64,000 nucleotides of DNA from Methanoculleus chikugoensis (GTDB taxonomy: Archaea > Halobacteriota > Methanomicrobia > Methanomicrobiales > Methanoculleaceae), in contig NZ_AP019781.1 in the NCBI RefSeq assembly GCF_019669965.1, positions 558,001 through 622,000 on the forward strand, read 5' to 3'. The position numbers were made by a program, and so were the translations under genes. How positions within the stretch are numbered: the stretch's first letter is position 1; each line of letters begins with the position of its first letter. The notes under the pieces are model-generated. The model was not told where the DNA came from and did not search any database. It saw nothing but the letters and a program-made list of their open reading frames with translations. Below, piece after piece: positions 1 through 64,000 of the stretch.

Positions 1-1
1 G

Positions 2-886
2 ATCGAGGCGATCGCCCTCGGCCACGACATCGGCCACGTGCCCTACGGCCACCTCGGGGAGACGTTCCTCGACGAGCTCTGCGTCGAACACGGGCTCGGG
101 GGGTTCCGGCACAACGTCCAGAGCGTCCGGTTCCTCGACGTCGTCGAGGACTGCGACCTCACGCTGCAGGTGCTGGACGGGATCCTCTGCCACAACGGCG
201 AGGTCCATGACCGGAGCCTCACCGTCGAGGGCGAGGCCGACTGGGACTCGTTCGCGGGGAAACTGGAGAGGATCGAGGCCGGAGGCGACGCGCTCCCCCT
301 CACCGCCGAGGGATGCGTCGTCCGGTGCGCCGACAGCGTCTCCTACCTCGGCCGCGATCTGGCGGATGCCCTCGAGGTCGAGGTTATCGGCGAGGATGAT
401 CTCGAGGACTTCCCCGAGAACTGTATGCACCTCTTCGGTATCGCCGGACACAAAAAGGAGGCATTTTCCGATATCAACCGAAAAGTGCTCGACGTCCTGA
501 TCCGCGACATCATCACCGGGAGTTACGATGCCGACTGCATGGCCTTCTCCGCCGAAACGTCGGCGTGCGTCGCGGCCTTCAAAGAGTTCAACATGCAGCA
601 CATCTACAATAACGAGAGGCTTATAAAGAACCGGAAGAAGATCCGGTTCATGTTCCGCTACCTCTTCGGCCGCACGTTAGAGGATATCGAGAACGGCCGG
701 AGGGATTCGCCGGTCTATGAAGATCTCGTCAACGCCCCGTGGGCGTCCCGTGCGTATGTCGGTGCCGCGGCGCCGGAGGAACTCGCGAGGGACTTCATCG
801 CCGGGATGACCGATCGCTACTTCGAGTGGGTCTTCCAGCAAAGCATCCTCCCGGAGAGAGTGCGGTCGAGGTACCGGGGATGGTGA
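2..886 (+). CDS. HD-domain phosphohydrolase, dGTPase-like (5' partial)
   Basis: The frame is open from the first bases, so the true start and the first part of the HD domain lie upstream; 294 residues are visible. GHDIGHVPYGHLGE matches the HD signature of the deoxyguanosine triphosphate triphosphohydrolase group, followed by HNVQS, a CHNGE segment and the later metal-ligand region CADSVSYLGRD. Members hydrolyse dNTPs or other nucleotides with bound metal in the cytosol. The substrate cannot be read from sequence; a general HD nucleotidase is the alternative. The GTG at 38 is internal to the conserved motif and is not a real start. It is followed by a separate lipoprotein gene with its own AT-rich upstream region. 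Confidence 0.85.
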   Translation: MEAIALGHDIGHVPYGHLGETFLDELCVEHGLGGFRHNVQSVRFLDVVEDCDLTLQVLDGILCHNGEVHDRSLTVEGEADWDSFAGKLERIEAGGDALPLTAEGCVVRCADSVSYLGRDLADALEVEVIGEDDLEDFPENCMHLFGIAGHKKEAFSDINRKVLDVLIRDIITGSYDADCMAFSAETSACVAAFKEFNMQHIYNNERLIKNRKKIRFMFRYLFGRTLEDIENGRRDSPVYEDLVNAPWASRAYVGAAAPEELARDFIAGMTDRYFEWVFQQSILPERVRSRYRGW

Positions 887-1012
887 ACCACCGTGGCCGG
901 CGGTTGAAGTGGGGTTTCATCTGCCCATTATCGCTGTATTTGTCTGAAATTCTGCTTAAAACCCATGAATATAACCCGATGGTTCCTACGTATTCTTATA
1001 TCGCCCTGAGCA

Positions 1013-1363
1013 ATGCATGCTATGCATAAGCGAATCCTTATTCTCGGTCTGGCTGCAGTGCTCGTCCTGACAGCCGGTTGCATGGGGCTTGGCGGTCCCA
1101 ACCCCAAGGTCGTGGAGGACTCCATGGTCACGGATATCAGCCTCTCCAAAGGGCTCGGATATGCCGTGAACGCGGTGATACAGAACGACGGGGGCGACGG
1201 CGACGTCACCGTGACGATGAAACTGATCGATGAGGAGAAGGGTTTTGTCCGGGACGAGGCATCGACAGTGATCTCCATCCCCTCAGGGGAGACAAAGAAG
1301 GTCAGCCTCACGCTGGACGGGGACATCGGCCGGGATTACGATTACAGGATTGAACTGAACTGA
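1013..1363 (+). CDS. small secreted lipoprotein, function unknown
   Basis: 116 residues. The N-terminus has basic residues, a hydrophobic stretch and a lipobox-like LTAGC ending at Cys23 from this start, so the mature protein would be lipid-anchored on the outer face of the membrane. The rest is a compact beta-rich domain with alternating polar and hydrophobic residues (VTVTMKLIDEE, VSLTLDGD), like the FxLYD or CARDB-like domains of archaeal surface lipoproteins. A second ATG nine bases downstream (1022, MHKR) is an equally good start. It is a single gene, with AT-rich sequence around 940-1000 as a likely promoter region. No specific function can be assigned. Confidence 0.7.
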   Translation: MHAMHKRILILGLAAVLVLTAGCMGLGGPNPKVVEDSMVTDISLSKGLGYAVNAVIQNDGGDGDVTVTMKLIDEEKGFVRDEASTVISIPSGETKKVSLTLDGDIGRDYDYRIELN

Positions 1364-1579
1364 TCCGCCCCGCCCGCCGCGAGGGGATCTCCCCTCCCGG
1401 CGGGAGTCTCGGGACAGCCTCGCGAACAACCCTTTTTTCGAGTTCGGCACCGCTCGCATGGTGCTGCTGGGTAGGCGTCAACGGGCATGCGGCAGGGGGA
1501 GGCGTGCGGGCCCGGCCTCGATACGTGCCTGCTGGCCCCGCCGAAACCTACATCGCGAGCGGCGTCGGATCATGAATGA

Positions 1580-2407
1580 ATGAACTCGTGCTGCCCGGCC
1601 ATCCTGGTCCACGGCTGGCGGAGCCATCCCGGTATCTGGAACCGTCTCGCTCCCGCGCTCTCGGACGCCGCGGTGCCCCTCTGGAACTTCGACCACACCG
1701 CGATGCAGGGCGCCGGAACGGAGACGATCGCCCTTGCTCTCCGGGACTACATCCACAAAAAGCGTGATGAGACCGGCTACGCCGGCCCGGTCGACATCGT
1801 CTGCCACTCCATGGGGACGTGCATCGCCCGCTACCTCCTCGAGGTTCTCGACGGCGATGCACGGGAGGAGCAGGTCCGACAGCTCGTCGGGATCGGCCCC
1901 CCGAACAACGGCTCGGCCATGGCTGAACTCTTCAACGATCCCGAGCGGGGCTCCGAAGTGATCCGGCGACTTATCGGGGTCTTCGTGCCGGAGGACTACG
2001 ACCCCGGGGAGGACACCATCGTCCAGGAATTCCGCCCCCGGAGCAGGACGATTGCGGCGCTCCGCCGTGCCGGAACCCGCGACGACATCGCCTACCGGAT
2101 CGTCCTCGGCGCGAACCTCACCGCGGACCCGGCGTTCTTCCCGGCATTCGGCGGCAGAACCTGGGAGTTAGCCCCGGACGGCGGGTGGCGGACAACATAT
2201 GCCGGCGACGGCATCGTCCCCCACTCCGACTCGCACCTCCCGGGTGCGGAGGTGGACGTCCTCCCCGCGGCCCCGGCGAACCTCGCCCGGAACCCGGAGC
2301 TCTACTGTCACACCATGCTGCCGAGAAACCCCGAGGTCGTCGCCCGCGTCAGGGACTACCTTACTCTCTCTGCAGGGCCCGCCGTGCGGACTCCGCCCAG
2401 GAGTTGA
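1580..2407 (+). CDS. alpha/beta hydrolase (lipase-like)
   Basis: 275 residues. The N-terminus ILVHGW is the oxyanion-hole HGW segment of the alpha/beta hydrolase fold; VCHSMGTC holds the nucleophile elbow (S of xHSMG), and IGPPNNGSAMAELF follows as in PGAP1-like and triacylglycerol lipases. The late DGIVPHSDSH region probably carries the acid residue, and CHTMLPRNPEV a candidate catalytic His. No signal peptide is seen, so it is likely cytosolic. Three overlapping ATGs occur at 1572, 1576 and 1580; only 1580 is in frame. Its 3' end overlaps the convergent small gene at 2361-2651 by 47 bases. Substrate unknown; esterase or lipase is the safest call. Confidence 0.82.
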   Translation: MNSCCPAILVHGWRSHPGIWNRLAPALSDAAVPLWNFDHTAMQGAGTETIALALRDYIHKKRDETGYAGPVDIVCHSMGTCIARYLLEVLDGDAREEQVRQLVGIGPPNNGSAMAELFNDPERGSEVIRRLIGVFVPEDYDPGEDTIVQEFRPRSRTIAALRRAGTRDDIAYRIVLGANLTADPAFFPAFGGRTWELAPDGGWRTTYAGDGIVPHSDSHLPGAEVDVLPAAPANLARNPELYCHTMLPRNPEVVARVRDYLTLSAGPAVRTPPRS

Positions 2408-2651
2408 TCGCCCGTTCGAGATCCTCGCCGGCCTTCCGTGCCGCCTGCTGGATATGCTCGTGTCCTTCGGGCGTCCCGAAGAGGTGCTGGCCTGTACTCA
2501 CCACGTCGTTGACCGCCTTCCTGACCGACTCCGATGCCTCCTGCATCCGCTTCTCGATGGTGGGGGTGGCCGGTGCCGGTTCCTCCTCCGGTTCGGGAGC
2601 GGGGTCGACGACCCACCGCCCCTTTTCAAAGCGACCTTCAGTCTCGCTCAT
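2361..2651 (-). CDS. small acidic helical protein, function unknown
   Basis: 96 residues, charged and without membrane segments. The N-terminal third is Pro/Glu-rich (PAPEPEEEP) and probably disordered. The rest, from about residue 32, is predicted helical with heptad-like spacing (EKRMQEASESVRKAVNDV, then AARKAGEDLERAINSWAE), suggesting a coiled coil or a helical-bundle binding protein. Its 3' end overlaps the convergent hydrolase gene. Composition is coding-like on this strand and the start (MSETEG) is clean. I do not recognise a family; function unknown. Confidence 0.6.
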   Translation of the reverse strand: MSETEGRFEKGRWVVDPAPEPEEEPAPATPTIEKRMQEASESVRKAVNDVVSTGQHLFGTPEGHEHIQQAARKAGEDLERAINSWAESARRALQRE

Positions 2652-2759
2652 ATGCGAGGGTGTAGGTCAGCCCGGGATAAAAACCTGGCTTTTCTGCACC
2701 GCCATGCCTCCCTCCGGGGGATGCGCAGGTTCATTTACCCGGGGGACTACAGGTGCGAT

Positions 2760-3329
2760 ATGGTCCGGGTTGCCGCCGTCGAGGCATGCATGCAGGCTCT
2801 CTCACCGGGCACCTGCCGGTTCCGGGTTGCACGGGCCGTTGCGTTCGTGCTCCTCTTCCTCCTGGCGGTACCGCTCCTTCTCGGTTTCGCCTTCGGCGTC
2901 TCCCCCGCGGCGGTCTTTGCCCTTATCGGTTCGACCCTTCTCCTCCAGGCGGCCGCGGCCGTCGTCGGCCTCTCGCTCGGGCTGCACCCGGTGGTCGTCC
3001 TCCTCTTCCTGACGTCGGTGGCCGCCGCCGTCCTGATTGGCATCCTCGAGGTCTGCGACCTGTTCGCAGAACGCTCCCGGACGATCCAGAGACTTTTGTC
3101 GAAGATCGATGTAAAGACCGGGAGTATCGATTACCTGAAACGCTACGGCGCCCTGATGCTCATCCCGGTCATCTGGATCCCCGGGATTGCCCTCTACGGA
3201 ACCCCCGTCGTCGCGTGGATCTTCCAGTACCCGCGGGCGATCTCCCTCCTCTGCATGCTTGCCGGATGGATGATCGCGGTCATCGTGGTCATGGCGGCGA
3301 CGATGGGGCTCGTTCGCCTGGTCTTCTAG
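2760..3329 (+). CDS. integral membrane protein, small multidrug export (PF06695)-like
   Basis: 189 residues, almost entirely hydrophobic, with about five predicted membrane helices. YGALMLIPVIWIPGIALYGTP in the C-terminal half resembles the COG2426/PF06695 'small multi-drug export' family, whose biochemical role is poorly established despite its name. The frame extends upstream without stops, but the composition becomes non-coding and overlaps the opposite-strand gene, so the ATG at 2760 is preferred; an in-frame ATG at 2721 is the alternative. It lies alone between convergent and tandem neighbours. Substrate unknown. Confidence 0.65.
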   Translation: MVRVAAVEACMQALSPGTCRFRVARAVAFVLLFLLAVPLLLGFAFGVSPAAVFALIGSTLLLQAAAAVVGLSLGLHPVVVLLFLTSVAAAVLIGILEVCDLFAERSRTIQRLLSKIDVKTGSIDYLKRYGALMLIPVIWIPGIALYGTPVVAWIFQYPRAISLLCMLAGWMIAVIVVMAATMGLVRLVF

Positions 3330-3486
3330 GTTTGTTTTGCACCAGCAGGCTGTCATCTCCCGTCCCGATCCACAGAGACGAGGCGGTCACGTTCGAGGCA
3401 TTTCATGTGCCGCGTGATCGTCGACACCGCCACCCCCGGGAGGACACCAAACACTTTTCCGGGCAGCCCGCCAGAGATCGATAGCC

Positions 3487-4278
3487 ATGAACGATGACCT
3501 GAAGGCGGCCGTCCTCGAGCGGTGCCGGAGGATGGAGATCCCGCTTGCCGGGGTCGCGAGCACGGAACGGTGGGAGAACCCCCCGTTCCAGCCCTGGATG
3601 CCGGAGGAGTTCTACCCGCAGTCGATCTTCCCCGAAGCCCGGTCGGTGATCGTCATCGGTCTCCCGGTCCACCTCCCGGTGCTCGAGACCTCCCCCTCGA
3701 TCTACTACCACGAGCTCTACAAGACCGTCAACACCCTGCTCGACCAGTACACCTACCGGCTCGCCTCATTCCTCAACGACGAGGGTTTCCCCTCGGTCTT
3801 CGTCCCCCGCGACGGCTACGGGAGCATCGAGGTGCTCCAGAAGAACCCAGTCGCCTTCTTCTCGCACCGCCACGCCGCCCTCCTCGCGGGGCTCGGGACA
3901 TTCGGCGTGAACAACACCCTCCTCACCCCGGAGTACGGGCCCCGGGTCAGGTTCGGTTCGGTCTTCACCGCCGCGGACCTCCCGCCCGACCCGCTGCTAG
4001 CGGGGGACCTCTGCACCCGGTGCATGCTCTGCGTCCGTGCCTGCCCCGTGAGCGCGCTCAATGAGGAAGATTATCCCGAGGGCCTCACCGACAAGGCGGC
4101 CTGCGCGCGAAACAGCGCCGACCTCGCCCGCCGCCACATCTCCCCCTGCGGCATCTGCATCAAGGTCTGCCCGGTGGGGGAAGACCGGCGGCATTTCGGC
4201 CGCAACGCCCCTGCAGGCGACGAGGATCCGCGCTACCGGCGCGCCGTGGAACACGTGCGGAAATACGGCGGGCTGTAA
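3487..4278 (+). CDS. epoxyqueuosine reductase (QueG)-like iron-sulfur protein
   Basis: 263 residues, cytosolic. The N-terminal 170 residues resemble the cobalamin-binding part of the QueG/reductive-dehalogenase-like superfamily (EARSVIVIGLP and the LLAGLGTFGVNNTLLTPEYGPRVRFG region). Two 4Fe-4S binding sites follow: CTRCMLCVRACP and CGICIKVCP, plus a lone Cys in KAACARN. It is shorter than bacterial QueG (about 380 residues) and lacks the C-terminal HEAT-like part. Archaea make archaeosine rather than queuosine, so the true substrate may differ. A GC-rich hairpin spanning the stop codon separates it from the convergent membrane gene. Confidence 0.8.
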   Translation: MNDDLKAAVLERCRRMEIPLAGVASTERWENPPFQPWMPEEFYPQSIFPEARSVIVIGLPVHLPVLETSPSIYYHELYKTVNTLLDQYTYRLASFLNDEGFPSVFVPRDGYGSIEVLQKNPVAFFSHRHAALLAGLGTFGVNNTLLTPEYGPRVRFGSVFTAADLPPDPLLAGDLCTRCMLCVRACPVSALNEEDYPEGLTDKAACARNSADLARRHISPCGICIKVCPVGEDRRHFGRNAPAGDEDPRYRRAVEHVRKYGGL

Positions 4279-4285
4279 GCCCGCC
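4267..4285. terminator. hairpin between convergent genes
   Basis: GGCGGGC / TGTAA / GCCCGCC forms a perfect 7-bp stem with a 5-base loop that includes the stop codon of the upstream gene. It is followed by six A on the + strand, so minus-strand transcripts meet a T-run just before the stem. It sits between two convergent 3' ends, where a bidirectional transcript end is expected. Confidence 0.4.
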
Positions 4286-4294
4286 AAAAAAGGG

Positions 4295-4993
4295 TTATTC
4301 TCTTCTCACTCTGCCCATCAACTGGTCCATTAACTCCGGCGCCCGGTCGCGCAGGCCGAGCCCGACGATGATGGCGATCGCCGCACCGATGCCGAGCCCA
4401 ACGCCCCAGGCTATCGGGACGACGAAGACGTAGATGATCGAGAGGTCGAGCAGGAGCTGCTGGAGCGCGAGGATGGCGACGACGAAGTAGAGGAACGCCC
4501 GCAGCAGCATCGCGATCAGCCCGAAGCCCTGGATACTCTGCACCTCCCCAATGTTCTGGAAGATGTCTATCAGCCAGTCGATCAGGATGATCCCGATGAC
4601 GAGGATCAGGATGAACGCGACGATGTTTGGGATGTAAGCCAGGATGGCCGCGACCGCCGCTGTCAGGGCCGGGATTTGCAGGACGCTGACCGCCGTGAGG
4701 ATTGCGATGAGGTAGATGAACCAGCGGACGATAAGGTCGAAGAGGCGGCTTATGTTCATCGTGGATCGTTCGATCTGCTGGCCGGCCGATGTCTTCCGGA
4801 GTGCGTCGTCGACACCGAACCTGTCGAGGACTTCGGCAACGACCCTCCCGAGGATGCGCCCGAGGATCCAGCCGATAATGAGGATAATGATTGCTGCAAT
4901 GAGATTCGGCAGAAATAGAATGACGTTACGGGCCAGTTCTTGAACCGGCTCAAATGGCGCCAATACCTGCGCCGCGAGGTCTCCAGTTGCCAC
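4295..4993 (-). CDS. membrane protein with conserved TM-helix repeats, MscS-related
   Basis: 232 residues with about five hydrophobic helices. The N-terminal helix with GWILGRILGRVVAEVLDRFGVDD matches the 'conserved TM helix' (PF05552) repeat found in mechanosensitive-channel-related proteins; a second copy-like segment occurs around residues 120-150. The cytosolic beta domain of true MscS is absent, so channel function is uncertain. The C-terminus ends in a charged tail (MGRVRRE). The AT-rich stretch just upstream of the start (about 5015-5035) is a plausible promoter. Confidence 0.72.
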   Translation of the reverse strand: MATGDLAAQVLAPFEPVQELARNVILFLPNLIAAIIILIIGWILGRILGRVVAEVLDRFGVDDALRKTSAGQQIERSTMNISRLFDLIVRWFIYLIAILTAVSVLQIPALTAAVAAILAYIPNIVAFILILVIGIILIDWLIDIFQNIGEVQSIQGFGLIAMLLRAFLYFVVAILALQQLLLDLSIIYVFVVPIAWGVGLGIGAAIAIIVGLGLRDRAPELMDQLMGRVRRE

Positions 4994-5145
4994 GGTATAC
5001 CACCGGGGGAAGGATATGGTAGGTACTATATAAATCTTGATGCACCTGCCGCCCTCCCGATCGCGGGGACTCTGTTGCCGGAAAGTGCGATATTCCGGCA
5101 GGAACGACCGTCCGCAGGATGCGATGGACAGCGTCCGGAGCTTGA

Positions 5146-5193
5146 GAAGCCGCAGGCTTCAAGGAACGGAGCACGAGAAACCCGAAGGGTTTC
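5146..5193. repeat. paired triloop hairpins
   Basis: Two perfect short hairpins stand 16 bases apart: GAAGCC-GCA-GGCTTC (5146-5160) and GAAACCC-GAA-GGGTTTC (5177-5193). Both have three-base G-N-A loops. They lie just downstream of the 3' end of the first RND exporter gene. The same design recurs at 25513-25557, and related hairpins occur at 29945-29961, 34905-34960 and 41303-41342. Confidence 0.6.
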
Positions 5194-5212
5194 GACGGGG
5201 TTACGGAGGGGT

Positions 5213-7471
5213 TTACTCCGGGACCCCGGCTGCCGCTACGACCCGGGAGCGGCCGCCGAAGCGGTACATCAGCGCGAGGACCGCCGGCATGACGACGATT
5301 GCGCCCACGAGCGAGAACCCGACGGTGATGACCGTCACGATCCCGAAGTTGCTGATGATGTTGAACGACGAGATGGTGAGCGCCGCGAACCCGAAGACCG
5401 TCGTCATCCCCGATGCCGTGATGGCCGTCCCGATCTTCTGAACGGCGATCTGGATGGCGTCGAGGAACTCCACGCCCCGGGCGAGTTCCTCCTCGCACCG
5501 CTCCATGATCAGGATGGTGTACTCGGACGCGACCCCGATCGTCATCGAACCGAGGACTGCCGTCAGCGGCGTGTAGTCGAGGCCGAGAAGGTACATGATC
5601 GCGCCGTTCCACCCCACGATGAAGACGATCGGGATGACCGGCGAGATGGCCGAGAACTTCCGGTAGACGAGGATCATGAACCCGAGGATGAAGGCGAACC
5701 CGAGCAGGGTCATGAATGTCTTGGAATCGGCGATGTCGTCCATGAGAGCGGCGAACATCTCCAGCTGGCCGGTGATCTTGACCGTCACGCCCGCCGGCGG
5801 ATTGCTCCACGCAACATCGCCCTGCATCCTCCCGACGAGGTCGCGTGCGACGCTCATCTCCATATCGACCGTCGAGAACTCAAGCACCGCCTCCATGTTT
5901 CCGTTGAGGTAGCGTTTCAGGGTCTCCTCCGGGATCCGGGCAGTGACGTTGTCGACCTCCCTCTCGGTCGAGGGCAGCACCCCGTCGTTGTACTCCCGGA
6001 TCAGGGTCGCAATGCTCGTCACTCCGATGATCTTGTCGTTGTGCTCCTGCTCGTAGACCCCGAACCGATCGATCCACGCGAGCGTCTCCGGGCTCCGGAC
6101 GTCGTCCGCGATCACGACGACCGGGATGGTGCTCGTCGACCCCATCGTCCGGGTGATCTTTTCGAGGGAGAGGAGGGCAGGCATGTCGCCGGGAACGAAG
6201 GTCTTCTCGTCCGAACTGATGGGAACCTTCTCGTCGAGGTAAAAACCCCCTGCCGCGACCACCGCAAAGAGCAGGATGACCGGGAGCGGATGTTTTGCGA
6301 CCGCATAAGCCAGCCGACCGAGGAACCGGTCATACCGCTCCATGATGGGTTCCCCGGTCGCCGGTTTGGTTCCAGCGACAGGGGCCTCCCTCTTCGGCCG
6401 GTAACGGGTGACGATCGCAAAGATCGGGACGATGACGAGCGCCGCAATGTAACAGGAGATGACCCCGATGGTGCAGACGATCCCGAAGTCGGCGACCATC
6501 GGCACCGGGGCGAAGAACATCGCGATGAACCCGAGCGCCGTCGCCGACATCGCGATCAGGACCGAGGGCCCCATCTGGGTGATGGTGGCCCGTATGGCCT
6601 CCGGGATCGTGCCGCGCCGGATCTCCTCGTCGAATCGGGCCTGGAACTGGATCGCGTAGTCGATCCCGATCCCGATCAGCACCGGGAACGCCCCTATCAC
6701 CACCATACTGATGGGGATACCGAATAGACCCATGAACCCGAAGGTCATGATCACCCCGACGGCCACGATCCCGACGGGGAGGAGGCTGTAGCGGACGTGG
6801 GAGAAGAGGAGCATCACCGCGAGGACCATGAGAAGCATGGCCGCAAGGATCAGCATGCCCATCTGCCCTCCCATCTCCTCCTCCATCTCTTTCGAGAACG
6901 CCGGATTTCCTGAGACCGTGACCGCGAGGCCCGGCGGGGGCTCCGATGTGCTCACGGCGGACTGGATGTTCTCGACAACCCGCATCTGGGCCTCCATGGT
7001 GAGGCCGGGCTCAAGGGCGATGACGCTGATCGTCATCAGGTCCGAGGGCAGCATCCTCTCAACCATCTCCGGCGGGGCCTGCCCGATGATCCCGTCGATC
7101 TCCGCTTTGGACGACGGCAGGGTGCCGCCGTTCGCCTGTTTCAGGAGATCGACGACGCCGGAGACCCCGGCGACGTAGCGCTCGTTCCTGAGGTCTTCCT
7201 GGATATGGTCGATATACCTGAGGACATCGGGGCTCCGGACGCTGTCCGTCTCGTAGATGAGCATGATCGCGTCGGAGCCGTAGGTCTCGGCGTAATGATC
7301 GAGGAGCGCGCCCCGGGGGGTGTTCTTATCGATGTAGGTGTCGTCGCCGGTCTGCATCGTCACCATCGAGAGCCCGAAGAGCGCCAGGACGAAGATGGCG
7401 GCGGCAACCCCGGCGACGGTCCAGGTGTGGTTGTTGATGGCGGCGGCGAGCCACTCGTAGGGGTTCTTCAT
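5213..7471 (-). CDS. RND superfamily exporter, HAE3/MMPL type (copy 1)
   Basis: 752 residues from the ATG at 7471 (MKNPYEW). Two homologous halves each have one N-terminal membrane helix, a large extracytoplasmic loop and a cluster of five helices. GIGIDYAIQFQARFDEE in the first half and GVASEYTILIMERCEEE in the second are the paired TM4 signatures of the HAE3 (archaeal/hopanoid MMPL-like) exporters; the first keeps the Asp expected for proton coupling while the second has Glu-Tyr. Substrate unknown; lipids or hydrophobic compounds are typical. It is a close paralogue of the gene at 7873-10137. The frame remains open upstream to an ATG at 7582, which would add 37 residues derived from a decayed small ORF (see 7472-7582). 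Confidence 0.88.
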   Translation of the reverse strand: MKNPYEWLAAAINNHTWTVAGVAAAIFVLALFGLSMVTMQTGDDTYIDKNTPRGALLDHYAETYGSDAIMLIYETDSVRSPDVLRYIDHIQEDLRNERYVAGVSGVVDLLKQANGGTLPSSKAEIDGIIGQAPPEMVERMLPSDLMTISVIALEPGLTMEAQMRVVENIQSAVSTSEPPPGLAVTVSGNPAFSKEMEEEMGGQMGMLILAAMLLMVLAVMLLFSHVRYSLLPVGIVAVGVIMTFGFMGLFGIPISMVVIGAFPVLIGIGIDYAIQFQARFDEEIRRGTIPEAIRATITQMGPSVLIAMSATALGFIAMFFAPVPMVADFGIVCTIGVISCYIAALVIVPIFAIVTRYRPKREAPVAGTKPATGEPIMERYDRFLGRLAYAVAKHPLPVILLFAVVAAGGFYLDEKVPISSDEKTFVPGDMPALLSLEKITRTMGSTSTIPVVVIADDVRSPETLAWIDRFGVYEQEHNDKIIGVTSIATLIREYNDGVLPSTEREVDNVTARIPEETLKRYLNGNMEAVLEFSTVDMEMSVARDLVGRMQGDVAWSNPPAGVTVKITGQLEMFAALMDDIADSKTFMTLLGFAFILGFMILVYRKFSAISPVIPIVFIVGWNGAIMYLLGLDYTPLTAVLGSMTIGVASEYTILIMERCEEELARGVEFLDAIQIAVQKIGTAITASGMTTVFGFAALTISSFNIISNFGIVTVITVGFSLVGAIVVMPAVLALMYRFGGRSRVVAAAGVPE

Positions 7472-7582
7472 GCATGTTCCTCCGGCGTCTTCTCCCCCGT
7501 GCTCCGCGATGATCGCCGGGGTCACCGCACGAGCACCCTTGTCGTCATTCTGCCGGCCGGACGCTGCGAGTTCCTTGTCCAT
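7472..7582 (-). pseudogene. deleted and frameshifted remnant of the CODH-like small ORF, in frame with exporter copy 1
   Basis: The 37 codons upstream of the exporter ATG begin MDKELAAS and continue to AVTPAIIAEHG, paralleling MDEEPATS and EVTMAIIGEYG of the intact small ORF at 10134-10361. Relative to that ORF about 40 internal codons are missing. One extra G in the GGGGG run near 7500 shifts the end: the ancestral ending (EEHA then TGA overlapping ATG) is still readable in the other frame. As a result the remnant is now in frame with the exporter and could add an N-terminal extension if translation starts at 7582. No Shine-Dalgarno motif is visible at either start. Confidence 0.55.
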
Positions 7583-7872
7583 GGGGATATGAAGGAGCGG
7601 AACTCCGGCCCGCGGGAGGAACCCACCGTGGATCCGTCTCCGGGAACGGTCCCCCAGATGGTATCTTTTGACGTACAGACCTCCAGCCTGGGGTTCGCTG
7701 GAGTCCCGGCAGGTTCCGGGGCTGCAGGTTGGTTGCGCAGCTCACGGCCCTCTTCGCTAGATATAGCTCGTTTTCAGGGTATAGTTCTTGTGGAGCCGAT
7801 GATGACGCCACCGCGCCCGGAGCACGCGTGCAAGGAGGGCGGGCGGTATTGTCCGCCGGAAAAATAAGGGTA
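7583..7872 (-). other. intergenic region upstream of exporter copy 1
   Basis: No gene is supported here. It contains a conserved leader block (7700-7775) shared with the upstream region of the second exporter, and at 7842-7857 a GGCGG-N6-CCGCC hairpin downstream of the stop codon of exporter copy 2, close to a T-rich stretch on the minus strand. That hairpin is a candidate transcript end. Confidence 0.5.
7700..7775 (-). promoter_or_regulatory. duplicated promoter/leader block, exporter copy 1
   Basis: On the minus strand a TATA-like AGCTATATC (about 7760-7768) is followed by GTGAGCTGCGCAACC and then CCCGG-AACCTG-CCGGG, a 5-bp hairpin with a 6-base loop (7705-7720). The same order and spacing occur upstream of the second exporter system at 10505-10580, where the hairpin is CCGG-ATCCTG-CCGG. 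Conservation of both TATA region and hairpin in otherwise diverged DNA suggests a promoter with a structured 5' leader. Confidence 0.5.
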
Positions 7873-10137
7873 TCAGTCCGTGACCCCGGTCCCCGCCGGA
7901 GCCGTGACCCGGGTGCTCCCCGCGTAGCGGTACATGATCGAGAGCACCGCCGGCAATGCGATGATCGCGCCCACGAGCGAGAACCCGATGGTGATGACCG
8001 TCACGATCCCGAAGTTAGAGATGATGTTGAAGGTCGATACGGTGAGCGCCGCAAACCCGGAGATCGTCGCCGCCCCTGAGACCGTGATCGCCATCCCGAT
8101 CTTCTGGACGGCGGTCTGGATGGCTTCGAGGTAGCCGACGCCTTTTGCCAGTTCCTCCTCACACCGCTCCATGATCACGATGGTGTACTCCGAGGCCACG
8201 CCGATGCTCATCGACCCGAGTACGGCGGTCAGCGGGGTGTAGTCGAGGCCGAGGAAGTACATGATCGCCCCGCACCAGCCTACGACGAAAGCGATCGGGA
8301 TGAGCGGCGATACGGCCCCGATCCTCCGGTAGACGAGGAGCAGGAACCCGAGGATGAAGGCGAACCCGAGCAGGGTCATGAACGTCTTGGATTCGGCGAT
8401 ATCGTCCATGAGGGCGGTGAACATCTCCCCGCTACCGGTGATCGTCACCGTCGCGCCGGCAGGGGGGTCGTTCCAGGCTATGTCGCTCCGGATCCCCTCG
8501 ATGAAAGACTTCTGGGCGTCCATCTCCATCGCGACCGTCGAGAACTTGAGGGCCGTCTCCATCCTCCCGTTGAGGTAACCCTTCAGGGTCGCCTCCGGGA
8601 TCCGGGCGACGACGGCGTCAACCTCCGCGCTCGTTGCGGGCAGGACACCTCCATTGTAGTCCCGGATCAGGGTTGCGACGCTTGTCACACCGGTCATCTT
8701 GTCGTTGTGCTCGAGTTCATACGTCCCGAACCGATCTATCCATTCGAGCATCTCCAGGGAGAGGACATCGTCCCCGGCCACGATGATCGGGACGGAGGTC
8801 GTCGACCCCATCGTCCGGGTTATCTTCTCCATGTCCTGGAGGGCGGGCATCGTGTCGGGAACGAACGTCTTCTCATCTGCGCTGATGGGAACCTTCTCGT
8901 CGAGATAGTACCCGCCTACCGCAACGACGCCGAAGATCAGGAGAACGGGAAGCGGGTGTTTTGCAACGGTATGCGCCATCTTCCCGATGAGGTGCTCATA
9001 CCGCTCGACGAGGGAATGCCCGGTCCCCGGGGCGGGGTTGACCGTCTGCGTCTCGTTCTTCGGCCGGTAGTTCGTGATGAGTCCGAAGACCGGGATGATG
9101 ACGAGCGCCGCAACGTAACAGGAGGCAACTCCTATGGCGCAGACCTTCCCGAAGTCGGCTATCATCGGCACCGGGGCAAAGAACATCGCGATGAACCCGA
9201 GGGCCGTCGCCGTCATTGCGATCAGGATCGCCGGCCCCATCTGCGTGATGGTGGTCCATACGGCCTTTGGGAGGGGGGAGTGCCGTGCCTCCTCGTCGAA
9301 CCGTGCGTGGAACTGAATCGCGTAGTCGATTCCGACCCCGATCAGCACCGGGAACGCCGCAACCACTACCATGCTGACCGGGATCCCGAAGAGGCCCATG
9401 AGCCCGAAGGTCAGGATGAGCCCGACGGTCACGACCCCGATGGGAAGGAGGCGGTAGCGGACGTGGGAGAAGAGGAGCATCACTGCGATGGTCATGAAGA
9501 CCATGGCTACAAGGATCAGCGTGCCCATCTCCGCCCCCATCGCCTCGCCCATCTCTTTCGAGAACGCCGGGTTTCCGGAGACGGTGACCGAGACACCCGC
9601 CGGAGGCTCCGATATGCTGATGATCGTCTCGATGTTTCCAAGGATCTGCTTCTGGACATCCAGGCCGACGCCCGGTTCAAGGTTGATGATGCTGATCGTC
9701 ATCAGGTCCGAAGGCAGCATCCGCTCAACGAGCTCGGGGGGAGCCTCTCTGATGATGGCGTTGATCTCCGCCGTGGACGACGGCAGGGTGCCGCCATTTG
9801 CCTGCTTCACGAGGTCGACGACGCCGGAGACCCCATCGACGTAGCGTTCGTTCCTGAGGTCTTCCTGGAGATGGTCGATATACCCGAGGATCTCGGGATT
9901 TCGGACACTGTCCGCCTCGTAGATGAGCATGATCGCGTCGGAGCCGTAGGTGTCCTTGTAATGAGCGAGGAGCGCGCCCCGGGGGGTGTCTTTGTCGATG
10001 TAGGTGTCGTCGCCGGTCTGCATCGTCACCATCGTGAGGCCGAAGCATGCCAGGAGGAAGACGGCCACCGCGACCCCGGCGACGATCCAGGTGTGGTTGT
10101 TGACGGCGTCTGCGAGCCGCTCGTAGGGGTTCTTCAT
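7873..10137 (-). CDS. RND superfamily exporter, HAE3/MMPL type (copy 2)
   Basis: 754 residues. It has the two-half RND layout, with the first helix at about residues 17-38, a large external loop to about 200, and the first helix cluster with GVGIDYAIQFHARFDEE at about 267-283. The second external loop is followed by a second cluster with GVASEYTIVIMERCEEE. It is co-linear with copy 1 and clearly similar throughout, which implies tandem duplication. The ATG overlaps the stop codon of the upstream 75-residue ORF (ATGA), so the two are probably translationally coupled. No membrane-fusion or outer-membrane partner is present, as expected in an archaeon. Substrate unknown. Confidence 0.88.
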   Translation of the reverse strand: MKNPYERLADAVNNHTWIVAGVAVAVFLLACFGLTMVTMQTGDDTYIDKDTPRGALLAHYKDTYGSDAIMLIYEADSVRNPEILGYIDHLQEDLRNERYVDGVSGVVDLVKQANGGTLPSSTAEINAIIREAPPELVERMLPSDLMTISIINLEPGVGLDVQKQILGNIETIISISEPPAGVSVTVSGNPAFSKEMGEAMGAEMGTLILVAMVFMTIAVMLLFSHVRYRLLPIGVVTVGLILTFGLMGLFGIPVSMVVVAAFPVLIGVGIDYAIQFHARFDEEARHSPLPKAVWTTITQMGPAILIAMTATALGFIAMFFAPVPMIADFGKVCAIGVASCYVAALVIIPVFGLITNYRPKNETQTVNPAPGTGHSLVERYEHLIGKMAHTVAKHPLPVLLIFGVVAVGGYYLDEKVPISADEKTFVPDTMPALQDMEKITRTMGSTTSVPIIVAGDDVLSLEMLEWIDRFGTYELEHNDKMTGVTSVATLIRDYNGGVLPATSAEVDAVVARIPEATLKGYLNGRMETALKFSTVAMEMDAQKSFIEGIRSDIAWNDPPAGATVTITGSGEMFTALMDDIAESKTFMTLLGFAFILGFLLLVYRRIGAVSPLIPIAFVVGWCGAIMYFLGLDYTPLTAVLGSMSIGVASEYTIVIMERCEEELAKGVGYLEAIQTAVQKIGMAITVSGAATISGFAALTVSTFNIISNFGIVTVITIGFSLVGAIIALPAVLSIMYRYAGSTRVTAPAGTGVTD

Positions 10138-10361
10138 GCGTGTTCCTCCGCCGCCTTTTCCCCGTACTCGCCGATGATCGCCATGGTCACCTCGTGAGCG
10201 ATCTCGCCATCGCTCCTGCCGCCGTGCTCGATCCCGTAATCGTTTGCCATGACCCGGAGTCTTGCGGGGTCGAGTATCCGGTAGCCGCGGCCGCCCTCCC
10301 CGGATTTAACCGTTATCGTGAGAACGGACGAGAGCAGAGATGTTGCCGGCTCTTCGTCCAT
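10134..10361 (-). CDS. small ORF resembling a CO dehydrogenase (CooS/AcsA) helical segment, coupled to the exporter
   Basis: 75 residues from ATG 10361 (MDEEPATS). The stretch GYRILDPARLRVMANDYG followed by IEHGGRSDGEIAHEV resembles, residue for residue in pattern, the helical linker of anaerobic Ni-CO dehydrogenase (for example DYKITDPDKLRRIAQRLG...GKDD..LAKEV in AcsA, quoted from memory). No cluster-binding cysteine motif or active-site domain is present, so it cannot be a CO dehydrogenase by itself. The stop overlaps the exporter start by 4 bases. The frame stays open upstream (to 10553) without another start, which may be further eroded CODH sequence. It is either a domesticated small protein or a decaying gene fragment. 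Confidence 0.55.
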   Translation of the reverse strand: MDEEPATSLLSSVLTITVKSGEGGRGYRILDPARLRVMANDYGIEHGGRSDGEIAHEVTMAIIGEYGEKAAEEHA

Positions 10362-10504
10362 GGCGAGACGGTGCAGCAGGGCTACAGCCCGCCGGCAGTC
10401 CGGCGGGGGGACAAATCCCGCTTCGATCCAGACCTGGTCTGTCTCCTCAATATGCTGTTCTTTGCAGGATATTTTGCGATAAACCGGCCTTCTGCACGGA
10501 GATT

Positions 10505-10580
10505 CTCTGGAACCCCGGCAGGATCCGGTATTGCAGGTGGTTGCGCAGTTCACGTCTCTCCTCGTAATAAATAGCTCTTC
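10505..10580 (-). promoter_or_regulatory. duplicated promoter/leader block, exporter copy 2
   Basis: The minus strand reads a TATA-like CTATTTATTA (10565-10574), then GTGAACTGCGCAACC and the hairpin CCGG-ATCCTG-CCGG (10514-10527). It corresponds element by element to 7700-7775. The small ORF at 10361 starts about 150 bases downstream of the hairpin, so the transcript would have a long 5' leader. Confidence 0.5.
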
Positions 10581-11334
10581 TGCTGGAGGTTATATTTTTG
10601 AGAGACAGAATATCAACCTGCTGCAACTCGGGCGAGGACTGGAACCGGACTCTGGTTCCCGGCAGGGTTTCCTGCAACCGGTCGGTGCCGGAGAACCCGG
10701 GAGTTCGAGATTCGCCCGCATATACAGAGGTTGTCGTGCAGGAGCCATTCACCTGCGGCGAGGTCCGCCATGTCATCATCAAGGAGGCAACCTTTTCCGG
10801 GAACGGGCCGCTCTCGGCTCTCACCCGGAGGCAGAGATCTTTTACTTGCGGCAAAGCGCTACGGGTATCCCCGAACGATCACGACCGGCATCTCGCAGAA
10901 AAGTCGGGCGCCGGCAAGACCGTCGCGATGAGTGCCTGTGCCGGGGCGAGGGGCGGCCGCTGCCCGAGAGGCGTATCGGGAGGCGGGCGGTCCGGGCGAC
11001 GGTTCCGTCACGCCCGATCCCCGGCCGGCCGCTGCCGCTGGATACGCTCCAGGGCATGCCGATGATGGCTCTCCCGGCTTTCGGAGGGTGGATACATCCG
11101 AGCATCTGTTCAGGTGGTATCGCTCTTCTATGCTGCTCCCGTTCGCTCTTGCTGGAACAGCCTTCTTCGAAGGTGGGTATGCCCGATCAGGCTCTCCAGC
11201 ACGTTTTGCAGGGAACCGGCTCACTGACGGTGTGGATCCGGCCTCTGACAGGAGACTGCTCCGGTGAAGGGCAGTCTTGCGAGGAGAGTCGAACCCTCTC
11301 TCGCTGACATCCATCTCTCTTCGGAACTCATAAG

Positions 11335-11349
11335 TTTGTTGCAACCAAA
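11335..11349. promoter_or_regulatory. operator-like palindrome upstream of the TrmB-like gene
   Basis: TTTGTTGCAACCAAA has a perfect 8-base palindromic core, GTTGCAAC (11338-11345), with T and A flanks. It lies between an AT-rich TATA-like CATAAG and the ATG at 11360, where an archaeal autorepressor would bind. A GTTG...CAAC-type inverted repeat also precedes the second TrmB-like gene at 37170-37191. Confidence 0.4.
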
Positions 11350-11359
11350 TGAAGGTGCA

Positions 11360-12112
11360 ATGACTGCTGAGATTGTTCCCGGGCTCCGGGCTCTCGGGAT
11401 GAACGAATATGCGGCAAGCGTCTACTCTACACTTGTCGGGCTGCAGAAAGCGACCGCACGGGACATCCACGAGGTGAGCGGGGTACCCCGGGGACGGATC
11501 TACGAGATCTTAAATGATCTGACCCGACGGGGGTTCATCGCGGTCGAGGAGGGATCCCCCACCTCTTACTACGTGCTCGACATCGACGTGGTCTTCGACC
11601 GGCTCAAAGAAGACTACACCCGCACCCTCGACGAGACCCGCGAGACGTTGAAGAGCCTCTCGGTCAAACCGCGTCTTCCTCCCGATTCGTTCTTCATTCT
11701 CAGGAGCGGCTGGGCAATCGAGAACCATATCTCCTCGCTCTTTCGCCGGGTAAAGAAGAGCATGGTGATCCTCTGCTACGACCCCGGTTTCCTCCGGAAG
11801 CACTATGCGGCCATCAAGCCGCTCGAGCGCAAGATCGACCTCTACGTGGTCGTACGGAAGAAGGAAGATTATGTCGACATCAGGCTTCCGATCTACGAGG
11901 CCAGAGGAACCGTGCTCGATCTTCTTGAATCTTCGCCTATGAACGAGTCCGTGATTGGCCTGAGGAAGGATGTGTGTACGATACTGGTCGACGGCCGGGA
12001 CTTCCTCGTCATCGCCGCTGCAGGCTCCGGGCGGCACGCGGTGATCGGGTCGGATATGCCGATCATCGGGTATCTGCAGAAGACGATCGTCGAGCGGCTC
12101 ACCAGATCGTGA
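11360..12112 (+). CDS. TrmB-family transcriptional regulator
   Basis: 250 residues. The N-terminal winged-helix domain (about residues 5-75; LGMNEYAASVYSTL, ATARDIHEVSGVPRGRIYEIL, LTRRGFIAVEEGSPTSYYV) is typical of TrmB. A coiled-coil-like segment follows, then a C-terminal effector-like domain of the phospholipase-D-like type seen in this family (WAIENHISSLFRRVKKSMVIL). The effector is unknown; characterised TrmB proteins sense sugars. GAAGGTG just upstream supports the start at 11360; the frame extends upstream but with poor coding quality. Its 3' end meets the serpin gene convergently across a strong hairpin. Confidence 0.85.
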   Translation: MTAEIVPGLRALGMNEYAASVYSTLVGLQKATARDIHEVSGVPRGRIYEILNDLTRRGFIAVEEGSPTSYYVLDIDVVFDRLKEDYTRTLDETRETLKSLSVKPRLPPDSFFILRSGWAIENHISSLFRRVKKSMVILCYDPGFLRKHYAAIKPLERKIDLYVVVRKKEDYVDIRLPIYEARGTVLDLLESSPMNESVIGLRKDVCTILVDGRDFLVIAAAGSGRHAVIGSDMPIIGYLQKTIVERLTRS

Positions 12113-12137
12113 GACGGCGGCCGGTTGCCGCCGTCTC
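12111..12137. terminator. 11-bp hairpin between convergent genes
   Basis: GAGACGGCGGC / CGGTT / GCCGCCGTCTC is a perfect 11-bp stem with a 5-base loop. It begins at the stop codon of the TrmB-like gene and lies just beyond the stop of the serpin gene on the other strand. There is no T-tract. It may act as a bidirectional transcript end or 3'-end stabiliser. Confidence 0.45.
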
Positions 12138-12151
12138 TCCCCGACCGCCCC

Positions 12152-13456
12152 TTACGCGCTCTCCGGGTTGACGACCCTCCCTGCAAAGAGGACCGTGCCG
12201 GAATCCTCCTCGACGATGAGGAAGACGAACGGGTGGTCCGCCCGGAAGACGGGCGTGGTATCCTCCCCGGGCGCACTCTTTATGTTCATGACGACTCCGG
12301 TCGCCGCCGCGGCCTCGGTGCCCTCCTCGTTCACGTCGACAAACGCCTTGTGAAAGACCTCGTTGATGAAGAGCATGTCTGTCCCGTCCATCCCCGAGAA
12401 GTCGGCATCGTCGGAGAACGCCGTCGGCATCCCCATCGCTGCGAGCACCGGGCTGAGGCTGTACTCCGTCTCCAGCGTGAACTTCGGGAAGACGACCCTG
12501 ACGCGCCGGTCGGTCAACGAGTCCCGGAGTTCGTCGAGTTTTTCGGGGGCGAGAGCCTCTTCCGCCGCCGTCAGGTTCTCCTCCCGCGGAAGGAGGACGA
12601 GCATCGAGAGTTCGGTTCCGTCGGCGTGCGCATACGGCATCCTGAGCACCTGGAGGGTCCCGGTCTCGGCATACCCGTAGATCGCATCCTCGTCCGTGCG
12701 GTGCATCATCGGAACCCGGACCGTCTCGCCCGGGGCGACCCGGAACTCCTCTTCGGTCGTCTCGGCGGGGTCGAACTGCTTGACCCAGGTGCCCTTGAAG
12801 TAGACTGCGTTCGTGATCACGAGCCGGGTCATGGCGTCGATCGATCCCGCCGGGAGGAGATCGCGGATCTTATCTTCGGTCTTCTCCTCCACCCAGCGGT
12901 TGATCGTCTGCCGCGACGGTTCAGCGTCGTTGGCGAAGTCGAGGTTTGTGACGTTTGCCGCATACCACCGTGCGGCCGTATCGACGTACTCCGGGAGGAA
13001 CGAGTAGGTCTCCTCCGCCCAGAGGGCATTTGCGGTGCGGAGAGTGTAGTTCTCGTCCCCGTTGTTCAGGGCGGCATCGAGCCCGGCAAACCCGGCTCTC
13101 CGGAGGGTCTCGTTCACCGGGAGGTGGAGCACCGACCCGATCTCGTCGGCGGTCGTGCCCCGGGCGCCCTCGTAGGTGATCGCGAGGGCCGAGGAGATGC
13201 TGTAGGGCGAGAAGAAGATGTTTTTGCCCGCATACGCCGGGTCGTCCGCAATCTGCCGGTAGAGATCGGCCGCGAACCGGTTGTTCCCCGCCGAGACGTT
13301 GCCTGCGCCTTCTGCGGCCGGGTCCGACGTCTCCTGCCCGGCGGGAGGAGCCGACTGCCCGGATGTCGTTCGCGACATATCGGTGCATCCCGCGGCGACG
13401 CAGCCGAGCACGACAAGCCCTGCGAGAAGCAGCAGGCTGATGACCTTTCTGTTCAT
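12152..13456 (-). CDS. serpin, secreted lipoprotein (protease inhibitor)
   Basis: 434 residues. A signal peptide ends in the lipobox VAAGC (Cys24), followed by a Ser/Pro/Gly-rich linker, so the inhibitor is probably tethered outside the cell. The serpin fold starts near residue 58 (NNRFAADLYRQIADD, NIFFSPYSISSALA). The hinge of the reactive-centre loop, EEGTEAAAATG (residues 377-387), has the small residues at P12-P9 typical of inhibitory serpins. By the usual register from the P15 Gly, P1-P1' is Lys393-Ser394, which predicts inhibition of trypsin-like proteases. FRADHPFVFLI and VLFAGRVVNP are the conserved C-terminal strands. Serpins are patchy in archaea, so transfer is possible. Confidence 0.93.
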   Translation of the reverse strand: MNRKVISLLLLAGLVVLGCVAAGCTDMSRTTSGQSAPPAGQETSDPAAEGAGNVSAGNNRFAADLYRQIADDPAYAGKNIFFSPYSISSALAITYEGARGTTADEIGSVLHLPVNETLRRAGFAGLDAALNNGDENYTLRTANALWAEETYSFLPEYVDTAARWYAANVTNLDFANDAEPSRQTINRWVEEKTEDKIRDLLPAGSIDAMTRLVITNAVYFKGTWVKQFDPAETTEEEFRVAPGETVRVPMMHRTDEDAIYGYAETGTLQVLRMPYAHADGTELSMLVLLPREENLTAAEEALAPEKLDELRDSLTDRRVRVVFPKFTLETEYSLSPVLAAMGMPTAFSDDADFSGMDGTDMLFINEVFHKAFVDVNEEGTEAAAATGVVMNIKSAPGEDTTPVFRADHPFVFLIVEEDSGTVLFAGRVVNPESA

Positions 13457-13737
13457 GGAGTGCGATATGGTATCCCGGATAATTATACCTGGCGTTAACG
13501 ACGAAGGTTTTCGGAGCCTCGCAAGGACGGTTCATCACCTCAATGCAGCACCTCTCTGAGGATCTCGCTGCCCGCCGGGGGTACCATCGAAGGGTTGTCT
13601 GGTAAAGAGCCGTGCCCGTATACGGCAGGATGAACGGGTATCTCCCTCCCATGGCGGTGTTTCCGGGTAACCTCTCATGGTGCAATAGTATATATCAGCC
13701 ATGATCATGAGTAGGCCGCGGGTCAGGAGCGAGAACA

Positions 13738-14406
13738 ATGAAGGTTATTGGGATCAACGGGAGCCCCCGGGGCGAGAATAGCCAGACAAAGCGTCTCATC
13801 GATGCCGTCCTGAACGGCGCACAGGAGGCCGGTGCAGACGTTGAGACGATCCACCTTATATACTATGATTTTAAATTCCGGAATGCCTGCAGCATCTGTC
13901 TTCAACAGGAGAAGTGCGTATTCCTGGACGACTTCCCTCGGGTCTATGCAAAGATCAAGGAGGCAGACGGCATCGTTCTCGGATCGCCAGTATATATCGA
14001 TCTCGTCACCGCCCAGATGAAGATGCTCATCGATCGGATGGCAGATGGGATCCAGTGCCAATCGCTTTCCGGAAAATACGGATGTGCGGTTGCTACATCG
14101 GGCGATCATGCGGAGGGATCGGTGGTCACCTATCTGAATCACTTCCTCCAGATGCTGGGGGCCAATCCAGTGGGAGGGGTGGGTGTGGCCCTGGGAAGGG
14201 ATAGCCATGCTATAGAGAAGGCAGAAGGTGAGGCCCGTGAACTGGGAAAAACCCTGGCTTTTTCCATCCAGACCCGGCGAAAAGACCCCGCCCTGGAGGA
14301 GTTTCACCAGCGGTACCGGAAAAGGTTTGAGGATGTCCTGTCTGGAGAGAAGCCCGAATGGCCTCTTGACTACGATTACTGGGTACAGCAGGCGTGGCTA
14401 TGGTGA
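13738..14406 (+). CDS. NADPH-dependent FMN reductase / iron-sulfur flavoprotein family
   Basis: 222 residues with a flavodoxin-like fold. MKVIGINGSPRGENSQT is the FMN phosphate-binding loop, and GSPVYIDLVTAQMKMLIDR is a conserved second region. Cys51, Cys54 and Cys60 (CSICLQQEKC) recall the cysteine motif of this group but lack the full compact four-Cys motif of methanogen iron-sulfur flavoprotein Isf, so a 4Fe-4S cluster is uncertain. It probably works as a cytosolic flavin-dependent reductase, with redox partner unknown. A TATA-like AGTATATATC near 13687 and GGAG near 13727 support the start. Confidence 0.85.
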   Translation: MKVIGINGSPRGENSQTKRLIDAVLNGAQEAGADVETIHLIYYDFKFRNACSICLQQEKCVFLDDFPRVYAKIKEADGIVLGSPVYIDLVTAQMKMLIDRMADGIQCQSLSGKYGCAVATSGDHAEGSVVTYLNHFLQMLGANPVGGVGVALGRDSHAIEKAEGEARELGKTLAFSIQTRRKDPALEEFHQRYRKRFEDVLSGEKPEWPLDYDYWVQQAWLW

Positions 14407-14450
14407 AACTCGTATATGGTCCGTCACCGCAGCACTTCAATCACACCTAT

Positions 14451-14483
14451 GAGCATGCCCGGGAAACAGCCCCGGGATTGCTC
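14451..14483. terminator. imperfect hairpin downstream of the flavoprotein gene
   Basis: GAGCATGCCCGGG / AAACAG / CCCCGGGATTGCTC can form a stem of about 11 pairs with two mismatches. It lies about 45 bases after the flavoprotein stop and about 50 bases before the next gene, so it could be a terminator for the first or a leader structure for the second. Confidence 0.35.
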
Positions 14484-14530
14484 ATAGTCCTGGCACCGCC
14501 AGGATGCAGTCGTTTCCGATGTGATGATCC

Positions 14531-14953
14531 ATGGTGATAATGCCCGATGCCCTCATTGCGCTCCTGAAAGACTGGCATTCCGTCCCCGTCGCGACCACCG
14601 GAGCCGATGGGGTGCCCAATGTTGCAGCCAAGTCGGTTATGGTCAGGGATCCCGAGACCATCATCTGGGGCGAACTCTATTTCATGCAGACCCACGAGAA
14701 CCTCTTGCGGCATCCTGTTGCGTCGCTCTGCGTCTGGGAATGGACCCCGCCGTTTACCGCGTACAAGGTGAAGGGGCGGGTCGTGATCCACAGGCATGAC
14801 GAGGTAACAGCGGCGCTTGACAGAAGCGTCTGGGCCGGGCACACCGGGGAGTTCGCGGCTCGCATTGAAGGGATGGCAGCGGTCGTCCTCACGGTCGAAG
14901 AGATTTACGACCAGACTCCCCGGCTTGAGGCAGCAGGAAAGCGAGTTGCGTAG
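14531..14953 (+). CDS. pyridoxamine 5'-phosphate oxidase-like flavin-binding protein
   Basis: 140 residues with the split beta-barrel pattern of the PNPOx-like family: an N-terminal helix, VPVATTGADGVPNVAAKSVMVRD, then WGELYFMQTHENLLRHPVASLCVWE. These proteins bind FMN or F420 and reduce varied substrates; most archaeal members are uncharacterised. In-frame ATGs at 14531 and 14540 are both possible starts, and neither has a strong ribosome-binding site. It follows the flavoprotein gene on the same strand but across a hairpin, so cotranscription is uncertain. Confidence 0.8.
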   Translation: MVIMPDALIALLKDWHSVPVATTGADGVPNVAAKSVMVRDPETIIWGELYFMQTHENLLRHPVASLCVWEWTPPFTAYKVKGRVVIHRHDEVTAALDRSVWAGHTGEFAARIEGMAAVVLTVEEIYDQTPRLEAAGKRVA

Positions 14954-15243
14954 ATCTTATGGGTGAACCACCCCGCGCTCTCGGACGAGGATGGGTTACT
15001 CTCCAATCTTCGGGTTCTGGTTTCCTGCCACCAAAGTGCATCCTGCCGATATATCCGGATGTGTGCGGTATCATCTTTGGTAAGCCGTTTCTCGGCGATC
15101 CCATGCCGGATCGGTGCGCCGACATACCTCCTGTCCGGCGAGTTGCAACGACCGCGATCCCCGGGTTGGTGCCGTGAACGCCTCTCCCGTGCAGACGAGA
15201 TTATGTAACGGTATTAGATAGAGAATCGGAACAGAAATAGGAA

Positions 15244-15316
15244 GGCCAGGGCCGAGATTCGAACCCGGGTCGAGGGATCCACAGTCCCTTAGGATAACCG
15301 ACTACCCCACCCTGGC
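15244..15316 (-). tRNA. tRNA-His (anticodon GTG)
   Basis: On the minus strand the 5' GCCAGGG pairs with 3' CCCTGGC, with the unpaired discriminator C at 15244. The anticodon arm GGGAC-TGTGGAT-CCC carries GTG, and the T-arm contains GGGTTCGAATCTC-like sequence. The base before the acceptor stem is T, so the G-1 needed by histidyl-tRNA synthetase must be added after transcription. CCA is not encoded. An AT-rich CAATTATTG lies upstream as a likely promoter. Confidence 0.93.
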
Positions 15317-15679
15317 AAGGTACTCACAATAATTGGCAGTCGGATTTGATTAAGGTATCTCTCCGGCGTGCCCGTGTTAGATGCCTCGCGGGGTGCCGCC
15401 GACGCACATCCGGCCGGGACTCGTGAGCGGTGCCGCGATGGCAGCCGGGAACCCGGCTGCCGTACCACCCCATTCGGCCGCCTCCGCTCGCAGGAATAAG
15501 CAGCGGGGCGAATTATTAATAGATGCCATGTTCAATAACGTACCAGTGCTCCGGGCGCCGAGCGACGCCCCGGGGGTAGGGGAATCGCCCTGAATCCGGC
15601 GTGATTCGGAAAAAAGCGGTCAATATCTCAGGATTTTTCGGATCTATTCGTTCATACCGATATACCGAAAGTGATTATC
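15317..15679. other. intergenic region upstream of infB with hairpins
   Basis: 363 bases without a supported gene; the open frame at 15381-15593 has no family signature. Visible elements are a perfect 9-bp hairpin GCAGCCGGG-AA-CCCGGCTGC (15441-15460), a TATA-like AATTATTAATAG (15510-15522), and then a GC-rich segment 15545-15612 with GGGCG...CGCCC and GAATC...GATTC pairing. The last part could be a structured infB leader or a small RNA. Confidence 0.4.
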
Positions 15680-17461
15680 ATGGCAAAGCAATCAACGATC
15701 AGGACCCCCATCGTCTGCGTGATGGGCCACGTAGATCACGGCAAGACATCGCTCCTGGATCGGATCCGGGGCTCTTCCGTGGTATCCACCGAAGAAGGCG
15801 CGATCACACAGCATATCGGTGCCACGCTTGTTCCCATCGACGCGATCACCCGCATGGGCGGAGCCCTGAGCAAGGTCAGCGTCAACGTCCCGGGCCTCCT
15901 CTTCATCGACACCCCCGGACACCACGCCTTCACCACGCTGCGTGCGCGCGGCGGGGCGCTCGCCGACATGGCGATCGTCGTGGTGGACATCAACGAGGGC
16001 TTCCGCCCCCAGACGATCGAGGCGCTCCAGATCCTGCGCAACTACAAGACGCCGTTCGTCATCGCGGCGAACAAGATCGATCGCATCCCCGGCTGGCGTG
16101 TCCAGGGGAACCAGCCGTTCTTGAAGACGTTCGCACAGCAGAACGAACGCGTCCAGGGTATGCTCGAGACGAAGGTCTATGAACTCGTCGGCAAACTCTC
16201 CGACCTCGGGTTCAACTCTGAGCGGTTCGACCGGGTCTCGGACTTCGCGCGGAACATCTGCATCGTCCCGACGAGCGCCCTCACCGGGGAAGGTCTTCCC
16301 GACATCCTGATGGTGCTGATCGGGCTTGCCCAGCGTTACATGACCGAGAGCCTCAAGGTCAGCGCCGAGGGTCCCGGCGCCGGAACCGTGCTCGAGGTGA
16401 AGGAGGAGCGGGGGCTCGGGATGACGCTTGACGTGATCCTCTACGACGGGAATCTCAAGGTCGGGGATGAGATCGTGGTCGCCGGAAACGACCAGATCAT
16501 CGAGACGAAAGTGCGCTCCCTCTTAAAGCCCCGTCCGATGAGCGAGATCCTGATCGAGGAGCGGTTCGAGCGGGTCAAGTCCGTCACCGCCGCTGCGGGT
16601 ATCAAGGTCGCCGCCCCGAAACTCGACGGGGTCATCGCGGGCTCCCCTCTCCAGGCCGTCCGCGGCGGCAACCGGGACGAGGTGATCGAGCGCGTCCGCC
16701 ATGAGGTCCAGGATATCGAGGTGAACCTCTCCGATGTCGGCGTCATCATCCGGGCGGACACCATCGGCGCCCTCGAAGCGCTCTCGAAGGAACTCGAGGG
16801 CCACCAGATCCAGGTGATGCGGGCGACCGTGGGGCCGGTCACCCGCCACGACGTCATCGAGGCGGGGACGATCAAGGATCCCCTCTACAGCGCGATCATC
16901 GCCTTCAACACCCCCGTCCTGCCGGACGCGATCGACGCCCTCGTGGATACGTCGATGTCCCACGTCAGCATATTCGAGGGCGGGGTCATCTACCAGCTCA
17001 TCGACGACTACGTCGAGTGGCGCGACGAAAAGAAGCAGGAACTCGAACGGCAGAAGTTCGAGAAGCTGATCATGCCCGCCAAGATCCGGATCCTCCCCAA
17101 CTGCGTCTTCCGGCAGAGCAACCCGGCGGTGGTCGGCGTCAGGATCCTCGGGGGGAAACTCCAGAGCGGGGTTGACCTCGCCCTCCCGAACGGCAGGAAG
17201 GTCGGCCGCATCAAGCAGATCCAGGCGAAGAACGAGTCGGTCCAGGAAGCGGAGGCGGGCAAGGAGGTGGCGATCTCGATCGAGGGGCCGACGGTCGGCC
17301 GCCAGATCAACGTCGACGACGACCTCTACGTGGATATCCCGGAGCGGCACGTAAAGGTGATCGAGCGGGAGATGATCGATCACTTAAGCCCGAGCCTGCG
17401 CGAGACCCTGGAGGAGTTCACCACCCTCAAGCGCCGGGAAGACCCCTTCTGGGGGAAGTGA
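15680..17461 (+). CDS. infB: translation initiation factor aIF5B
   Basis: 593 residues. The GTPase domain has GHVDHGKTS (G1, from residue 16), DTPGHH (G3) and NKID (G4). The beta-barrel domains II and IV and the helical domain III follow as in archaeal/eukaryotic IF5B; the long N-terminal extension of bacterial IF2 is missing, as is normal in archaea. It promotes subunit joining and initiator-tRNA positioning. The ATG at 15680 (MAKQS) is preferred over the in-frame GTG at 15671. rps6e follows on the same strand after 116 bases with its own AT-rich region. Confidence 0.97.
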   Translation: MAKQSTIRTPIVCVMGHVDHGKTSLLDRIRGSSVVSTEEGAITQHIGATLVPIDAITRMGGALSKVSVNVPGLLFIDTPGHHAFTTLRARGGALADMAIVVVDINEGFRPQTIEALQILRNYKTPFVIAANKIDRIPGWRVQGNQPFLKTFAQQNERVQGMLETKVYELVGKLSDLGFNSERFDRVSDFARNICIVPTSALTGEGLPDILMVLIGLAQRYMTESLKVSAEGPGAGTVLEVKEERGLGMTLDVILYDGNLKVGDEIVVAGNDQIIETKVRSLLKPRPMSEILIEERFERVKSVTAAAGIKVAAPKLDGVIAGSPLQAVRGGNRDEVIERVRHEVQDIEVNLSDVGVIIRADTIGALEALSKELEGHQIQVMRATVGPVTRHDVIEAGTIKDPLYSAIIAFNTPVLPDAIDALVDTSMSHVSIFEGGVIYQLIDDYVEWRDEKKQELERQKFEKLIMPAKIRILPNCVFRQSNPAVVGVRILGGKLQSGVDLALPNGRKVGRIKQIQAKNESVQEAEAGKEVAISIEGPTVGRQINVDDDLYVDIPERHVKVIEREMIDHLSPSLRETLEEFTTLKRREDPFWGK

Positions 17462-17577
17462 CCCGTTCGTGGAACGCGGCCTCCTCTCCCGGCCGCCGCT
17501 CCCCTCCAACCCTGCAGAGGTAGTCTTTTAATACCATATTCTCAAATTGTATAGGTACTTTCGAAGGAGTCGTCAAC

Positions 17578-17976
17578 ATGGCAGATTTCAAAATCATCCT
17601 ATCAGACCCGGAGACCGGGCGTTCATATAAGATCGATGCGACCGGCCCCACCGCCGGAGCGTTCATCGGCAAGCGCATCGGCGGCGAGATCGACGGGAAC
17701 GTCCTTGGCTTTGCGGGCTACACGATCCGGATAACCGGCGCAACGGACAAGACCGGTATTCCCTCGCGCCGCGACCTTCCCGGTCCGTCCCGCCGAAGGC
17801 TCCTCCTCTCCAGGGGCGTCGGGTTCCACCCCGTCATGGACGGGGAGCGCCGCCGGAAGTCGGTGCGGGGCAACGAGATCAGCGCCGACACCGTTCAGAT
17901 CAACGCCGCCGTGAAGCAGAGCGGTGCAAAACCCCTGGCAGAATACTTCAGCCAGCCCGAGGCGGCGGCTGAATAA
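17578..17976 (+). CDS. rps6e: 30S ribosomal protein S6e
   Basis: 132 residues, matching archaeal S6e, which lacks the phosphorylated C-terminal tail of the eukaryotic protein. Characteristic segments are FKIILSDPETGRSYKID, GKRIGGEIDG and GIPSRRDLPGPSRRRLLLS. It is a component of the small ribosomal subunit. AAGGAG stands a suitable distance before the ATG, and TTTTAATACC near 17526 is a likely TATA box, so it can be transcribed independently of infB. Confidence 0.97.
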   Translation: MADFKIILSDPETGRSYKIDATGPTAGAFIGKRIGGEIDGNVLGFAGYTIRITGATDKTGIPSRRDLPGPSRRRLLLSRGVGFHPVMDGERRRKSVRGNEISADTVQINAAVKQSGAKPLAEYFSQPEAAAE

Positions 17977-18040
17977 ATCAGCCCCCAATCTTTTCTCAAG
18001 CGTTATTTTCCCGGGCCGATCCGCCCGTATCCTCATTGTT

Positions 18041-19039
18041 CTACCGGCCGTGCCAGGGCTCCCTGAGCGTGGCGGGGCACCTGTCGCGGAGGGGGCACGC
18101 CCCGCAGTCGCGGGGGTGGGTCGGGCACCCGCACGCCGCGGCGTACGCGGCGGTGAGCGCCGCTCCAAGGTCTCCCTCGTATGCAGCGGTGAGCCGTGCC
18201 GCCTCGGCGGCGACCTCGTCCGGCACCGCTTCGGGATAGTAACCGCTCCAGGCGACGTCTTCGAGCCCGGCCTCACGGCAGACTGCGCAGAGATGCTCCA
18301 TCTGCTCCTTCGACGGCCCCGGGTGATAGTAGAGGACGTTGTTCGGCCGAAACCCGATGAGCCGGTAGGGCACCGTCGGATCGAGCGCGGCGATGAACGC
18401 AGCGATAGCCCCAACCTCGGAATCGGTCATGCCGGGGATCACCACCGTCCGAAAGACCCTGATGCGGTCTCGTCCCTCGTGGACGAGGTACTCTGCGTTC
18501 CTGAGCACCGGGCCCACCGGCGCTCCTGTGAGGGCACGGTGGATCGGATCCGACCGCGCCTTGATCTCGAGGGTGATCGTCCGGCAGAGGTCGACGATCC
18601 GCGCCATCGTCGCCTCCGTCGCAAAGCCGCCGGTCGATATCCCAATCCCGAGATCGAGGCCCTGGCGCGTCACCTCGCCCGCCACCTCTTCGATGTAGGG
18701 GAGGTGGATGATCGGGTCGCCGCCCGTAAAGGTGATCGTCCGGATACGCCGGCCGCCGTAAGCGGCAATCCGCTCCCGGGCATCGGCAACCAGCACCGCC
18801 GCAGGCACATACCCGGCGTAGTGCCAGCCCGGATCGGGGTACTGGGATATCCGGTAGGCGTTGCAGTGGAGGCAACGGTAGCAGCACCCGAGCAGGGTGA
18901 CGATGTAACTCGCGAGAGTGCCCGAACACATCGTTGCCGCCACCTCCGCCCGGCCGACGCGGCACACCCCCCGCTCTCCCCGGAGCCGGTCGGCACCGCA
19001 CCTCCACTCGCAGAGCCGGCAGGAGTCGAGATCTTCCAT
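18041..19039 (-). CDS. radical SAM protein, PflA/AmmeMemoRadiSam-like, with extra cysteine clusters
   Basis: 332 residues. The radical SAM motif CCYRCLHC gives Cys52-x3-Cys56-x2-Cys59. An N-terminal cluster C7-x2-C10-x3-C14...C26 (CRLCEWRC...GVC) resembles the leader of COG1180 proteins. A C-terminal cluster of five Cys (303, 305, 312, 315, 321) could hold a further iron-sulfur site. TFTGGDPIIH is the GGD/GGE SAM-binding motif. Reaction and target are unknown; glycyl-radical activation or peptide/RNA modification are possibilities. The start ATG at 19039 is chosen because the longer frame (to 19519) runs through the neighbouring gene; an in-frame GTG at 19063 is an alternative. Confidence 0.82.
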   Translation of the reverse strand: MEDLDSCRLCEWRCGADRLRGERGVCRVGRAEVAATMCSGTLASYIVTLLGCCYRCLHCNAYRISQYPDPGWHYAGYVPAAVLVADARERIAAYGGRRIRTITFTGGDPIIHLPYIEEVAGEVTRQGLDLGIGISTGGFATEATMARIVDLCRTITLEIKARSDPIHRALTGAPVGPVLRNAEYLVHEGRDRIRVFRTVVIPGMTDSEVGAIAAFIAALDPTVPYRLIGFRPNNVLYYHPGPSKEQMEHLCAVCREAGLEDVAWSGYYPEAVPDEVAAEAARLTAAYEGDLGAALTAAYAAACGCPTHPRDCGACPLRDRCPATLREPWHGR

Positions 19040-19149
19040 GCCATCCCTGGTGCATGCATGCACGATAGCCTTTAGGACGCTGACACAATGGGGGTGAGCG
19101 AGCGGCAGGCGTGAATCTTTTCTGAAGGAAGGAGAAAAAGGAGGATCTT

Positions 19150-19617
19150 CTACCGCTTTTTCGCGACCGATCGCTCCAGGGCCGGCAGTTTGTCGTCGAA
19201 CGCCACCCCGTACGTCTTCGCGAGGATGACCACCGCCGCCTCCACCCGGATGTTGCCGTCGAAGTTGTCGGCGACGATCCGGTGGAGTTCCGCGACGACC
19301 TCCTGGGGCGGCTTCCCCGTCGCGGCGGCGATCCGCCCGATCAACTCCTCGTAGGGGCTCTCCGCCGTTGCGAGGATGTCGGAGGTGGGCTTGAACCCGA
19401 GCGGTATCGAGACGTCGGCGAGATCGAAGAGCGGCCGGATGGCTCCTCCGTCCACCTCGATGAGCCCCTCCGCCTTCGCCCGCTCCAGGAGCTGGTTTAC
19501 CTGCTCCTTGTTCATCCACTTCCGGTCGATGGCGATGTAGAAGACGAACTCACTCTTCTGCAGCCGATCTTTCCGCATGTGCTTGAACGGCGCGGCAACC
19601 GCTATCCTGACACTCAC
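19150..19617 (-). CDS. DUF2240-family protein
   Basis: 155 residues from GTG 19617. SVRIAVAAPFKHMRKDRLQKSE followed by a helical region (WMNKEQVNQLLERAKAEGLI) looks like DUF2240, a family found in euryarchaea with no proven function; the helices suggest a winged-helix-like fold. The GTG overlaps the stop of the upstream gene (GTGA), which fixes the start and indicates translational coupling. Nucleic-acid binding is plausible but not shown. Confidence 0.7.
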   Translation of the reverse strand: MSVRIAVAAPFKHMRKDRLQKSEFVFYIAIDRKWMNKEQVNQLLERAKAEGLIEVDGGAIRPLFDLADVSIPLGFKPTSDILATAESPYEELIGRIAAATGKPPQEVVAELHRIVADNFDGNIRVEAAVVILAKTYGVAFDDKLPALERSVAKKR

Positions 19618-20036
19618 TCGCAGGCACCCTTGAGCATCGTTCGCAGGTCCATCGCGTCCAGATCCCCGAGCCGCCCCTCCTTCGCGACGTAGCACTCCGT
19701 CACCGCGCCTTTATCGACGATCCGGAGGAAGAAGATGTTCTCCGAGACCGGGAGCCTCTTTTCGGGGGTAAGCAGCGTCCTCTGCAGATCGACCCGGAAG
19801 TCCGCCACCTCCGTGACATTCTCGGCGAGCGGCGCGAGATCGCTCAGGTCGACGAACTGTATCCGCCCGTCCGCGACCTGGACGAGCATCCGCTCCTTGA
19901 CGAGCCCGTCGGCACCCCGTGCGGTGGTATGGGTGTCGTGCATCCGGGCTATACAGGCAAGGACGTCCCGGAACGGCCGGCTGAGCTCGAAGTCAAGGTC
20001 GACGGATTGAGGGAAACGATGGTAAATCCTGCGCAT
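19614..20036 (-). CDS. conserved-looking hypothetical protein coupled to DUF2240
   Basis: 140 residues, soluble, from ATG 20036 (MRRIYHRFP). It has mixed alpha/beta character and ends in a charged segment, YVAKEGRLGDLDAMDLRT. I do not recognise a family. The stop overlaps the GTG start of the DUF2240 gene, so the two products are probably made together. The gene is divergent from the 5'-nucleotidase-like gene, with about 90 bases between starts that must hold both promoters. Confidence 0.6.
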   Translation of the reverse strand: MRRIYHRFPQSVDLDFELSRPFRDVLACIARMHDTHTTARGADGLVKERMLVQVADGRIQFVDLSDLAPLAENVTEVADFRVDLQRTLLTPEKRLPVSENIFFLRIVDKGAVTECYVAKEGRLGDLDAMDLRTMLKGACE

Positions 20037-20125
20037 CACTAGAATTGAGGTCTGCGGAACGTAAAAAGAATGTGATCCCGCCGGAGGCGCAAACGTTTTC
20101 TCCACATCCTGCCCTCCCTGCACCC

Positions 20126-21565
20126 ATGACCGACCACCTCACGCTCCTGCAGATGAACGACTCGCACGGGTACCTGGAACCGCACCAGGAACTCTTCTAT
20201 GCCGGTGGGCCGCCGGTGTACCGGACGGCAGGCGGATATGCCCGGATTGCCACGCTCCTCGAGGATGCCCGCGACGAGCGGCCGGGCCGGGTGCTCGCGT
20301 TCGACTGCGGCGACACCATCCACGGGACCTACCCCGCCGTCCAATCGGAGGGCGAAGCGCTCGTCCCGGTCCTGAACGCTCTCGCCTTCGATGCCATGAC
20401 CGCCCACTGGGAGTTCGCCTACGGCCCGGAGCAGTTCCGGAAGGTGGCCGGGAAACTCGACTACCCCGTCCTCGCCGACAACTGCTACGACGACGCGACC
20501 GGCGACCTGGTCTTTCCCCCGTACACCGTCTGCGAGACCGACGACCTCGCGGTAGGCGTCATCGGCATCGCCGCCACGATCGTCGACAAGGTGATGCCGG
20601 ACTCATTCTCGAAGGGGATCCACTTCTCGCTCGGCAACGCTGAACTCCCCGGCCATATCGCCCACCTCCGCGAAGAGGAGGGGGTGGACCTCGTCGTGGT
20701 GATATCGCACCTCGGGTTTCCGCAGGAGGTGAGGCTCGCCCGCGAGACGGACGGGATCGACGTCCTCCTCTCGGGGCACACCCACAACCGCCTCTTCGAA
20801 CCGGCGGTCGTGAACGATACCGTCATCATCCAGTCGGGCTGCCACGGCTCTTTCCTCGGGCGGCTCGATCTCTTCGTCGAGAACCGGCGGGTGAAGGGGT
20901 TCGACCACGAACTGATCGTCGTCGGCGAGGATATCCGGCCTCATCCTGAGGTCGAGGAGATGGTCGAGGCGGTCATGGAGCCCCACCGCGAGTACCTCTC
21001 CCGGGTCGTCGGGGAGACCCGGACGGGTCTCAACCGGAACACGGTTCTCGAGGCCACGATGGACAACCTTCTCCTGCAGGCGCTCATCGACGTCACGGGT
21101 GCGGAGATGGCCTTCTCGAACGGGTGGCGTTACGGCGCCCCGGTGCCGCCCGGCCCGGTCATGATGAACGACCTCTGGGACATCATCCCGGTGAATCCCC
21201 CGGTCTCGACGGTCGAGATCACCGGCCGGGATCTCAAGGCGATGATGGAGGAAAACCTGGAGCGGACCTTTTCGCGCGACCCCTACCAGCAGATGGGCGG
21301 CTACGTGAAGCGGTGCATGGGAGTCGACCTCTACTGCAAGATAGAGAATCCGGCAGGGCTCCGGATCCAGGAGTTCTTTGCGGCCGGCAGAAGGCTCGAC
21401 CCGGATGCCGTCTACCGCGCGGCGTTCGTCACCGGCCAGGGTGTGCCGCCGAAGTACGGAAAGAACCGGGAGAACCTGAACGTCCACGCGATCGAGGCGC
21501 TCGAACGCTACCTCTCGGAGGGTCCCGTGAGCGCCGAACTCCGCGGGAGCGTGACGGCGATATGA
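20126..21565 (+). CDS. metallophosphatase / 5'-nucleotidase family protein
   Basis: 479 residues. The N-terminal calcineurin-like metal-binding domain has LLQMNDSHGYLE, FDCGDTIHG, NCYD, SHLGF and LSGHTHNR. The C-terminal 5'-nucleotidase domain follows (about residue 310 onward; NDLWDIIPVNPPVSTVEITG). Classical UshA-type enzymes are exported, but no signal peptide is present here, so a cytosolic nucleotide or sugar-nucleotide hydrolase is inferred. The ATG at 20126 matches the domain start; upstream in-frame sequence is non-coding. It overlaps the DsrE-like gene by 4 bases (ATGA). Confidence 0.88.
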   Translation: MTDHLTLLQMNDSHGYLEPHQELFYAGGPPVYRTAGGYARIATLLEDARDERPGRVLAFDCGDTIHGTYPAVQSEGEALVPVLNALAFDAMTAHWEFAYGPEQFRKVAGKLDYPVLADNCYDDATGDLVFPPYTVCETDDLAVGVIGIAATIVDKVMPDSFSKGIHFSLGNAELPGHIAHLREEEGVDLVVVISHLGFPQEVRLARETDGIDVLLSGHTHNRLFEPAVVNDTVIIQSGCHGSFLGRLDLFVENRRVKGFDHELIVVGEDIRPHPEVEEMVEAVMEPHREYLSRVVGETRTGLNRNTVLEATMDNLLLQALIDVTGAEMAFSNGWRYGAPVPPGPVMMNDLWDIIPVNPPVSTVEITGRDLKAMMEENLERTFSRDPYQQMGGYVKRCMGVDLYCKIENPAGLRIQEFFAAGRRLDPDAVYRAAFVTGQGVPPKYGKNRENLNVHAIEALERYLSEGPVSAELRGSVTAI

Positions 21566-21897
21566 CGCCGCCGAAGGTCGTCGTCCACCTGGACGAGCGC
21601 GAGAAGACGCCTCTCGTCTTAAAGAACGTGAAGAACCTCATCGACGAACTCGAAGGCGTCGAGGTCGAGGTGGTCGCCCATGCCGGCGGGGTGGAGGGGC
21701 TCCGCACCGGCACCTCTCACGCGGCGCTCATGGAAGAGCTCGCGAACCGGGGGGTCCGGCTCATCGTCTGCGAGAACACTCTCCGCTCCCGGGGCATCCC
21801 GCGCGGCGATTTTCCCGGGTATATCGGGATCGTCCCGTCCGCGATCGTGGAACTGGTTGTCAGGCAGGCCGAAGGCTGGTGTTACCTGAGGCCGTGA
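21562..21897 (+). CDS. DsrE/DsrF-like small protein
   Basis: 111 residues: KVVVHLDEREKTPLVLKNVKNL, VEVVAHAGGVEGL and VCENTLRSRGI match the COG1416/DsrE-like fold. The Cys in VCENTLR is at the position of the reactive Cys in sulfur-relay members of the family, so a persulfide role is possible but unproven. Start ATG overlaps the stop of the nucleotidase gene, so the pair is an operon. It ends 10 bases from the convergent rps8e gene. Confidence 0.82.
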   Translation: MTPPKVVVHLDEREKTPLVLKNVKNLIDELEGVEVEVVAHAGGVEGLRTGTSHAALMEELANRGVRLIVCENTLRSRGIPRGDFPGYIGIVPSAIVELVVRQAEGWCYLRP

Positions 21898-21907
21898 AAA
21901 AAGAGTA

Positions 21908-22285
21908 TTATGCGAGCAGGACGGCGTTGACGACGCCGTCCTGGCTCGGTCTGCTGACAATCCGCGCGAGCCCCATCTCGGTCTTGATGATGGCGCCCTT
22001 TGTGAGGAGTTTCCGCCGGACGTAGTTCGGGTCGGCGCTGTTAGCCTCGACCGTCTCGATCTTCGCCCTTTTGGTCTCGCCGGTCGCGGGGTTTGAAACC
22101 GTCGCATACTCCACCCGGAGTGCCCGGACCTTCTGGTTGCCGCCGAAGGTGCGGACAATTCTCCTGCGTTCTTCACCGATATGCGTCTCTGCCGGAGCTC
22201 TTCCGATCTCCGTTCTCTTCTTGCCCTGGGAGGTGTGGTAGCGTCCGCCCGACGGCTTCCGTACTGATCTTCCTTGCCACTGCAT
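21908..22285 (-). CDS. rps8e: 30S ribosomal protein S8e
   Basis: 125 residues, typical archaeal S8e: MQWQGRSVRKPSGGRYHTSQGKKR at the N-terminus and VEYATVSNPATGE plus NYVRRKLLTKGAIIKTE in the core. It is a small-subunit ribosomal protein. It is a stand-alone gene with an AT-rich upstream region (about 22330-22380) in the divergent-like gap before hypB, which is on the same strand. Confidence 0.97.
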   Translation of the reverse strand: MQWQGRSVRKPSGGRYHTSQGKKRTEIGRAPAETHIGEERRRIVRTFGGNQKVRALRVEYATVSNPATGETKRAKIETVEANSADPNYVRRKLLTKGAIIKTEMGLARIVSRPSQDGVVNAVLLA

Positions 22286-22390
22286 GTGACCACCGAAATA
22301 CTCTGCTGAGGACGCAATACCCTTCAGGGGGTAGCAATCTCTCGTTAAAGTGCTATAACTATTCGAGACCGGGATATTTAACTCTGCTGA

Positions 22391-23038
22391 TCACGCGAGG
22401 ATCGCGTCCAGCAGCGCCTCAAGCCCTTCCCCGGTCTTCATGTTCGTCCTGAAGATCTTCATCTCCGGGTTGTAGCGGCGCATATCCGCCTCCATCCGGT
22501 CGAGGTCGGCGCCGACGAACCCGGCGAGGTCGACCTTGTTGATGACGCCGATGTTGCTGCTTCTAAACATCATCGGGTGCTTGTTCACCACGTCGTCTCC
22601 TTCCGTCGAGCTGATGACGACGATCCTCTTCTCGGCGCCCAGCCGGAAGTCGGTCGGACAGACCATGTTGCCGACGTTCTCGATGAAGAGGATATCAATC
22701 TCATCGAGCGGGAGGTGATCGATGGCGTGCTCGACGAGGTGGGCGTCGAGGTGGCACTCCTTCCCGGTGTTCGCGTTGTAGGCCGGGACGTTGAGGGCGA
22801 CGATCCGCTTGAAGTCGTCGTCGCCGTAGACGTCCCCGGCGATGGCACCGGCGCGGAGGCCCCGCTTTTGGATAAGCGGCACGAGCCGCTCGATCGTGGC
22901 GGTCTTTCCCGACCCGATGGCGCCGAGAAGGTCGAACGCCCGGATGCCGTGGTCTTTGAGGTGGGCTGCGTTGGCATCTGCCAGGCGGTTGTTAACATCG
23001 TAGATGTCCTTCTCCACGTGGACGTCGATATGATGCAT
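22391..23038 (-). CDS. hypB: hydrogenase/urease nickel incorporation GTPase HypB
   Basis: 215 residues. A GTPase of the SIMIBI class with GAIGSGKTATIE (P-loop, residues 39-50), IENVGNMVCPTDF with the metal-binding Cys region, and NKVDL. It delivers nickel to [NiFe]-hydrogenases, which are central to hydrogenotrophic methanogens; no HypA or other hyp gene lies next to it. The TATA-like CTATAAA lies at about 23068, so a transcript would begin near 23045. The ATG at 23038 (MHHIDV) is therefore preferred over the in-frame ATG at 23056. Confidence 0.95.
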   Translation of the reverse strand: MHHIDVHVEKDIYDVNNRLADANAAHLKDHGIRAFDLLGAIGSGKTATIERLVPLIQKRGLRAGAIAGDVYGDDDFKRIVALNVPAYNANTGKECHLDAHLVEHAIDHLPLDEIDILFIENVGNMVCPTDFRLGAEKRIVVISSTEGDDVVNKHPMMFRSSNIGVINKVDLAGFVGADLDRMEADMRRYNPEMKIFRTNMKTGEGLEALLDAILA

Positions 23039-23093
23039 GGTATGTACTGTGATCATGATCTGTTTATAGGTTAACCACCCAGATCATACACCT

Positions 23094-23366
23094 ATGAGCG
23101 CTGAACGCATCCTGTACCCCTGTTACTTCGACGCCACGCTCGAGCGGCGGGAGGGGCGTCGCGTTGCTAAAAATTTCGGCGTGAAGTCCCCGGAACTCCC
23201 TGCCATCGAGGCGGTCCTGCGGAAGATGAAGGTCCCGCACCGGGTGGAGGAGCACCATCACCCCGCCCGGTGGGCGGAGCACGAAGGCCGGATCGTGGTG
23301 GAATGGGCGGGAAGCAAGGAAGACCTGATCCGGAAGGTTGCGAGCGGTCTTGCCGGCCGGAAGTGA
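23094..23366 (+). CDS. srp19: signal recognition particle subunit SRP19
   Basis: 90 residues: ILYPCYFDATLERREGRRVAK at the N-terminus and the basic, compact C-terminal half match archaeal SRP19, which binds 7S RNA and helps SRP54 assembly. Divergent from hypB across 37-55 bases. Its TGA overlaps an in-frame GTG of the downstream PHP gene (GTGA at 23363-23366), suggesting coupled translation. Confidence 0.95.
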   Translation: MSAERILYPCYFDATLERREGRRVAKNFGVKSPELPAIEAVLRKMKVPHRVEEHHHPARWAEHEGRIVVEWAGSKEDLIRKVASGLAGRK

Positions 23367-23371
23367 TCGCG

Positions 23372-24016
23372 ATGTACGATCTGCACACCCATACCCTCCT
23401 CTCCGACGGCGAACTCCTCCCGACCGAGCTGATCCGCCGGGCTGCCGTGCTCGGCTACGAGACGCTCGCGATCACCGACCACGCGGACGCCTCGAACCTC
23501 CGGCACCTGGTGGAGGCGGCGGAGAGCGTCCGGGAATCGGCGCGGTGCTATGGGTTGACCCTGCTCGTCGGGGTGGAACTCACCCACGTTCCGCCGTCCC
23601 TGATCCCGGCGTTCGCACGCGACGCAAAGCGGTTCGGCGCCGATGTCGTCGTGGTCCACGGCGAGACGGTAGTGGAGCCGGTCGCCCCGGGAACCAACCG
23701 CGCCGCCTGCACGTGTGAGTACGTTGACGTGCTCGGTCACCCGGGACTCATCGCGGTCGAGGATGCGCGCGCAGCCGCGGAGCACGGGGTGGCGCTCGAG
23801 ATCACCTCGCGCGGGGGGCATAACCGCACCAACGGCCACGTGGCGCGGATGGCGCGGGAGGCCGGGTGCCGGCTTGTGATCGATTCCGATACGCACGCTC
23901 CGTCCGATCTGATCTCAAAGGAGGCACGGCGGGCGGTCGCGCTCGGCGCGGGGCTGACGGAGGCGGAATCCCGTGAGGCTCTCTCACAGGATATTGATCG
24001 GCTTCTTCAGAAGTGA
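23372..24016 (+). CDS. PHP-domain phosphoesterase (histidinol-phosphatase-like)
   Basis: 214 residues. MYDLHTHTLLSDGE carries the first metal-binding motif, AITDHAD the second, VGVELTHV the third, and VDVLGHPG and IDSDTHAP the later ligands of the PHP fold. It is a small stand-alone PHP protein of the archaeal 'histidinol phosphate phosphatase domain-containing' type; substrate unknown. The ATG at 23372 gives the usual family start; a GTG three codons upstream overlaps the srp19 stop and is an alternative. Confidence 0.88.
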   Translation: MYDLHTHTLLSDGELLPTELIRRAAVLGYETLAITDHADASNLRHLVEAAESVRESARCYGLTLLVGVELTHVPPSLIPAFARDAKRFGADVVVVHGETVVEPVAPGTNRAACTCEYVDVLGHPGLIAVEDARAAAEHGVALEITSRGGHNRTNGHVARMAREAGCRLVIDSDTHAPSDLISKEARRAVALGAGLTEAESREALSQDIDRLLQK

Positions 24017-24063
24017 GATGTGGTATTTATATTTTAGCAAAAGGTTTTTATACTCACGCGGAC

Positions 24064-24075
24064 AATATATATACG
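24064..24075 (+). promoter_or_regulatory. TATA box for the gar1-tfb operon
   Basis: CAATATATATAC is the most AT-rich segment between the PHP gene and gar1. A start site about 25 bases downstream would fall near 24095, giving a short leader containing AGAGGT before the TTG codon at 24119. Confidence 0.6.
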
Positions 24076-24118
24076 TTACTAAATACGCCCGGATATAGTG
24101 TCCCCTAGAGGTTGCAGT

Positions 24119-24343
24119 TTGCGGTTAATCGGTCGTTCTGTAAGTGTTTGCGGCAATCGCTTGTTAATCTTGCGATGCGATGCTGCACAGTTGCCCCGCC
24201 TCTACGGTGAGGCTGTGGATCGTCGGTTAAAACCCGTAGGGAAGGTAGTCGACATATTTGGGAATATATCATCGCCTTATGCCGTAGTCCTCTGCTACAA
24301 CGGCTGCGCCGTGCAGGTTGGCGAGAAGATCTTTGCAAAATAG
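24119..24343 (+). CDS. gar1: H/ACA ribonucleoprotein subunit Gar1-like
   Basis: 74 residues from TTG 24119. LRLIGRSVSV...LKPVGKVVDIFGNISSPYAVV is the beta-barrel core of Gar1, a component of the archaeal H/ACA pseudouridylation complex. AGAGGT lies 6 bases before the TTG, and archaeal Gar1 proteins start close to this residue; the GTG at 24098 would add seven residues and is the alternative. It is followed after 11 bases by tfb, a common archaeal gar1-tfb arrangement. Confidence 0.88.
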   Translation: MRLIGRSVSVCGNRLLILRCDAAQLPRLYGEAVDRRLKPVGKVVDIFGNISSPYAVVLCYNGCAVQVGEKIFAK

Positions 24344-24354
24344 GTGTATAATCG

Positions 24355-25368
24355 ATGGCTGAAGTAGAGAAGTTAAAACAGCTGCAGTTGCAGCGCGAGG
24401 CCCTGAAGAAGAGGGGGGAGCAGAAGGTCAAGGAGACGGAGAAGAAGCGCACCGAAGAGAGCGTTCAGTCCGTCTGCCCCGAGTGCGGCAGCCGCCAGCT
24501 CGTCCACGACTACGAGCGTGCCGAGCTCGTATGCCAGAGCTGCGGTCTCGTCCTCGACGAGGAGTTCATCGACCGCGGTCCCGAGTGGCGTGCATTCGAC
24601 CACGACCAGCGCATGAAGCGCTCCCGTGTCGGCGCACCGATGACGTTCACGATCCACGACAAGGGTCTCTCGACGATGATCGACTGGCGGAACCGTGACT
24701 CCTACGGCCGCGCGATCTCGAGCAAGAACCGCGCCCAGCTCTACCGGCTCCGGAAGTGGCAGCGGCGTATCCGTGTCTCGAACGCGACCGAGCGGAACCT
24801 GGCGTTCGCGCTCTCGGAACTGGACCGGATGGCCTCCGCGCTCGGCCTGCCCCGGAACGTGCGCGAGACCGCCGCGGTCGTCTACCGCGACGCGGTGGAC
24901 AAGAACCTGATCCGCGGCCGGAGTATCGAGGGGGTTGCCGCGGCCGCGCTGTATGCGGCGTGCCGGCAGTGCAGTGTCCCCCGGACGCTCGACGAGATTG
25001 CCGAGGTGTCCCGTGTATCCCGTAAGGAGATCGGCCGCACCTACCGGTTCATCTCGCGCGAGCTCGGGTTAAAGCTCCTGCCGACGTCCCCGATCGACTA
25101 CGTACCGCGCTTCTGCTCGGGCCTGAACCTGAAGGGTGAGGTCCAGAGCCGGGCGGTCGAGATCCTCCGGCAGGCCGGAGAGCGCGAACTTACGAGCGGC
25201 AGAGGCCCGACGGGCGTCGCTGCGGCCGCCATTTACATCTCGTCGATCCTCGGCGGAGAGCGGCGCACCCAGCGCGAAGTTGCCGAGGTTGCGGGCGTGA
25301 CCGAGGTCACGATCAGGAACAGATATAAGGAACTGGCAGAAAAATTAGATATCGAGATCATACTCTGA
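24355..25368 (+). CDS. tfb: transcription initiation factor IIB (TFB)
   Basis: 337 residues. The N-terminal zinc ribbon uses Cys41, Cys44, Cys60 and Cys63 (CPECG...CQSCG). The B-finger/linker [19 protein letters not shown] follows, then two cyclin-like repeats (about 145-235 and 240-330). TFB binds TBP-TATA complexes and recruits RNA polymerase. The N-terminal 35 residues are charged and probably flexible. Directly downstream is tRNA-Ala. Confidence 0.97.
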
Positions 25369-25390
25369 TCTCATATCATTTCACACCCTT

Positions 25391-25462
25391 GGGCTCGTAG
25401 ATCAGGGGTAGATCGCTGCGTTCGCAACGCAGAGGCCGCGGGTTCAAATCCCGCCGGGTCCA
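25391..25462 (+). tRNA. tRNA-Ala (anticodon CGC)
   Basis: 5' GGGCTCG pairs with 3' CGGGTCC (two G-U pairs), with discriminator A at 25462. The D-stem is GATC/GATC. The anticodon arm CTGCG-TTCGCAA-CGCAG carries CGC, and the T-arm GCGGGTTCAAATCCCGC is canonical. CCA is not encoded, and a T-run follows. CATATCATT about 20 bases upstream is a likely TATA element. The 31 bases at its 3' end recur downstream (25571-25601, and degenerate at 25709-25739). Confidence 0.93.
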
Positions 25463-25512
25463 TTTTTCTGTTTTGTGTATTTACCTTTGCATGAGTATTT
25501 CATAGGTTCTTG

Positions 25513-25650
25513 GGCGACCGCAGGTCGCCGGGGGTTTCGAAAGGGGCGCAGCCCCTTCGGTTGGGACAGGGAGGCCGCGGGTTCAAATCCCGCCGGGTCC
25601 ATTCTTCTGTTTTGTGCCTCAACCTTTGTACGGTATTCTCTGCGTTTCGA
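25513..25650 (+). repeat. 138-bp repeat unit 1 carrying the tRNA-Ala 3' end
   Basis: The unit contains the hairpins GGCGACC-GCA-GGTCGCC (25513-25529) and AAGGGGC-GCA-GCCCCTT (25541-25557). A 31-base copy of the tRNA-Ala 3' end (25571-25601), identical to 25432-25462, follows, and the T-rich sequence after it also matches (TTCTTCTGTTTTGTG). The 5' two-thirds of a tRNA is missing, so this is not a functional tRNA. Confidence 0.8.
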
Positions 25651-25745
25651 GGTGACTACAGGTCATCGGGGGTTTTGAGCGGGGCGCAGCCCCTTCAGTT
25701 GGGACAGAGAGGCCGCGGGTTCGGATCCCGGCGGATCTATCCTCT
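25651..25745 (+). repeat. degenerate repeat unit 2 carrying the tRNA-Ala 3' end
   Basis: It aligns with unit 1 at an offset of 138 bases. The first hairpin is decayed (TGAC-TACAG-GTCA), the second is kept (GGGGC-GCA-GCCCC, 25681-25693), and the tRNA 3'-end copy at 25709-25739 has four substitutions that break the T-arm. The order of identity (unit 1 perfect, unit 2 eroded) suggests stepwise duplication away from the tRNA. Confidence 0.7.
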
Positions 25746-25793
25746 GTTTCTTTCAAAACTTGTTCTTACGAAACTCACCGTGCCCGGGCGACC

Positions 25794-26058
25794 TCACTCG
25801 TCGCCCTCCACCTGCTGCCGTGCAATCCGCTCCTCGCCCTTCTTCGAGATCTCATGCTCCTCCCGCGGGGTCGGGGTCTCGGGTGCCCCGGGCGGGCGGC
25901 TCTTCTCATGGCCCTCGTCGCCGGGTTCGGATGGGACCGGGCTGTAGTCGATACCGTCCCCCTTCCCCTCGAACGGGAACTCCTCGGGCGACCGGTCGTC
26001 CCTCCGCCTCTTCGGCCTCTCTGCCAGCGGTCTCGCTCCCGGACGGCCCCGCGCCCAT
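25794..26058 (-). pseudogene. possible frameshifted small acidic protein gene
   Basis: Reading the minus strand, ATG at 26058 opens MGAGPSGSETAGREAEEAEG. A second frame then carries a coding-like C-terminal part (SPEEFPFEGKGDGIDYSP ... EEHEISKKGEERIARQQVEGDE) ending in TGA at 25796-25794. The second frame has no usable start codon of its own. A single frameshift near 25990 would join them into a charged, probably disordered protein of about 87 residues. It may be a real small gene with a sequencing or true frameshift, or chance. Confidence 0.35.
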
Positions 26059-26138
26059 GCCGCCGGAACCGCCCCGCAGGGCTCAGGGTCGAAGACGTAG
26101 AAGCCTGACGGTGGCGGGGATGCTCCCCACCCACCGGG

Positions 26139-27317
26139 TCACCGCCGCCGGAGACGGCCTGCAGCACCGGCGGCAGCAACGGCGAGGAGCCCGATGAGCG
26201 CACCCGCCCCTCCGGCCTCGGTCGGCTCCGTCGTGGTCTTCGCCGTCTCTCCCTCCGCTGCCGTCACCGGCACATCGGCCGTCCGGAAGATGAAGGCCCG
26301 CTCACCCGCGCCCGCCGCGAGGTAGTCGCCGTTCTCCGAGAGGGCGACCGCGCTAACGGGGGCGCCGGCGTCGAACGTCCAGCGCGGGTTGCCGTTGCCG
26401 TTCCAGAGGTACACAGTCCCGCCTGCGTTCCCGGCCGCGACCGCCTCGCCCCGCCGGGAGACGTCCACGGCGAGGACGGTGCTTCCCGTCCGGTTCGTCC
26501 AGAGGAGGGCGTCGTTCGGCCGGTAGCACTCCACGTCGCCGCCCTCCTTGCCGATGACCACGAACCGCCCGTCACCCGAGAGCGCGAGCGCGAGGATCGG
26601 CGCTCCGGTGGGTAGCGCCCAGGGGAGGCCCCCCGACCGGCCGTAAACCTGGAGGGCGCGATCCCGGCCCCCGGCGGCGACGACCGACCCGTCACGGGAG
26701 GCATCGACCGCGGTGACGGCCCCCCGGGCGAGCCCCTCCCAGATCAGGTTTCCCGCCCGGTTCATGAAGAGGATGGCGCCGTTGCTGCTCCCGGCGGCGA
26801 TGAATTTGCCGTCGCTGGTGAACGCGACGGACGTTGCGTGCGGCGGGGTCTCCCCGGAGCGGGTGCCCGTCTGCACGGCCCGGGTCCACTCCTCCTTCCC
26901 GAGGTTGGTGAAGAGGACGATGCGATCGCCCGCCGCCGCGAGCGACCGGCCGTCACCCGCGAAAGCAAGATCGCGAACGGATCCCGCGACGCTCTTCGTC
27001 CAGTAGCGGCCGCCGTTGCCGTCGAAGAGGAGCACGTCGCCCCCCACGGTTCCGGCGGCGACGTAGTCCCCGGAACCGGCGACGGCAACCGCGGTCACCG
27101 TACCCGGCGCGCTCACGTTCCATGCGACGGTGCCGTCCCGGTGCAGGCAGACGATCTCCCCGCCGCCCGTCCCCGCGACCATATACCTCCCGTCGGCGGT
27201 TATCGCAACGTCGCTGACGATGCTCCCCGTCGATACGCCGTGGTAGGTGGCCTCCGCCCCGGCCGCCGCCGGAACCAGGGCGACGATCAGGGCGATGATC
27301 AGTGCAGTTTTTTTCAT
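26139..27317 (-). CDS. secreted beta-propeller (WD40/PQQ-like) surface protein
   Basis: 392 residues from ATG 27317. The N-terminal signal peptide (MKKTALIIALIVALVPAAAGA) is followed by about seven to eight repeats of the type 'DGRYMVAGTGGGEIVCLHRDGTVAWN', that is, a beta-propeller of roughly 40-residue blades. The C-terminus has a Thr/Glu/Gly-rich spacer, a hydrophobic helix (GALIGLLAVAAAGAAG) and RLRRR, a tripartite anchor like those of archaeosortase substrates but without an obvious PGF motif. It is probably displayed on the cell surface. Ligand unknown. Confidence 0.8.
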   Translation of the reverse strand: MKKTALIIALIVALVPAAAGAEATYHGVSTGSIVSDVAITADGRYMVAGTGGGEIVCLHRDGTVAWNVSAPGTVTAVAVAGSGDYVAAGTVGGDVLLFDGNGGRYWTKSVAGSVRDLAFAGDGRSLAAAGDRIVLFTNLGKEEWTRAVQTGTRSGETPPHATSVAFTSDGKFIAAGSSNGAILFMNRAGNLIWEGLARGAVTAVDASRDGSVVAAGGRDRALQVYGRSGGLPWALPTGAPILALALSGDGRFVVIGKEGGDVECYRPNDALLWTNRTGSTVLAVDVSRRGEAVAAGNAGGTVYLWNGNGNPRWTFDAGAPVSAVALSENGDYLAAGAGERAFIFRTADVPVTAAEGETAKTTTEPTEAGGAGALIGLLAVAAAGAAGRLRRR

Positions 27318-27444
27318 GGTTAGCCCCTGCCCGGGAAAGGGTTCCCGGAATACGTCTACTTTCTCGGGTGGGTTCTTAAACCATTCCGGCATCGGGCCCT
27401 GCCACGGAAGTTTGAAGCCCTCCGACGCGCAATCTCCGAATCAT

Positions 27445-27915
27445 ATGGAAAATAGGGCGGACGAGGCGGTCTCCCGCTTCATGCGGGGCTACAACTGTGC
27501 ACAGGCGGTCAGTTCGGTCTTTGCGGACGATGTCGGGGTACCCGAAGAGGTCATCCTCTGTGCGGCCACCGGGTTCGGCGGCGGAGTGGGGCACACCGGC
27601 GGCACGTGCGGAGCGGTCTCGGGCGCGGTTCTCGCCCTCGGGCTCCTGTTCGGGAGCACCGGTCCCGGCGAGAAAACGGCGAAAGACCTGACCTACGGCC
27701 TCACCCGGGAGTTCGTCGCCCGTTTTGTCGAGAAGAACGGCACCGTCTCCTGCACCGAACTTCTTGGATGCGATCTCTCGACCGGCGAAGGGCTTGCCCG
27801 GGCGCGTGAAGAGAACCTCACCCGGACGCTCTGCCCCTGCTACGTCAAAGATGCAGTCGAGATCCTCGAAGAGGTTCTCGCGCCCGTCACTTCCGGGCAA
27901 TCGACCAGGCGGTGA
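27445..27915 (+). CDS. C_GCAxxG_C_C family redox protein
   Basis: 156 residues. The family's cysteine pattern is visible: GYNCAQAV near the N-terminus, GGTCGAVSGAVLALG in the glycine-rich middle, then VSCTELLGCD and LCPCYVKDAVEIL. The family is predicted to be redox-active and is often linked to metal or flavin reduction, but no function is proven. The start ATG 27445 is chosen because the longer frame upstream crosses the divergent gene's promoter. Its 3' end overlaps the convergent acyltransferase gene by 29 bases. Confidence 0.85.
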   Translation: MENRADEAVSRFMRGYNCAQAVSSVFADDVGVPEEVILCAATGFGGGVGHTGGTCGAVSGAVLALGLLFGSTGPGEKTAKDLTYGLTREFVARFVEKNGTVSCTELLGCDLSTGEGLARAREENLTRTLCPCYVKDAVEILEEVLAPVTSGQSTRR

Positions 27916-28993
27916 GGGACTCCGGAAGGGACGGGAGCCTGAGTCTCCGCCGCAGGTCGTCGGCGCCGAGGCTCTTTGCCGCGAGAGCCCGCTTCTCGAC
28001 GGCGTGCCAGGAGAGGTACGCGAGAGCGAACGTCACCGCAAACGAGAGCCCGAAGAGCGCCGGAAGAAGGAGCGTGTTTGTCGTGACCTGGATCAGTGCC
28101 TGCTGAACCGGGTAGTGATAGATGTAGATGCCGTAGGAGAAGTCCCCCGCTCTCCCGAAGGTGCTCAGGTATGGGATCGGGAGGTAAGCGGCGTAGATGG
28201 TGAGGTAGGGGATGGCGATCACCCCGGCGACGGTCAGGTAAGGCGTCATAGCCGAGAACCCGAGCAGCAGGAGCAGCGCCCCGGCGACGACCGGCCGGTA
28301 GGCGATGCGGTGGCGGTGGAGGTAGAGGAAAGCCCCGACGAGGAAGTAGAGGGTGAACCGGACCTTCGCCATCCGGGGGTCGTCGAACCAGTACATCCAG
28401 GCCAGGATGTTTACGGCGGCGAGGACGGCGATGGCACCCAACCGGTGCAGGAGTCCGGCGATCCCGAGGGCCGCGACGACCCCGTACATCATGACCTCGA
28501 CGGGTATCGTCCAGAGCGAACCGTTGACGTAGGTCCACGGGTTGTCCTGGAAGAGACCTATCACCGATCCGTCTTCAAAGTAGGGAGCGGTAAAGAGTGC
28601 TGCCGGAGATAAGAGGGCGGCGAAGTAATCCCCCGGGGGAAGCGACGTCAGCAACGGGCCGATGACGAAGAGCGTGACGAGGATCGCGATAACGAGGGCC
28701 GGGATCACCCGGAGGAGCCGTTTCCAGGCGAACCGGAGCGGCGATGCGGTCGATTCCCAGCTCATCGCAATCAGGTAGCCGCTGGTGACGAGGAGAGCGG
28801 CGAGCCCTGCCTGCGCCACGAGTATGACCGGGTCGTACATCTCTATCCCGACGTAGCCGAGCCTGAGGGCGTAGGCGTGCGCGAAGACGATCATCGCCGC
28901 CGCCGCGAACCGCAGGAAGTCGAAGTTGTTCGAGAACCGGCCCCCCGGAATGCTCCCGCCTTCGGTGACCGCCCCCTGGCGCTCTGTTTTCAT
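27887..28993 (-). CDS. acyltransferase 3 family membrane protein
   Basis: 368 residues with about ten hydrophobic helices. The N-terminal NNFDFLRFAAAAMIVFAHAYAL holds the R..AA..V...H signature of acyltransferase family 3 (PF01757), and the later NGSLWTIPVEVMMY segment is also characteristic. These enzymes O-acylate sugars or surface polymers in the membrane. ATG 28993 (MKTERQG), preceded by GAGAGGAAAGG, is preferred; the in-frame TTG at 29029 lies too close to the TATA-like AAATATATAA. Substrate unknown. It is divergent from the YhfC-like gene. Confidence 0.85.
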   Translation of the reverse strand: MKTERQGAVTEGGSIPGGRFSNNFDFLRFAAAAMIVFAHAYALRLGYVGIEMYDPVILVAQAGLAALLVTSGYLIAMSWESTASPLRFAWKRLLRVIPALVIAILVTLFVIGPLLTSLPPGDYFAALLSPAALFTAPYFEDGSVIGLFQDNPWTYVNGSLWTIPVEVMMYGVVAALGIAGLLHRLGAIAVLAAVNILAWMYWFDDPRMAKVRFTLYFLVGAFLYLHRHRIAYRPVVAGALLLLLGFSAMTPYLTVAGVIAIPYLTIYAAYLPIPYLSTFGRAGDFSYGIYIYHYPVQQALIQVTTNTLLLPALFGLSFAVTFALAYLSWHAVEKRALAAKSLGADDLRRRLRLPSLPESLTAWSIARK

Positions 28994-29061
28994 GGCTATC
29001 GGGATCCTTTCCTCTCTGTACAGTGACAATCGTTATATATTTAGTCAAAATATTCTCTCCG

Positions 29062-29847
29062 ATGGATCCGCTCGTTGTCGCCACGTTCGCCGTCGTCGCC
29101 CTGCTTGAGATCGCCGTTCCGCTCGCGCTCGGCTACTGGATCGTCAAAAGGTTCGATCTCTCATGGCGTGTCTTCGGGCTCGGCGCCCTCTTCTTCATCG
29201 TCGTGCAGGTCGTCCACGCGCCGCTCGTCATCTTGACGCAGACCCCACTCTACCTCGCCGTCCTCCCGTTCGGCACGACGGCGGCCCTCGCGGTCCTCGC
29301 CGTCTACCTCGGCCTCATGGCCGGGCTCTTCGAGGAGATTGGCCGCTATCTTGTCTACCGCTACTACTTCCGGCGCCGGGAGATCGCCCCCACCCGGGAG
29401 AACGGCCTCCTCTTCGGAACCGGGTGGGGGGGCGTCGAGAGCATGTTCGTCGCGCTGATCGTCCTTGCGGGCATGGTCTCCTACATTCTTCTCACCGGCG
29501 ACGGGGGAGCGATCCCCCTCCCCGACGACCCTGCCGTCCAGGTGCAGGTCGACGCTCTCCGTGCTCTCACGCCGCTCGATATCCTCCCCGGGCTTGCCGA
29601 ACGGATGATGACGATCACCCTGCACATCGCCTGGTCGCTGATGGTGCTCGCCGCCGTCGTTTACGGGAGAAAAGCGCTCCTCGCCCTTGCCGTCCTCTGG
29701 CACGCCGCCGTGGACGCCGCCGCCGTCTACCTCGTGCAGACGTACGGGATTCTCGTGACCGAGGCGGTTATCTTTGTCTTTGCGGTCATCGCCCTCGCGT
29801 ATATCCTCTGGGAGTGGCGGTGGATGGGGGTAAGAGCAGCAACCTGA
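29062..29847 (+). CDS. YhfC-like intramembrane metalloprotease-family protein
   Basis: 261 residues with about seven membrane helices. GLFEEIGRYLVYRYYFRRR contains the EExxR-type motif, and WHAAVDAAAVY supplies the later conserved His/Asp of the YhfC family (PF10086), related to CPBP-type intramembrane proteases. Whether it is proteolytic is unknown. The start ATG at 29062 follows a TATA-like TATATATTTAG shared with the divergent acyltransferase gene. Confidence 0.8.
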   Translation: MDPLVVATFAVVALLEIAVPLALGYWIVKRFDLSWRVFGLGALFFIVVQVVHAPLVILTQTPLYLAVLPFGTTAALAVLAVYLGLMAGLFEEIGRYLVYRYYFRRREIAPTRENGLLFGTGWGGVESMFVALIVLAGMVSYILLTGDGGAIPLPDDPAVQVQVDALRALTPLDILPGLAERMMTITLHIAWSLMVLAAVVYGRKALLALAVLWHAAVDAAAVYLVQTYGILVTEAVIFVFAVIALAYILWEWRWMGVRAAT

Positions 29848-30103
29848 CTTCACACCTCCCTTCGTGGCTCCGCGTTCTTCGCGTGAGCAGATTGGAAGAC
29901 GATAGCAAGGTCTCACGCAAAGTCGCGAAAAACGCGAAGGACGACTTTCCCGAAGGGAAAGGAGTTCAAGCGCCGTCAGGTGCGAAGGGGAGCGCTCATC
30001 TATAATGTGCGCTGAATTTCGTGTTTTTCGCGAGTCGTGCCTTGAAACCCATGGCTTCTCATGGGGTCGACCGTTGGCCTGGAGATACTGGATACCGCGG
30101 GCA
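29848..30103. other. convergent intergenic region with inverted repeats
   Basis: 256 bases between two 3' ends. GCGTGAG (29881-29887) and CTCACGC (29912-29918) are inverted copies. CTTTCCC-GAA-GGGAAAG (29945-29961) is a perfect 7-bp triloop hairpin. Fragments such as CTCACGC.AAG and CGCGAAGG recur at 41270-41420, so this appears to be a dispersed intergenic repeat. Confidence 0.5.
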
Positions 30104-30970
30104 CTACCCGCTCCACTCGTGCAGGTAACCCCGGCGTTCGAGCGGCTTTCCGTCCACGAGGACCGTTCGCTCTGCTATGACCTCCCCGATGACGTGCGCA
30201 GTGACCCCCGGAACCGGAAGGATACCGGCAGGAGCGGTAAAGAGGAGTTCGAAGTCCCCCCCGCCGTAGAGCGCGAGTTCCCGCCCCTCCTCCCCCGGAA
30301 CGCCTGCCGGGAGCGGGAGACGGGCGGTATCGACGGCAAACCCGCAGTCGTTCACGGCAAGAAGATCGTAGAGCGAGAGTGCAAGGCCGTCGGAGATGTC
30401 CATCATCGCCGAGACCCCGGCACGGCCGAGCACCTGCCCCTCCCGGACCCGGGGCTGCGGTTCGAGGAGTTCCTTCGTGTGCCGATCATAGCCGTTCAGG
30501 GCGGCCTGCGCTTCTCCGAGCAGCCCGGTGACCGCAATGACGTCGCCCGGCCGCGCACCCCGCCTCCGGACGAGATACTCCGGGGCGACAGTCCCGAGTC
30601 CCGTGCTCACGATCGTCAGTTCCCGGTGAGCGTCGAGGTCGCCGCCAACGAGTTCTGCGCCGAACACGGTGCAGCAGTCCCGTGCACCCTCCATGATCCC
30701 GGAAAGGCGTTCCGGACGGTCGAGGCCGACCGCGAGGAGCACCTGCCCCGGCGCCGCGCCCATGCTCGCGATATCCGAGAGCGTGACCGCCGTCGACATC
30801 CAGCCTACCTGCCAGTCGGTCATCCCGGCCGGAAAGTCGGTCGTCTCGTGGAGCATATCGGTGCTTGCGACCATGAGGCGGTCGCCGCAGGGGATGACGG
30901 CGCAGTCGTCCGCGAGCCGCTCCGGGTCGATGATCGTCCCGATCAGCCGGTGCAGGCCCCGTTCATCCAC
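30104..30970 (-). CDS. thiL: thiamine-monophosphate kinase
   Basis: 288 residues. LADDCAVIPCGDRLMVASTDML, the SDIASMGAAPGQVLLAVGL segment, GGDL and MMDISDGLALSL are the AIR-synthase-like signatures of ThiL, which phosphorylates thiamine monophosphate to thiamine diphosphate with ATP. The start overlaps the end of the DUF460 gene by 8 bases, so it is the last gene of a rio2-DUF460-thiL operon. Confidence 0.95.
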   Translation of the reverse strand: MDERGLHRLIGTIIDPERLADDCAVIPCGDRLMVASTDMLHETTDFPAGMTDWQVGWMSTAVTLSDIASMGAAPGQVLLAVGLDRPERLSGIMEGARDCCTVFGAELVGGDLDAHRELTIVSTGLGTVAPEYLVRRRGARPGDVIAVTGLLGEAQAALNGYDRHTKELLEPQPRVREGQVLGRAGVSAMMDISDGLALSLYDLLAVNDCGFAVDTARLPLPAGVPGEEGRELALYGGGDFELLFTAPAGILPVPGVTAHVIGEVIAERTVLVDGKPLERRGYLHEWSG

Positions 30971-32915
30971 CGCGGCGCACCTCCTTCTCCCGCTCGCTCC
31001 GGTACTCCTTGAAGAGATACTCGACCCGCTCGGCTTCCTGCTCGCGCCGGAACTCCTTCTGCTCCTCCTCCCATTCCGCGATCGCCCCTTCGAGGGCGCC
31101 GGTCAGCGCCGCCCCGGTCCTGCCGCGGATATCCGGCCCGACGGCCTCTTCCCGGAGGAGGGGGAGGTCGGCCTCCCGTGCGATCCGGATCAGGTGCGGG
31201 TCGGGCGGCTCCCCGCCGACGACCAGTGCCCGCACCCCCGTCCCGGCAAGGTCCTTCACCACGCCGCGGCCCCAGCCGTGCGTCTGCGGGACGTAGAGGA
31301 CGTCTCCTCCGGCGATGCCGATCTCCTCCTGGAGAGCCCGCACCGCTTCGCGGGTGAGGGAGTCGAGCACCTTGAGCGGAGTGTAGTCCTCCGAGACCTC
31401 GAGTTTCGCGACCTTCTGGATCCGCTCCAGGCGTTTCTTCAGTCGCCGGGACCGCCGCCGCTCGCCCCGGAGCTGCTCGCGCAGGCTCTCGATGACCGCG
31501 TCCTTCGCCGCAAGTTCCGCGTCCCGGCGGATCTTGCGCTCGGTCGCGGAGCGTGCCCGGCTCACGTTCTGCCGCAGCCGCTCCAGATCGCGGTCGCGCT
31601 CCCGGAGTTCCTCCTGGAGTTCCTGCACGTAACTCCGGAGCCTTTTCACCATCCCGTCGAGCGCCATCACCCGCTCGTCCTCGACCGGCCGCTCCGGCTC
31701 GGCCTCCGCCGCGGCAACCTCCTCCTTCTTCGCCGCCGGAACCCCCTGCAGGTCCGCCAGAACGGCATCGAGCGGCTGGCCCCGGAGCACCCGCGCCCGC
31801 ACCTCGTCGAGGTCGTAGCCCGGCCCCACCCTCTTCGCGATGTTCCTGAACTTGTTCTGGAGGCTCCGGTAGGCGTCCAGCGCCGCCGAGAGGGCGTCGC
31901 GCTCGTGGTCGTTCGTGTAGGAGAACGGGGCGGTCAGGTCGTATTTCGCCTCCACCGAGAGCGACTGCTTCGGGGTATAGGGGATGGCGTTGAACGCCCG
32001 CCGGATCTTCTCGACCGAGTAGGGCATCTCGCGGACGTCGGAGGCGACGATGAGCGGTTTTCCCGCACGGTAGAGTTCCTCGACGATATCGGACATCGTC
32101 ATCTGTCGCGAGCTCGAGAGGAGAACCAGGTTCCCGTCGAGGTCCACGGCGGCGATGCCGGTGGTCGTCCCGGGATCGAGCCCGACGATCAGGTAGCGGG
32201 GGCGGCCGGCGAGGGGTTCGAACCGTATCCGGTCGAGTTGCCTTCCTGCCACCCTGACCTGGACATCGGCGCCCCGGGAGGAGTGGACCGGCACCATCTC
32301 CCGGGGGGCCCTGACCCGGAAGGCGACCCTTGAGTAGCCGCCGAAGGCCTTCGTCTCCTTCTTCTCGTAGTCGAGCCCGGCGCCGCGGAGCCGTCCCTCG
32401 ATCTCCCGGGCCTTCTGCAGCACGCCGCCGTGGATCTTCCGGGCATAGCGGTTCTGGCTCCACCCGCCCCGCCCCGGCGAACGGTGCCTGCTCACCGTGA
32501 TGTCGGTGGTGTTCTCGAACGCGATCACCTCGACGCCCGCCCCGAGCGCGGCCACCCGGGCGGTGGTCCGTGCCTCGGCGTAGGGGTCGAACTTGTTGAA
32601 ACTGATGTTGTAGCGGGTGGCGACCTTCCCGAGGCTCTCGGTGCGCTCGCCGCCGGTCACCTGGACGAGTTTCGTTGCGGGCGGGAGCGACTGCAGGAAG
32701 GCGTGGAGTTCGCGCTGGTCGGCGGCGATCTCCTGGAGGCTGTCCACCGCGAGGATGTCGGGCTGCTCGGCGGCGAGGAGGCGCTGGAGCCGGAACCCGG
32801 TCACCTCCTCGACGCCCTGAACATCGCCGTCCTCCACCCGGGCGAGGGCGTAGACCGGTCGCCGGGTACGGGAACGAACCGAACCTTTGATGATGTCGAT
32901 CCCGAAGACCTTCAC
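30963..32915 (-). CDS. DUF460 protein (RNase H-like fold with coiled coil)
   Basis: 650 residues from GTG 32915. VKVFGIDIIKGS starts the first domain. A second domain around residues 242-400 (YLIVGLDPGTTTGIAAVDLDG, then IVASDVREMP, and NDHERDALSAALDAY) has the Asp-containing strands of an RNase H/RuvC-like fold. A long, highly charged coiled coil follows (about 430-540), then a C-terminal alpha/beta domain. This matches the archaeal COG2433 family, of unknown function. The GTG overlaps the rio2 stop (GTGA), which fixes the start. A nuclease role is possible but unproven. Confidence 0.88.
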   Translation of the reverse strand: MKVFGIDIIKGSVRSRTRRPVYALARVEDGDVQGVEEVTGFRLQRLLAAEQPDILAVDSLQEIAADQRELHAFLQSLPPATKLVQVTGGERTESLGKVATRYNISFNKFDPYAEARTTARVAALGAGVEVIAFENTTDITVSRHRSPGRGGWSQNRYARKIHGGVLQKAREIEGRLRGAGLDYEKKETKAFGGYSRVAFRVRAPREMVPVHSSRGADVQVRVAGRQLDRIRFEPLAGRPRYLIVGLDPGTTTGIAAVDLDGNLVLLSSSRQMTMSDIVEELYRAGKPLIVASDVREMPYSVEKIRRAFNAIPYTPKQSLSVEAKYDLTAPFSYTNDHERDALSAALDAYRSLQNKFRNIAKRVGPGYDLDEVRARVLRGQPLDAVLADLQGVPAAKKEEVAAAEAEPERPVEDERVMALDGMVKRLRSYVQELQEELRERDRDLERLRQNVSRARSATERKIRRDAELAAKDAVIESLREQLRGERRRSRRLKKRLERIQKVAKLEVSEDYTPLKVLDSLTREAVRALQEEIGIAGGDVLYVPQTHGWGRGVVKDLAGTGVRALVVGGEPPDPHLIRIAREADLPLLREEAVGPDIRGRTGAALTGALEGAIAEWEEEQKEFRREQEAERVEYLFKEYRSEREKEVRRGG

Positions 32916-33769
32916 CCGACCACCCTTGCCAGTGCTTCGTCGAAGGCGTATTCGAGGCCGTATTTCCGTTTGAAGTACTGGAGGATGTTCTCGATGTCGC
33001 GGTTGAGGATCTCGCCGGCGTTCGGGTGGGCGGTCTCCACCCACTGCGGCCAGTCGATCAGCCAGCACTGCTCATCGTCGACCATGACGTTGAACTCGCT
33101 CAGGTCGCCGTGGACGATCCCGAGGCGGTAGGCCTCCCCGATGTTCTCGAGGATCTCGTCGAGAATCGGTCCGGGCTCTTCGAGGTCGGCCCGCGAGAGG
33201 TTGACCCCGGGGACAAACGACATCGCCACGACGTGCCGGTTCTGGTCGATCGGGAGCGGAACCGAGACGGCGGGGTGGAGGATCTTTAGAGCGTCGTACT
33301 CCATCTTCGCCGAGTTGCTCGAAGCGAATATCCAGGGGCAGTGCCCGGTCTCCGGCATGTAGCCGCGCTTTACGCGGGCGGACTGGAACGACCGCTGTCC
33401 GACCCGGTGGAACTTCAGCACGACGACGCCGAGGCCCATCGCCTCGTAGACCTCTGACTCCTTCCCGACGCCGATCAGCGTCCCGAGCGCCTGAACGGTG
33501 CCCCGGCGGGTGAGGGTGTGGAGGGCCAGGGTGTCGTAGCCGTTGAAGACGAGCGCGTAACCCTCGTAGGGGGTCTTCTCGTACCTGACCATATCCATGG
33601 CCATCAGCCTGCCCAGACGGTAGGAGAGCTCGGACTCCGAGAACCGGGTGGCCGACTTGAGCACCTCGAGCGGCACCCACCGGTACCGGCGCATGAGACG
33701 TTCGAGGGCGAGCAGGATCTGGAGTTCGTAGGTGTGCAGGGATCGCACGTATTCTGCAGGAACGGGCAT
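32912..33769 (-). CDS. rio2: RIO2-type serine/threonine kinase
   Basis: 285 residues. The N-terminal winged helix (about 8-85) is specific to RIO2. The atypical kinase domain has GVGKESEVY (P-loop), the lysine in VVVLKF, HGDLSEFN (catalytic Asp222, Asn227) and LIDWPQ (metal Asp239). Archaeal RIO2 acts in 40S/30S subunit maturation. Directly upstream and divergent is the tRNA thiolase gene. Its stop overlaps the DUF460 start. Confidence 0.95.
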   Translation of the reverse strand: MPVPAEYVRSLHTYELQILLALERLMRRYRWVPLEVLKSATRFSESELSYRLGRLMAMDMVRYEKTPYEGYALVFNGYDTLALHTLTRRGTVQALGTLIGVGKESEVYEAMGLGVVVLKFHRVGQRSFQSARVKRGYMPETGHCPWIFASSNSAKMEYDALKILHPAVSVPLPIDQNRHVVAMSFVPGVNLSRADLEEPGPILDEILENIGEAYRLGIVHGDLSEFNVMVDDEQCWLIDWPQWVETAHPNAGEILNRDIENILQYFKRKYGLEYAFDEALARVVG

Positions 33770-33818
33770 CTTCTACACCATTTATGTAGCGCGGTGATAA
33801 AAGGATGATCGAGAAAGC

Positions 33819-34712
33819 ATGAAGTGCAGCAAGTGCCGCCGCGACGCGATTCTTTTCCAGCGATACTCCGGGCTGCACCTCTGCGAGCAGCATTTCAACC
33901 GGGATTTCGAGGCGAAGGCGAAGCGGGCGATCCGGGAGCACCGCTGGATCGAGTCGGGGGATACGGTGGCGGTGGCGCTCTCGGGGGGCAAGGATTCGAG
34001 CGCCGTCCTCTTCTTCCTCCACCGGCTCCTCGGCGAGCGCCGTGACGTCCGGCTGATGGCGATCACGGTGGACGAGGGGATATCCGGCTACCGCGACCCG
34101 GCCCAGGCCCGGGCGATCACCGAGAGCATGGGCGTCCCCTGGGTGACGGCAACGTTTGCCGACGAATACGGGATCACGCTCGATGAGATCGTGGGCAGGA
34201 AGGGAACGGGCCTCTCCTGCTCCTACTGCGGCGTGCTCCGCCGGGCGCTGATGAACCGGATTGCCCGCGAGCATGGCGTCACGAAGTTTGCTTACGGGTT
34301 CAACCTGGACGACGAGGCGCAGTCGGTCCTGATGAACGCTCTCCGGGGGGATGCCGACCGGCTCACCCGCCCCATGCGGGAGGTTGAGGGGATGGTTCCC
34401 CGGATCAAGCCGTTCATGTACATCCCGGAGCGCGAGGTGGCGCTGTATGCCTTCCTCCACGTCGAGGGGTTCGACCTCGCGGGCTGCCCCTATGCGGGCG
34501 ACGCTCTCCGGGGCGACGTCCGGGGCATCCTCGACGATTACACCTACCGCCACCCGGCGACGAAGTATTCGCTCGTGAACCTCGGCGAGGCCCTCCGGGA
34601 ACCGGAGAGACCCGAGGCGGAGGGGTTTCGGATATGCGAGAGGTGCGGAGAGCCGTGCGGGAGGATCTGCCGGACGTGCCAGATCCTGGATGAGATGCGA
34701 CGGGGAGATTGA
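33819..34712 (+). CDS. tRNA-thiolation adenylyltransferase, TtcA/Ncs6 (TIGR00269) family
   Basis: 297 residues. The PP-loop VALSGGKDSSAVLFF follows an N-terminal zinc knuckle (CSKC...LCEQH). CSYCGVLRRALMN gives the central catalytic Cys pair region, and the C-terminus holds a second zinc site (CERCGEPCGRICRTC). The family adenylates tRNA uridine or cytidine for 2-thiolation; archaeal members such as NcsA act at U34 using a SAMP/sulfide source. The exact position here is not proven. Divergent from rio2 with 49 bases between. Confidence 0.9.
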   Translation: MKCSKCRRDAILFQRYSGLHLCEQHFNRDFEAKAKRAIREHRWIESGDTVAVALSGGKDSSAVLFFLHRLLGERRDVRLMAITVDEGISGYRDPAQARAITESMGVPWVTATFADEYGITLDEIVGRKGTGLSCSYCGVLRRALMNRIAREHGVTKFAYGFNLDDEAQSVLMNALRGDADRLTRPMREVEGMVPRIKPFMYIPEREVALYAFLHVEGFDLAGCPYAGDALRGDVRGILDDYTYRHPATKYSLVNLGEALREPERPEAEGFRICERCGEPCGRICRTCQILDEMRRGD

Positions 34713-35156
34713 GCGAAAGGAGCCTGATAGCGGATAGGTGTGTCTACCGACCGCGAGGGTGAAGCGTCAAATAAGGACGTTTCCGGAAGCATTCTGTTTT
34801 TGGGGTAAATCCCGGGGCAATTCTGTTCTACTCGCTTAACCCCGTCAACCGATATTTCTTGGATGTCGCCACGCACTGCCCCCGCCCCGAGGGGCGGGGA
34901 ACGACTGCTGGAACAGCAGGAGTTTAAGTACCGCAGGTGCGAATGAGGAGGCCGAAGGCCGGGTGGGGTGGGGGTTACAGCGTCCCCTTATGCGACAGAG
35001 ACAGGGGAGGGGGGGATGCTCCCCCCTCCCCGTCAGCCCCTCCCCCGCGTGGCGATATCCGATGGAAATCCGCGTACAGGATATGTGAAGTTCTAAAGAA
35101 TGGCAGGCGGTAGAGGGGAACCGCGCTTGCCCCTCTCTGCAACAGCCCCTCGACCC
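34713..35156. other. 444-bp convergent intergenic region with several hairpins
   Basis: No coding frame is credible. Hairpins seen: CCCCGCCC-CGAG-GGGCGGGG (34880-34899), CTGCTG-GAA-CAGCAG (34905-34919), ACC-GCA-GGT (34930-34938), GGCC-GAA-GGCC (34950-34960) and an 11-bp stem GGGGAGGGGGG...CCCCCCTCCCC (35004-35031). The density of structure suggests transcript ends for both neighbours, or an unrecognised RNA. Confidence 0.45.
35004..35031. terminator. strong GC hairpin downstream of pgiA
   Basis: A perfect 11-bp stem with a 6-base loop (GATGCT) lies about 125 bases past the pgiA stop and about 290 bases past the thiolase gene stop. No T-tract is present on either side, so it may define 3' ends by structure or processing rather than intrinsic termination. 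Confidence 0.35.
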
Positions 35157-35879
35157 CTACCGCATCGTGAGACACCCGCCGGTAATTGCGGCGAATATCT
35201 CCATGAACTGCTCCGGGTGGTTCAGGAACGCGACCGATCGCGGCCGCCCGACCAGATCGTAGAGCCCGACCCCTCTCTCGATCCCGAGTTCCGGGACTTC
35301 CACCGGGTTGCAGTAGCGCACCGGCGGGGCATCGGGGTAGCGCGGGTTCTTCACCAGCGCCCCGCCCTCCATCTCGTAGTAGGCGGCTCCTTTCAGGTCT
35401 GCGTAGGGGGCGTAGTTGCTTGAGAACTCCGACGAGACGAGGTTCGCCATCACGAGTTCCTCCCTTCCGGGGTTGATGGTCACGTGGCCGTATCCCGGCG
35501 GGATCAGGATCTTGTCGCCGGCGGTGCCCTCGATCATCACCACGTCGTCGGCATCGCGGGTCTGGAGGAGGTAGTGCCCCGTCCCCTCGAGCACCTCGTA
35601 GATCTCCGGGTAGAGTTCTCCTGCCGGGTTCTTGGTGTGGTAGTGGCCTTTCGTCTTGACGTACTCTCCGCAGAGCGTCCGGGCGGGGATAACGGTGATA
35701 TCGTAGCGAATGTGGTGCTGCCGGAGCCATTCCCGGTCCCTCTCGCTCTTCGCGAGATCCCGGTACATAAAATAGAGGGGCTGATCGGAGGTGCAGCGGG
35801 GATCTGCGAGAACCTCTCGCATCTCCTCGATTGTCCTTATCTGCGGCTCCGCTTTGGGTCCGTCCCAGTACCCGTTCAT
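35157..35879 (-). CDS. pgiA: cupin-type glucose-6-phosphate isomerase
   Basis: 240 residues. GHYHTKNPAGELYPEIYEVL and PPGYGHVTIN are the cupin metal-site motifs; His79, His81, Glu88 and His132 have spacing close to the metal ligands known in archaeal cPGI. It interconverts glucose-6-phosphate and fructose-6-phosphate in gluconeogenesis or glycogen metabolism. Its ATG overlaps the stop of a surface-protein gene (ATGA), so the two are cotranscribed and coupled, which is unexpected for a sugar-phosphate enzyme. Confidence 0.93.
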   Translation of the reverse strand: MNGYWDGPKAEPQIRTIEEMREVLADPRCTSDQPLYFMYRDLAKSERDREWLRQHHIRYDITVIPARTLCGEYVKTKGHYHTKNPAGELYPEIYEVLEGTGHYLLQTRDADDVVMIEGTAGDKILIPPGYGHVTINPGREELVMANLVSSEFSSNYAPYADLKGAAYYEMEGGALVKNPRYPDAPPVRYCNPVEVPELGIERGVGLYDLVGRPRSVAFLNHPEQFMEIFAAITGGCLTMR

Positions 35880-37159
35880 CTCTGTTTCTTACGGTACACG
35901 AATATATAATACCCTGCTCCGATGATCACAGCCAGAACGGCGATGAGGAAGACCGGATTGGTGAAGAGCGTGCCCTGCCTCTGTTCGAGCGCGACCCGCA
36001 CTTTCATGGTGTCCGATATCTTGCTGTTGTCGAGGTTGTCGCGGTAGCGGATCTCGGAGTCGATCCCGTACTCCTTCGCGGTGCCGGCACCGTCGACGTT
36101 CACCTCGAACCGTGCCGTCGCGGTCTCGCCCGGAGCGAGGTCGCCGAGGAAGGCGGTGTCGTCGTTGCTGGTGAAGGGGTCGACGGCGCTGATCCGTGCC
36201 TGAGCATTGTAGACCGTTGCCGCTCCTGAGTTCTTATACACGACTTCAAGGATGCTCTTCTGGCCCAGGTAGAGCGTCGACGGGGGTGAGACGACCTCGA
36301 AGGCGATCTTGCCGCCTACGGGAAGGCCGATCGTCGTCGGCCGGGAGGTCACCGTCTTGCCCTCGTAGTCCTCGTAGGTGACCGCGACGTCCAGCGGGTA
36401 GGACTGGGGCTCTGCGGTGTTCGCGACCGAGACCTTGAACTTCACGTCCACCGTCTCGCCCGGTTCGAACGTCCCGATGTATGCGTTGCCGTCGGTGGGG
36501 ATGAGCGGGCTCGCGCCGCTTCTCGTGACCATCGCGATTGCCTTACTCGCCGTGTCGTGGCCGACGTTCTTCAGGGTCATGTAGACGTAGCCTTCCGTGC
36601 CGACGTTCAGCGACTCGGAGCGGATGTCAAGAACCTCGACCTGAAGGTCGGGCGTGACCTGCACGGTGAGCGGCAGGGTCAGGGTCTTCTTCTGGTAGTT
36701 GTAGCGGAGAACGTCGCCGTAATCTTCAGCGTCCTGCAGGTAGGTGTAGGTCACCTCGAGCGGCAGCGTGTATGTGCCCGGCTCGGCAGAATCCGCCACC
36801 TTCACGTTGAAGACGGCGTTCGCGGCGCCGCCGCCCGCGATGTCTCTCACGAACTGGGGGTCCGTCTTGACGGTGAACGGCGCGTCGCTGCTCTTGAGCG
36901 TCACGGTGACCAGTTTTGCGGTGTTCGGCTGGTCGTCGGGCGTGACGATGGTCGAACCGACCATCTTGTGGGTATTCAGGCCGCTGTTGGATATGATGAC
37001 CCCGAGCTGGGTCTCGGCACCCGGTGCGAACTGGTTGGTGCCGGAAATTGTTGCCGACAGATCGGGGCTTCCATAGAGGTACTTGACGCCCTGCGCCGCC
37101 CCCGGCGCAGCCAGGAGTGCCAGCAGGAGCATCAGTACGGGTAGGTATTGCCAACGCAT
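35876..37159 (-). CDS. secreted COG1361/S-layer-like protein with C-terminal anchor
   Basis: 427 residues. A signal peptide (MRWQYLPVLMLLLALLAAPGAAQG) is followed by three Ig-like/CARDB-like beta domains of about 120 residues, each carrying NTG or NSG-type strands (ISNSGLNTHKM, LKNVGHDTAS, YKNSGAATVY) and 'PGET' turns. A C-terminal membrane helix (FLIAVLAVIIGAGYYIF) with KKQR in the cytosol anchors it. Such proteins are surface or exporter-associated components. AAGGTGA before the ATG is a good ribosome-binding site. It is coupled to pgiA and divergent from a TrmB-like regulator. Confidence 0.82.
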   Translation of the reverse strand: MRWQYLPVLMLLLALLAAPGAAQGVKYLYGSPDLSATISGTNQFAPGAETQLGVIISNSGLNTHKMVGSTIVTPDDQPNTAKLVTVTLKSSDAPFTVKTDPQFVRDIAGGGAANAVFNVKVADSAEPGTYTLPLEVTYTYLQDAEDYGDVLRYNYQKKTLTLPLTVQVTPDLQVEVLDIRSESLNVGTEGYVYMTLKNVGHDTASKAIAMVTRSGASPLIPTDGNAYIGTFEPGETVDVKFKVSVANTAEPQSYPLDVAVTYEDYEGKTVTSRPTTIGLPVGGKIAFEVVSPPSTLYLGQKSILEVVYKNSGAATVYNAQARISAVDPFTSNDDTAFLGDLAPGETATARFEVNVDGAGTAKEYGIDSEIRYRDNLDNSKISDTMKVRVALEQRQGTLFTNPVFLIAVLAVIIGAGYYIFVYRKKQR

Positions 37160-37169
37160 CTCTTCACCT

Positions 37170-37191
37170 TGTTGTTATATTAGCAACAACA
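37170..37191. promoter_or_regulatory. inverted repeat between the COG1361 and TrmB-like genes
   Basis: TGTTGTT (37170-37176) and AACAACA (37185-37191) are perfect inverted copies separated by ATATTAGC. The surrounding 37160-37215 is very AT-rich and contains the core promoters of both divergent genes (AATAAATG on the minus strand, TATATATAC on the plus strand). The position fits an operator for the neighbouring TrmB-like protein. Confidence 0.5.
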
Positions 37192-37223
37192 TTTATTGCT
37201 AAACAGTATATATACATGATGGA

Positions 37224-38015
37224 ATGAAGGCTCTCCGGGACGTCCCAACTCCCCTCCTCGAATCTCTCAAATCGCTGGGACTTACGAAGTACGAGGCCCT
37301 CGTATATATCGGGCTTCTCAGAACGGCGGGCGCGACTGCAACGGAAGTCCACGAGATCTCCGGCGTGCCGCGCGCATCCGTCTACCCGGTCCTCGATCGG
37401 CTCGTCCAGAAAGAACTGGTCAGTGTCTCGCACACGACACCCAAGCGCTTCGACGCGGTTCCTCCCGACCAGGGCGTCGAGAACCTGATGCGCCGGATCG
37501 AGAGCGACGCAGAGAGCGCCCGGGCGGGCCTCGACGTCTTTTACCGGGAGAAGGAACTGGAAGGCCGGGGCGACCAGGAACTGGTCTGGACGATCTACGG
37601 CGAAGAGAATATCAGAACCCGCCTTGCAGGAATGTTTAAGAGTGCGGAGCGGAGCGTGGAGTTGCTCGCGACGGGGGATCTCCTCCAGCGGAGCGTACTC
37701 TCGCTGCTCGATCCCGTTCCCGGCTCCGTGCCGGTCGAGATCGTCACCGACTGCTGGACAGGCGAGCAGCCTTCCCGGTTCCGTCTCCATGTCCTCCCGC
37801 TCGCCGCTCTCTGCAAAACCCCTATTCTCGCGGAGAAACTGCTGCCGTACGAGAGATCCGGCGTCTTCCTGGTGGACGATACCCGGGCGCTGCTCTGGAT
37901 GGAAGGCGCCGACGGTCAGCCCTCCGCCCTCTATTCGGAGTCTGCGGGGCTCGCGCTCTTCGTGCGGCGGCATATCGCCACCGTCATGGAATGGACGAAG
38001 GCTGCGGTTCAGTAA
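37224..38015 (+). CDS. TrmB-family transcriptional regulator
   Basis: 263 residues. The N-terminal winged helix (SLGLTKYEALVYIGLLRTAGATATEVHEISGVPRASVYPVLDRL, about residues 17-60, given here as known TrmB strands and helices) is followed by a coiled coil around 95-115. The C-terminal effector domain (about 120-255; ENIRTRLAGMFKSAERSVELLATG) resembles TrmB/PLD-like sensors. Effector unknown; the coupled pgiA makes a sugar or sugar phosphate an attractive guess. It overlaps the convergent NrpR-domain gene by 7 bases. Confidence 0.87.
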   Translation: MKALRDVPTPLLESLKSLGLTKYEALVYIGLLRTAGATATEVHEISGVPRASVYPVLDRLVQKELVSVSHTTPKRFDAVPPDQGVENLMRRIESDAESARAGLDVFYREKELEGRGDQELVWTIYGEENIRTRLAGMFKSAERSVELLATGDLLQRSVLSLLDPVPGSVPVEIVTDCWTGEQPSRFRLHVLPLAALCKTPILAEKLLPYERSGVFLVDDTRALLWMEGADGQPSALYSESAGLALFVRRHIATVMEWTKAAVQ

Positions 38016-38758
38016 TCGTCCAGGTAGCCCATCTCCCGGATATCAATCAGCCCTTTGAGCGCCCGGGTCACGACCGGCCGCCCGGTCTCTCCAAAGGCCG
38101 CCATCGCGTTTGTGCCCCCGACCATCGCCACGCCCACGTACTGCGGGCTCACCGGGACCCCGAGCAGGGGGACGTTCGGGGCGCCGACGTCGAGGATGCC
38201 GGAGAACCCTATACCCGTAAGTTCGTCGAGCACCGCGCCCAGGAGATGTTCGGCCTCCATGTGGCACTCCCTGATGTTGGCGAGGATGTTGCCCTTTCCA
38301 TGGCTCATAACGTCGAGGATCGACGTGGCCTCCTGGGAGATGAGAACCTCGAGGGGATCGAGCGTGGTGTCGCGGTAGAGGATCAAGCTCGTGAACCGTT
38401 GCGCAACCCTCTCGTCGACCTCGACGATCCCGCCCCCGATCGGGCTCGCCGGGATGCCGCGCTGGAGAAGAAGGGCGTCGAGCGTGATACTGCACACCGT
38501 GCAGATGGCGTGCCGGCCGTCCGGCACGGTGTAGCCGCCGACCTGCTCCCCCGGCCCGGCGACCAGAAGCCGGTCGCTGATGGTGATGCCCCGTTTGTGC
38601 GCCTCTTTCATGATGGAGAGCGCGAACTCGAGGTCGGGGCTCTCGATGAGCGAGAGGTTGTAGATGATCTTCCCCGTGTCGTCCTCCGGGCGGTAGGTCA
38701 CCTTGAGCGCGTACTCCTCGATGCGGTGGTTGGTGAACTTCAGGGGAGCGTGCATCAT
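38009..38758 (-). CDS. stand-alone NrpR regulatory domain protein (DUF128)
   Basis: 249 residues from ATG 38758 (an adjacent ATG at 38755 is equally possible). The whole protein is one DUF128/NrpR domain: IIYNLSLIESPDLEFALSIM, ITISDRLLV, and the C-terminal VAMVGGTNAMAAFGETG. In NrpR this domain senses 2-oxoglutarate to control nitrogen-fixation and assimilation genes. No winged helix is present, unlike NrpR or NrpRI, so DNA binding would require a partner. No nitrogen gene is adjacent. Confidence 0.85.
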   Translation of the reverse strand: MMHAPLKFTNHRIEEYALKVTYRPEDDTGKIIYNLSLIESPDLEFALSIMKEAHKRGITISDRLLVAGPGEQVGGYTVPDGRHAICTVCSITLDALLLQRGIPASPIGGGIVEVDERVAQRFTSLILYRDTTLDPLEVLISQEATSILDVMSHGKGNILANIRECHMEAEHLLGAVLDELTGIGFSGILDVGAPNVPLLGVPVSPQYVGVAMVGGTNAMAAFGETGRPVVTRALKGLIDIREMGYLDDY

Positions 38759-38956
38759 TAGATTTCTTGCCCTGCAGGAGAAAAAAGTGTTGTCTTCCGG
38801 ATTCGCCGGATTCGGCAGACAGAAGCACGGTGCGGCGCCGGCCTTTCGCCGCCCCGCGCATCCCGGCGTCATGCTTTTTTGCCCGCCCCGTTACCATCCA
38901 CTGCCCCCCTCTCGAAGGGAAAACTAATTCTATCTCCCTGTGGTATTGTTAGATGA

Positions 38957-39922
38957 ATGGAGAGTGGGACTCGGGAAAAAGCCCGGAACGTGCTGAAGCG
39001 GATCCTTGCCGCGGCCTCCTACGACGTCGAGGAGGTCGGCGACCCGCTGGATCTCTCCGTGATCGGGAGCGAGGATGCCCTGGTGGTTCTCTGCTCGGAC
39101 GATCCGGAGACGATTGGGAGTTTCGATTCGATGATCTACCGCCTGCGCACCGGTGAGGACGACTGGGTCTGCAGGAAACTGCTCTTCACCCTCGATCCGG
39201 AGGTGCAGACGGAGGACTGCATCCGGTGGGGGCCCGATGAGTTCGTCCGCTACGCAGGCAGAGCCGCGCTTGCGGAGGTGCTCGGACAGAACCTGATCCT
39301 GGATCTCCCCCTGCCGGCCCGGACGGTTCGGCGGGGGCGGATCGAGGCTTCCCCTGCGCCGATGAAGGAAGAGTTGCAGGATGGGCCGGAGTTGCCCCAC
39401 CTCCCGGTGAAGATCTCCGAGAAACGTGCCTGCGGCATCGCCGGGCTGCAGGGGACGGCGAAGTGCCGGTTCATCCCCTACTGGAACTACCGCTACGTGA
39501 GCACCGGCGAGCGCGAGGTGAAAGACCGGCTGGTCTCCTTCGACGCCGAGGGTGCCGGGGCAATCAACGCCATCAACGGCCTGAAGATGGAGATCAATCC
39601 CGGCGAGATCGAGCGGGGCCCGGTTCCGTTCGGTTCCGAGATCGTCGCCACCCGGCTCGTGCGGGAGGACGTGGAGGAGCAGCTCGTGCGGGACATCATC
39701 GACCGTCTCACCCAGAAGGTGCGGTTCCGCTACGAGAAGGGCGACGCCATCTTCTACGAGGAAAAGACCCTCAAACCCGACCGGAGCAACATCACCGTCG
39801 ATATCGAGGCCGTCTACGTGCCGGTCTGGCAGGTGCGGGGCGGGAGCAAGATCGTCGAGGTCAACGGGTTCACCGGCGAGATCCTCTCGATGCCGATGGA
39901 CGAAGGCGTCGAACTGCTGTAG
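38957..39922 (+). CDS. conserved-looking protein of unknown function, operon with disulfide reductase
   Basis: 321 residues, soluble. The N-terminal 90 residues (helix, then YDVEEVGDPLDLSVIGSEDALVVLCS) have the rhythm of a restriction-endonuclease-like alpha/beta fold, but catalytic residues are not clear. The middle contains KCRFIPYWNYRYVS, and the C-terminus DIEAVYVPVWQVRGGSKIVEVNGFTGEI is beta-rich. I do not recognise a named family. It ends 9 bases before the FAD-dependent reductase gene, so the two are probably cotranscribed and functionally linked. Confidence 0.7.
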   Translation: MESGTREKARNVLKRILAAASYDVEEVGDPLDLSVIGSEDALVVLCSDDPETIGSFDSMIYRLRTGEDDWVCRKLLFTLDPEVQTEDCIRWGPDEFVRYAGRAALAEVLGQNLILDLPLPARTVRRGRIEASPAPMKEELQDGPELPHLPVKISEKRACGIAGLQGTAKCRFIPYWNYRYVSTGEREVKDRLVSFDAEGAGAINAINGLKMEINPGEIERGPVPFGSEIVATRLVREDVEEQLVRDIIDRLTQKVRFRYEKGDAIFYEEKTLKPDRSNITVDIEAVYVPVWQVRGGSKIVEVNGFTGEILSMPMDEGVELL

Positions 39923-39931
39923 GAAGAGATC

Positions 39932-41251
39932 ATGATCATCGTCATCGGCGGCGGGCCCGCGGGGAGGCTCGGAGCGATCCACCTCGCGCAGGCGGGGAAG
40001 GATGTCCGGCTCGTCGAGCAGCGCAGCATCGGGGGACAGTGCCTTCACGAGCGGTGCATGACGATCTGTGCCTTGAACGACATTGCGCGGCTCATCGAGT
40101 CTGCCAGAACCCAGAAGGATCTCGGGATCCTCGACTCGGTGCCGACTGTCTCATACCCGGCGATCCGGAAGCGAATCTGCGAAGTCCAGAATAAACTCTC
40201 CTCGGTTCTCGATGCGGAGACCCGCCGGGCGGGGGTCGAGATCGTCTACGGAGCCGAGGGCCGGCTGGAGGGTGACCGGGTCTTCATCGACGACGAGGAG
40301 GTCCGGGCCGACGCGGTCCTCGCGGCCACCGGGTCGCGGCCAGCAATCCCCGATATCCCCGGCACCGACCTCTCCGGCGTCCATACCTACCGGACGCTCC
40401 CCGCCATGCCCGATCTCCCCCGCCGCATGGCCGTCATCGGCGGCGGAGTGGTGGCGGCGGAGTTTGCCCATATCTTCCACGCCTTCGGGGTCGAGGTCGA
40501 GATGATCGCCCGGCACGGGCTGCTCCGGGATCTCGACGAGAAGATGCGCGCCGCCGCGTTGCGCGACCTTGCCGGGGTCGGCATCCGCGAAAGGACCCCC
40601 GTTGCGAGCATCGAAGGCTGCGGAAGGGTCCGCTCGGTCATTCTCGCCGGCGGCGAGGAGATCGAGGCCGATGCCGTGCTGCTCGCAACCGGTCTCGTCC
40701 CCAACTCAGAGATGCTCCAGGGGCTTGAGAAGCGTCCGGACGGTGCCGTCGTCGTCGACCGGCGGATGCGCACGAGTGTTCCGGGCGTCTACGCCGCCGG
40801 AGACGTCATCGGCCCGCCCTACCTCACCCCCGCGGCCCGGAGGGAGGGCGTGGTGGCGGCCGAGAACATCCTCGGCCGCGAGACCGTCATGGACTACGAG
40901 GGTATTCCGCAGGCGATGAGTCTCCGCTACGATTACGCCTTCGCCGCGACCGCCGACGGAGGTATCACCCTCTCGGCCCCCGCGCCCGCGGGCCCCGGTT
41001 CGTTCTGGGACGTGGCGGGCGGCTGGGCGGGGCTTGCCCAGATCCGGGTCGATCCCGAAAGCGGCCGGCTCCTCGGGGCGGCCGCCGCCGTACCCGGGGC
41101 GTCGCTCCTCCTCTCCTACATCGGCTACCTGATGAAGCGGGGCATCACCGTCGACGACTTCGACGAGATCGTCGAGGTCCACCCCTCGACCGACGGCGTC
41201 TACGGGCTCGCCCGCTACGCTGCCGGGATGCTCAAGAAGAAGAACGAGTGA
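39932..41251 (+). CDS. pyridine nucleotide-disulfide oxidoreductase (dihydrolipoamide dehydrogenase-like)
   Basis: 439 residues. The FAD loop IGGGPAGRLGA, the redox-active pair Cys37-x4-Cys42 (GGQCLHERCM), the NAD loop IGGGVVAAEFA and GVYAAGDV are class I disulfide reductase motifs. The C-terminal dimer motif that supplies the catalytic His-Glu pair reads HPSTDG (His417, Gly422) where HPTxxE is usual, so the Glu is missing. Substrate is therefore uncertain: lipoamide is not implied, since no 2-oxoacid dehydrogenase genes are nearby. It forms an operon with the unknown protein at 38957-39922. Confidence 0.85.
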   Translation: MIIVIGGGPAGRLGAIHLAQAGKDVRLVEQRSIGGQCLHERCMTICALNDIARLIESARTQKDLGILDSVPTVSYPAIRKRICEVQNKLSSVLDAETRRAGVEIVYGAEGRLEGDRVFIDDEEVRADAVLAATGSRPAIPDIPGTDLSGVHTYRTLPAMPDLPRRMAVIGGGVVAAEFAHIFHAFGVEVEMIARHGLLRDLDEKMRAAALRDLAGVGIRERTPVASIEGCGRVRSVILAGGEEIEADAVLLATGLVPNSEMLQGLEKRPDGAVVVDRRMRTSVPGVYAAGDVIGPPYLTPAARREGVVAAENILGRETVMDYEGIPQAMSLRYDYAFAATADGGITLSAPAPAGPGSFWDVAGGWAGLAQIRVDPESGRLLGAAAAVPGASLLLSYIGYLMKRGITVDDFDEIVEVHPSTDGVYGLARYAAGMLKKKNE

Positions 41252-41264
41252 TCTGATAGCAGAG

Positions 41265-41420
41265 GGTAACGCTAGAGTCTCACGCGAAGAGCGCGAAGCC
41301 TCGAAGCCTACGGCTTCCCAAACTCCTTCCCCAAAGGGGAAGTCGTTCTTCGCGTGAGACCCTATCAACATCTACGCGCCCTAGCCTCACGCGAAGAACG
41401 CGAAGCCGCGAAGGGAAGTG
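41265..41420. repeat. convergent intergenic repeat region with triloop hairpins
   Basis: Contains GAAGCC-TAC-GGCTTC (41303-41317) and CTTCCCC-AAA-GGGGAAG (41326-41342), only 8 bases apart. Three copies of a CTCACGCGAAG...CGCGAAG-type sequence occur, two direct (41278 and 41391 regions) and one inverted (around 41350). Similar pieces occur at 29880-29945. Confidence 0.55.
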
Positions 41421-41428
41421 GCTTGATG

Positions 41429-43051
41429 CTAGAGCTGCCGGAACATCTGCCCGAACTTCGGGATGAAATCTTTTTTGCGGGACATGACGCCTTCGAGCCG
41501 GACGGGCTGGTCGCGGAGATCCAGCTTGGCGATGTAGGCCTCGTCCCCGGCGGCGAAGAGGTCGCTTGCGTTTGCAAAGACGTTCGTAAAGAGGGCGAAG
41601 AAGCAGTCGACGCCCATTGTTGTCCGGAGGTGCTCGATCTCCTTGCGGATCTCAGCGGCATGGGTCTCTGCGAACTCAAACGACGACGCCATCACCTGTG
41701 AGACCATGATGCTCCGGCCAAAGAGGTTATACCGCTTCATATCCCGGGTGAGGAGTTCATCCTTCGGGAGCGCATCGAGGTCCATGCCCTTCCGGATCAG
41801 CTCCGCCCCGAACTCGGCCAGGTCGACCCCGGCGATCCCCGCGAGGTGGTCGGCCGCCCGGATATCTGCCGGGGTGGTCGTCGAGAGTTTCATCACCATC
41901 GTATCCGAGAGGATCCCCGAGAGAAGGAGCCCGGCGGTCGATGGCGTGGGCTCCACACAGGCCTCGATGAACTTGTTCGCCACGATCGTCGAGGTCGACC
42001 CCACGGGGTCGTTGAGGAACCTCACCGGCTTTAAGGTAGAGATCGCGCCGAGGCGGTGGTGGTCGATGATCTCGAGGATGTCCGCCTGCTCGATCCCGTC
42101 CACGGCCTGGGAGTACTCGTTGTGGTCGAGGAGGATCACCGATTTCTGAACGTCCTGCATCAGCGTCGTCCGGGAAACAAGCCCGATGTGCTGCCTTTCG
42201 TCGCCGACGACGCAGGCTGTCCTGAACTTGGAGTTCGAGACGACCCCTTTTGCATACTCGAGCGAGTCTTCCAGCCGTACCGTGGGGATGTCGGTCTCCA
42301 TGATCATGCGCGCGGGGAGAGAGAGGCTGATCATCTTGCCGACGCTGAACGCGTCAAGCGTCGTCGCGAGCACCGAGGCGCCCCTCGTCCGCGCGGCATC
42401 GATCACCCGCTCGCCCACCGGCGCCCCTTCGGCGATGATGAGCGCGGCGACCCCCGCCGATATCAGCGCGAGCTGGGCGGGTTCGTTGTCCCCGACGATC
42501 GCGATGTCGTTGGGCGTCATCCGCGAGAGGGTGACGTGCAGGGCGTCGATGACGGTGTAGACCCGACCTTCCCCGAGCGTCTCGCGCGACGGGACGACTA
42601 TCCGGGCGTCCAGGATGCGGGCGAGGGTTTCGAGCGGCATCGGGACGAGCGAGAGCTGCTCCCGGGGATTCTTCCGGACGTAGGCCCGGGCGAGGCCGTA
42701 TTCGCTGACGAGGCCGACCAGGGTCTCGTCCCCGTCCGTGATTGGCATATTCCGCATGTCGTAGGTGTCCATCAGGGCGGCGACGTCGACCGTCGGGACG
42801 TCCTGGCGAACGCTCCGGGTATCGAGCGGCATGTCCGATACGGTGGGTTCGACGCTCGCTACGTAGACCGGCGCCTCGGCGTTGAACGTCTCGAGCGCAA
42901 ACCGTGTCTCCGGGCTCACCTCCCCGCACCGGGCGGGGATGTACTTCCCGGGCTCGGCGCGGTTCAGGAGCTCGGCGTAGCCGATGACGCTGCAGATGCT
43001 GTCGGTGTCGGGCTGCTTGTGGCCGATGATGTAGATCTTGTTCAGTCCCAT
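41429..43051 (-). CDS. ppaC: CBS/DRTGG-containing manganese-dependent inorganic pyrophosphatase
   Basis: 540 residues. The DHH-family active site is split by a regulatory insert: IIGHKQPDTDS (residues 8-18) and LLDHNE, IIDHHRLG after the insert, then SGILSDTM and a C-terminal DHHA2 domain. The insert (about 65-300) contains CBS-like repeats (MDTYDMRNMPITDGDETLVGLV) and a DRTGG-like domain. Such family II enzymes hydrolyse PPi and are regulated by adenine nucleotides. GAGGAG stands before the ATG at 43051, and longer upstream frame is non-coding. Confidence 0.93.
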   Translation of the reverse strand: MGLNKIYIIGHKQPDTDSICSVIGYAELLNRAEPGKYIPARCGEVSPETRFALETFNAEAPVYVASVEPTVSDMPLDTRSVRQDVPTVDVAALMDTYDMRNMPITDGDETLVGLVSEYGLARAYVRKNPREQLSLVPMPLETLARILDARIVVPSRETLGEGRVYTVIDALHVTLSRMTPNDIAIVGDNEPAQLALISAGVAALIIAEGAPVGERVIDAARTRGASVLATTLDAFSVGKMISLSLPARMIMETDIPTVRLEDSLEYAKGVVSNSKFRTACVVGDERQHIGLVSRTTLMQDVQKSVILLDHNEYSQAVDGIEQADILEIIDHHRLGAISTLKPVRFLNDPVGSTSTIVANKFIEACVEPTPSTAGLLLSGILSDTMVMKLSTTTPADIRAADHLAGIAGVDLAEFGAELIRKGMDLDALPKDELLTRDMKRYNLFGRSIMVSQVMASSFEFAETHAAEIRKEIEHLRTTMGVDCFFALFTNVFANASDLFAAGDEAYIAKLDLRDQPVRLEGVMSRKKDFIPKFGQMFRQL

Positions 43052-43181
43052 ATTCTCCTCGGAACCCCGGCGGGGTGAAGATTGTTCCAAGAGGTATCGC
43101 CCTCTGCCGTCAAAGGTTTTATGCCGGCCCCCGGATGGTGCGGGGATAACGTTGAAGTAGAGGCTCTCTCCATTCTCCCGT

Positions 43182-44312
43182 GTGGAATCTGGTCGTCCCC
43201 TCCCCATCCTGCTCATCCTGGTATGCCTTCTCGTCTCCCCGGTCGCGGGGGGACAGGGCAACATGACGGTGACGTCCGTTTCTGTCGAGCCGGAGATCCT
43301 GATGCCGGGTGATACGGGCTTTGTGACGGTTGCCGTGCAGAACACCGGCTCCTCCACCCTCCCGCTCGGCGGCGCCCGCCTCTACGAGGACGGCGTCGTC
43401 CCGATCTCCGAGCCCTACCCCTCGGTCGGGGCTCTCGGGGCCGGTCTCAACCGGACGTTCACCTTTGCTGTCCGGGCGGATGCGCCGAACGGGACATACT
43501 ACCCGCGGTTCTCCCTCGATCTCCGGGAGAACGGAACCCTCACCCACCCGGTTCCGGTCAGGGTCGACGGCACCCCGCTTGAGGCGTCGATAGCGCGAAG
43601 GCCCGAGACCTTTTCCGAGTCCCGGACAGCAACCGTCGCCGTCTGGGTGGCGAACCCGCGATCGAACGCCGCCTCCGGTGTCCAGGTGATCCCGCAGGGG
43701 AGCGGCTTTACCGTCACGCCAGAGAGCGCATTCATCGGCACCCTCAAACCCGATGCGTCCGGAACCGTTGCCTTCAACCTGACACCGGCGGCGGAGACGA
43801 ACGTCACGTTCCAGGTGGTCTGGCGCAACGGGATCAACACGCACACCGCCGACCTCGTCCTGCCGGTCGCGTTCGGCGAGGACAAGAAGCGGGCTGATCC
43901 CGTCATCACCAACGTCGAAGTCGTCATGGAGGGAGATCTCTGCCGGGCGACGGGCGATGTTATGAACGCGGGGCTCGAACCCGCCCGATCGGTCGTCATC
44001 TCCCCAGGCGCCCCCGCGACGCCCACCGACCCCTTCCGGGTCTACGTCGTCGGGACGCTCGATCCCGACGACATCTCGGCGTTCGAGGTGACGTTCCGTG
44101 CCGGTGCCGGCGTGGAGGAGATCCCGCTCGTCATCGAGTACCGGGACGACGACGGCAACCCCTACTCCGTCGAGCGGCCGATCTCGCTTGAGAACCGCAC
44201 CGCAGAGGAGGCCGCCGGTGCCGGGCTACCTGCTCCGGCCGTTGCCGCCGTGGCCCTGGTCGTCATCGCCGCCGGCCTGGCGGCCCTCTGGTACGTCCGG
44301 AGGCGGCGGTGA
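43182..44312 (+). CDS. secreted CARDB/COG1361-like protein of an ABC exporter operon
   Basis: 376 residues from GTG 43182. A signal peptide (about residues 1-25) is followed by three beta-sandwich domains with 'VAVQNTGSSTLPLGG', 'PGDTG' and 'NPRSNAASGVQV'-type strands, then a C-terminal membrane helix (AVAAVALVVIAAGLAALWY) and RRRR. It is followed without a gap (GTGA overlap) by the ATPase gene. Its placement parallels the periplasmic adaptor MacA of bacterial MacAB, but its fold is unlike MacA; an extracytoplasmic accessory or substrate-binding role is inferred. TTTTATGCC near 43111 is a likely TATA box. Confidence 0.82.
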   Translation: MESGRPLPILLILVCLLVSPVAGGQGNMTVTSVSVEPEILMPGDTGFVTVAVQNTGSSTLPLGGARLYEDGVVPISEPYPSVGALGAGLNRTFTFAVRADAPNGTYYPRFSLDLRENGTLTHPVPVRVDGTPLEASIARRPETFSESRTATVAVWVANPRSNAASGVQVIPQGSGFTVTPESAFIGTLKPDASGTVAFNLTPAAETNVTFQVVWRNGINTHTADLVLPVAFGEDKKRADPVITNVEVVMEGDLCRATGDVMNAGLEPARSVVISPGAPATPTDPFRVYVVGTLDPDDISAFEVTFRAGAGVEEIPLVIEYRDDDGNPYSVERPISLENRTAEEAAGAGLPAPAVAAVALVVIAAGLAALWYVRRRR

Positions 44313-44983
44313 GCGGCGAGCCCCTCCTCCGGTTCGAGGAGGTCAGCAAGATCTATTCCCTTCCTGCAGGCGACGTCGTGGCGCTCGACCGCGTCACCCT
44401 CACCGTCGAGCCGGGCGAGTTCATCGCCGTGATGGGGCCTTCCGGCTCCGGAAAATCGACGCTCCTGAACCTGATGGGCTGCCTCGACGTCCCGACCCGC
44501 GGGGAGATCTTCCTCTCCGGCCAGGAGATCTCGGGGATGAGCGACGACGACCTCACCCGGCTCCGGCGCGACCATATCGGGTTCGTCTTCCAGCAGTTCA
44601 ACCTCATCCCGCTCCTCTCGGCGGTCGAGAACGTCGAGTTTCCCATCGTCCTCACCACCGGCCGGGAGGAAAGCCGGCGCCGGGCGGTCGAGGTTCTCAC
44701 GGCCGTCGGGATCGCCGAGACCCACTTCGCCCATAAGCCGGCCGAACTCTCCGGCGGGCAGCAGCAGCGGGTCGCGATCGCCCGGGCGCTCGTGAACGAC
44801 CCCGACCTCCTCCTCTGCGACGAGCCGACCGGCAACCTGGACACGAAGACCGGGTCGGCGATCATGGACCTCCTCGCGGCAGAGAACCGGGAGGGCAAGA
44901 CCGTCGTCATGGTCACCCATGATCCAGGGGTCGCCGCATACGCGCGGCGCACGATCCGGATCGTCGACGGGAGGGTGGCTTAG
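44309..44983 (+). CDS. ABC transporter ATP-binding protein, MacB/LolD type
   Basis: 224 residues with Walker [10 protein letters not shown] (43-51), Q-loop FVFQQFN, signature LSGGQQQR, Walker [13 protein letters not shown] and H-loop VTHD. The GNLD after Walker B is typical of the LolD/MacB/FtsE exporter class. The GTG start overlaps the stop of the secreted protein gene, and its TAG overlaps the GTG of the first permease by one base. It powers the two FtsX-type permeases downstream. Confidence 0.95.
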
Positions 44984-46182
44984 TGTTCTTCTCGTTCGCG
45001 GCGAGGAACCTGCGGAGGCACTGGGTACGCTCAGGCCTCTCGATCATCGGGATCGTCATCGGCGTCGTCGCCATCGCCTCCCTCGGCGTCATGGGCAACA
45101 GCATCAACCTCCTCGCCGCGAACATCATCACCGACGTCGGCGATACCGTCGTGGTCACGCCGCACACCGCGATCGGCGGGACCTTCGCCGGAGACCCGCG
45201 GACGGTGGTGGATGCCGCCATCCCCGCCCGCGAGGTCGAGGAGATCCGGCGGGCGGCAAACCCGCACCGGACGATCCCGGTGCTCCAGGGGGCGGACGAG
45301 GTCGAGTTCGGCCGCGGCGAGAGCGGGTATGCCCGGATCATCGGGCTCGCACCGGGGGATATCCCCGTTCTTCTGAACATCGCAGAGGGGCAGCACCTCC
45401 GGCAGAACCAGGCGGGCGCGCTCGTCGGCATCCACCTCGCCCGGGAGTACGGCATAAGCCCCGGTTCGAGGATCGCGATCGGGGGTGAGGACGTCCGGGT
45501 GGCGGGCGTGCTTGCGGAGCGGGGGATGGGGTTTGATATCAACCCGGACTACGCGGTCGTCGTCTCCGACGGCTGGTACGAGAGCCACTTCGGGGCGAAG
45601 GACTCCTATCCGATGGTCATCGTCCGGGTCGGCAATCCCGATGCGATCGACGCCGTAAAGGATGCTATCGAGAGCCGGATCAACCGGCGCGAGGAGGTGG
45701 TCGACGTATCCGACTCGCGCGAGATGCTCGGGCAGTACGAGGAGATCTACGATCAGATCACGCTGTTTCTCCTTGGTATCGGCGGGATTGCTCTTGTCGT
45801 CGCCGCCGTCAACATCTTAAACGTCATGTACATCTCGGTGACCGAGCGGATCAAAGAGATCGGCGTCATGCGGAGCATTGGGGCGTTGCGCCGGGAGATC
45901 CTCGGGATGTTCCTGTACGAGGCGATGATCCTCGGGGTCATCGGAAGCGTCGTCGGCGGCGTTCTGAGCACCGCCTTCGGTTACCTGATCAGCGTCGCCG
46001 CGATCGAGGTCGCCACGGCCGGGACGACCTTCGGCGAGAACTTCACGGTCTTCGACCAGAGCGCGGTCGGGTTCATCGTCTTCGGGATGGCGTTCGGTAT
46101 CGGGACGAGTATCGCCGCCGGGTTCTACCCCGCGTGGCGAGCTTCGCACCTCGCCCCGGTCGATGCAATGAGGCAGAAATAG
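44983..46182 (+). CDS. ABC transporter permease, MacB/FtsX type (first)
   Basis: 399 residues. One N-terminal helix (GLSIIGIVIGVVAIASLGV) is followed by an extracytoplasmic MacB-PCD-like domain (about 50-265) and a C-terminal FtsX domain with three helices (about 275-395), containing NVMYISVTERIKEIGVMRS and a final GFYPAWRASHLAPVDAMRQK motif. The GTG start is fused to the ATPase stop. It is about as similar to the next gene as expected for a tandem duplicate. Confidence 0.93.
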   Translation: MFFSFAARNLRRHWVRSGLSIIGIVIGVVAIASLGVMGNSINLLAANIITDVGDTVVVTPHTAIGGTFAGDPRTVVDAAIPAREVEEIRRAANPHRTIPVLQGADEVEFGRGESGYARIIGLAPGDIPVLLNIAEGQHLRQNQAGALVGIHLAREYGISPGSRIAIGGEDVRVAGVLAERGMGFDINPDYAVVVSDGWYESHFGAKDSYPMVIVRVGNPDAIDAVKDAIESRINRREEVVDVSDSREMLGQYEEIYDQITLFLLGIGGIALVVAAVNILNVMYISVTERIKEIGVMRSIGALRREILGMFLYEAMILGVIGSVVGGVLSTAFGYLISVAAIEVATAGTTFGENFTVFDQSAVGFIVFGMAFGIGTSIAAGFYPAWRASHLAPVDAMRQK

Positions 46183-46194
46183 GGGTGGCAGGGC

Positions 46195-47388
46195 ATGATC
46201 TTCATCGATCTCGCGGTGCGCAACCTCAGGCGGCACAAAGTCCGTTCGATCCTCGCAACGGTCGGCATCGTCATCGGTGTCGTCGCCATCGCCTCTCTCG
46301 GCATCATGGGCAGCAGCCTCTCGACGCTTGTCGGGGGCATGGTCTCGGACGTGAGCGACACCGTGCTCATCACCCCCCATCTTGCGGCATCGAGCGGCGA
46401 TCCGTTCGATCCTCGAAGCGCCCTCGCGGCGAGCATCTCCACGAAGAACGTGGGGCTGATAGAGAAGGCCGCGGGAGAACACCGTGCCGTCCCCATGTTT
46501 GTCGCATCGGATCGACTGCGGGTGCGGGAGACGAGCGGTTACGCGACGATATACGCCATGCCCGCAGCCGATATCCCGTTCCTGCTCGAGCGGGAGGCGG
46601 GCCTCTATCCCCAGGGAAGGTCTTCGGGGGTGATGGTGGGCTCGCTCCTTGCCGACGAATTCGACCTCCACCCCGGGAGCCGAATTGAGGTCGGGGGTGA
46701 GAGCGTCCGTGTTCTGGGGATCGCGGCGGAGCGGGGGATGGGCATCGACATCAACCCCGACTACGCCATCATCGTCACGGAAGACTGGTACACGGAACGG
46801 CACGGACCGCAGGACTACAGCCGGGTCGTCGTGAAGGTCGGCGATCTCTCCGCAATCGAGGACGTTAAGGCCGCCATCGACCAGCAGATCAACCGCAGGA
46901 GCGAGGTTGTGGACATCCTGGACTCACGCGAGATCCTGGAACTCTACTACGAGACCATCGACGCCATCAACATCTTCCTCCTCGGTATCGGCGGGGTGTC
47001 GCTCCTCGTCGCGAGCGTGAGCATCTTGAACGTCATGATCATATCGGTCACGGAGCGGACGGCGGAGATCGGGCTGATGCGGAGTATCGGGGCGCGAAAA
47101 CGGGAGGTCCTCCGAATGTTCCTCTACGAGAGCCTGTTCCTCGGGGTCATCGGGAGCATCATCGGCGGCATCGCGAGCACGGCGGTCGCCTTCTCTGCCT
47201 CTGCCTCCATAAGCGATCTCTTCGCAGATTTCTCCGTCTCGGGAGAAGCCGGCATCCCCATCTCCGTGGTGATCGGTTATGTCGCCTTTGCGATGGCCTT
47301 CGGCATCGGGACAAGTGTCGTCGCCGGATTCTACCCCGCGTGGAAGGCGGCGCAGCTGAACCCCATCGAAGCGCTCCGCTACGAGTGA
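46195..47388 (+). CDS. ABC transporter permease, MacB/FtsX type (second)
   Basis: 397 residues with the same layout as the preceding permease: N-terminal helix (ILATVGIVIGVVAIASLGIMG), external domain and C-terminal FtsX domain (NVMIISVTERTAEIGLMRS, GFYPAWKAAQLNPIEALRYE). The two permeases probably form a heterodimer served by the single ATPase. Gene order secreted protein-ATPase-permease-permease suggests a type VII (MacB-like) mechanotransmission system; cargo unknown. Confidence 0.93.
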   Translation: MIFIDLAVRNLRRHKVRSILATVGIVIGVVAIASLGIMGSSLSTLVGGMVSDVSDTVLITPHLAASSGDPFDPRSALAASISTKNVGLIEKAAGEHRAVPMFVASDRLRVRETSGYATIYAMPAADIPFLLEREAGLYPQGRSSGVMVGSLLADEFDLHPGSRIEVGGESVRVLGIAAERGMGIDINPDYAIIVTEDWYTERHGPQDYSRVVVKVGDLSAIEDVKAAIDQQINRRSEVVDILDSREILELYYETIDAINIFLLGIGGVSLLVASVSILNVMIISVTERTAEIGLMRSIGARKREVLRMFLYESLFLGVIGSIIGGIASTAVAFSASASISDLFADFSVSGEAGIPISVVIGYVAFAMAFGIGTSVVAGFYPAWKAAQLNPIEALRYE

Positions 47389-47466
47389 CGGCTCACCGGG
47401 GAGGGCGGGAAGCCGCCCCCGGTACAGGATTTTTATACCTGAGGTGGTATGGGGGAGCCGGTGAAG

Positions 47467-47724
47467 ACGATGTTGTTTGTCCTGTGGTACCAGTTCGAAC
47501 CGGAGCATGCCCACCAGGTTCTGGAACTCTGGAAGCACTTCAAGTTCCCCTCGGATGTGAACGTCCTCCAGCGCTACCTCCTCGTCGGGAGGCACATGTC
47601 GGTTGCCATCTTCGAGGCGCCGGACGAGCGCTCTCTCTTGAAGATCACCGCGCCGTTCAGTTCGTACGGGGTTGCACACGTTGCGCCGGCGATGCCGCTC
47701 GAAGAAGCGATCAAGGCAGTCTGA
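47467..47724 (+). CDS. DUF3303-like small protein
   Basis: 85 residues from ATG 47467 (MLFVLWYQ). WYQFEPEHAHQVLELWKHFKFPSDVN and LLVGRHMSVAIFEAPDERSLLKITAPF give the ferredoxin-like beta-alpha pattern of DUF3303. The TATA-like TTTTTATACC near 47430 would start transcription near 47457, after the in-frame ATG at 47449, and GGTGA precedes 47467, so the shorter form is chosen. Function unknown; possibly a small-molecule-binding dimer. Confidence 0.75.
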   Translation, partial: TMLFVLWYQFEPEHAHQVLELWKHFKFPSDVNVLQRYLLVGRHMSVAIFEAPDERSLLKITAPFSSYGVAHVAPAMPLEEAIKAV

Positions 47725-47970
47725 TCCGGGGCTGCACGGCACCGAAACCCCTCTCTTTTTCTCTCCCTGGTCGGGCCACCCCCTCCCGGAGTCCGCTGCG
47801 AGGCCGGGCGCGGGGAAGCCCCTCGCGGGGGTTGGGCCATGCGTAATTTCATAGCCATGGAGACCGGAAACTCTATGAGCACTTATAGGATGATAGACTT
47901 CCCTGTCAGGAAGTGCTCTGACCCTCATCCGGTCCCCAATACGATAACAATACCCGGCTGTGTGAAACGA

Positions 47971-49149
47971 ATGTTACAGATGACTACGTGGCTCGACAAG
48001 AACTTCAGCTCGCTCCAGCCGACGCGGGCGATCATCATGAGAGCGCTGCGCCACCTGCGCCCCGCGGATCGAAAAAAGCTCTTCTCAGAAGACATCCCCG
48101 AGATGCGAACCGCCGAAGGGCGGTGGTTCGAGGCGATCGTCTACGAGATGATCCTCGACCTCTCGCTGCAGACCGACCTTATCCTCTCCGTCGTGGCCCG
48201 GGGGGCCGACGGGCCCGCGAAGGTACGGCGTGCGCAGCTCGGTCAGAACGGGCTCTTCTACTCGAACATCGGGGATATCAAGGTCCGGGGAAACGGCCAG
48301 GATCTCGCCGAAGTCGATCTCGTGCTCGTCGACCATACCGGAGCGCTGACGTTCGGCGAGATCATCACGTCTCCTGCCGACTTGAAAGAGTTCGAGGCGG
48401 AGATCCGCTACAAAAAACAGCTCTTCGGCTATCTCTACGGGCAGCCGACCGTGCCGTTCCTCCTCATCTCTTCGGTCGATATCTCCCGGACGGCCGTCGT
48501 CCGCCGCCTCCTCAAGGAACCCGACAACGTCCTCCTCACCACCCCGACCTGCGAGGATCTGAAAGGCCTTATCCGGCAGCGGGACCTGAAGCGAAGTCCT
48601 ACCCGCCGGATAAAACACGAAAAGCTGATATCCATCAAGGACATCCCGCCCCGCCGGCCGTTCGACTATAAGAAACTGCACGACGAACGGATGCAGAGCA
48701 TCATCGCCGCCGTCACCTCGAAGAAAGGCGTCGGGGAACTCGGCACCCCGGACGAGATCCCGCCGATCGTGAAGAAAGTCATCTTCGGGGGGCTCTACCC
48801 CTCTGCTATCCGGATGCTCGATGCCCGATACCCCATCCGCATCAAGGGGAAGACCTACGACCCGGATACGGTCCAGAAACAGTTCTCGAAGGTCGTCCTC
48901 GCCGTGAACATCCCGGAGTACCGGCCGATCATCTATCTGCGGACCCGGAACAAGAAGGAGTACCTCAAGATGGTGCCGAGCAAGACGGGCGGGTTCAAGT
49001 TCGAGAGCCGGCGGACGCCCCATATGGCGGGGTTCTTCCTCTGGCTCGAGTCTGTCCAGCCGTCGCTCGGGGCCGAACTGACGCGAGAACTCCTCGACGC
49101 GCTCCCCGCGATCCATGCTCCCGCAGCTGCAGCGACCGGAGAACCGTAA
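47971..49149 (+). CDS. protein of unknown function with a degenerate PD-(D/E)XK-like core
   Basis: 392 residues from ATG 47971; the frame is open upstream to 47839, and other ATGs (47890, 47980) are possible. The region EVDLVLVDHTGALTFGEIIT followed by KKQLFGYLYG looks like the D...ExK strand pair of PD-(D/E)XK nucleases, but the Lys position is Ile, so activity is doubtful. The C-terminal half (TRNKKEYLKMVPSKTGGFKF) is basic. A TATA-like CACTTATAGG near 47879 supports a start at or after 47971. Family not recognised. Confidence 0.7.
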   Translation: MLQMTTWLDKNFSSLQPTRAIIMRALRHLRPADRKKLFSEDIPEMRTAEGRWFEAIVYEMILDLSLQTDLILSVVARGADGPAKVRRAQLGQNGLFYSNIGDIKVRGNGQDLAEVDLVLVDHTGALTFGEIITSPADLKEFEAEIRYKKQLFGYLYGQPTVPFLLISSVDISRTAVVRRLLKEPDNVLLTTPTCEDLKGLIRQRDLKRSPTRRIKHEKLISIKDIPPRRPFDYKKLHDERMQSIIAAVTSKKGVGELGTPDEIPPIVKKVIFGGLYPSAIRMLDARYPIRIKGKTYDPDTVQKQFSKVVLAVNIPEYRPIIYLRTRNKKEYLKMVPSKTGGFKFESRRTPHMAGFFLWLESVQPSLGAELTRELLDALPAIHAPAAAATGEP

Positions 49150-49207
49150 GATACGTATGAAACCCGGGCGCATACATTCCCATGACGTCGGGGTGTGATC
49201 TTCAGAG

Positions 49208-49864
49208 ATGGACCTGATTGCAGAGATCGTCGGGTTTGCGGGGTTCAGCCTGGTTGCGATCGCATCGATCGTCGCTGTGATGAACCCTGCCTCCACGATC
49301 GCCGTTTACACGGCGGTCACCAAAGGGATGAGCAGGAGCGAAGCAAGGAAGGTCATCGATACCTCGATGAAGATAGCCTTCATTGTGCTTGCCTTCTTCG
49401 CCCTCACCGGACAGTTGATCTTCTCGATCTTCAACATCACCATCCCGGCATTCCAGATCGCCGGCGGTATCCTTCTCATCAGCGTGGCGACCGGGATGCT
49501 CAGCACGCGGGACGAGGCCTACACGGCTGCTGATCTTGAGAACATCGCCATCGTCCCGCTAGCCTTCCCGCTCTCGTGCGGTCCGGGGACGATCACGACG
49601 GTGATCCTGCTCGCCTCGGGCCCGGAGGGTATCATGGGCCTCGTCGCCGTATTTACGGGAATCATCGTGGCGCTCGCCATCTCCTACGTCGGGATGCTGT
49701 ATGGACCGCGTATCTTCTCCCTCATTGGAGAGGCCGGGCTCCGGGTCGTCCCGAAGCTGATGGCGGTCATCGTCCTTGCCATCGCCATCCAGTTCATCAT
49801 CAACGGGATTGCAGCGGCCATGCCGCAGTTGCTCGCAAACCTTGACCTTTCCGGGGTGATATGA
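49208..49864 (+). CDS. MarC-family integral membrane protein
   Basis: 218 residues with six membrane helices. IVAVMNPASTIAVYTAVTKGMS near the N-terminus and the central VPLAFPLSCGPGTITTVILL are the MarC (UPF0056) signatures. The family's transport role is unproven, and the old link to antibiotic resistance is not supported. The stop overlaps the start of the PAP2 gene (ATGA), so the two are coupled. Confidence 0.9.
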   Translation: MDLIAEIVGFAGFSLVAIASIVAVMNPASTIAVYTAVTKGMSRSEARKVIDTSMKIAFIVLAFFALTGQLIFSIFNITIPAFQIAGGILLISVATGMLSTRDEAYTAADLENIAIVPLAFPLSCGPGTITTVILLASGPEGIMGLVAVFTGIIVALAISYVGMLYGPRIFSLIGEAGLRVVPKLMAVIVLAIAIQFIINGIAAAMPQLLANLDLSGVI

Positions 49865-50826
49865 CCGATATCCAGATCGCTCTCATCCAGGCGCTTCAGG
49901 TCCATGCGTCGTGGCTCGAAGCGCCGATGCTCTTCTTCTCGTTCCTCGGGAACGCGGAGTTCTACCTGCTCGTCATCGCGCTCCTCTACTGGTGCTGGGA
50001 CACGCGCCTCGGGCTCCGCCTGGCCATCCTGATGGGGATCACGGGCGGGCTCAACCAGGCCCTCAAGGTTGCGTTCCACCTCCCCCGCCCCTACTGGGTC
50101 AGCCCGGAGGTCAGGGCGCTCGGGAGCAGCCCCTCGTTCGGGCTGCCGTCGGCGCACGCTCAGGGGTCGGCGGCGCTCTGGGGGCTGATCGCCGCCGATG
50201 CCCGGAGCAGGTGGATCTGGGCGTTCACGGCCGGGACGATCGTTCTCATCGGCATATCGAGGGTCTTCCTCGGGGTTCACTTCCCGACCGACGTCCTCGC
50301 GGGCTGGGCGCTCGGCGCCGCCGTCCTCCTCGGGTTCCTTGCTCTCGAGGAACCGGTGGGCCGCCGGATCGCCGCCCTTCCCCTCTCAGGGCAGGTGCTT
50401 GCCGCATTCGCAGGCTCGCTTGCCCTGGCCGTAGCCTCGTTTGCCGCTCTCGCGGCCCTCGGGGACTGGGAGGTTCCCGCCTCCTGGGCAGCGGGGGCGC
50501 TTGAACGGTCCGGGGAAGCGATCCACCCGCTCGCCCTCCTGGACGCAGTCACGACCTCGGGCCTCTTCTTCGGATTCGCGGCCGGTGCGGCGGCAGACCG
50601 TCAGCCCGGGAGCATGTGCGCCACAGGGAAGGGATCCGTCCGGTTGTTCCGCTACGCCTTCGGGATCGCCGTGGCCGGGGCGATCTGGTACGGGCTCGGG
50701 CTTTTTGCCCCGCAGGATGCCGTTCCCGCCGCCTACCTCTTCCAGTACCTCCGGGCTGCCGTCGCCGGTGCCTGGGTCTCGTTCGGTGCTCCGGCGTTCT
50801 TTGCCCGGTACGGCCCGGGCGCATAA
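49861..50826 (+). CDS. PAP2-family membrane phosphatase
   Basis: 321 residues with about eight helices. The three phosphatase motifs are present: Lys69-x6-Arg76-Pro77 (KVAFHLPRP), PSAH at 96-99 and Ser133-Arg134...His140...Asp144 (SRVFLGVHFPTD). The C-terminal half adds extra helices beyond the usual PAP2 core. It may dephosphorylate lipid phosphates or polyprenyl diphosphates at the membrane; substrate unknown. Coupled to the MarC gene. Confidence 0.9.
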   Translation: MTDIQIALIQALQVHASWLEAPMLFFSFLGNAEFYLLVIALLYWCWDTRLGLRLAILMGITGGLNQALKVAFHLPRPYWVSPEVRALGSSPSFGLPSAHAQGSAALWGLIAADARSRWIWAFTAGTIVLIGISRVFLGVHFPTDVLAGWALGAAVLLGFLALEEPVGRRIAALPLSGQVLAAFAGSLALAVASFAALAALGDWEVPASWAAGALERSGEAIHPLALLDAVTTSGLFFGFAAGAAADRQPGSMCATGKGSVRLFRYAFGIAVAGAIWYGLGLFAPQDAVPAAYLFQYLRAAVAGAWVSFGAPAFFARYGPGA

Positions 50827-51064
50827 CGCGGGAGTATTATCCGCTGCAAGGCGCGGAGACCGTATGGATTCGGGGGACGACGACACCCTCCTCGAGCCCC
50901 GGAGAAAGGCTCGACCCGGTCATCTATCCCTCCCGGCCGTTTACGCCCGGCGGCGTCCCGTTCATGGTCGAGCGGGCCGTGCCGCCCCGAATTACGCCGG
51001 TGACGGATCTCGGATAACGGCATCTTTCAGCAGGGTTTTATAGCCCAAAGCCGACTCATTCCCT
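50827..51064. other. short intergenic region with a start-less open frame
   Basis: On the + strand a frame running to a stop at about 51017 reads coding-like (VWIRGTTTPSSSPGERLDP, then VIYPSRPFTPGGVPFMVERA) but has no ATG, GTG or TTG start outside the PAP2 gene. It may be a gene remnant. TTTTATAGCCC near 51035 is the likely TATA box for nfeD. Confidence 0.3.
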
Positions 51065-51523
51065 ATGCTTGCAGAGGGGATCGCTCTCGGCTGGATTCTG
51101 ATCGTGCTCGGGGCGGTGCTGCTACTAGTGGAGGTCTACCAGCCCGGGTATTTCATCGCCGTCCCTGCGACGGTCCTGATCATCCTCGGAGTCCTCCTCC
51201 TCCTCGGCGTCGACATCCTCACGTCCCCCTGGGGCCTCGTCGTCGGGGTTCTCGCGGCGATCGTGGCGGCCTCGGTCACCGTATGGTTCTACAGCCGCCT
51301 CACGCCCGGTCACGAACCGCCGAAGACGCTCTCCCGGGACTCGCTCGTCGGTCTCGAGGGGACGGTGGTCGCCCCGGTCGATCCGGAGACGCTCGCGGGG
51401 AAGGTGCGGCTCGGGAGCATGGAGTGGAGCGCTCGTTCCGAGTCGGGAGGGATCCCGGTCGGGAGAAAAGTTATCGTCGTTCGCTCCGAAGGGGTGCACG
51501 TCGTCGTAAAGGAGGTCATATAA
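51065..51523 (+). CDS. NfeD-like membrane protein
   Basis: 152 residues. Two to three membrane helices in the first 85 residues are followed by a small OB-fold domain (SLVGLEGTVVAPVDPETLAGKVRLG). NfeD proteins pair with stomatin/SPFH proteins, and this gene ends one base before the slipin gene. The pair probably forms a membrane-microdomain complex. The serine-protease part of long NfeD proteins is absent. Confidence 0.92.
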   Translation: MLAEGIALGWILIVLGAVLLLVEVYQPGYFIAVPATVLIILGVLLLLGVDILTSPWGLVVGVLAAIVAASVTVWFYSRLTPGHEPPKTLSRDSLVGLEGTVVAPVDPETLAGKVRLGSMEWSARSESGGIPVGRKVIVVRSEGVHVVVKEVI

Positions 51524-51524
51524 A

Positions 51525-52616
51525 GTGCTTTTAACCGGAGAGGTTCCATGGACCGGACTCATCACGGTCTTTCTCATCATCGTCATCATCATCATCTTCG
51601 CTCGTGGCGTGGTGATCGTCCAGCCGTACGAACAGGGGCTCCAGATCCGCCTGGGGCGGTACATCGGGAGGATGAACCCCGGTTTCCGGTGGGTGGTCCC
51701 GCTGATCACGGTGGTCAAGAAACTCGACCTCCGGACAGAGGTGATGGACGTCCCGCGGCAGGAGGTGATCACGAAGGACAACTCCCCGACGAACGTCGAC
51801 GCTATCGTCTACGTCCGGGTGATCGACCCCGAGAAGGCCTACTTCGAGGTGATGAACTACCGGTCGGCGACTGTGGCGCTGGCGCAGACGAGTCTCCGGG
51901 GGATCATCGGCGACATGGAGCTCGACGAGGTCCTCTACAACCGGGACGTCATCAACGCCCGCCTCCGGGATATCCTGGACCGGGAGACCGATGCCTGGGG
52001 CGTGAAGGTCGAGCGGGTGGAGATCAAGGAGGTCGACCCGGTGGGCGCGGTCAAGCAGGCGATGACCGAGCAGACTGCGGCCGAGCGTGAGCGGCGTGCG
52101 GCGATCCTCCGTGCGGACGGCGAGAAGCGTGCGGCGATCCTGCGGGCGGAGGGGAACCGGCAGAGCATCATCCTGGAAGCCGAGGGCGAGCGGCAGAGCA
52201 AGATTCTGCGGGCGGAGGGCGAGCGGCTGTCACGGATCCTGCAGGCGCAGGGCGAGGCGCAGGGGCTGCGCATCCTCTCGGTCGGCGCCCGGCCGCTTGA
52301 TAAGCGGGCGATCACGGTTCTCTCGCTCGACGCTCTAAAGCAGATGGCCGGGGGTCAGGCGACGAAGATCATATTCCCGTTCGAACTCTCGAGCGTCGTC
52401 AAGCAGGCCGCGGAGTACCTCGGCGCCACCGCCGAGGCCGCAGAGGTTCCGGAAGGGACGGAACTGCCGTCGGAGGATATTCTCGGGGAGATCCCGGGCC
52501 CGGAGGCGCTCCGGGCCGCGGAAGAGGCGGCGAAGAGCATCGAGACCGACATCGACGTAGAGATACAGAAGAAGTCGACCGACCTGATGCGACAGGGTGG
52601 GGACGAGGGGCTGTAG
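51525..52616 (+). CDS. slipin, SPFH/stomatin family protein
   Basis: 363 residues from GTG 51525. One N-terminal membrane helix is followed by the SPFH domain (RGVVIVQPYEQGLQIRLGRY, DVPRQEVITKDN, ALAQTSLRGIIGDMELDEVL). A coiled coil built of RAEGER-type 11-residue repeats runs from about 185 to 250, followed by an oligomerisation segment and an acidic tail. Such proteins assemble into rings at the membrane. It forms an operon with nfeD. Confidence 0.95.
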   Translation: MLLTGEVPWTGLITVFLIIVIIIIFARGVVIVQPYEQGLQIRLGRYIGRMNPGFRWVVPLITVVKKLDLRTEVMDVPRQEVITKDNSPTNVDAIVYVRVIDPEKAYFEVMNYRSATVALAQTSLRGIIGDMELDEVLYNRDVINARLRDILDRETDAWGVKVERVEIKEVDPVGAVKQAMTEQTAAERERRAAILRADGEKRAAILRAEGNRQSIILEAEGERQSKILRAEGERLSRILQAQGEAQGLRILSVGARPLDKRAITVLSLDALKQMAGGQATKIIFPFELSSVVKQAAEYLGATAEAAEVPEGTELPSEDILGEIPGPEALRAAEEAAKSIETDIDVEIQKKSTDLMRQGGDEGL

Positions 52617-52808
52617 GCCCGTCTCTCCCTGTTTCCGGACACGGCCATATCCCGGTACAATCTGCGCCGGCGGGGCACGCGCCCGGCGTGAGCGGTCTTC
52701 GATGTCTTCGGGTAAAATGTTTCCAGTAGTGCCATTTTTTGCTTTAATCTGCCGTGCTTCCCCGGTTCAAAACGAAATGATTATTTTTCATCTCATAAAG
52801 TAAATCCT

Positions 52809-54068
52809 ATGCGAACTGTTTCAGCAGCATTCGTACTTCTTCTCCTTGCAGCGGCAGTCCTTGCCTGCGGGTGTATGGGGGCGGATACGCCCCCCGCAGG
52901 GCCGGAGGCCGTTCAGGATATCGTCGTCGGCGCCCTCCTGCCGCGTTCCGGCGAGTACGCCGGGGGCGGAGAGGCGAGCCGGGTCGCTCTCGAGGTGGCG
53001 GCCGGGGATATCAACGACTACTTTGCCTCGATCGGGTCGGACCGGCGTGTCGGGATCATCATTGAGGACACAAAGGCCGATCCCGCCACAGCGCTCGCGA
53101 AACTCCAGGCGCTTGAAGGGCAGGACGTCCGGATCGTCATCGGGCCCGGCACCAGCGCCGAGCTTGAGGCGGTCAGGACGTATGCAGACGAGCACGGGTT
53201 CATCCTGATCAGCACCATGAGCACGGCGCCGTCGCTTGCGATTGCGGGCGACAACGTCTACCGGCTCGTGCCGCCGGATACCTACCAGGCCGACGTCATG
53301 GCATACTACCTGAGAGAGCAGGGAGTAACCGCGATCGTACCGGTCTGGCGCGGTGACGTCTGGGGCGACGAACTGGAGAAGCTGACGGCTGCGGCGCTTG
53401 TGAGAGGCGGCGGGAAGGTCCTCGACGGCGTCCGGTACACGCCTGATCAGGTATATGGCGCGATAGCGGCGGATCTCGATGCCCGGGTGGCCCGGGCGAT
53501 CGCGGCGCACGGGAGAGAGAAGGTCGCCGTCTACCTGGTCAGCCTCGACGAGGCGGACAGGATCATGGGGGCGGCTATGGCGACAGAGAACCTGCCGAAG
53601 GTCCGGTGGTACGGGTGCGACGGCAGCGTCCTCCTCGATTCGCTCGCTTCAGGCGAGCCCGCCCGCTTTGCGGAGCAGACGAAGTTCACCTGCCCGGCGC
53701 TCTGGAACCAGGAGGGTGTCGCGTCGAACACGGCCACCATCCAGAAGATGCGGGAACTCCTCGGGCGGCATCCCGACGGTTACGGCCTCGCGACCTACGA
53801 TGCGCTCTGGATCGTCGCCATGGCGCGGACAGAGGCCGATACTGCGGACGTCGCCATGCTGAAGACCGCACTTGAGAGAACCGCAGAGGAGTCCGGCGGC
53901 CCCCTCTTCGGGCCGGCGCACCTGAACGGAGCCGGCGACCTGTCGAGCGCGCACTACACCTTCTGGACGGTGAGTGCCGACGGCGCCGCCTGCCGGTGGG
54001 TGCCGGTCGTCCAGTACGGCATCGCGTCGGCAGGCGCCACCCCGGAACTCGAGTGGGTCGGCGCCTGA
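52809..54068 (+). CDS. periplasmic-binding-fold lipoprotein, LivK/branched-chain amino acid type
   Basis: 419 residues. The signal peptide ends with the lipobox LACGC, followed by the type I periplasmic-binding fold (VVGALLPRSGEYAGGG, VRIVIGPGTSAELEAV, VYRLVPPDTYQADVMAYYL, YDALWIVAMAR). It would bind amino acids or other small ligands outside the membrane. No ABC permease or ATPase gene is adjacent, so it may serve a distant transporter or act as a sensor. AT-rich sequence at 52730-52805 is its promoter region. Confidence 0.88.
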   Translation: MRTVSAAFVLLLLAAAVLACGCMGADTPPAGPEAVQDIVVGALLPRSGEYAGGGEASRVALEVAAGDINDYFASIGSDRRVGIIIEDTKADPATALAKLQALEGQDVRIVIGPGTSAELEAVRTYADEHGFILISTMSTAPSLAIAGDNVYRLVPPDTYQADVMAYYLREQGVTAIVPVWRGDVWGDELEKLTAAALVRGGGKVLDGVRYTPDQVYGAIAADLDARVARAIAAHGREKVAVYLVSLDEADRIMGAAMATENLPKVRWYGCDGSVLLDSLASGEPARFAEQTKFTCPALWNQEGVASNTATIQKMRELLGRHPDGYGLATYDALWIVAMARTEADTADVAMLKTALERTAEESGGPLFGPAHLNGAGDLSSAHYTFWTVSADGAACRWVPVVQYGIASAGATPELEWVGA

Positions 54069-54305
54069 GTGTCGGGGCACTGGCCCTCACACTTCTTTTT
54101 TGAAAAAGAGCCCTGTTGAAAGGCTTCACACATCCTCTAGAGAACGCCCGGTTACCAATAGAGGTCGGTGGTGTAGCCTCACCCTAAGTGCGCCAGGCGG
54201 GAGCGTAGCGAGCGGCCGGAGTTTGAGCATCGTAAGGTGCGGGGGAGTTCAGGCACCGGGGGTAAAACTCTACGCGTGGATGGATTGAAACCATTGCGGC
54301 GAGTC
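54069..54305. other. convergent intergenic region
   Basis: 237 bases between the lipoprotein and site-2 protease 3' ends. It contains a GC-rich segment around 54185-54225 with GGGAGCGTAGCGAGC-type sequence, resembling a dispersed repeat, but no strong perfect hairpin and no gene that I can support. Confidence 0.4.
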
Positions 54306-55640
54306 TTACCCCATCGTCAGCACGAACCGCACCGCCGCGACGATCATCGGCATCGTGATGAGGAGGATCAGCATCACCGTCACGAACCCGCTGATCGAGG
54401 CGACGACCCGCTGCGCGTATTGAGACCAGCCCCGGCGCTCGAAGAACCGTTCAACGCCTTCCTTCATCATGTAGCCGCCGTCGAGCGGGACGATCGGTAT
54501 GGCGTTGAACATCCCGACCAGCAGGTTGAACCATCCCGTCCAGAAGAGAAGGTGAACCGTGCCCCAGAAGAGGGGGAACGGCTCCTCCCAGGCGATCTGC
54601 TCGGGGGTGTCGGTGAGCAGGATCCCGAGTTGCTGGGAGTTGCTCTGGATGAAGGCGTCGATCGGGGCTATCGTCAGGTAGAGAGGCGCGAGAAGCCCGA
54701 GATCCGCGATATTCCCGATATGCTCCTTCACCGCGGGAGCATTGTAGTAGTAGACCCCCATGAACCCGGAGTCCCGGTCGCCGTCGAGCGCCTCCGGCCA
54801 TTCATCCAGGGTGAGGGTGTAGGTGCTCTCGACCCCGTCCTTTGCGGCCGTCAGCGTGACCGTCTCCCCCGGCCGCGTCCCGTCCATGATCGCCGCCACC
54901 TCCTCCTGGCTTGCCACGGGAACACCGTTTATGCTCGTGATGACCGAGTAGCCGGGAAGCCCCGCGTCGGCCGCGGGGTAGTCCTGGTAGACCCCCTGGA
55001 CGAGCGGAACCGCAAGGGGCGTCGCCATCCCCACGAGGAGGAACATCGCCGCAAAGCACGCGAGCCCGAATACGATGTTGTTCGTGATCCCGGCGCCGAA
55101 CATCCGGATCTTCGGCATCCCCTTCGCCGCTTCCACATCCTCCTCTTCTGGCTCGACGAACGCCCCTATCGGGACGACGGCGATGAGGAGGCCCATGCTC
55201 TTCACCCGCATATCTTCGACCCGGGCGAGGATGGCATGGCCGAACTCGTGGATGACGATCGTGAGGAGGAGGCCGAGGACGACGGCCGCGGTGATCGGGA
55301 TCGCCTGGTTGACGCCCGGTATCGCGAGGAGGTTTCTCGGGTCGTAGATCCCGGTCGGCTCCGGTGTGTGCACCAGATACTGGGGAACTGCAAGGAGCAG
55401 GGCGAGGGTCATGAAGGCGGAGACCACGACGACCAGCAGGACCCCGAGCGTTGCGTAGGCCCGGAGCGGGCGCCGGAACTTCTGGAACCAGTCGAAGAAG
55501 CCGACCCGCTCGGTCTTGATGGCGAGGATCGGGCCGAAGAACATGACGTGATCCTTGAACAGCCCTCGTTCACGGATGTAGTAGGCTATCAGGAGGTATG
55601 CCGCGACGAGGAGAAGGAGTATCTGGAGCCAGTTCATCAC
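54306..55640 (-). CDS. site-2 protease family intramembrane metalloprotease with PDZ domain
   Basis: 444 residues. IVIHEFGHAIL (HEFGH at 131-135) and, near the C-terminus, AIPIVPLDGGYMMKE supply the M50 zinc ligands. Between them lies a PDZ domain (VYQDYPAADAGLPGYSVITSINGVPVASQEEV) facing the outside, as in RseP-type proteases. About six to seven membrane helices are present. It probably cleaves membrane proteins, possibly regulators; no anti-sigma system is expected in archaea. Adjacent ATGs at 55640 and 55637. Confidence 0.92.
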   Translation of the reverse strand: MMNWLQILLLLVAAYLLIAYYIRERGLFKDHVMFFGPILAIKTERVGFFDWFQKFRRPLRAYATLGVLLVVVVSAFMTLALLLAVPQYLVHTPEPTGIYDPRNLLAIPGVNQAIPITAAVVLGLLLTIVIHEFGHAILARVEDMRVKSMGLLIAVVPIGAFVEPEEEDVEAAKGMPKIRMFGAGITNNIVFGLACFAAMFLLVGMATPLAVPLVQGVYQDYPAADAGLPGYSVITSINGVPVASQEEVAAIMDGTRPGETVTLTAAKDGVESTYTLTLDEWPEALDGDRDSGFMGVYYYNAPAVKEHIGNIADLGLLAPLYLTIAPIDAFIQSNSQQLGILLTDTPEQIAWEEPFPLFWGTVHLLFWTGWFNLLVGMFNAIPIVPLDGGYMMKEGVERFFERRGWSQYAQRVVASISGFVTVMLILLITMPMIVAAVRFVLTMG

Positions 55641-55674
55641 TCACGGTTAGGGCGCGGGAGGCATAAATTCTTGG

Positions 55675-56334
55675 TCAGGCAAAATCCTGCATTGTTGTCT
55701 GACAGAGGTTCGTGACCGTCTTCCAGCTCCGGCGGGCGCAGGGCGGCGGGCTCCCGTGATCCCGGATGTAGCCCCGGAGGAACTCGATGGTCACGGTGTC
55801 GGAGGGGTAACCGCTCCCGATCGTTCCGTACTGCTGCTCGAGTTCCCGGATCGCCCGGTCACGGGTGACTTTCGCGACGACGCTCGCCGCGCCGACGATC
55901 TTGTGCCGGGCATCGGCGCGGTGTTCGGCGACGATCCTGCAGGGAAAGTCGAGAAGCCCCGCGACCGTCTGCCCGTAGCGTTCCGCGTTTACATCGCAGG
56001 CGTCCACATAGGCGTACTCCGGCTGGAGCCCCCTGATCGCTTCGGCGTGAAGTTCGGCGACGCAGGTGTTCATGCTCATCCTGCTCCGGGCATCGTCGAT
56101 CCCGGAGGCATCGATGGTGACGATCGCTATCGAAAAATCGCGGAAGAGGATCTCGTAGAGCGCCTCGCGCTGCTTCGGCCGGAGCGCCTTCGAGTCCCGG
56201 ATGGGAAGATCCGCAAGATCCTCGATCTCGCGGCACCCGACGGCGGCGACGACCATTGGGCCGAGAACCGAGCCTTTCCCCGCTTCGTCCACCCCGCAGA
56301 TCACATAAGGTGGTTTATTCGCAAGGTATTTCAA
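55675..56334 (-). CDS. rnhB: ribonuclease HII
   Basis: 219 residues. GVDEAGKGSVLGPMVVA (catalytic Asp-Glu), RDSKAL, VDACD and GAASVVAKVTRDRAI are the RNase HII motifs for removing RNA from RNA-DNA hybrids. The Lys in GKG is unusual relative to the common GRG but seen in related archaeal proteins. The start (MKYLANKPP) is divergent from the TrkA-like gene, with only about 23 bases between starts. Confidence 0.95.
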   Translation of the reverse strand: MKYLANKPPYVICGVDEAGKGSVLGPMVVAAVGCREIEDLADLPIRDSKALRPKQREALYEILFRDFSIAIVTIDASGIDDARSRMSMNTCVAELHAEAIRGLQPEYAYVDACDVNAERYGQTVAGLLDFPCRIVAEHRADARHKIVGAASVVAKVTRDRAIRELEQQYGTIGSGYPSDTVTIEFLRGYIRDHGSPPPCARRSWKTVTNLCQTTMQDFA

Positions 56335-56357
56335 TGCTGGCGGTTGAATCCAGATGG

Positions 56358-57023
56358 ATGTACACCATCATCGTCGGCCTTGGCGGAATCGGCCGGAATC
56401 TGACTGCGATCGCCGTGAATGCCGGCGACTCCGTGGTGGTGATCGACCAGGACGAGGAACGTGCGAGCGATATCCTGGAGCACTACGACGTTCTCGCCAT
56501 CACCGGAAACGCGACCGACAAATCGGTGCTCGAGGACGCGGGGATCGACCGGGCCGATGCCCTGGTCGCCACGACGAGCGACGATGCGGTGAACCTGATG
56601 ACCTGCTGGCTCGCGAAACGTTACGACGTCGGCAACGTCGTCTCGATCGTCAACCAGAAGGAGCACTCCGATCTCTTCAACGAGGTCGGCGTCCGGATCA
56701 GCGAGAATCCCGACGAGCTGGTGGCGACCCGTCTCTACTACTGGACGAAGAGCCCGAACCTCCAGCAGGTCGCCTCGATCCCCGGCGGCACCATCTTCGA
56801 GATCGTCGCCGACGAGGGTGCACCGATCGTCGATCACGAGATCCGCGAACTCGAGGTCCGGGACTTTGTCTTCATCGCCATCCGGCGTGCGGGAGGCGAC
56901 CTGATCATCCCGAGCGGCACCGTCCGTATCCGGCCGGGCGACGTCATCACGGTCTTCACGAAAAAAGAAGCGGAAGCAGAGACCTTAAAGACCCTCAACA
57001 AGCAGCTAATACGCTCAGGATAG
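56358..57023 (+). CDS. TrkA-family potassium regulatory protein
   Basis: 221 residues. TrkA-N Rossmann domain: [16 protein letters not shown] (NAD-binding GxGxxG) and [15 protein letters not shown]; then TrkA-C (about 140-215; [29 protein letters not shown]). It gates a potassium channel or transporter in response to NAD(H) or c-di-nucleotide. No Trk/Ktr channel gene is next to it. An in-frame ATG at 56334 (MLAVESRW) is an alternative start; 56358 better matches the family. The end overlaps the convergent GGR gene by 9 bases. Confidence 0.9.
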
Positions 57024-58211
57024 CGCATCTTTCAGTGCTTTGAGTTCGAGGAGCAGCTTCGGGTTCCGCGTGATCAGTTCCATGATGAGAGCTCGGACCG
57101 AGAACTCTTTGAGGCTGATATTGGCGATCGATTCCGCGAGGGTGTTGAGTTTCGCATCGTCGAGGGTGACGAAGTACTCCTTGACCTTGTAGTTCCGCTC
57201 GATGCCTGCGCCCATTTTTGATGCCCGCCACTCCGCATCGTAAGGCATCAGCGCCTCCTTCGAGCAGTTGCCCGCTTCGATGCATCTTAAGGCAACCTGA
57301 GCGGCGAGCCGTCCGGTATACATGGCGTTCCCTATCCCGCCGCCGGTGATGGGATCGACGACCCTCGCCGCGTCCCCGGCGACCATGAGCCCATCGGCGA
57401 CCGTGCAGGCGAGCGGCCGGCAGACCGGGACACCGCCCGCGATCGCCTCGATCGTCTTACCGTTCGGGAAGTTCTTTGCGACAAACCGATCCAGGTAGTC
57501 CTTCGCCCGGGATCCGTCCCGGCTTTTGCGGCCGGAGATGCCGATCCCGACGTTTGCCGTCCGGTCGCCCTTCGGGAAGACCCAGAGGTAGCCTTCGGGC
57601 GCAATATCGTTGCCCAGGTAGAAATCCGTCGAGCCTGCGTCGATATCGATATCGGTCATCAGGTACTGGGCGCAGCTCATCATCTCCCGGAGAGGGACGA
57701 CGGTATCGAGCCCGGCCCGGCGGGCGAACTGCGCTTCCGTGCCGTCGGCGGCGATGACCACTTCGGCCCGGATATCGGCGGGCATGCCTGCCGAGAGCAC
57801 CTTTGCGCCCCGGACCGCCCCGTTCTCCATGATCGGCTCGGTCGCCCGGGTCTTGACGACCACGTCCGCCCCGGCCTCGGCCGCCTGCCAGACGAGTTCC
57901 CGGTCGAAGACCTTCCTGTCGAGGACGTAGCCGACCTCGTTTCCTGCCTTATCCTGTTCGAGGCTGATGGTGGTGCCGTTCGGCGCAATGAGTCGTGCCC
58001 GCTCGATATCGGCGGCTATCCAGCGCGGGTCGGGCTTGACGAACTCTTTTAAGAGTTCTTTGCCGATCCCCTCTGCACACCGGACGGGCGTGCCGATGGC
58101 GGAGCGCTTCTCGATGAGGCAGACCGAGTTTCCGGCTTCTGCTGCCGTCTTCGCCGCAAGAGCGCCGGCAGGCCCGCCCCCGATGACGAGGATATCGTAG
58201 TTACTCTTCAT
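57015..58211 (-). CDS. geranylgeranyl reductase (digeranylgeranylglycerophospholipid reductase)
   Basis: 398 residues. FAD loop [19 protein letters not shown], the [10 protein letters not shown] segment, [15 protein letters not shown] and [15 protein letters not shown] are the GGR-family motifs. It saturates the isoprenoid chains of archaeal membrane lipids. The ferredoxin gene directly upstream overlaps it by 11 bases, which agrees with the ferredoxin-dependent reaction known for methanogen GGR. Start ATG 58211 (MKSNYDI); upstream frame belongs to the ferredoxin region. Confidence 0.95.
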
Positions 58212-58386
58212 GGACGACCTCCAGTGCTCCGAGCGGGCACGCCCGTGCGCAGATACCGCAGGCGATGCACTCCCGCTCAAGGCTGAGATACGCGTCGATC
58301 AGCTCGAGCGCATCCTCGGGACAGACTGCGACGCAGGTGCCGCAGTATCCACACTTGTCTCGGTTTATCCTGAGCATTGTACTCAT
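58201..58386 (-). CDS. 2[4Fe-4S] ferredoxin, GGR partner
   Basis: 61 residues. Two CxxCxxCxxxC sites, [12 protein letters not shown] and [12 protein letters not shown], bind two 4Fe-4S clusters. The start ATG 58386 (MSTMLRIN) or 58377 is possible; the region above is non-coding. The overlap with GGR makes it the likely electron donor for lipid double-bond reduction. Confidence 0.93.
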
Positions 58387-58560
58387 ATTGTCGTCTGTCC
58401 CGCAAAAACCTTTATGCTCCTCGTACAAGTTGCAGTACCTGAATCTCTGCTCCTGATGCCGGATCGGTGCCCCGTCGTCCCGGCCCGCCCCGGGCGGTGC
58501 GGCGGTCACTACGCTATTTAATAGATGTTAACACAAATTTATCTGGATAACGTGAACGTT

Positions 58561-59091
58561 ATGGGATTGAAGGGTGGGCCGACACAGGACGAGGTCATGG
58601 CCGTCTCGCTCGCAAAACTCGGCATCCGTCCGGGCGACCGGGTGGTTGATGTCGGATGCGGGACGGGAAAGATCGCTGTCGCTCTATCGGAGACGGCGGA
58701 GCGGGTCTACGCGATCGACCGCCGATCGGAGGCGGTCGCGTATGCCCGGGCCGAGGCGGCTCGCTCCGGCAGAGGCAACATCGAGTTCTTCGAGGGAGAC
58801 GCGGCGGATCTCCTCTCGGGGCTGGGGCGACTCGACGCCGCCTTCGTTGGGGGGTCCCGCCGCCTGCCGGAGGTTCTCGATCTCCTCGCCGATCAGGTTC
58901 GGGGGAGGATCGTCGTGAATGCGGTGATGGTTGGGACGCTTTGGGAGGCGATAGCAAGCATGCAGCGCCTCGGGATCTTCGTCGAGGCCGTCCACCTCCA
59001 GGTCTCGCGGTCGGCCGGGATCGCCGGCGGAGTGATGTTCAAACCCATCAATCCCGTCTACATCGTTGTCGGGGGTGCCGGATGCTCGTAG
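58561..59091 (+). CDS. cbiT: cobalt-precorrin-6B C15-methyltransferase (decarboxylating)
   Basis: 176 residues from ATG 58561. GGPTQDEVMAVSLAKLG and VVDVGCGTGKIAVALSE give the SAM-binding class I fold of CbiT; AAFVGGSRRLPEVLDLL is typical too. A TATA-like CTATTTAATAG at 58513-58523 would start transcripts near 58540, so the ATG at 58525 is less likely. First gene of the cobamide cluster; it overlaps cbiL by 10 bases. Confidence 0.93.
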   Translation: MGLKGGPTQDEVMAVSLAKLGIRPGDRVVDVGCGTGKIAVALSETAERVYAIDRRSEAVAYARAEAARSGRGNIEFFEGDAADLLSGLGRLDAAFVGGSRRLPEVLDLLADQVRGRIVVNAVMVGTLWEAIASMQRLGIFVEAVHLQVSRSAGIAGGVMFKPINPVYIVVGGAGCS

Positions 59092-59699
59092 GCGTGGGGC
59101 TCGGCCCCGGCGACCCGGAACTCCTGACCCTGCGGGCGGTCAGACTTCTCGGGGAGGCGTCGGCGGTCTTTGTCCCCGGAAACCTTGCCTACGACTTGGT
59201 AAAACTCTACCGCCCCGATGCTGTCGTCCTCAACTTCCCGATGACGAACGACGAGGACTACATCCGAACGTGCATGGGGGAGAACGCCGACCGGATTGCG
59301 CCGCACGCGAAAGACGGTCTTGCGGTATTCGGGATCATCGGCGACCCGAACTTCTACTCGACCTTTTCACGGCTCTGCGAGGTGATTGCAACGCGGTATC
59401 CCGAGATTACGTTCGCAACCGAGCCCGGGATCAGCTCCATCACCGCGTTCGCGTCGGTAGCGAACGTCCCGGTGGCCGGCGGGTTTCTTGTCTCGGACGG
59501 GAACGGGCCGGAGTCGCGGATCTTCATGAAGGTCCGGCGGCCGGCGGCGCTCGCGGCCTCCCTCTCGAAGGAGGGCTACTCGGAGTTCGTCCTCGTCGAG
59601 CGGATGTTCATGCCGGAGCAGCGGGTTTACCAGGGGGACGAACTTCCCGAGAAGAGCGACTACTTCTCGATCCTCTTCGCGAGGCGGCCGCATGCATAA
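59082..59699 (+). CDS. cbiL: cobalt-factor II C20-methyltransferase
   Basis: 205 residues. VGVGLGPGDPELLTLRAVRLL is the tetrapyrrole-methylase signature; GIIGDPNFYSTFSRLCEVI and TEPGISSITAFAS are CbiL-type. It adds the C20 methyl group to the early cobalt corrinoid. Overlaps cbiT and cbiF. Slightly shorter than bacterial CbiL (about 235). Confidence 0.9.
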   Translation: MLVGVGLGPGDPELLTLRAVRLLGEASAVFVPGNLAYDLVKLYRPDAVVLNFPMTNDEDYIRTCMGENADRIAPHAKDGLAVFGIIGDPNFYSTFSRLCEVIATRYPEITFATEPGISSITAFASVANVPVAGGFLVSDGNGPESRIFMKVRRPAALAASLSKEGYSEFVLVERMFMPEQRVYQGDELPEKSDYFSILFARRPHA

Positions 59700-60408
59700 G
59701 TTCTACATCGTTGGCGCGGGGCCGGGGGCGCCCGATCTCATCACTGTCCGGGGGATGGATCTTCTCCGGCGGGCGGACGTCCTCATCTACGCGGGTTCGC
59801 TCGTGAACCCGGCGCTTGTTGCGGAGTCGGGCGCGGGTGTGAAACTCGACAGCTGGGGGATGACGCTCCCCGAGATCGTGGACGCCGTCGAGGAGCACGT
59901 CCGGGCCGGAAAACTCGTCGTCCGGCTCCACTCCGGCGACCCGGCGCTTTACGGCGCGATCGTCGAGCAGATGGCGGAACTCGAACGACGCGGGATCGAG
60001 GCCGAGATCGTCCCGGGAGTCTCGTCGCTCTTTGCGGCCGCGGCGGCCTTGAAGACCCAGTTCACCCTCCGTGACGTCTCCGAGAGCCTGGTCGTTACCC
60101 GTCCGGCGGGGGCGACGCTTGAGACCGACCTGATCCCCGAGTTCTCCCGTCTCGGGCAGACGATGGTGGTCTTCCTCGGGACCGAGCGGATGGAGGAGGT
60201 CCTCGCCCGGGTGGAGTGCCCGCCCGAGACCCCGGCGGCGGTCGTCTACCACGCCTCCTGGCCCGACCAGAAGGTCGTCCGGGGGACGGTGGCCGATATC
60301 GCGGCGAAGGCCCGAGCTGCCGGGATCGAGAGGACGGCGCTGATCGTCATCGGGAAGGCCGTCGAAGGGGCGGCATCGGGTTACGGGAGGTCGGTCCTCT
60401 ACTCATGA
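59692..60408 (+). CDS. cbiF: cobalt-precorrin-4 C11-methyltransferase
   Basis: 238 residues: FYIVGAGPGAPDLITVRG, VVRLHSGDPALYGAI, and EIVPGVSSLFAAAAAL are the SAM-binding motifs of CobM/CbiF. Start ATG 59692 overlaps cbiL by 8 bases; its stop overlaps cbiG (ATGA). Confidence 0.95.
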   Translation: MHKFYIVGAGPGAPDLITVRGMDLLRRADVLIYAGSLVNPALVAESGAGVKLDSWGMTLPEIVDAVEEHVRAGKLVVRLHSGDPALYGAIVEQMAELERRGIEAEIVPGVSSLFAAAAALKTQFTLRDVSESLVVTRPAGATLETDLIPEFSRLGQTMVVFLGTERMEEVLARVECPPETPAAVVYHASWPDQKVVRGTVADIAAKARAAGIERTALIVIGKAVEGAASGYGRSVLYS

Positions 60409-61277
60409 CCGGGACTGTCGTGATCGCCCTCGAGCGGTTCCTCCCCGAAGCCCGCCGGATCGCGGACGCTCTTGGTGCCGAAGTCCTTCCTTTCGGCCCG
60501 GACGCTTTCCGGGCGGCGTTTTCCGGCTACGACCGGATCGTCGCCCTGATGTCGGCCGGGATCGCCGTCCGGGGGATCGCGCCCCTCCTCACCGATAAGT
60601 GGCGCGACCCGGCGGTGGTGGTGGTCGGGCCGGATCTCCGCTACGCCGTCCCGGTCGTCGGCGGACACCACGGCGGAAACGACCTTGCCCGGGAACTTGC
60701 CGCTCTCGGGATCGAGCCAGTGATCACAACCGCGACCGAGACCCGGGGTCGGGAGTCGGTCGAGGGGATCGCCGTCCGCACTGGCTGCGATGTCGTGAAC
60801 CGCGACTCCACCCGGGCGGTGAACGCCGCGATGCTTGACGCCGACGTGCCCCTCTACGCCGTCACCGGCCCCGGGATCGTCGTCGCGGGCCCGGGTGTCT
60901 CCCTCCTCGTCCGGAAGGGCGAGTACGTCGTCGGCGTCGGGTGCCGGAGGGGCATCGGCGCGGCCGGGGTGACGGCTGCCGTCCGGCAGGCGCTCGGAGT
61001 TGCGGGGATCGCGCCCGGTGAGGTGCTCGTCTACGCGACGACCGCAAAGAAGCGCACGGAAGCGGGGCTCATCGATGCCGTCGCGGATCTCGGCGGCAAC
61101 CTTGTCTTCTTAGATGATGCTACGTTGAACGCAGAGGAGGCGCCGTCGCCCTCGCGTGCCTCCCTCATAGGGCTCGCCGGGGTCGCGGAACCCGCGGCTC
61201 TCGCGATCGCGAAGCGAAAAGAACTGGTTCTTGTCAAACAGACGTATGGTGGTGTCACGGTTGCAATCGCACGATAG
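60405..61277 (+). CDS. cbiG: cobalt-precorrin-5A hydrolase
   Basis: 290 residues. MSAGIAVRGIAPLL, VVVVGPDLRYAVPVVGGHHGGND (shown here in two family blocks) and the C-terminal VVGVGCRRGIGAAGVTAAV define CbiG, which opens the delta-lactone ring and releases acetaldehyde. The N-, middle and C-terminal CbiG domains are all present. Overlaps cbiF and cbiH. Confidence 0.94.
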   Translation: MTGTVVIALERFLPEARRIADALGAEVLPFGPDAFRAAFSGYDRIVALMSAGIAVRGIAPLLTDKWRDPAVVVVGPDLRYAVPVVGGHHGGNDLARELAALGIEPVITTATETRGRESVEGIAVRTGCDVVNRDSTRAVNAAMLDADVPLYAVTGPGIVVAGPGVSLLVRKGEYVVGVGCRRGIGAAGVTAAVRQALGVAGIAPGEVLVYATTAKKRTEAGLIDAVADLGGNLVFLDDATLNAEEAPSPSRASLIGLAGVAEPAALAIAKRKELVLVKQTYGGVTVAIAR

Positions 61278-62040
61278 CGGAGGAAGACTCTACATCGTCG
61301 GCACCGGTCCCGGCGACCTGCTGCAGATGACGCCCCGCGCCTTAAAAGCCCTCGGCGAGGCAGACTGCGTCATCGGAAACGGGTTCTACCTCGATCTCGT
61401 CGAGCCGATGCTCGCCGGAAAAGAGGTCGTCCGGAGCAGCATGGGCAAGGAGGTCGACCGGGCTTCACGCGCGCTCGACCTCGCACGCGACCGTGTCGTC
61501 GCGATGGTGAGCGGCGGGGACGCCGGGGTCTACGGGATGGCGAGCATCGTGCTCGAGGTGGCGGAACGGTCGGGCTCGACGGTCGCGGTCGAGGTCGTCC
61601 CCGGGATTACGGCCGCGGTCTCGGCGGCGGCACGGCTCGGTTCACCGCTCTCGGGCGACTACGTCACGATGAGCCTCTCGGATCTCCTGACCCCCTGGGA
61701 GGAGATCGAGCGGAGGCTCGATCTCGCGTTCCGGATGCGGGTACCAGTCGTCCTCTATAACCCGAGATCACGGGGGAGGCCGCACAACCTTGATGCGGCG
61801 GTCGCGATCGCCCGGCGCCACCTCCCGGAGACGACGCCGGTCGGGGTGATCAAAAACGCCTACCGGAAAGGAGAGGAACGGCTGATCACGGCGCTTGGGG
61901 AGTTTGACGACCACTTCGCCTTCGTGGACATGCATTCGATCGTTTTTATCGGCGGAGAAGAGACGAGGATCTGGAGGGATGAGCATGGTGCGAGAGGAAT
62001 CATCACGCCCCGGGGATATCACCGGAAGTACGTATACTGA
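61246..62040 (+). CDS. cbiH: cobalt-precorrin-3B C17-methyltransferase
   Basis: 264 residues from ATG 61246 (GTG codons follow directly; TTG 61231 upstream is also in frame). GRLYIVGTGPGDLLQMTPRA and AMVSGGDAGVYGMA are the CobJ/CbiH motifs, with EVVPGITAAVSAAARLG. It methylates C17 and drives ring contraction. It overlaps cbiG by 32 bases and cbiC by about 60 bases. Confidence 0.95.
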   Translation: MVVSRLQSHDSGGRLYIVGTGPGDLLQMTPRALKALGEADCVIGNGFYLDLVEPMLAGKEVVRSSMGKEVDRASRALDLARDRVVAMVSGGDAGVYGMASIVLEVAERSGSTVAVEVVPGITAAVSAAARLGSPLSGDYVTMSLSDLLTPWEEIERRLDLAFRMRVPVVLYNPRSRGRPHNLDAAVAIARRHLPETTPVGVIKNAYRKGEERLITALGEFDDHFAFVDMHSIVFIGGEETRIWRDEHGARGIITPRGYHRKYVY

Positions 62041-62668
62041 CCTTGCGGCGGTCACGCCGGAGGCCTACGCGATAGCGAGCGCGAGCCGGAACCTGGCCCG
62101 GGAGCGGGTGGGGAACGTCACCCTCGAAGACCGGATCCGGCAACGGTGCTCGGTCGCGGTCGGCGACTTTGCGATGGCCGATCTCATGCGCTTTGCCGGC
62201 GACCCGGTCGAGTCCGGGGTTGCCGCGCTTGCCTGCCGGGCACCGATCGTCGTCGATATCCGGATGGTGCAGGCGGGCATCCTGAAACGCGGGCACGCAA
62301 GTGAGATCGTCTGCGCCCTCGACTACGGCGAGGATATCGCCCGCGAGCGCGGGATCACCCGGACGTCGGCGGGATTTCTCGCCCTGCGCGACCGGCTGGA
62401 TGGGGCGATCGTAGTGATCGGGAACGCTCCTTCGGCGCTTCTCGTCGTCTGCGAGATGATCCGGGAAGGAGTCCGGCCGGCGCTGGTCGTCGGGACCCCG
62501 GTGGGGTTCGTGAACGCCGCGGAATCGAAGGAAGCGCTCCGCGCCCTTGACGTGCCGTCGGTCTCGAACGCCGGTACCCGGGGCGGGACGCCGGTCGCGG
62601 TGGCGGCGACAAACGAGATCATCACGATTCATGCTGAGCGTGGAGGTCATGCGGGACCCGGTTACTGA
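61979..62668 (+). CDS. cbiC: cobalt-precorrin-8 methylmutase
   Basis: 229 residues from ATG 61979 (ATG 61985 also possible). RIRQRCSVAVGDFAMADLM, VVDIRMVQAGI and VVIGNAPSALLVV, then GTPVGFVNAAESKE, are the CbiC/CobH methylmutase motifs; the enzyme moves the C11 methyl to C12. Its start lies inside the end of cbiH, and its end overlaps cbiD. Confidence 0.95.
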   Translation: MSMVREESSRPGDITGSTYTDLAAVTPEAYAIASASRNLARERVGNVTLEDRIRQRCSVAVGDFAMADLMRFAGDPVESGVAALACRAPIVVDIRMVQAGILKRGHASEIVCALDYGEDIARERGITRTSAGFLALRDRLDGAIVVIGNAPSALLVVCEMIREGVRPALVVGTPVGFVNAAESKEALRALDVPSVSNAGTRGGTPVAVAATNEIITIHAERGGHAGPGY

Positions 62669-63662
62669 CTTCGAATACCCCGCGGCATGGGTGGCGGCCT
62701 GCCGCTCCCCGGACCTTCTCGACGACGTCCGGCGGGGCGTTGCGGTCCTGACCGCGTCCGGATCGGTTCTCCGCCGGGGGTTCACGACCGGGACGACGGC
62801 AGCCGCGGCCTGCAAGGCTGCGATCCTCTCGCTCGCCTGCGAGACCGTTCGAGAGGTGGACGTCACCCTCCCCTGCGGCATCGCGGTCCGGCTCCCGGTC
62901 GACGGCTACCGCGGGCGGGCGTCCTGCCTGAAGGACGCCGGGGACTACGCCACCGACGTAACAGGGGGACTTGAGTTCGTGGCGATGGCGGCCCCCTCCC
63001 TCTCGGGCGGAGTTCAGTTCGTCCCCGGCGAGGGCATCGGGAGTTTCTCCCGCGACACACCCCGCCACCGGCAGGGGACGGCCGCGATAAGCGCTCCGGC
63101 GCTCGACTGCATCCGGCGCTCCATCGACGAGGCGGTGGAGGAGGCGGATCTCGGCGGGGTCACGGTCATCCTCACCATCCCCCGGGGGGCGGAGGTGGCG
63201 CAGAAGACGCTGAATCCCCGGGTAGGGGTACATGCGGGGATATCCGTCCTCGGGACGACCGGGTTCGTGGAGCCCTGGGACGATCACGTGACGGAGGGGG
63301 TGGTCGACCGGATCGCCCACGCTCCCGGAGCGGTCGTGCTGACGACCGGCAGGCTCGGCCTGCGTTACTCCCGTCTCCTCTTCCCGGAGCACGAGGCGAT
63401 CCTGGCCGGGAACAACCTTGAGGAGGCGCTCCGGGCGGCCGGTGACGATACCGTGATCTGCGGGCTGCCCGGCCTGATCCTGAAGTTCATCAACCCCGAT
63501 GTCCTCGAGGGCACAGGGTGCGCGACGGTGGAGGAACTCTCGGCGACCCCGCTCTGGGAGGAGACGGTTCGCCGGGAGCTTGTGGCCTTCCAGTCCCGCT
63601 ACCCCCGCGTCCGGGTCGTGATCGTCGACCGCGACGGCCGGATCATCGGGGAGTCGCCGTGA
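62649..63662 (+). CDS. cbiD: cobalt-precorrin-5B C1-methyltransferase
   Basis: 337 residues from ATG 62649 (MRDPVTDFEYP, the usual archaeal N-terminus); ATG 62631 is the alternative. LRRGFTTGTTAAAACKAAIL and VTVILTIPRGAEVAQKTLNPRVG are CbiD signatures. Its TGA overlaps the GTG of cbiE. Confidence 0.95.
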   Translation: MRDPVTDFEYPAAWVAACRSPDLLDDVRRGVAVLTASGSVLRRGFTTGTTAAAACKAAILSLACETVREVDVTLPCGIAVRLPVDGYRGRASCLKDAGDYATDVTGGLEFVAMAAPSLSGGVQFVPGEGIGSFSRDTPRHRQGTAAISAPALDCIRRSIDEAVEEADLGGVTVILTIPRGAEVAQKTLNPRVGVHAGISVLGTTGFVEPWDDHVTEGVVDRIAHAPGAVVLTTGRLGLRYSRLLFPEHEAILAGNNLEEALRAAGDDTVICGLPGLILKFINPDVLEGTGCATVEELSATPLWEETVRRELVAFQSRYPRVRVVIVDRDGRIIGESP

Positions 63663-64000
63663 AGATCGTCGGGGTGGGCTGCGGCCCCGGTATGCTGACC
63701 CCGGAGGCAGCGACCGTCATCGCGGGCGCATCGCTCGTTTACGGCTCGGCCCGGGCGATCGCCCTTGCCCGCGACGCCATCGCGCCGGGATCTGAGGTGC
63801 ACGAGATCGAGGATTACCGGAGCCTCCGCTCCCTCCCGGCCCATGCTGTCGTCCTCTCGACCGGGGATCCGATGCTTGCAGGGCTCGGCTACCTTCCGGG
63901 CGAGGTCGTCCCCGGGATCTCCTCGCTCCAGGTCGCGTTCGCCCGCCTGAAGGTTCCGCTGGCGCGGGCCGCGGTCGTCTCCGCCCACGGGAAGGATCAC
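63659..64000 (+). CDS. cbiE: cobalt-precorrin-7 C5-methyltransferase (3' partial)
   Basis: The window ends inside the gene; 114 codons from GTG 63659 are seen. VKIVGVGCGPGMLTPEAA and STGDPMLAGLGYL with EVVPGISSLQVAFARL are tetrapyrrole-methylase motifs matching CbiE, the partner of CbiT, which lies at the other end of the cluster. Overlap GTGA with cbiD fixes the start. Confidence 0.88.
   Translation, partial: MKIVGVGCGPGMLTPEAATVIAGASLVYGSARAIALARDAIAPGSEVHEIEDYRSLRSLPAHAVVLSTGDPMLAGLGYLPGEVVPGISSLQVAFARLKVPLARAAVVSAHGKDH

Follow-up and report, generated by a model that had tools for sequence, protein, structure and literature searches.

A tandem array of tRNA 3' ends and paired hairpins behind tRNA-Ala(CGC) in Methanoculleus chikugoensis and other Methanomicrobiales

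The array behind tRNA-Ala(CGC)

The window analysed here is the whole 64,000-nucleotide stretch of Methanoculleus chikugoensis DNA (contig NZ_AP019781.1, positions 558,001 to 622,000). It contains a tRNA-Ala(CGC) gene, called by both ARAGORN and Rfam, with boundaries taken from Rfam, and upstream of it the tfb gene, which occupies the same place in the loci of relatives that were read and is a conserved neighbour in the genus. Two tandem units stand directly downstream of the tRNA gene and each of them bears the 3' end of this tRNA (Table 1). The repeated tract comprises the end of the anticodon stem, the variable loop, the T-arm, the 3' strand of the acceptor stem, the discriminator A and the first two T of the trailer. 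The 108-bp interval between this tract and the first copy holds a spacer, the hairpins, a tail and nothing else, and the two units align over 93 nt at 83% identity.

Table 1. Features of the tRNA-Ala(CGC) locus of M. chikugoensis (positions are those of the window)
Feature	Position	Strand	Evidence
tfb (transcription factor B)	24355-25368	+	Pfam TFIIB 2e-51, Zn_Ribbon_TF
tRNA-Ala(CGC) gene, CCA not encoded	25391-25462	+	ARAGORN; Rfam RF00005 67.6 bits
tRNA 3' tract repeated downstream	25432-25464	+	33-nt exact match to 25571-25603
Unit 1 spacer, T-rich start (TTTTT 25463-25467)	25463-25512	+	sequence
Unit 1 hairpin 1, GGCGACC-GCA-GGTCGCC	25513-25529	+	covariance model R1, 81.7 bits over 25513-25564; covariation
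Unit 1 hairpin 2, CGA-(A)-AGGGGC-GCA-GCCCCTTCG, one bulged A	25538-25559	+	R1; covariation
Unit 1 tail between hairpin 2 and copy 1	25560-25570	+	marginal likeness to anticodon loop here
Copy 1 of tRNA-Ala 3' end, exact	25571-25601 (exact run to 25603)	+	sequence match
Unit 2 spacer, T-rich	25602-25650	+	75% identity to spacer 1, 88% to G010 spacer
Unit 2 hairpin 1, GGTGACT-ACA-GGTCATC	25651-25667	+	R1, 65.9 bits over 25651-25702
Unit 2 hairpin 2	25676-25697	+	R1
Copy 2 of tRNA-Ala 3' end, 5 differences in 31 nt	25709-25739	+	sequence match
Possible third-unit remnant, palindrome GGGCGAC-N7-GTCGCCC	25786-25806	+	sequence; tentative

The first-pass annotation, made from the letters of the window, had described one exact copy and one degenerate copy of the tRNA-Ala 3' end, spaced by 139 and 138 bp, with shared flanking hairpins and T-rich tails. 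All of these are real. The exact run is longer than claimed (33 nt, not 31), the degenerate copy and both spacings were reproduced, T-rich stretches lie 3' of the tRNA and of both copies, and the hairpins turn out to be a double hairpin in each unit. We regard this anatomy as secure. Further downstream, a third T-containing spacer that resembles unit 2 of the relative G028 (69%) and unit 1 of G007 (65%) precedes a decayed palindrome, perhaps what is left of a third unit. A coding function of the region was rejected, as none of the small ORFs near the array matches a Pfam family. In the Rfam scan of the window nothing but tRNA was above thresholds; kinship with tmRNA was discarded, its weak matches (17-23 bits vs. 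a cut-off of 47) being taken as echoes of the T-arm.

The M. chikugoensis genome is a single contig of 2.62 Mb, in which 46 distinct tRNAs were checked for close-range copies of their 3' ends. Such copies are found behind tRNA-Ala(CGC) only, i.e. behind 1 out of 46 (one marginal downstream match of tRNA-Ile, with 6 errors, was left out of the count), and 28 other tRNAs have a T-run and no array. The hairpin pair was found nowhere else when the whole genome was searched. The occurrence of the unit at many loci unlinked to tRNA genes, which the first-pass annotation had named as the sign of a chance match, is thus not seen in this genome, and chance is ruled out by the 33-nt exact repeat 139 bp away, by the recurrence of the array and by the exact agreement of the copies with their cognate tRNAs.

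Recurrence in Methanomicrobiales and the cognate copies

When the locus is compared in related genomes, as had been proposed at the outset, the array is seen to recur behind tRNA-Ala genes across Methanomicrobiales. R1, a covariance model of the hairpin pair, was applied at a threshold of E<=0.05 for the order-wide count and matched 71 out of 232 genomes, distributed over 19 of the 40 genera. In the genus Methanoculleus the matches (24 out of 35 genomes) stand behind tRNA-Ala(CGC); significant hits are tied to this gene, the other hits of G002 and G011 being at contig ends or in array units. Clear tRNA-tail copies number 0 to 2 per Methanoculleus array, and loci with no tail copy still keep the hairpin pair behind the tRNA. 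The array of other families is likewise behind tRNA-Ala(CGC), and in family f5 it is found behind tRNA-Ala(TGC) as well. No hairpin match was obtained in 11 out of 35 genomes of the genus (some of the assemblies are fragmentary), and families f4 and f6 have almost none; we therefore conclude that the array is either not essential or frequently lost. In a phylum-level sample only three genomes outside the order matched, all weakly scoring, and a search of the class gave the same genomes as that of the order. In the open literature we found no account of such arrays in archaea.

Some relatives carry dispersed hairpins: G118, G119 and G120 have about 15-25 R1 hits each, and G149 also has many. 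The G119 copies that were examined, its own tRNA-Ala array aside, are without a tRNA part, and we therefore regard the hairpin pair as a separable module. The unlinked loci that are missing from M. chikugoensis are thus partly present in other species, in that hairpins are dispersed in the four genomes and the tRNA part is absent from the examined G119 copies only. The dispersed pairs of G119 are intergenic and form part of composite palindromic repeats of greater length (CCCGGCCTGGACGC...TCGGCCGGG...), which seem to be a REP-like family of the genus to which G119 belongs.

The copies derive, as judged from their diagnostic bases, from the 3' end of the adjoining tRNA. A pattern search gave 23 tail-plus-copy junctions. 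At the 11 CGC junctions the tail base is C and the T-stem base G, as in tRNA-Ala(CGC), at the 12 TGC junctions these bases are T and A, as in tRNA-Ala(TGC), there is no exception in either set, and G155 has junctions of both kinds. The one-sided Fisher test for this association gives 7e-7, a value that ignores shared ancestry, and all TGC arrays may share one ancestor. The resemblance extends upstream of the copy, where the unit tails TCCGCAA and TCTGCAA correspond to the anticodon loops TTCGCAA and TTTGCAA (common part YGCAA), and the bases that follow the tail are also cognate in places (GTGAAG, GTAAAG). Similarity between tail and cognate anticodon loop has a shuffle p of 0.001-0.05 in most cases and is marginal in M. 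chikugoensis (p 0.07-0.09). In the best-preserved arrays the copy spans the stretch from the anticodon loop to the discriminator base, and this reach in the relatives upholds the earlier proposal that the repeats stem from the tRNA 3' end. In the TGC array of G150 the junction is displaced to GACGGGTTC.

The hairpin pair and its likeness to known systems

Among 210 species pairs of the genus, the hairpin block is 88% identical, the first spacer 59% (51% when shuffled) and tfb 92%; between distant species the spacers are near random. In a structure-fitted and somewhat favourable alignment of 68 distinct units, the 16 base pairs are kept in 97.6% of cells, compensatory cells number 34 vs. 5.2 in shuffles, and 9 pairs have changed on both sides. 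The loops are also restricted: hairpin 1 has GNA in 43 of its 48 triloops and GNNA in 17 of its 20 tetraloops (GNRA in only 5 of these), and hairpin 2 has GNA in 43 out of 59 triloops and GNNA in 4 out of 4 tetraloops. It is known that GNA and GNNA loops closed by G-C pairs give extraordinarily stable DNA mini-hairpins (PMC4686876). Because the loops follow this DNA rule, their chemistry favours, we infer, folded DNA over RNA as the working form, even though GNA loops occur in RNA too, which counts against a DNA-only reading. Two arrays keep the fold with an altered hairpin 1, which is rewritten as GTGCCC-GGA-GGGCAC in G148 and is a short GACC-GAA-GGTC core in the CGC array of G150. The predicted folds of the units are stable, with T-arm hairpins within the copies. 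A tRNA-like fold with a rebuilt acceptor stem was considered and rejected, since, among the units that were folded, no 5' partner outside the copy consistently pairs with its acceptor strand.

To our knowledge, tandem repeats that copy a tRNA end have so far been a curiosity of one E. coli locus. This locus, the tyrT/tyrV RtT repeats (RF00391), is the closest known system, with a shared plan and without detectable sequence kinship. In E. coli K-12 the 3' end of tyrV recurs in three copies behind the gene, at intervals of 178 bp, and the RtT unit contains the hairpin GTTGCC-GCA-GGCAAC and a second GCA-looped hairpin. Both systems consist of tandem units behind a tRNA gene, each with the tRNA 3' end, a spacer and adjacent GC-rich hairpins, and a comparison of the sequences gives loops of the same kind (GCA). 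The differences are that the host is archaeal rather than bacterial, that the tRNA is tRNA-Ala rather than that of E. coli tyrT/tyrV, and that base pairing of the copied end to a stretch upstream of it is seen in RtT, whereas the archaeal units show no consistent pairing. Sequence kinship was rejected, since neither model recognises the other's sequence: the RtT covariance model has hits in the E. coli locus only and none in four archaeal loci (L006, L011, L136 and L142) up to E=1, and the scores of R1 in the E. coli locus do not rise above noise. The array is an ancient, lineage-wide, archaeal counterpart of the known, unexplained RtT-type arrangement. That an array of the same plan and unrelated sequence follows alanine tRNAs in genomes across an archaeal order suggests that tRNA 3' ends are subject to a general process.

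Two other systems bear a partial resemblance. Like REP/BIME elements, the units have paired, covarying GC-rich palindromes, and these are dispersed in some relatives (G118-G120) and not in M. chikugoensis. Unlike REP/BIME, they are tied to one locus in the genus and a Y1 (RAYT-type) transposase is absent; movement as REPs by a Y1 transposase was rejected, since the genomes searched (M. chikugoensis, G118, G119, G120, G149 and G152) have no PF01797 gene. In form only, and on general knowledge, the units also recall integron attC arrays, in which the sites are folded DNA, have a bulged base and are separated by variable content, but neither a regular gene content nor an integron integrase was found, PF00589 in general being the integrase family searched in M. 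chikugoensis.

Array dynamics, origin and possible function

The units multiply and change. One relative (G033) has three units with identical spacers, which equal the spacer of the single unit in its relative G030, and spacers are 96-100% identical within the arrays of G005 and of G031; therefore whole units have been duplicated in tandem. In G028 and G024 two neighbouring units have very different spacers and identical tRNA copies. Simple tandem duplication alone would not yield such units, and the arrays are therefore also subject to either conversion confined to the tRNA tract or the import of units. In short arrays the end units keep a different tail by sequence comparison, as expected if such arrays arose by deletion between units, which they presumably did. 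Decay is mostly seen in the outermost copies (M. chikugoensis, G014 and G031). These dynamics, as read from the units, are well supported. In the tRNA-Ala(TGC) array of G220 (C2:76000-79200) two tRNA-core copies enclose a methyltransferase gene (249 aa, PF08241), and on either side of the gene unit sequence is repeated directly and imperfectly over about 37 bp.

It is instructive to compare the array to the attachment sites of integrative elements. Integrases use the stretch from the anticodon loop to the 3' end of archaeal tRNA genes (reviewed in PMC8371274), and the attL and attR sites of archaeal elements are direct repeats of the same part of the tRNA as the best-preserved arrays. Such elements exist at tRNA-Ala genes of the order: tRNA-Ala(CGC) of G041 has a 16-kb integrative element (L041 875-17211), whose 47-nt core takes in the anticodon loop and which encodes an archaeal phage integrase (PF16795) beside its distal attachment site, and tRNA-Ala(GGC) of M. 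chikugoensis has a 12-kb island (C1:1240200-1252600) bounded by a 51-bp repeat that starts in the anticodon arm. The cores of these real elements are thus 47-51 bp long with the anticodon loop intact, and no hairpin pair is found at their attR ends (a small sample of two elements). The array differs from attL/attR in that its repeats are roughly 100-250 bp apart in the arrays read, not kilobases, the anticodon loop is altered and whole units are duplicated in tandem. No integrase gene or element remnant lies between the array repeats, and the sole PF00589 integrase of the M. chikugoensis genome is at 869 kb, 286 kb from the array. The tRNA-Ala(GGC) island encodes an RNase III-type protein, a PHP-SMC protein and a HATPase protein, and no PF00589 integrase was detected in it. 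RNase III-type proteins are unusual in archaea. In G016 (C40:12500-29100) foreign-looking DNA directly follows a tRNA-tail copy; it encodes two proteins without a Pfam match (237 and 295 aa) and also contains a small basic reading frame. Carriage by viruses was discarded, as the one viral contig that fitted the hairpin pattern was a chance match in apparent coding sequence.

We lean slightly towards the view that the locus is an old tandem array, changed by recombination between tRNA tails around a selected DNA hairpin pair. The unit would be a truncated tRNA-Ala copy that leads into a T-rich trailer and two adjacent hairpins. As to the origin and function, which are less directly read from the sequences, the array would have started when the 3' half of the tRNA came to be directly repeated close to tRNA-Ala. 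A plausible source of this initial repeat is the distal attachment site of an integrative element that has since lost its body, and a palindromic module would have lain between the two repeats. Direct repeats of 30-40 bp would then allow unequal recombination or replication slippage to add, delete and homogenise whole units, a step that is well supported; hence the 0-2 clear copies per species, the identical spacers in some arrays and the cognate-matching copies. The copies always match the cognate tRNA, which would be held fixed by selection. The hairpin pair would be the selected part and would act in the form of folded DNA, not of RNA; it might, for instance, be a block or an entry point at which a strand is exposed beside the tRNA gene.

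The first-pass annotation had seen in the repeats a possible attachment site and the scar of repeated integration and excision. If so, each unit would record a separate integration by a tyrosine integrase, the copy being attR and the hairpins the end of a lost element. This we consider unlikely, though worth keeping in mind: the stretch copied in relatives is that of real elements, the two tRNA-Ala elements described above have comparable cores, one of them with an integrase, and G016 has foreign-looking DNA after a copy, but the attR ends inspected lack the hairpin pair, the anticodon loop has changed in the units and has lost its match in M. chikugoensis, units are duplicated together with their spacers and the nearest integrase is far away. 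It is therefore plausible, from the span of the copies, that the first copy originated as an integrase attachment site, and this part of the earlier idea stands, whereas the evidence does not support the view that the present units came about through repeated integration and excision. A role of the array as RNA, either as spare 3'-processing or termination signals or as small tRNA-like RNAs, is decidedly unlikely. The T-runs behind the tRNA and the copies, the stable predicted folds with their T-arm hairpins and the annotated RNA (RttR) given by the E. coli RtT units would speak for it; the lack of a consistent 5' partner for the acceptor strand of the copies in the units folded, the 4-nt loops, which are GNNA and rarely GNRA, the position of the first T-run upstream of the hairpins and the 28 other tRNAs that have a T-run and no array speak against it.

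A bolder proposal, which we hold to be very unlikely, is a folded-DNA recombination locus peculiar to Methanomicrobiales, where a putative recombinase adds and removes small units, and occasionally genes as in G220, beside tRNA-Ala, with RtT as an independent example of the principle. More doubtful still is a cassette system in which the recombinase recognises the folded hairpin pair together with the tRNA core. In line with it are the double hairpins, which are of DNA type, have a conserved bulge and adjoin a tRNA core, as well as the differing spacer types side by side in G028 and G024 and the methyltransferase gene of G220, yet a gene separates the junction from the tRNA in only 1 out of 23 tail-plus-copy junctions, and neither a Y1 transposase in M. 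chikugoensis or the dispersed-copy genomes nor any candidate recombinase was found. There is next to no chance that the hairpin is an ordinary dispersed REP-like palindrome that landed behind a tRNA, with the tRNA match incidental. The hits of G118, G119 and G120, in G119 without a tRNA part where examined, would fit this, but a module of significant score occurs in Methanoculleus only at tRNA-Ala(CGC), copies are exact to the cognate tRNA in many species and none is found at the other 45 tRNAs of M. chikugoensis, a genome for which the idea is already contradicted.

Dozens of natural variants, with their different unit numbers, cognate-matched copies and covarying hairpins, allow integrase relics, hairpin-driven slippage and folded-DNA function to be tested against one another. 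There is also a practical point, as the arrays often coincide with contig ends and prompt spurious-looking tRNA calls by ARAGORN. Calls of tRNA-Ser (L136 384-459), tRNA-Cys (L165 795-862) and tRNA-Phe (L200 1275-1351) lie inside array units, seem spurious and are possibly an annotation artefact.
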